Source: an uncultured bacterium (GTDB lineage Bacteria > CAIJMQ01). From it: DNA of 7,427 bases. Position numbers and translations under genes: made by a program. Shown here piece after piece: positions 1 to 7,427 of the stretch; within the stretch, counting starts at the first letter, position 1; each line of letters opens with the position of its first letter. The notes beneath the pieces were generated by a model. The model saw only the letters and a list, made by a program, of their open reading frames with translations. It had not been told where the DNA came from and did no database searches. The stretch covers positions 1-7,427 of the forward strand of contig CAIJMQ010000045.1 in NCBI GenBank assembly GCA_903821905.1, read 5' to 3'.

Positions 1-1153
1 CCCTGTTTTCTATCATCTCTTTCGCTTTACTGATTATTTGATTAGCTTTTTCTTCGCCCAATCCAGGTATAGATAATAAATCTTCTATTTTTGCCTTAGC
101 TATATCCTCTATTGTTATAAATCCAGCCTTACCTAAATAATTAGCGGTTTTTACGCCTACTCCGGGAAGTTTAGTTAATTCTTTCTCTATTTCCTTGGGG
201 GTAAGTTTTTTCTCTTTTTCAACTTGGGTTTTACTCCTTATGTCCAGTTTCCATCCTGTCAATTTAGCGGCCAGCCTTACATTCTGTCCTTTTTTACCGA
301 TAGCTAAAGAAAGTTGGTTGTCTTCTACTATAATTCGAGCACGTTTATCTTCTGGGAAAATCTGGATATCAGAGACTGCTGCCGGAGCTAAAGCTTTAGC
401 AATAAAAACCTTCGCGTCCTTGTCATAAGGAATGATGTCAATTTTCTCACCATTAAGTTCCTGAGTTATAGATCTAATCCTTGCTCCCCTTAATCCTATA
501 CATGTACCAACTGCATCTACGTTTTTCATATGACTTTCAACGGCAACCTTAGCTCTATATCCTGGTTCCCTAACTACTGATTTTATCTCGATTATTCCGT
601 CTTTAATCTCGGGCACTTCTATTTTAAACAATTGCTCTAGGAAACGCGGGTGTGTACGAGAAAGAAGCAGGGGGGCAAAATTTTTTTCTCTTCTTATTTC
701 AAACAGATAAACCTTAACATTATCCCCTATCCTAAAACCATCCTGCGGAAGACACTCTTCCCTGGATAATAAACCATCCACATCTCCTAAACCAACAATA
801 AAATCACGATTATCCATGGCTTCTATCTTGCCATTCATAATCTGACCGACTTGAGATTGATAGGTAGAGTAAATTTTCTCACTTATATGTTGTCGGATTT
901 CTTTCATAATAGTAAACTTAGCACTCTGCGCAGCGATTCTACCTAACCCCTCCAAAGATATCTCTTCCCCGTCAATAATGATTCTTATCTCCCCGGTATT
1001 TTGTTTAAGGGTTACAGATATATCCTTAGATTCCCCGAATTTCTTCTTCGCAGCAGAGAGTATAGCAGCCTTCACTGTTTCCACAAGGCTTTCCCTGTTT
1101 AGGCCTGTTTCTTTCTCCAAGGAATCAATAATTGCTAAAATTGCGTTTTCCAT
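1..1153 (-). CDS. nusA: Transcription termination/antitermination factor NusA (3' end outside window)
   Basis: Reading the minus strand from ATG at 1153-1151 gives 384 codons without a stop; the gene runs off the left edge, so the C terminus is missing. NusA binds RNA polymerase and nascent RNA and modulates pausing, termination and antitermination. Domains seen: N-terminal RNAP-binding domain (about 1-100, with GRIAAQSAKFTIMKEIRQ at 71-88), S1 domain (about 102-168), KH1 (about 187-268, with VGTCIGLRGARI and NGEKIDIIPYD) and KH2 (about 272-306, with the hallmark LSLAIGKKGQNVRLAAKLTG at 281-300). A helix-hairpin-helix region follows (LPGVGVKTANYL at 329-340 and IPGLGEEKANQI at 362-373). The N-terminal domain looks about 30 residues shorter than usual. 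A weak Shine-Dalgarno (ATAGG, plus-strand 1161-1165) lies 7 nt before the ATG. RimP, the usual upstream neighbour, is absent; purL diverges instead. Identification is very secure from the KH motifs. Confidence 0.97.
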   Translation of the reverse strand, partial: MENAILAIIDSLEKETGLNRESLVETVKAAILSAAKKKFGESKDISVTLKQNTGEIRIIIDGEEISLEGLGRIAAQSAKFTIMKEIRQHISEKIYSTYQSQVGQIMNGKIEAMDNRDFIVGLGDVDGLLSREECLPQDGFRIGDNVKVYLFEIRREKNFAPLLLSRTHPRFLEQLFKIEVPEIKDGIIEIKSVVREPGYRAKVAVESHMKNVDAVGTCIGLRGARIRSITQELNGEKIDIIPYDKDAKVFIAKALAPAAVSDIQIFPEDKRARIIVEDNQLSLAIGKKGQNVRLAAKLTGWKLDIRSKTQVEKEKKLTPKEIEKELTKLPGVGVKTANYLGKAGFITIEDIAKAKIEDLLSIPGLGEEKANQIISKAKEMIENR

Positions 1154-1229
1154 TTTTTTACCTATTTCTCAACAATTTCTAAACGTTGACAGGTTATCAT
1201 AAAGATGACAAAAATGCAATCCTGATACG

Positions 1230-1259
1230 TTGATTTTACTTATAATTTAAGGATATAAT
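1230..1259 (+). promoter_or_regulatory. Sigma-70-type promoter for purLQ
   Basis: A -35-like TTGATT (1230-1235) and a perfect -10 TATAAT (1254-1259) are separated by 18 bp, on the coding strand of purL. Transcription would begin near 1266, leaving a leader of about 125 nt. A second TATAAT at 1241-1246 has no recognisable -35 partner. Based on consensus matching only; AT-rich DNA yields chance TATAAT boxes, but the paired elements and position favour a real promoter. Confidence 0.6.
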
Positions 1260-1265
1260 ATCGCT

Positions 1266-1363
1266 AATATTGTGGGTAAATTCTAAACCCCAATTTTCCA
1301 ATTTCTACTGCCTGTGGAAGAGAAATTGTTTAGTACTTATACCCTGTAGAGATCAGAGGTTAT
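1266..1363 (+). promoter_or_regulatory. Structured purL 5' leader with three consecutive stem-loops
   Basis: The leader can fold into three hairpins by hand pairing. Hairpin 1 pairs ATTG-(T bulge)-GGGT (1269-1277) with ACCCCAAT (1287-1294), a 9-nt loop between, and may extend outward through A1266/A1267 with T1296/T1297 across one mismatch. Hairpin 2 pairs CAATTTCT (1299-1306) with AGAAATTG (1321-1328), all 8 bp perfect; it can continue inward as CT/AG and CC/GG to a TGT loop at 1313-1315. Hairpin 3 pairs CCCTG (1342-1346) with CAG-A-GG (1354-1359), with weaker flanking pairs out to about 1339 and 1363. No terminator-like T-run follows any of them. It does not match the purine, PRPP or ZTP riboswitch consensus sequences I can recall. 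Function unknown; a regulatory leader is inferred from position. Confidence 0.4.
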
Positions 1364-1376
1364 TACGGCTTGATAT

Positions 1377-1381
1377 AGGAG
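1377..1381 (+). promoter_or_regulatory. Ribosome binding site of purL
   Basis: AGGAG lies 11 nt before ATG 1393 and 5 nt before an in-frame TTG at 1387. The family N terminus (MHTIEVTF-like) fits ATG 1393. TTG 1387 would add only two residues and cannot be excluded. This site argues against the longer open frame that reaches back to TTG 1270, whose extra 41 residues overlap the leader hairpins and do not resemble PurL. Confidence 0.65.
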
Positions 1382-1392
1382 TTGTTTTGAAT

Positions 1393-4300
1393 ATGCATAC
1401 AATAGAGGTAACCTTCAATTCTGCATTAAAGGATCCTTTTGTAGGAAATAAAAGGAAAGAAATTCTTGGTCTAGGTTTACCTGTACAGTCTGTCAAGGAA
1501 ATATTTTTATATACAATTGACAAAGAATTTACAAAAAAAGAGCTAACTTCCCTTGCAAAAGAGCTATTCTCTGACCCTCTAATACAAGAATTTTCTGTTG
1601 ATAAGTCCATGCTTAACAAATTCCACTGGGATTGGCTTATATATGTAAACAACCTGCCCGGCGTTAAAGATAATGTAGGGGACCGGTCTCAAGAAGCGAT
1701 TGAAGACATTTTAAGCGTGGAATTTAATAAAGGAGAAGCTGTCTACACATCGAAATACTATCTAATAAATGGGGATTTAACAAGAAAAGATGTTGATAAA
1801 ATTGCTAAAGAGGCTTTTGCATATGAATCTGTAGAATCTTGGCATATTTTAGACAGGGAAACGTATTCAGAAAAAGGATTTACACCTGAAATTCCCAAGG
1901 TGCTAATCAAACATCAACCCCAAATTTCAGAATTTAACTTAAATACTTCAGGGGAATTGCTGAAGCTAAGCAAACAAAAAAATCTCGCCTTAAATCTTCA
2001 AGAGATGAAAAAAATTAAAGAATATTTCTCAAAGATTGATGTGATAAAGGCAAGAAGAAAAATGGGGTTTAATGAGAAACCAACAGACTCAGAACTGGAA
2101 GTTTTGGCACAAACATGGTCGGAACACTGTAAACATAAAATATTCAATGCATATGTTACATATACCGATGGTGTAAAAACCGAACATGTAAACAGTCTTT
2201 TTAAGACTTATATCCGTTCTTCAACGGAAAAACTCCAGAAAAAACTAAAATGGATAGTTTCTACACTCTGGGATAATTCAGGCGTTATACAATTTAACGA
2301 TAAATATCTATTTGCTTTCAAATGCGAAACCCACAATTCTCCGTCGTCAAAGTACCCCTATGGTGGAGCTCTCACGGGTATAGTAGGAGTATATCGTGAC
2401 CCTATGGGAACAGGCAAGGGAGTAAAACTCATATACGGTACATATGGTTTCTGCACATCTGAACCTAATTATAACGGTCCCATAAAACCGGAAATTCATC
2501 CCAAAAGACTACTAGAAGGAGTTAGAAAAGGTGTGCAGGACGGCGGCAACAAACATGGGGTCCCTACTCCTTATGGAATTGTATTTTTTGACAATGGATA
2601 TCTCGGAAAACCCGCTATATATGTTTTAGCGGCAGGCATTATCCCAAGGACAATAAATGGAGAAAGTGGGGCAGAGAAACAGCCTAATCCAGGGGACTTG
2701 ATTGTAATGTGCGGAGGGAAAGTAGGTATTGACGGTATTCACGGCGCTACCGAATCTTCAATGGAAGGAGGAGCACATATCACTTTGGGGCATGTTCAAA
2801 TGGGAGACCCTTATACTCAAAAGAAAATGCACGACTTTCTAAATGAAGCAAGGGATAAGTGCCTATACACTTGTATTCAGGATTGCGGAGCCGGAGGACT
2901 TTCTTCCAGCGTGGGAGAGATGGGCTATAATTTCGGGAGAAAAGGCGGAGCAAAAGGCTTTAAACTTTATTTGGATAGAGTCCCACTAAAATATAAAGGC
3001 CTAGACCCCTGGCAAATCCTTGTATCGGAATCACAAGAGAGGATGATAGTATCTATATTACCTGAAAAATTGAAAGAATTCATGAAACTTGCCCAAAAAC
3101 ATGAAGTCGAATCTACGGTTCTTGGAGAACTTAATTCCTCGGGTAAATTTCATACTATATACAATGATAAGCCTGTTACGTTTTTGGATATGCATTTCGT
3201 TCACGAGGGTGTCCCGCAATTAGAACTTGAAGCAAAATGGATAACACCCCAGACAAGAGGTTTAAGAGAACCTCAAATCCCAAAAATAAAAAATCATACT
3301 AAGTTTTTAAAAGAGATGCTTTCAAGACCAAACATTGCGGGCAAAGAATACATAGTAAGGCAATTTGACCACGAAGTTCAGGCAACAAGTGTAATTAAAC
3401 ATTTAGTTGGAGAGAAAAGCGATGTATATTCTGACGGAGTAGTTATAAGGCCTGATTTTGAATCCAATAAAGCGATTGCTATAGCGGCAGGTATAAATCC
3501 CAAATACAGCCAGATTGATACCTATCATATGACAGCAAATGCATTTGACGAAGCAATAAGAAGGGTTATAGCACTTGGGGGAGATATTAAAAAAATTGTA
3601 CTGAATGACAACTTCTGTTGGCCATCACCTCTCCCCGGCAAAGATAATCCGGATGCAAAGTACAAGATGGCTCAATTAGTTAGAGCCAACCGCGCACTAT
3701 TTGACTATACTATTGCCTATGGTACTCCCTGTATATCAGGTAAAGATTCTATGTCTATGGATGCTACTATACCCGACCTAAACGGTAAAAAACATCGCAT
3801 TTCATCATTACCAACTGCAATGTTCTCCAGTGCCGGCATAATAGATGATTATAAGAAATGTGTAACCATGGATGTAAAAAAACCAGGAGATCTGGTTTTT
3901 GTCCTGGGTGAAACATACGATGAATGCGGGGGATCAGAATACTACGAGATGTTTAAAGAGATAGGATTGAATGTCCCTGTTGTAAGAGCGAAGAAGACGG
4001 TTAAACTCTATAGAGCTTTAAGCAAGGCTATTAAGAAAGGGCTGGTTGCATCAGCGCACGGTTGTTATAAGGGGGGATTAGGGATTGCGTTAGCTCAAAC
4101 TTCTTTTGCCGGAGGTTATGGGTTAGATATAGACTTAAATTCTATTCCCAGAGAAAAAATTAATGACGAAGATAGAATTCTTTATTCGGAATCAGCTTCG
4201 AGGTTTATAGTAACTGTTTCTAAGAAACATGAGAAATTATTCAGGGAGATAATGAAAGGTATTGAATTTGGTTTAGTGGGGAAGGTCACAAACAATAGAA

Positions 4301-4395
4301 CTTTTACAGCAAAGGGATTACAGGGTAAAGTTATAATTAAAGAAAATATTGATATTTTGAAAAAAGCCTGGAAAGAACCGTTCGGCAAAATGTAA
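1393..4395 (+). CDS. purL: Phosphoribosylformylglycinamidine (FGAM) synthase, large synthetase subunit PurL
   Basis: A cytosolic enzyme that uses ATP and PurQ-derived ammonia to convert FGAR to FGAM in de novo purine synthesis. The product is 1000 residues. Residues 1-155 hold two tandem PurS-like segments (about 1-75 and 78-155, the second with LPGVKDNVGDRSQEA at 88-102), then the FGAM synthase linker with TWSEHCKHK (241-249). The two AIRS-type halves follow. The first has KCETHNSPS (310-318), YGGALTGIVGVYRDPMGTG (323-341), MEGGAHITLGHVQMGDP (457-473) and DCGAGGLSSSVGEM (497-510). The second has DGVVIRP (681-687), NAFDEAIRRVIALGGD (716-731), NDNFCWPSP (738-746), SGKDSMSMD (782-790) and AHGCYKGGLGIALA (888-901). 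There is no C-terminal glutaminase domain; that activity is the next gene, 6 nt downstream. This is the intermediate architecture between the about 1300-residue single-chain enzyme and the small PurL that needs separate PurS. All recognisable key motifs are intact. Stop TAA 4393-4395. Confidence 0.96.
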   Translation: MHTIEVTFNSALKDPFVGNKRKEILGLGLPVQSVKEIFLYTIDKEFTKKELTSLAKELFSDPLIQEFSVDKSMLNKFHWDWLIYVNNLPGVKDNVGDRSQEAIEDILSVEFNKGEAVYTSKYYLINGDLTRKDVDKIAKEAFAYESVESWHILDRETYSEKGFTPEIPKVLIKHQPQISEFNLNTSGELLKLSKQKNLALNLQEMKKIKEYFSKIDVIKARRKMGFNEKPTDSELEVLAQTWSEHCKHKIFNAYVTYTDGVKTEHVNSLFKTYIRSSTEKLQKKLKWIVSTLWDNSGVIQFNDKYLFAFKCETHNSPSSKYPYGGALTGIVGVYRDPMGTGKGVKLIYGTYGFCTSEPNYNGPIKPEIHPKRLLEGVRKGVQDGGNKHGVPTPYGIVFFDNGYLGKPAIYVLAAGIIPRTINGESGAEKQPNPGDLIVMCGGKVGIDGIHGATESSMEGGAHITLGHVQMGDPYTQKKMHDFLNEARDKCLYTCIQDCGAGGLSSSVGEMGYNFGRKGGAKGFKLYLDRVPLKYKGLDPWQILVSESQERMIVSILPEKLKEFMKLAQKHEVESTVLGELNSSGKFHTIYNDKPVTFLDMHFVHEGVPQLELEAKWITPQTRGLREPQIPKIKNHTKFLKEMLSRPNIAGKEYIVRQFDHEVQATSVIKHLVGEKSDVYSDGVVIRPDFESNKAIAIAAGINPKYSQIDTYHMTANAFDEAIRRVIALGGDIKKIVLNDNFCWPSPLPGKDNPDAKYKMAQLVRANRALFDYTIAYGTPCISGKDSMSMDATIPDLNGKKHRISSLPTAMFSSAGIIDDYKKCVTMDVKKPGDLVFVLGETYDECGGSEYYEMFKEIGLNVPVVRAKKTVKLYRALSKAIKKGLVASAHGCYKGGLGIALAQTSFAGGYGLDIDLNSIPREKINDEDRILYSESASRFIVTVSKKHEKLFREIMKGIEFGLVGKVTNNRTFTAKGLQGKVIIKENIDILKKAWKEPFGKM

Positions 4396-4401
4396 GCAAA
4401 C

Positions 4402-5187
4402 ATGAGAAAAGTTAAAGTTCTTGTATTATATGGGCACGGTATAAACTGTGATAATGAGACAAGTAAAGCATTTGAATTGGCAGGAGCCTATGCAGAAAAA
4501 GTTCATACCAATGAACTTATAGAAAATTCCAATAAGTTGGATACTTATGACATCTTGGCATTTCCGGGAGGATTCTCGTTTGGAGATGATATCGCTGCCG
4601 GGAAAATTCATGCTGTAAAATTTAAATATAGATTAAGAGAAAATCTCTCAAGGTTCATTGCAGATAAAAAACTTATTATAGGGATATGTAACGGGTTTCA
4701 GATAATGGTAAAACTGGGCATTCTCCCGGGAATAGATAACGACTATTGGACAGAAAAAGTAACTTTAACATTTAATGATTCAGGAAAATTTGAAGATAGA
4801 TGGGTATACTTAAAAATAGGAAAATCTCCCTGTACATTTACTAAAGATATTCAGGGGCTATACTTACCGGTAAGACACGGGGAAGGGAAATTCTATACAA
4901 ACCAGGGAATACTTAATAAACTTAAAAAAAATAACCTTGTCGCTATACGATACGTAGGAGCTAATAACGAGAAGAACCCTGGTTATCCTTTTAATCCCAA
5001 CGGTTCTTTAGATGATATTGCAGGAATATGTGACCCTTCCGGCAGAATCTTTGGTATCATGCCTCATCCTGAAGCTTATATTTATAAAGAAAATCATCCT
5101 CGACACACAAGGGAAAAATTACCAGAAGAGGGAATGGGGCTTAAGATTTTCAGAAATGCAGTGAAATATGTAAAAGATAATCTTTAA
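4402..5187 (+). CDS. purQ: FGAM synthase glutaminase subunit PurQ
   Basis: A class I glutamine amidotransferase that hydrolyses glutamine and delivers ammonia to PurL for FGAM formation. At 261 residues it is longer than the about 225-residue Bacillus-type PurQ and matches the class partnered with large PurL. Seen in order: YGHGINCDNETSKAFELAGA (10-29), FPGGFSFGDD (54-63), the nucleophile elbow GICNGFQ (94-100, Cys96), PVRHGEGKFY (156-165), the NPNGSLDDIAGI signature (198-209), and GIMPHPEAY (218-226) supplying His222 and Glu224 of the triad. The start ATG 4402 is 6 nt after the purL stop with no clear Shine-Dalgarno between, so reinitiation after purL is likely. This would keep the two subunits in stoichiometry. 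Cotranscribed with purL; no terminator is evident after it. Stop TAA 5185-5187. Confidence 0.96.
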   Translation: MRKVKVLVLYGHGINCDNETSKAFELAGAYAEKVHTNELIENSNKLDTYDILAFPGGFSFGDDIAAGKIHAVKFKYRLRENLSRFIADKKLIIGICNGFQIMVKLGILPGIDNDYWTEKVTLTFNDSGKFEDRWVYLKIGKSPCTFTKDIQGLYLPVRHGEGKFYTNQGILNKLKKNNLVAIRYVGANNEKNPGYPFNPNGSLDDIAGICDPSGRIFGIMPHPEAYIYKENHPRHTREKLPEEGMGLKIFRNAVKYVKDNL

Positions 5188-5215
5188 TTTAAAAGATTTG
5201 GTATAATTTAAAAGA
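5171..5215 (+). repeat. Three TAAAAGA copies at 19-bp spacing flanking a promoter
   Basis: TAAAAGA occurs at 5171-5177, 5190-5196 and 5209-5215, each exactly 19 bp from the next. Copies two and three share the longer AATTTAAAAGA. ATCTTT at 5180-5185 is the inverse of AAAGAT, giving a perfect odd-centred palindrome at 5173-5185 (AAAGAT-A-ATCTTT) and a second inverted pair with AAAGATT at 5192-5198. The first copy overlaps the end of purQ; the third overlaps the predicted transcription start of the next unit. It could be an operator array; in DNA this AT-rich it could also be chance. Confidence 0.35.
5199..5207 (+). promoter_or_regulatory. Extended -10 promoter for the ATPase/CvpA/HU unit
   Basis: TGG immediately precedes a perfect TATAAT (5202-5207), giving the TGnTATAAT extended -10 form, which can work without a good -35. 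No convincing -35 is seen 16-18 bp upstream. Predicted transcription start is about 5213-5215, so the leader would be very short and begin at the purine-rich Shine-Dalgarno stretch. Confidence 0.5.
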
Positions 5216-5219
5216 GGGG
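5213..5219 (+). promoter_or_regulatory. Shine-Dalgarno pointing to a non-standard start
   Basis: AGAGGGG at 5213-5219 is the strongest ribosome-binding match near this gene. Seven bases downstream, at 5227, the in-frame codon is ATC, not ATG/GTG/TTG. The GTG at 5231 is out of frame and hits TAA three codons on. A second purine stretch, GGAAGG (5233-5238), is 21 nt from TTG 5260, too far for normal initiation. See the ATPase entry. Confidence 0.45.
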
Positions 5220-5259
5220 TACTCATATCGGTGGAAGGATAACTCTTAGTATTATACTT

Positions 5260-6636
5260 TTGATATTTTCCTATAGCTGGCTTTTTATGGTAGCGTGGGT
5301 AAACATCGATGCCAGAAAAAAAGGAAGGAATATAAAACTCTGTAACAGTTTAGTTTTTTTATTAGTCCCCTTGGGAATATACTTCTATCATAGTTTATAT
5401 ACCACGTTTTTCCCTAAAGAAACAACTCAAAATAATACTTCAACAGGAAACCCTAATAAACCCTCCAAGGGAGCAGACGAAGATAGAAAAATATTGAAGA
5501 CTATTGATAAGATTTTCCAAGATGCTATAACCCACAGAGCATCAGATATCCATTTGGAGCCCGACAAGGAAAAACTAACTATACGATTTAGAATAGATGG
5601 TGTTCTTTATGAATACAAAGGCTTTCCTGAAAACTTAGGAAAAGCAATTATTTCTTCAATCAAAGTTTTAAGTGACTTAGATATAGCCCAAAAAAGAGCT
5701 TTCCAAGACGGAAGTTTCTCCTCTGCAATAAAAGGCAGAAAGATAGATTTCAGGGTGTCAGTTTCTGCATCGCAATACGGAGAGACAATGGTTATAAGAG
5801 TTCTAGACCCTCAGGAAGGATTAGTAGACATCTCACAACTCGGCGTGCTTCCAGAAGTAGAGGAAAAATTCAAATCTGTAGTATTCCGTAACGATGGCGT
5901 CGTGCTAATAGTGGGACCTACAGGATGCGGTAAAACAACTACTCTTTACGCTATACTAAATAAAGTGAACAATTCCGGTAAGAATATTATAAGCATAGAA
6001 GACCCTATTGAATATAAAATTAAAAATATAACCCAGATCCCGGTTAATCCACGCGCAGGAGTAACATTTGCGAATAGTCTTAGAAGTATACTTCGCCAGG
6101 ATCCGGACATAATAATGGTAGGAGAAATACGAGATATTGAAACTGCCAAAATAGCAATAGAAGCTTCCCTTACAGGACATTTGGTATTCTCAACTCTGCA
6201 TACAAGAGATTCAATAAGCACAATTACACGACTATTGGAAATGGGGTTTGAACGTTATCTTATCTCCTCTTCTCTTGCTGGAATAATCAGTCAAAGGTTA
6301 GTAAGGCTCTTGTGCCCGCAATGTAAAATTCCTTATGTTCTTTCTGCTGATAAATCTTTTGGTCAAGAAGGACCACAACTAAAAGCTGGAGAACAGGTTT
6401 ATAAAGCAAAGGGTTGTAATTATTGTTCCAACACTGGTTACAGAAAATGTACGGGATTATTTGAAGTTTTTGCAATTGACAAAAAAATAAAGGAATTAAT
6501 TAATAGCAAAGTATCAGAGGAAGAAATTTTCATACAAGCCAAAAAAGATGGTTTAATTACATTAACAGAAGATGGTTTAATAAAAATAAGACGAGGACTT
6601 ACCAGCATAGAAGAAATTGAGAGCGTAATAAGATGA
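5260..6636 (+). CDS. Membrane-anchored GspE/PilB-family secretion ATPase
   Basis: Hexameric AAA-like motor of the type II secretion/type IV pilus assembly family. Numbering is from TTG 5260 (458 residues). Seen: DAITHRASDIHLEP (88-101) of the N2 domain, Walker A GPTGCGKTT (219-227), Asp box ISIEDPIEY (244-252), Walker B LRQDPDIIMVGEIRD (278-292), His box TGHLVFSTLHT (305-315), QRLVRLLCPQC (345-355), then GCNYC (385-389). CxxC 352/355 and CxxC 386/389 form the zinc site typical of GspE/PilB and absent from PilT, indicating an assembly rather than retraction motor. The usual N1 domain is missing; residues 1-14 and about 29-47 are hydrophobic, joined by a basic loop (DARKKGRN), then a Ser/Thr/Asn/Pro-rich linker to about 75. 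TTG 5260 truncates the first helix. The frame is open from 5212, and ATC 5227 would add 11 residues and complete it. TGYRKC (392-397) replaces the usual TGYxGR. It overlaps the next gene by ATGA. No pilin or PilC gene is visible, so its machine is unknown. Confidence 0.9.
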   Translation: MIFSYSWLFMVAWVNIDARKKGRNIKLCNSLVFLLVPLGIYFYHSLYTTFFPKETTQNNTSTGNPNKPSKGADEDRKILKTIDKIFQDAITHRASDIHLEPDKEKLTIRFRIDGVLYEYKGFPENLGKAIISSIKVLSDLDIAQKRAFQDGSFSSAIKGRKIDFRVSVSASQYGETMVIRVLDPQEGLVDISQLGVLPEVEEKFKSVVFRNDGVVLIVGPTGCGKTTTLYAILNKVNNSGKNIISIEDPIEYKIKNITQIPVNPRAGVTFANSLRSILRQDPDIIMVGEIRDIETAKIAIEASLTGHLVFSTLHTRDSISTITRLLEMGFERYLISSSLAGIISQRLVRLLCPQCKIPYVLSADKSFGQEGPQLKAGEQVYKAKGCNYCSNTGYRKCTGLFEVFAIDKKIKELINSKVSEEEIFIQAKKDGLITLTEDGLIKIRRGLTSIEEIESVIR

Positions 6637-7217
6637 TCTACATACTTAATCTTATAATTCTCCTTGTAATACTATACAGAATATTTATAGGGATAGAAGG
6701 CGGATTGTTTAATGAGATGATAAATCTTGTGAATTTTATATTCAGCGCAGGTATGAGTTTTATTATTTTCAGATCGCTTGGCCCTTATATTGAAGAATAT
6801 ATTTTCCCCAACCAGAGATACGCTCTCGTCATAGCATTCTGGGCATTATTTATATTATTCATATCAATACTATGGTCGATAAAACAGTTATTTTTTTCTA
6901 AAATTTATTCTATGACCAAAGAAAAACCAGTCCCATTGCCGATACTTGTTGACAAGATCGGCGGTGCAATTTGCGGTATTATATTAGCATTGAAAATAAT
7001 GGGCTGTATTATTATCTTTCTATACATAGCACCTGTGACAAAAGATCTATATAGTCTGCATAAAGAAGGTAAAATAATCTTTAAAACGGATGAGAAATGG
7101 GTTAGTTTTAAAAAATTTGATTGGGAAAATTTTTTGAATAATTTAAAACCAGAAGAAAAATCTTTGGGCACGGAGAAAGAACAAAAAACTACCAAAGAAG
7201 AGCCAAAAGAAGAATGA
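6633..7217 (+). CDS. CvpA-like polytopic membrane protein
   Basis: A 194-residue inner-membrane protein with four predicted hydrophobic helices at about 1-20, 28-48, 63-83 and 106-132. The Gly-rich fourth segment LVDKIGGAICGIILAL (105-120) and the glycines after helix 1 (GIEGGLFNEM, 20-29) resemble the colicin V production protein family (CvpA), in which a Gly-rich segment of this kind follows a DR/DK pair. From 133 on it is soluble and charged, ending in a Lys/Glu/Thr-rich low-complexity tail (about 172-194). CvpA is linked to colicin V production, envelope stress and biofilm traits; its biochemical role is not established. The ATG 6633-6635 overlaps the ATPase stop (ATGA), with a weak GAGAG 9 nt upstream, so translation is probably coupled. 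Family assignment is by eye and moderate; a generic four-helix membrane protein is the alternative. Confidence 0.65.
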   Translation: MIYILNLIILLVILYRIFIGIEGGLFNEMINLVNFIFSAGMSFIIFRSLGPYIEEYIFPNQRYALVIAFWALFILFISILWSIKQLFFSKIYSMTKEKPVPLPILVDKIGGAICGIILALKIMGCIIIFLYIAPVTKDLYSLHKEGKIIFKTDEKWVSFKKFDWENFLNNLKPEEKSLGTEKEQKTTKEEPKEE

Positions 7218-7427
7218 AAACCATCACAAAAAAAGACCTTGTAAAGAAAATTTCTTACGCAACAGGAGAACGGCAGAAAATAGTAAAAAGAATAATAGAT
7301 GAGATTTTGGAACATATTACTGAAGCCCTAAAGCGAGGAGAAAGAGTAGAATTAAGAAAGTTTGGTATTTTTAGAATAAATTACAGAGAGGACAAGACAA
7401 TAAGAAATCCACATACGGGAGAGAAAG
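7214..7427 (+). CDS. HU/IHF-family DNA-binding protein (3' end outside window)
   Basis: The first 71 codons of a small nucleoid protein that binds and bends DNA as a dimer. Seen: an N-terminal helical pair beginning MKTITKKDLVKKI (1-13), the ALKRGERVELRKFGIF stretch (38-53) that is the family core, and RNPHTGEK (64-71) at the DNA-intercalating arm, whose conserved Pro is residue 66. Arm spacing from FG (50-51) to RNP (64-66) is 12 residues, as in IHF and HU. The usual Gly before RNP is Ile63, and the arm is less basic than usual. About 20-30 residues should follow beyond the edge. ATG 7214-7216 overlaps the CvpA-like stop (ATGA); the upstream sequence is only an A/G-rich run without a strong Shine-Dalgarno, so coupling is likely. 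Whether HU or IHF alpha/beta cannot be settled. Confidence 0.93.
   Translation, partial: MKTITKKDLVKKISYATGERQKIVKRIIDEILEHITEALKRGERVELRKFGIFRINYREDKTIRNPHTGEK

Follow-up and report, generated by a model that had tools for sequence, protein, structure and literature searches.

Assembly ATPases are described as cytosolic motors, and their N-terminal N1 domain is thought to engage an inner-membrane platform (PMC11656802). The locus described here raises the question of how a GspE/PilB-type ATPase that starts with two hydrophobic segments, and in which no N1 domain is seen, is held at the membrane, and with which partners it works. The gene lies in the window (the whole stretch of 7,427 nucleotides analysed) and belongs to the draft genome of an uncultured bacterium (1.3 Mb, 121 contigs, 84% complete). 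Our analysis points to an undescribed motor-membrane module that comprises this hairpin ATPase and CvpA. The following parts of the ATPase gene were distinguished:

5227..6636, + strand: putatively hairpin-anchored GspE/PilB-type ATPase, 469 aa, with a presumed ATC start at 5227
5230..5319, + strand: predicted membrane helix 1 (residues 2-31; AlphaFold2 and hydrophobicity), which continues into the loop DARKKGRN
5341..5409, + strand: predicted membrane helix 2 (residues 39-61; AlphaFold2 and hydrophobicity), with a PLG...Y motif
5410..5472, + strand: low-complexity polar linker (residues 62-82), pLDDT under 50
5476..6618, + strand: N2 domain and ATPase core (PF00437), residues 84-464, 402 bits
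5914..5943, + strand: Walker A GPTGCGKTTT, read in the sequence
6313..6426, + strand: zinc tetracysteine C363/C366 and C397/C400, invariant in 10/10 aligned members

The hydrophobic segments span residues 5-23 (mean KD 2.2) and 36-54 (mean KD 1.7), and two such segments within the first 62 residues arose in 176 of 20,000 shuffles. Among 25 ordinary ATPases, one hydrophobic segment before N2 was found in two, and two segments in none. AlphaFold2 predicts both helices with modest confidence, in a model with a weak core (mean pLDDT 62.9). No Pfam family scores above its cut-off in the first 72 residues, and since the nearest solved chains, GspE (1p9r) and PilB (5tsg), can be aligned no further upstream than about residue 72-82, an N1 domain of the MshEN or GspE-N type is not seen by either approach. 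These results bear out the original prediction that two hydrophobic stretches replace N1. For its further claim, a direct tethering of the motor to the membrane, the support from sequence is good: the hydrophobic hairpin, predicted to insert into the membrane, is conserved in a clade that extends across several phyla. That such a motor may bypass the usual adaptor, as was also proposed, stays an inference, given that PilC/GspF platforms are encoded as well (see below).

The N2 domain and the catalytic core with its zinc tetracysteine had been read as complete, and so they are: the PF00437 (T2SSE) score far exceeds the curated cut-off of 24.9 (the scan frame opened at 5215, four codons upstream, and its positions 88-468 correspond to residues 84-464), and Walker A, Asp box, Walker B, His box and the CxxC...CxxC motif are all intact. 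The window ATPase shares N2, the RecA-like core and these motifs with GspE and PilB. It differs from them by the membrane hairpin in place of N1, by lying outside any pilus or secretion operon and next to CvpA, and by scores below the equivalog cut-offs (TIGR02533, 478 versus 630; TIGR02538, 456 versus 676). The PilT/PilU model TIGR01420 is also missed (186 versus 319 bits). The competence ATPase ComGA has a closely related core and likewise starts at N2, but the window ATPase remains below the ComGA cut-off (NF041000; 272 versus 300). ComGA is not known to have an N1 domain or a membrane hairpin.

In unrelated genomes, a hairpin-only profile (A2, then A3 and A4) retrieved the N-terminal regions of other GspE/PilB-type ATPases. 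Beyond the window and its relatives G001 and G002, 24 members were found, giving a total of 27 in 27 genomes. Apart from the window's group, they came from a phylum of nine genomes (G212 and G292), a phylum of two genomes (G134 and G271; here, a zinc ribbon follows the hairpin), one further lineage (G358) and, with 19 genomes, one large phylum, which sulfatase genes suggest to be Planctomycetota. In most members of the large phylum, the protein is extended at its N terminus, often by a signal-like stretch, and another hydrophobic segment precedes the ATPase. A scan of named genomes with the hairpin yielded a single locus, L081 (Candidatus Omnitrophota); profile searches of viral contigs yielded no hairpin, and the plasmid search produced only core matches to ordinary GspE.

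In a core-only tree, from which the hairpin columns were removed, 22 hairpin members formed one clade (99/99; 100% of bootstrap trees), apart from the 30 ordinary ATPases and 12 PilT proteins in the tree; a duplicate control and the five degenerate members, whose branches are long, were left out. When the five degenerate rows were added, 27/27 still formed one group, with a weak support of 42. Judged by their core alignment, the hairpin ATPases are a distinct clade of common ancestry. If its built-in anchor is functional, this conserved clade would show a second docking mode for assembly ATPases.

Several candidates were discarded. Profile hits in G211, G162, G264, G184, G284, G002:C10 and G000:C18 had no hairpin ATPase among the listed genes, nor was one seen at the G553 locus, and small zinc-ribbon proteins in G004 and G005, considered as a split-off hairpin, do not contain the motif. 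The Walker A of the G001 member (L012:1495-2907) reads GHTGCGKT, with a Pro to His exchange. In G264, near-identical antisense ORFs (L099:5864-6163 and 8113-8547) lie by duplicated glycosyltransferase-like genes and represent a repeated cassette.

How the hairpin would be inserted may be judged from its charges, which are positive after both helices in several members. If the DARKKGRN loop is cytosolic according to the positive-inside rule, two membrane crossings would place the ATPase outside, an outcome avoided only by a re-entrant helix 2 or by a departure from the rule. In the large-phylum form, the signal-like start and three segments would put the charged loop and the ATPase both in the cytosol, and this analogy suggests that helix 2 with the PLG motif might be re-entrant in the two-segment form. 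The order of elements in the ATPase hairpin (helix, charged loop, helix with P-G...Y before a globular domain) is also that of the PLDc_N hairpins of cardiolipin synthases, a likeness noted in the original prediction. Ten ATPase hairpins were compared with PLDc_N (PF13396) itself and gave no match; the likeness is supported only indirectly, by a hairpin-FHA protein of G177, which was found by the hairpin profile and matches PLDc_N over the cut-off. This protein (L146:2655-3332), which also has a zinc ribbon, is encoded beside a protein kinase lookalike. It seems that the hairpin can be reused as a membrane anchor. Small proteins with a hairpin of the DA+RRG type occur at L140, L141 and L142 (hairpin profile E 1e-7 to 1e-9), and in two of these the start is signal-like.

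The gene order in the window is nusA (reverse), purL, purQ, ATPase, cvpA and HU, and it is retained in G001 and G002, where tyrS (assigned by sequence) follows HU. The two genes downstream of the ATPase are:

6633..7217, + strand: CvpA-family (Colicin_V, PF02674) four-helix membrane protein; its start overlaps the ATPase stop (ATGA)
7214..7427, + strand: HU-family DNA-binding protein; overlaps the cvpA stop and is truncated by the window end

The ATGA overlaps of ATPase with cvpA and of cvpA with HU suggest translational coupling, and the overlaps and short gaps between the genes fit a single operon. The window CvpA scores 44.3 bits against PF02674 (cut-off 29.3), and its model contains helices at residues 2-23, 25-56, 61-95 and 104-132. 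Structure searches with this model turned up nothing convincing (best Foldseek E 5; VIA Z 3.6), and no solved relative was found by sequence. The genes purL and purQ (window 1270-5187) precede the pair, and purM follows it at L136 (L136:4675-5676); in E. coli, cvpA adjoins purF.

Directly downstream of the ATPase, 24 of the 27 members carry a CvpA or CvpA-like gene in the same orientation, as against 0/31 ordinary ATPases (34 control loci); the corresponding Fisher p of 2e-13 is overstated, as the members are related. All nine CvpA proteins of alignment A6 match PF02674; among the CvpA-like neighbours, L177 and L184 fall under the Pfam cut-off, L179 just under and L180 over it. The three members that have no adjacent CvpA (L138, L172, L174) belong to one genus. 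There, the ATPase is followed by a 107-aa protein (MPLFEIETDAHIM...; L138:5437-5760, L172:3265-3588, L174:3402-3725). At L137, a PilZ-domain gene (L137:5831-6577) comes immediately after cvpA. The pair of ATPase and CvpA comes and goes together, since G003-G006 of the window's class as well as G293, G295 and G071, some of which are incomplete genomes, have neither a hairpin ATPase nor a Colicin_V match. CvpA families are also found without any hairpin ATPase.

A PilT-type gene adjoins in at least ten members, upstream in L138, L172, L174, L176, L178, L179, L180, L181 and L184, and after cvpA in L100, and the catalytic motifs of these neighbours are intact. The window locus has no PilT-type neighbour. 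Other flanking genes vary from phylum to phylum. The gene partnership of ATPase and CvpA is well supported. No description of the pair was found in the literature, and no full text on a hairpin-anchored PilB/GspE either, subscription papers lying outside the search. In E. coli, cvpA has a link to the export of colicin V and is required for deoxycholate resistance, and CvpA was called uncharacterized until this phenotype emerged (PMC6705877). The gene downstream of the window ATPase is a member of this family, but its genetic coupling to a secretion-type ATPase sets it apart from known CvpA.

We consider it somewhat probable that these GspE/PilB-type ATPases are a membrane-tethered clade and form an inner-membrane module with CvpA, in many cases joined by PilT. 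Anchored in the inner membrane by the hydrophobic hairpin that replaces N1, the motor would work with the neighbouring four-helix CvpA and, in many lineages, with a PilT-type ATPase from an adjoining gene. The ATPase would most likely form the usual hexamer, with the hairpins clustered around CvpA, and ATP-driven movement would be passed to CvpA through the membrane rather than via PilM or GspL. The best-supported of these steps is the functional tie between ATPase and CvpA, which would offer a testable mechanism for CvpA.

Alternatively, the protein might be an ordinary assembly motor of a type IV pilus or type II secretion system, the hairpin standing in for N1 in docking at PilC/GspF and CvpA being a bystander in the operon. 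GspE and PilB are the closest solved relatives, the active-site motifs of the window ATPase are intact, and the PilT neighbours would suit an extension/retraction pair. Moreover, PilC/GspF platforms are encoded in 22/22 genomes tested. Yet, no pilus or type II secretion genes lie beside the ATPase in the window, G001 or G002, and the CvpA neighbour is conserved across phyla. The suggested check of the source genome for a standard motor gave a positive answer: family searches detected ordinary full-length PilB/GspE-type ATPases, PilT-type genes, PilC-type platforms and secretins elsewhere, and two of the ordinary ATPases share a contig with PilC-family genes. We therefore regard an ordinary motor as unlikely.

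A different role is raised by the five degenerate members (L177, L179, L180, L181, L184), in which the Walker A lysine is gone, as are the usual context of Walker B and the His box, yet which retain an IDG motif in N2, the tetracysteines, the hairpin and the CvpA-like neighbour. Because their open frames are complete and similar changes occur in four of the five, they look like retained pseudo-enzymes rather than products of decay within one assembly, to judge from the reading frames. Their existence implies that ATP hydrolysis by the hairpin subunit is not required in every lineage, and this branch with a dead active site provides a natural test of the motor's contribution. Accordingly, the hairpin protein could serve as a membrane scaffold or regulator for CvpA and the PilT-type ATPase, recruiting or gating them, with its own hydrolysis secondary; the PilT beside L179, L180, L181 and L184 is intact. 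However, the degenerate five sit on long branches, and catalytic motifs are kept in 22 of the 27 members, the window ATPase among them, so that hydrolysis is probably used in most lineages; as a general explanation, the scaffold appears quite improbable. Going beyond the module of tethered ATPase and CvpA favoured above, the clade might be a pilus-independent machine, in which a membrane-fixed hexamer of a secretion-type ATPase drives CvpA; one branch would then have kept the ATPase only as an inactive scaffold, with the energy supplied by the neighbouring PilT. This proposal is tentative, and possible rather than probable; if true, CvpA, a widespread membrane protein, would use energy coupling to act in the transport across, or the integrity of, the envelope.

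That N1 was simply removed by a frameshift or an assembly error, the hydrophobic stretch being due to chance, is no longer credible: the non-canonical ATC start and the fragmented draft in 121 contigs would favour this explanation, which the original prediction had itself named, but it is already refuted by conserved orthologues, since G001 and G002 share the identical architecture (75% identity) and the gene order, and the architecture also occurs in unrelated phyla, while the gap between purQ and the ATPase gene is too small for an N1 coding sequence. Upstream of the gene, two short elements were noted:

5202..5207, + strand: TATAAT, a -10-like box read directly, immediately 5' of the ATPase gene
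5214..5219, + strand: Shine-Dalgarno GAGGGG, 7 nt upstream of the presumed ATC

As the promoter scan scored no sigma-70 -35 partner for the TATAAT box, its role as a promoter element is a suggestion only; its position is common to both relatives. The spacing of the Shine-Dalgarno sequence to the presumed ATC is good, and both G001 and G002 have a TTG aligned with this codon. The first listed start is a TTG at 5260, the use of which would truncate helix 1.
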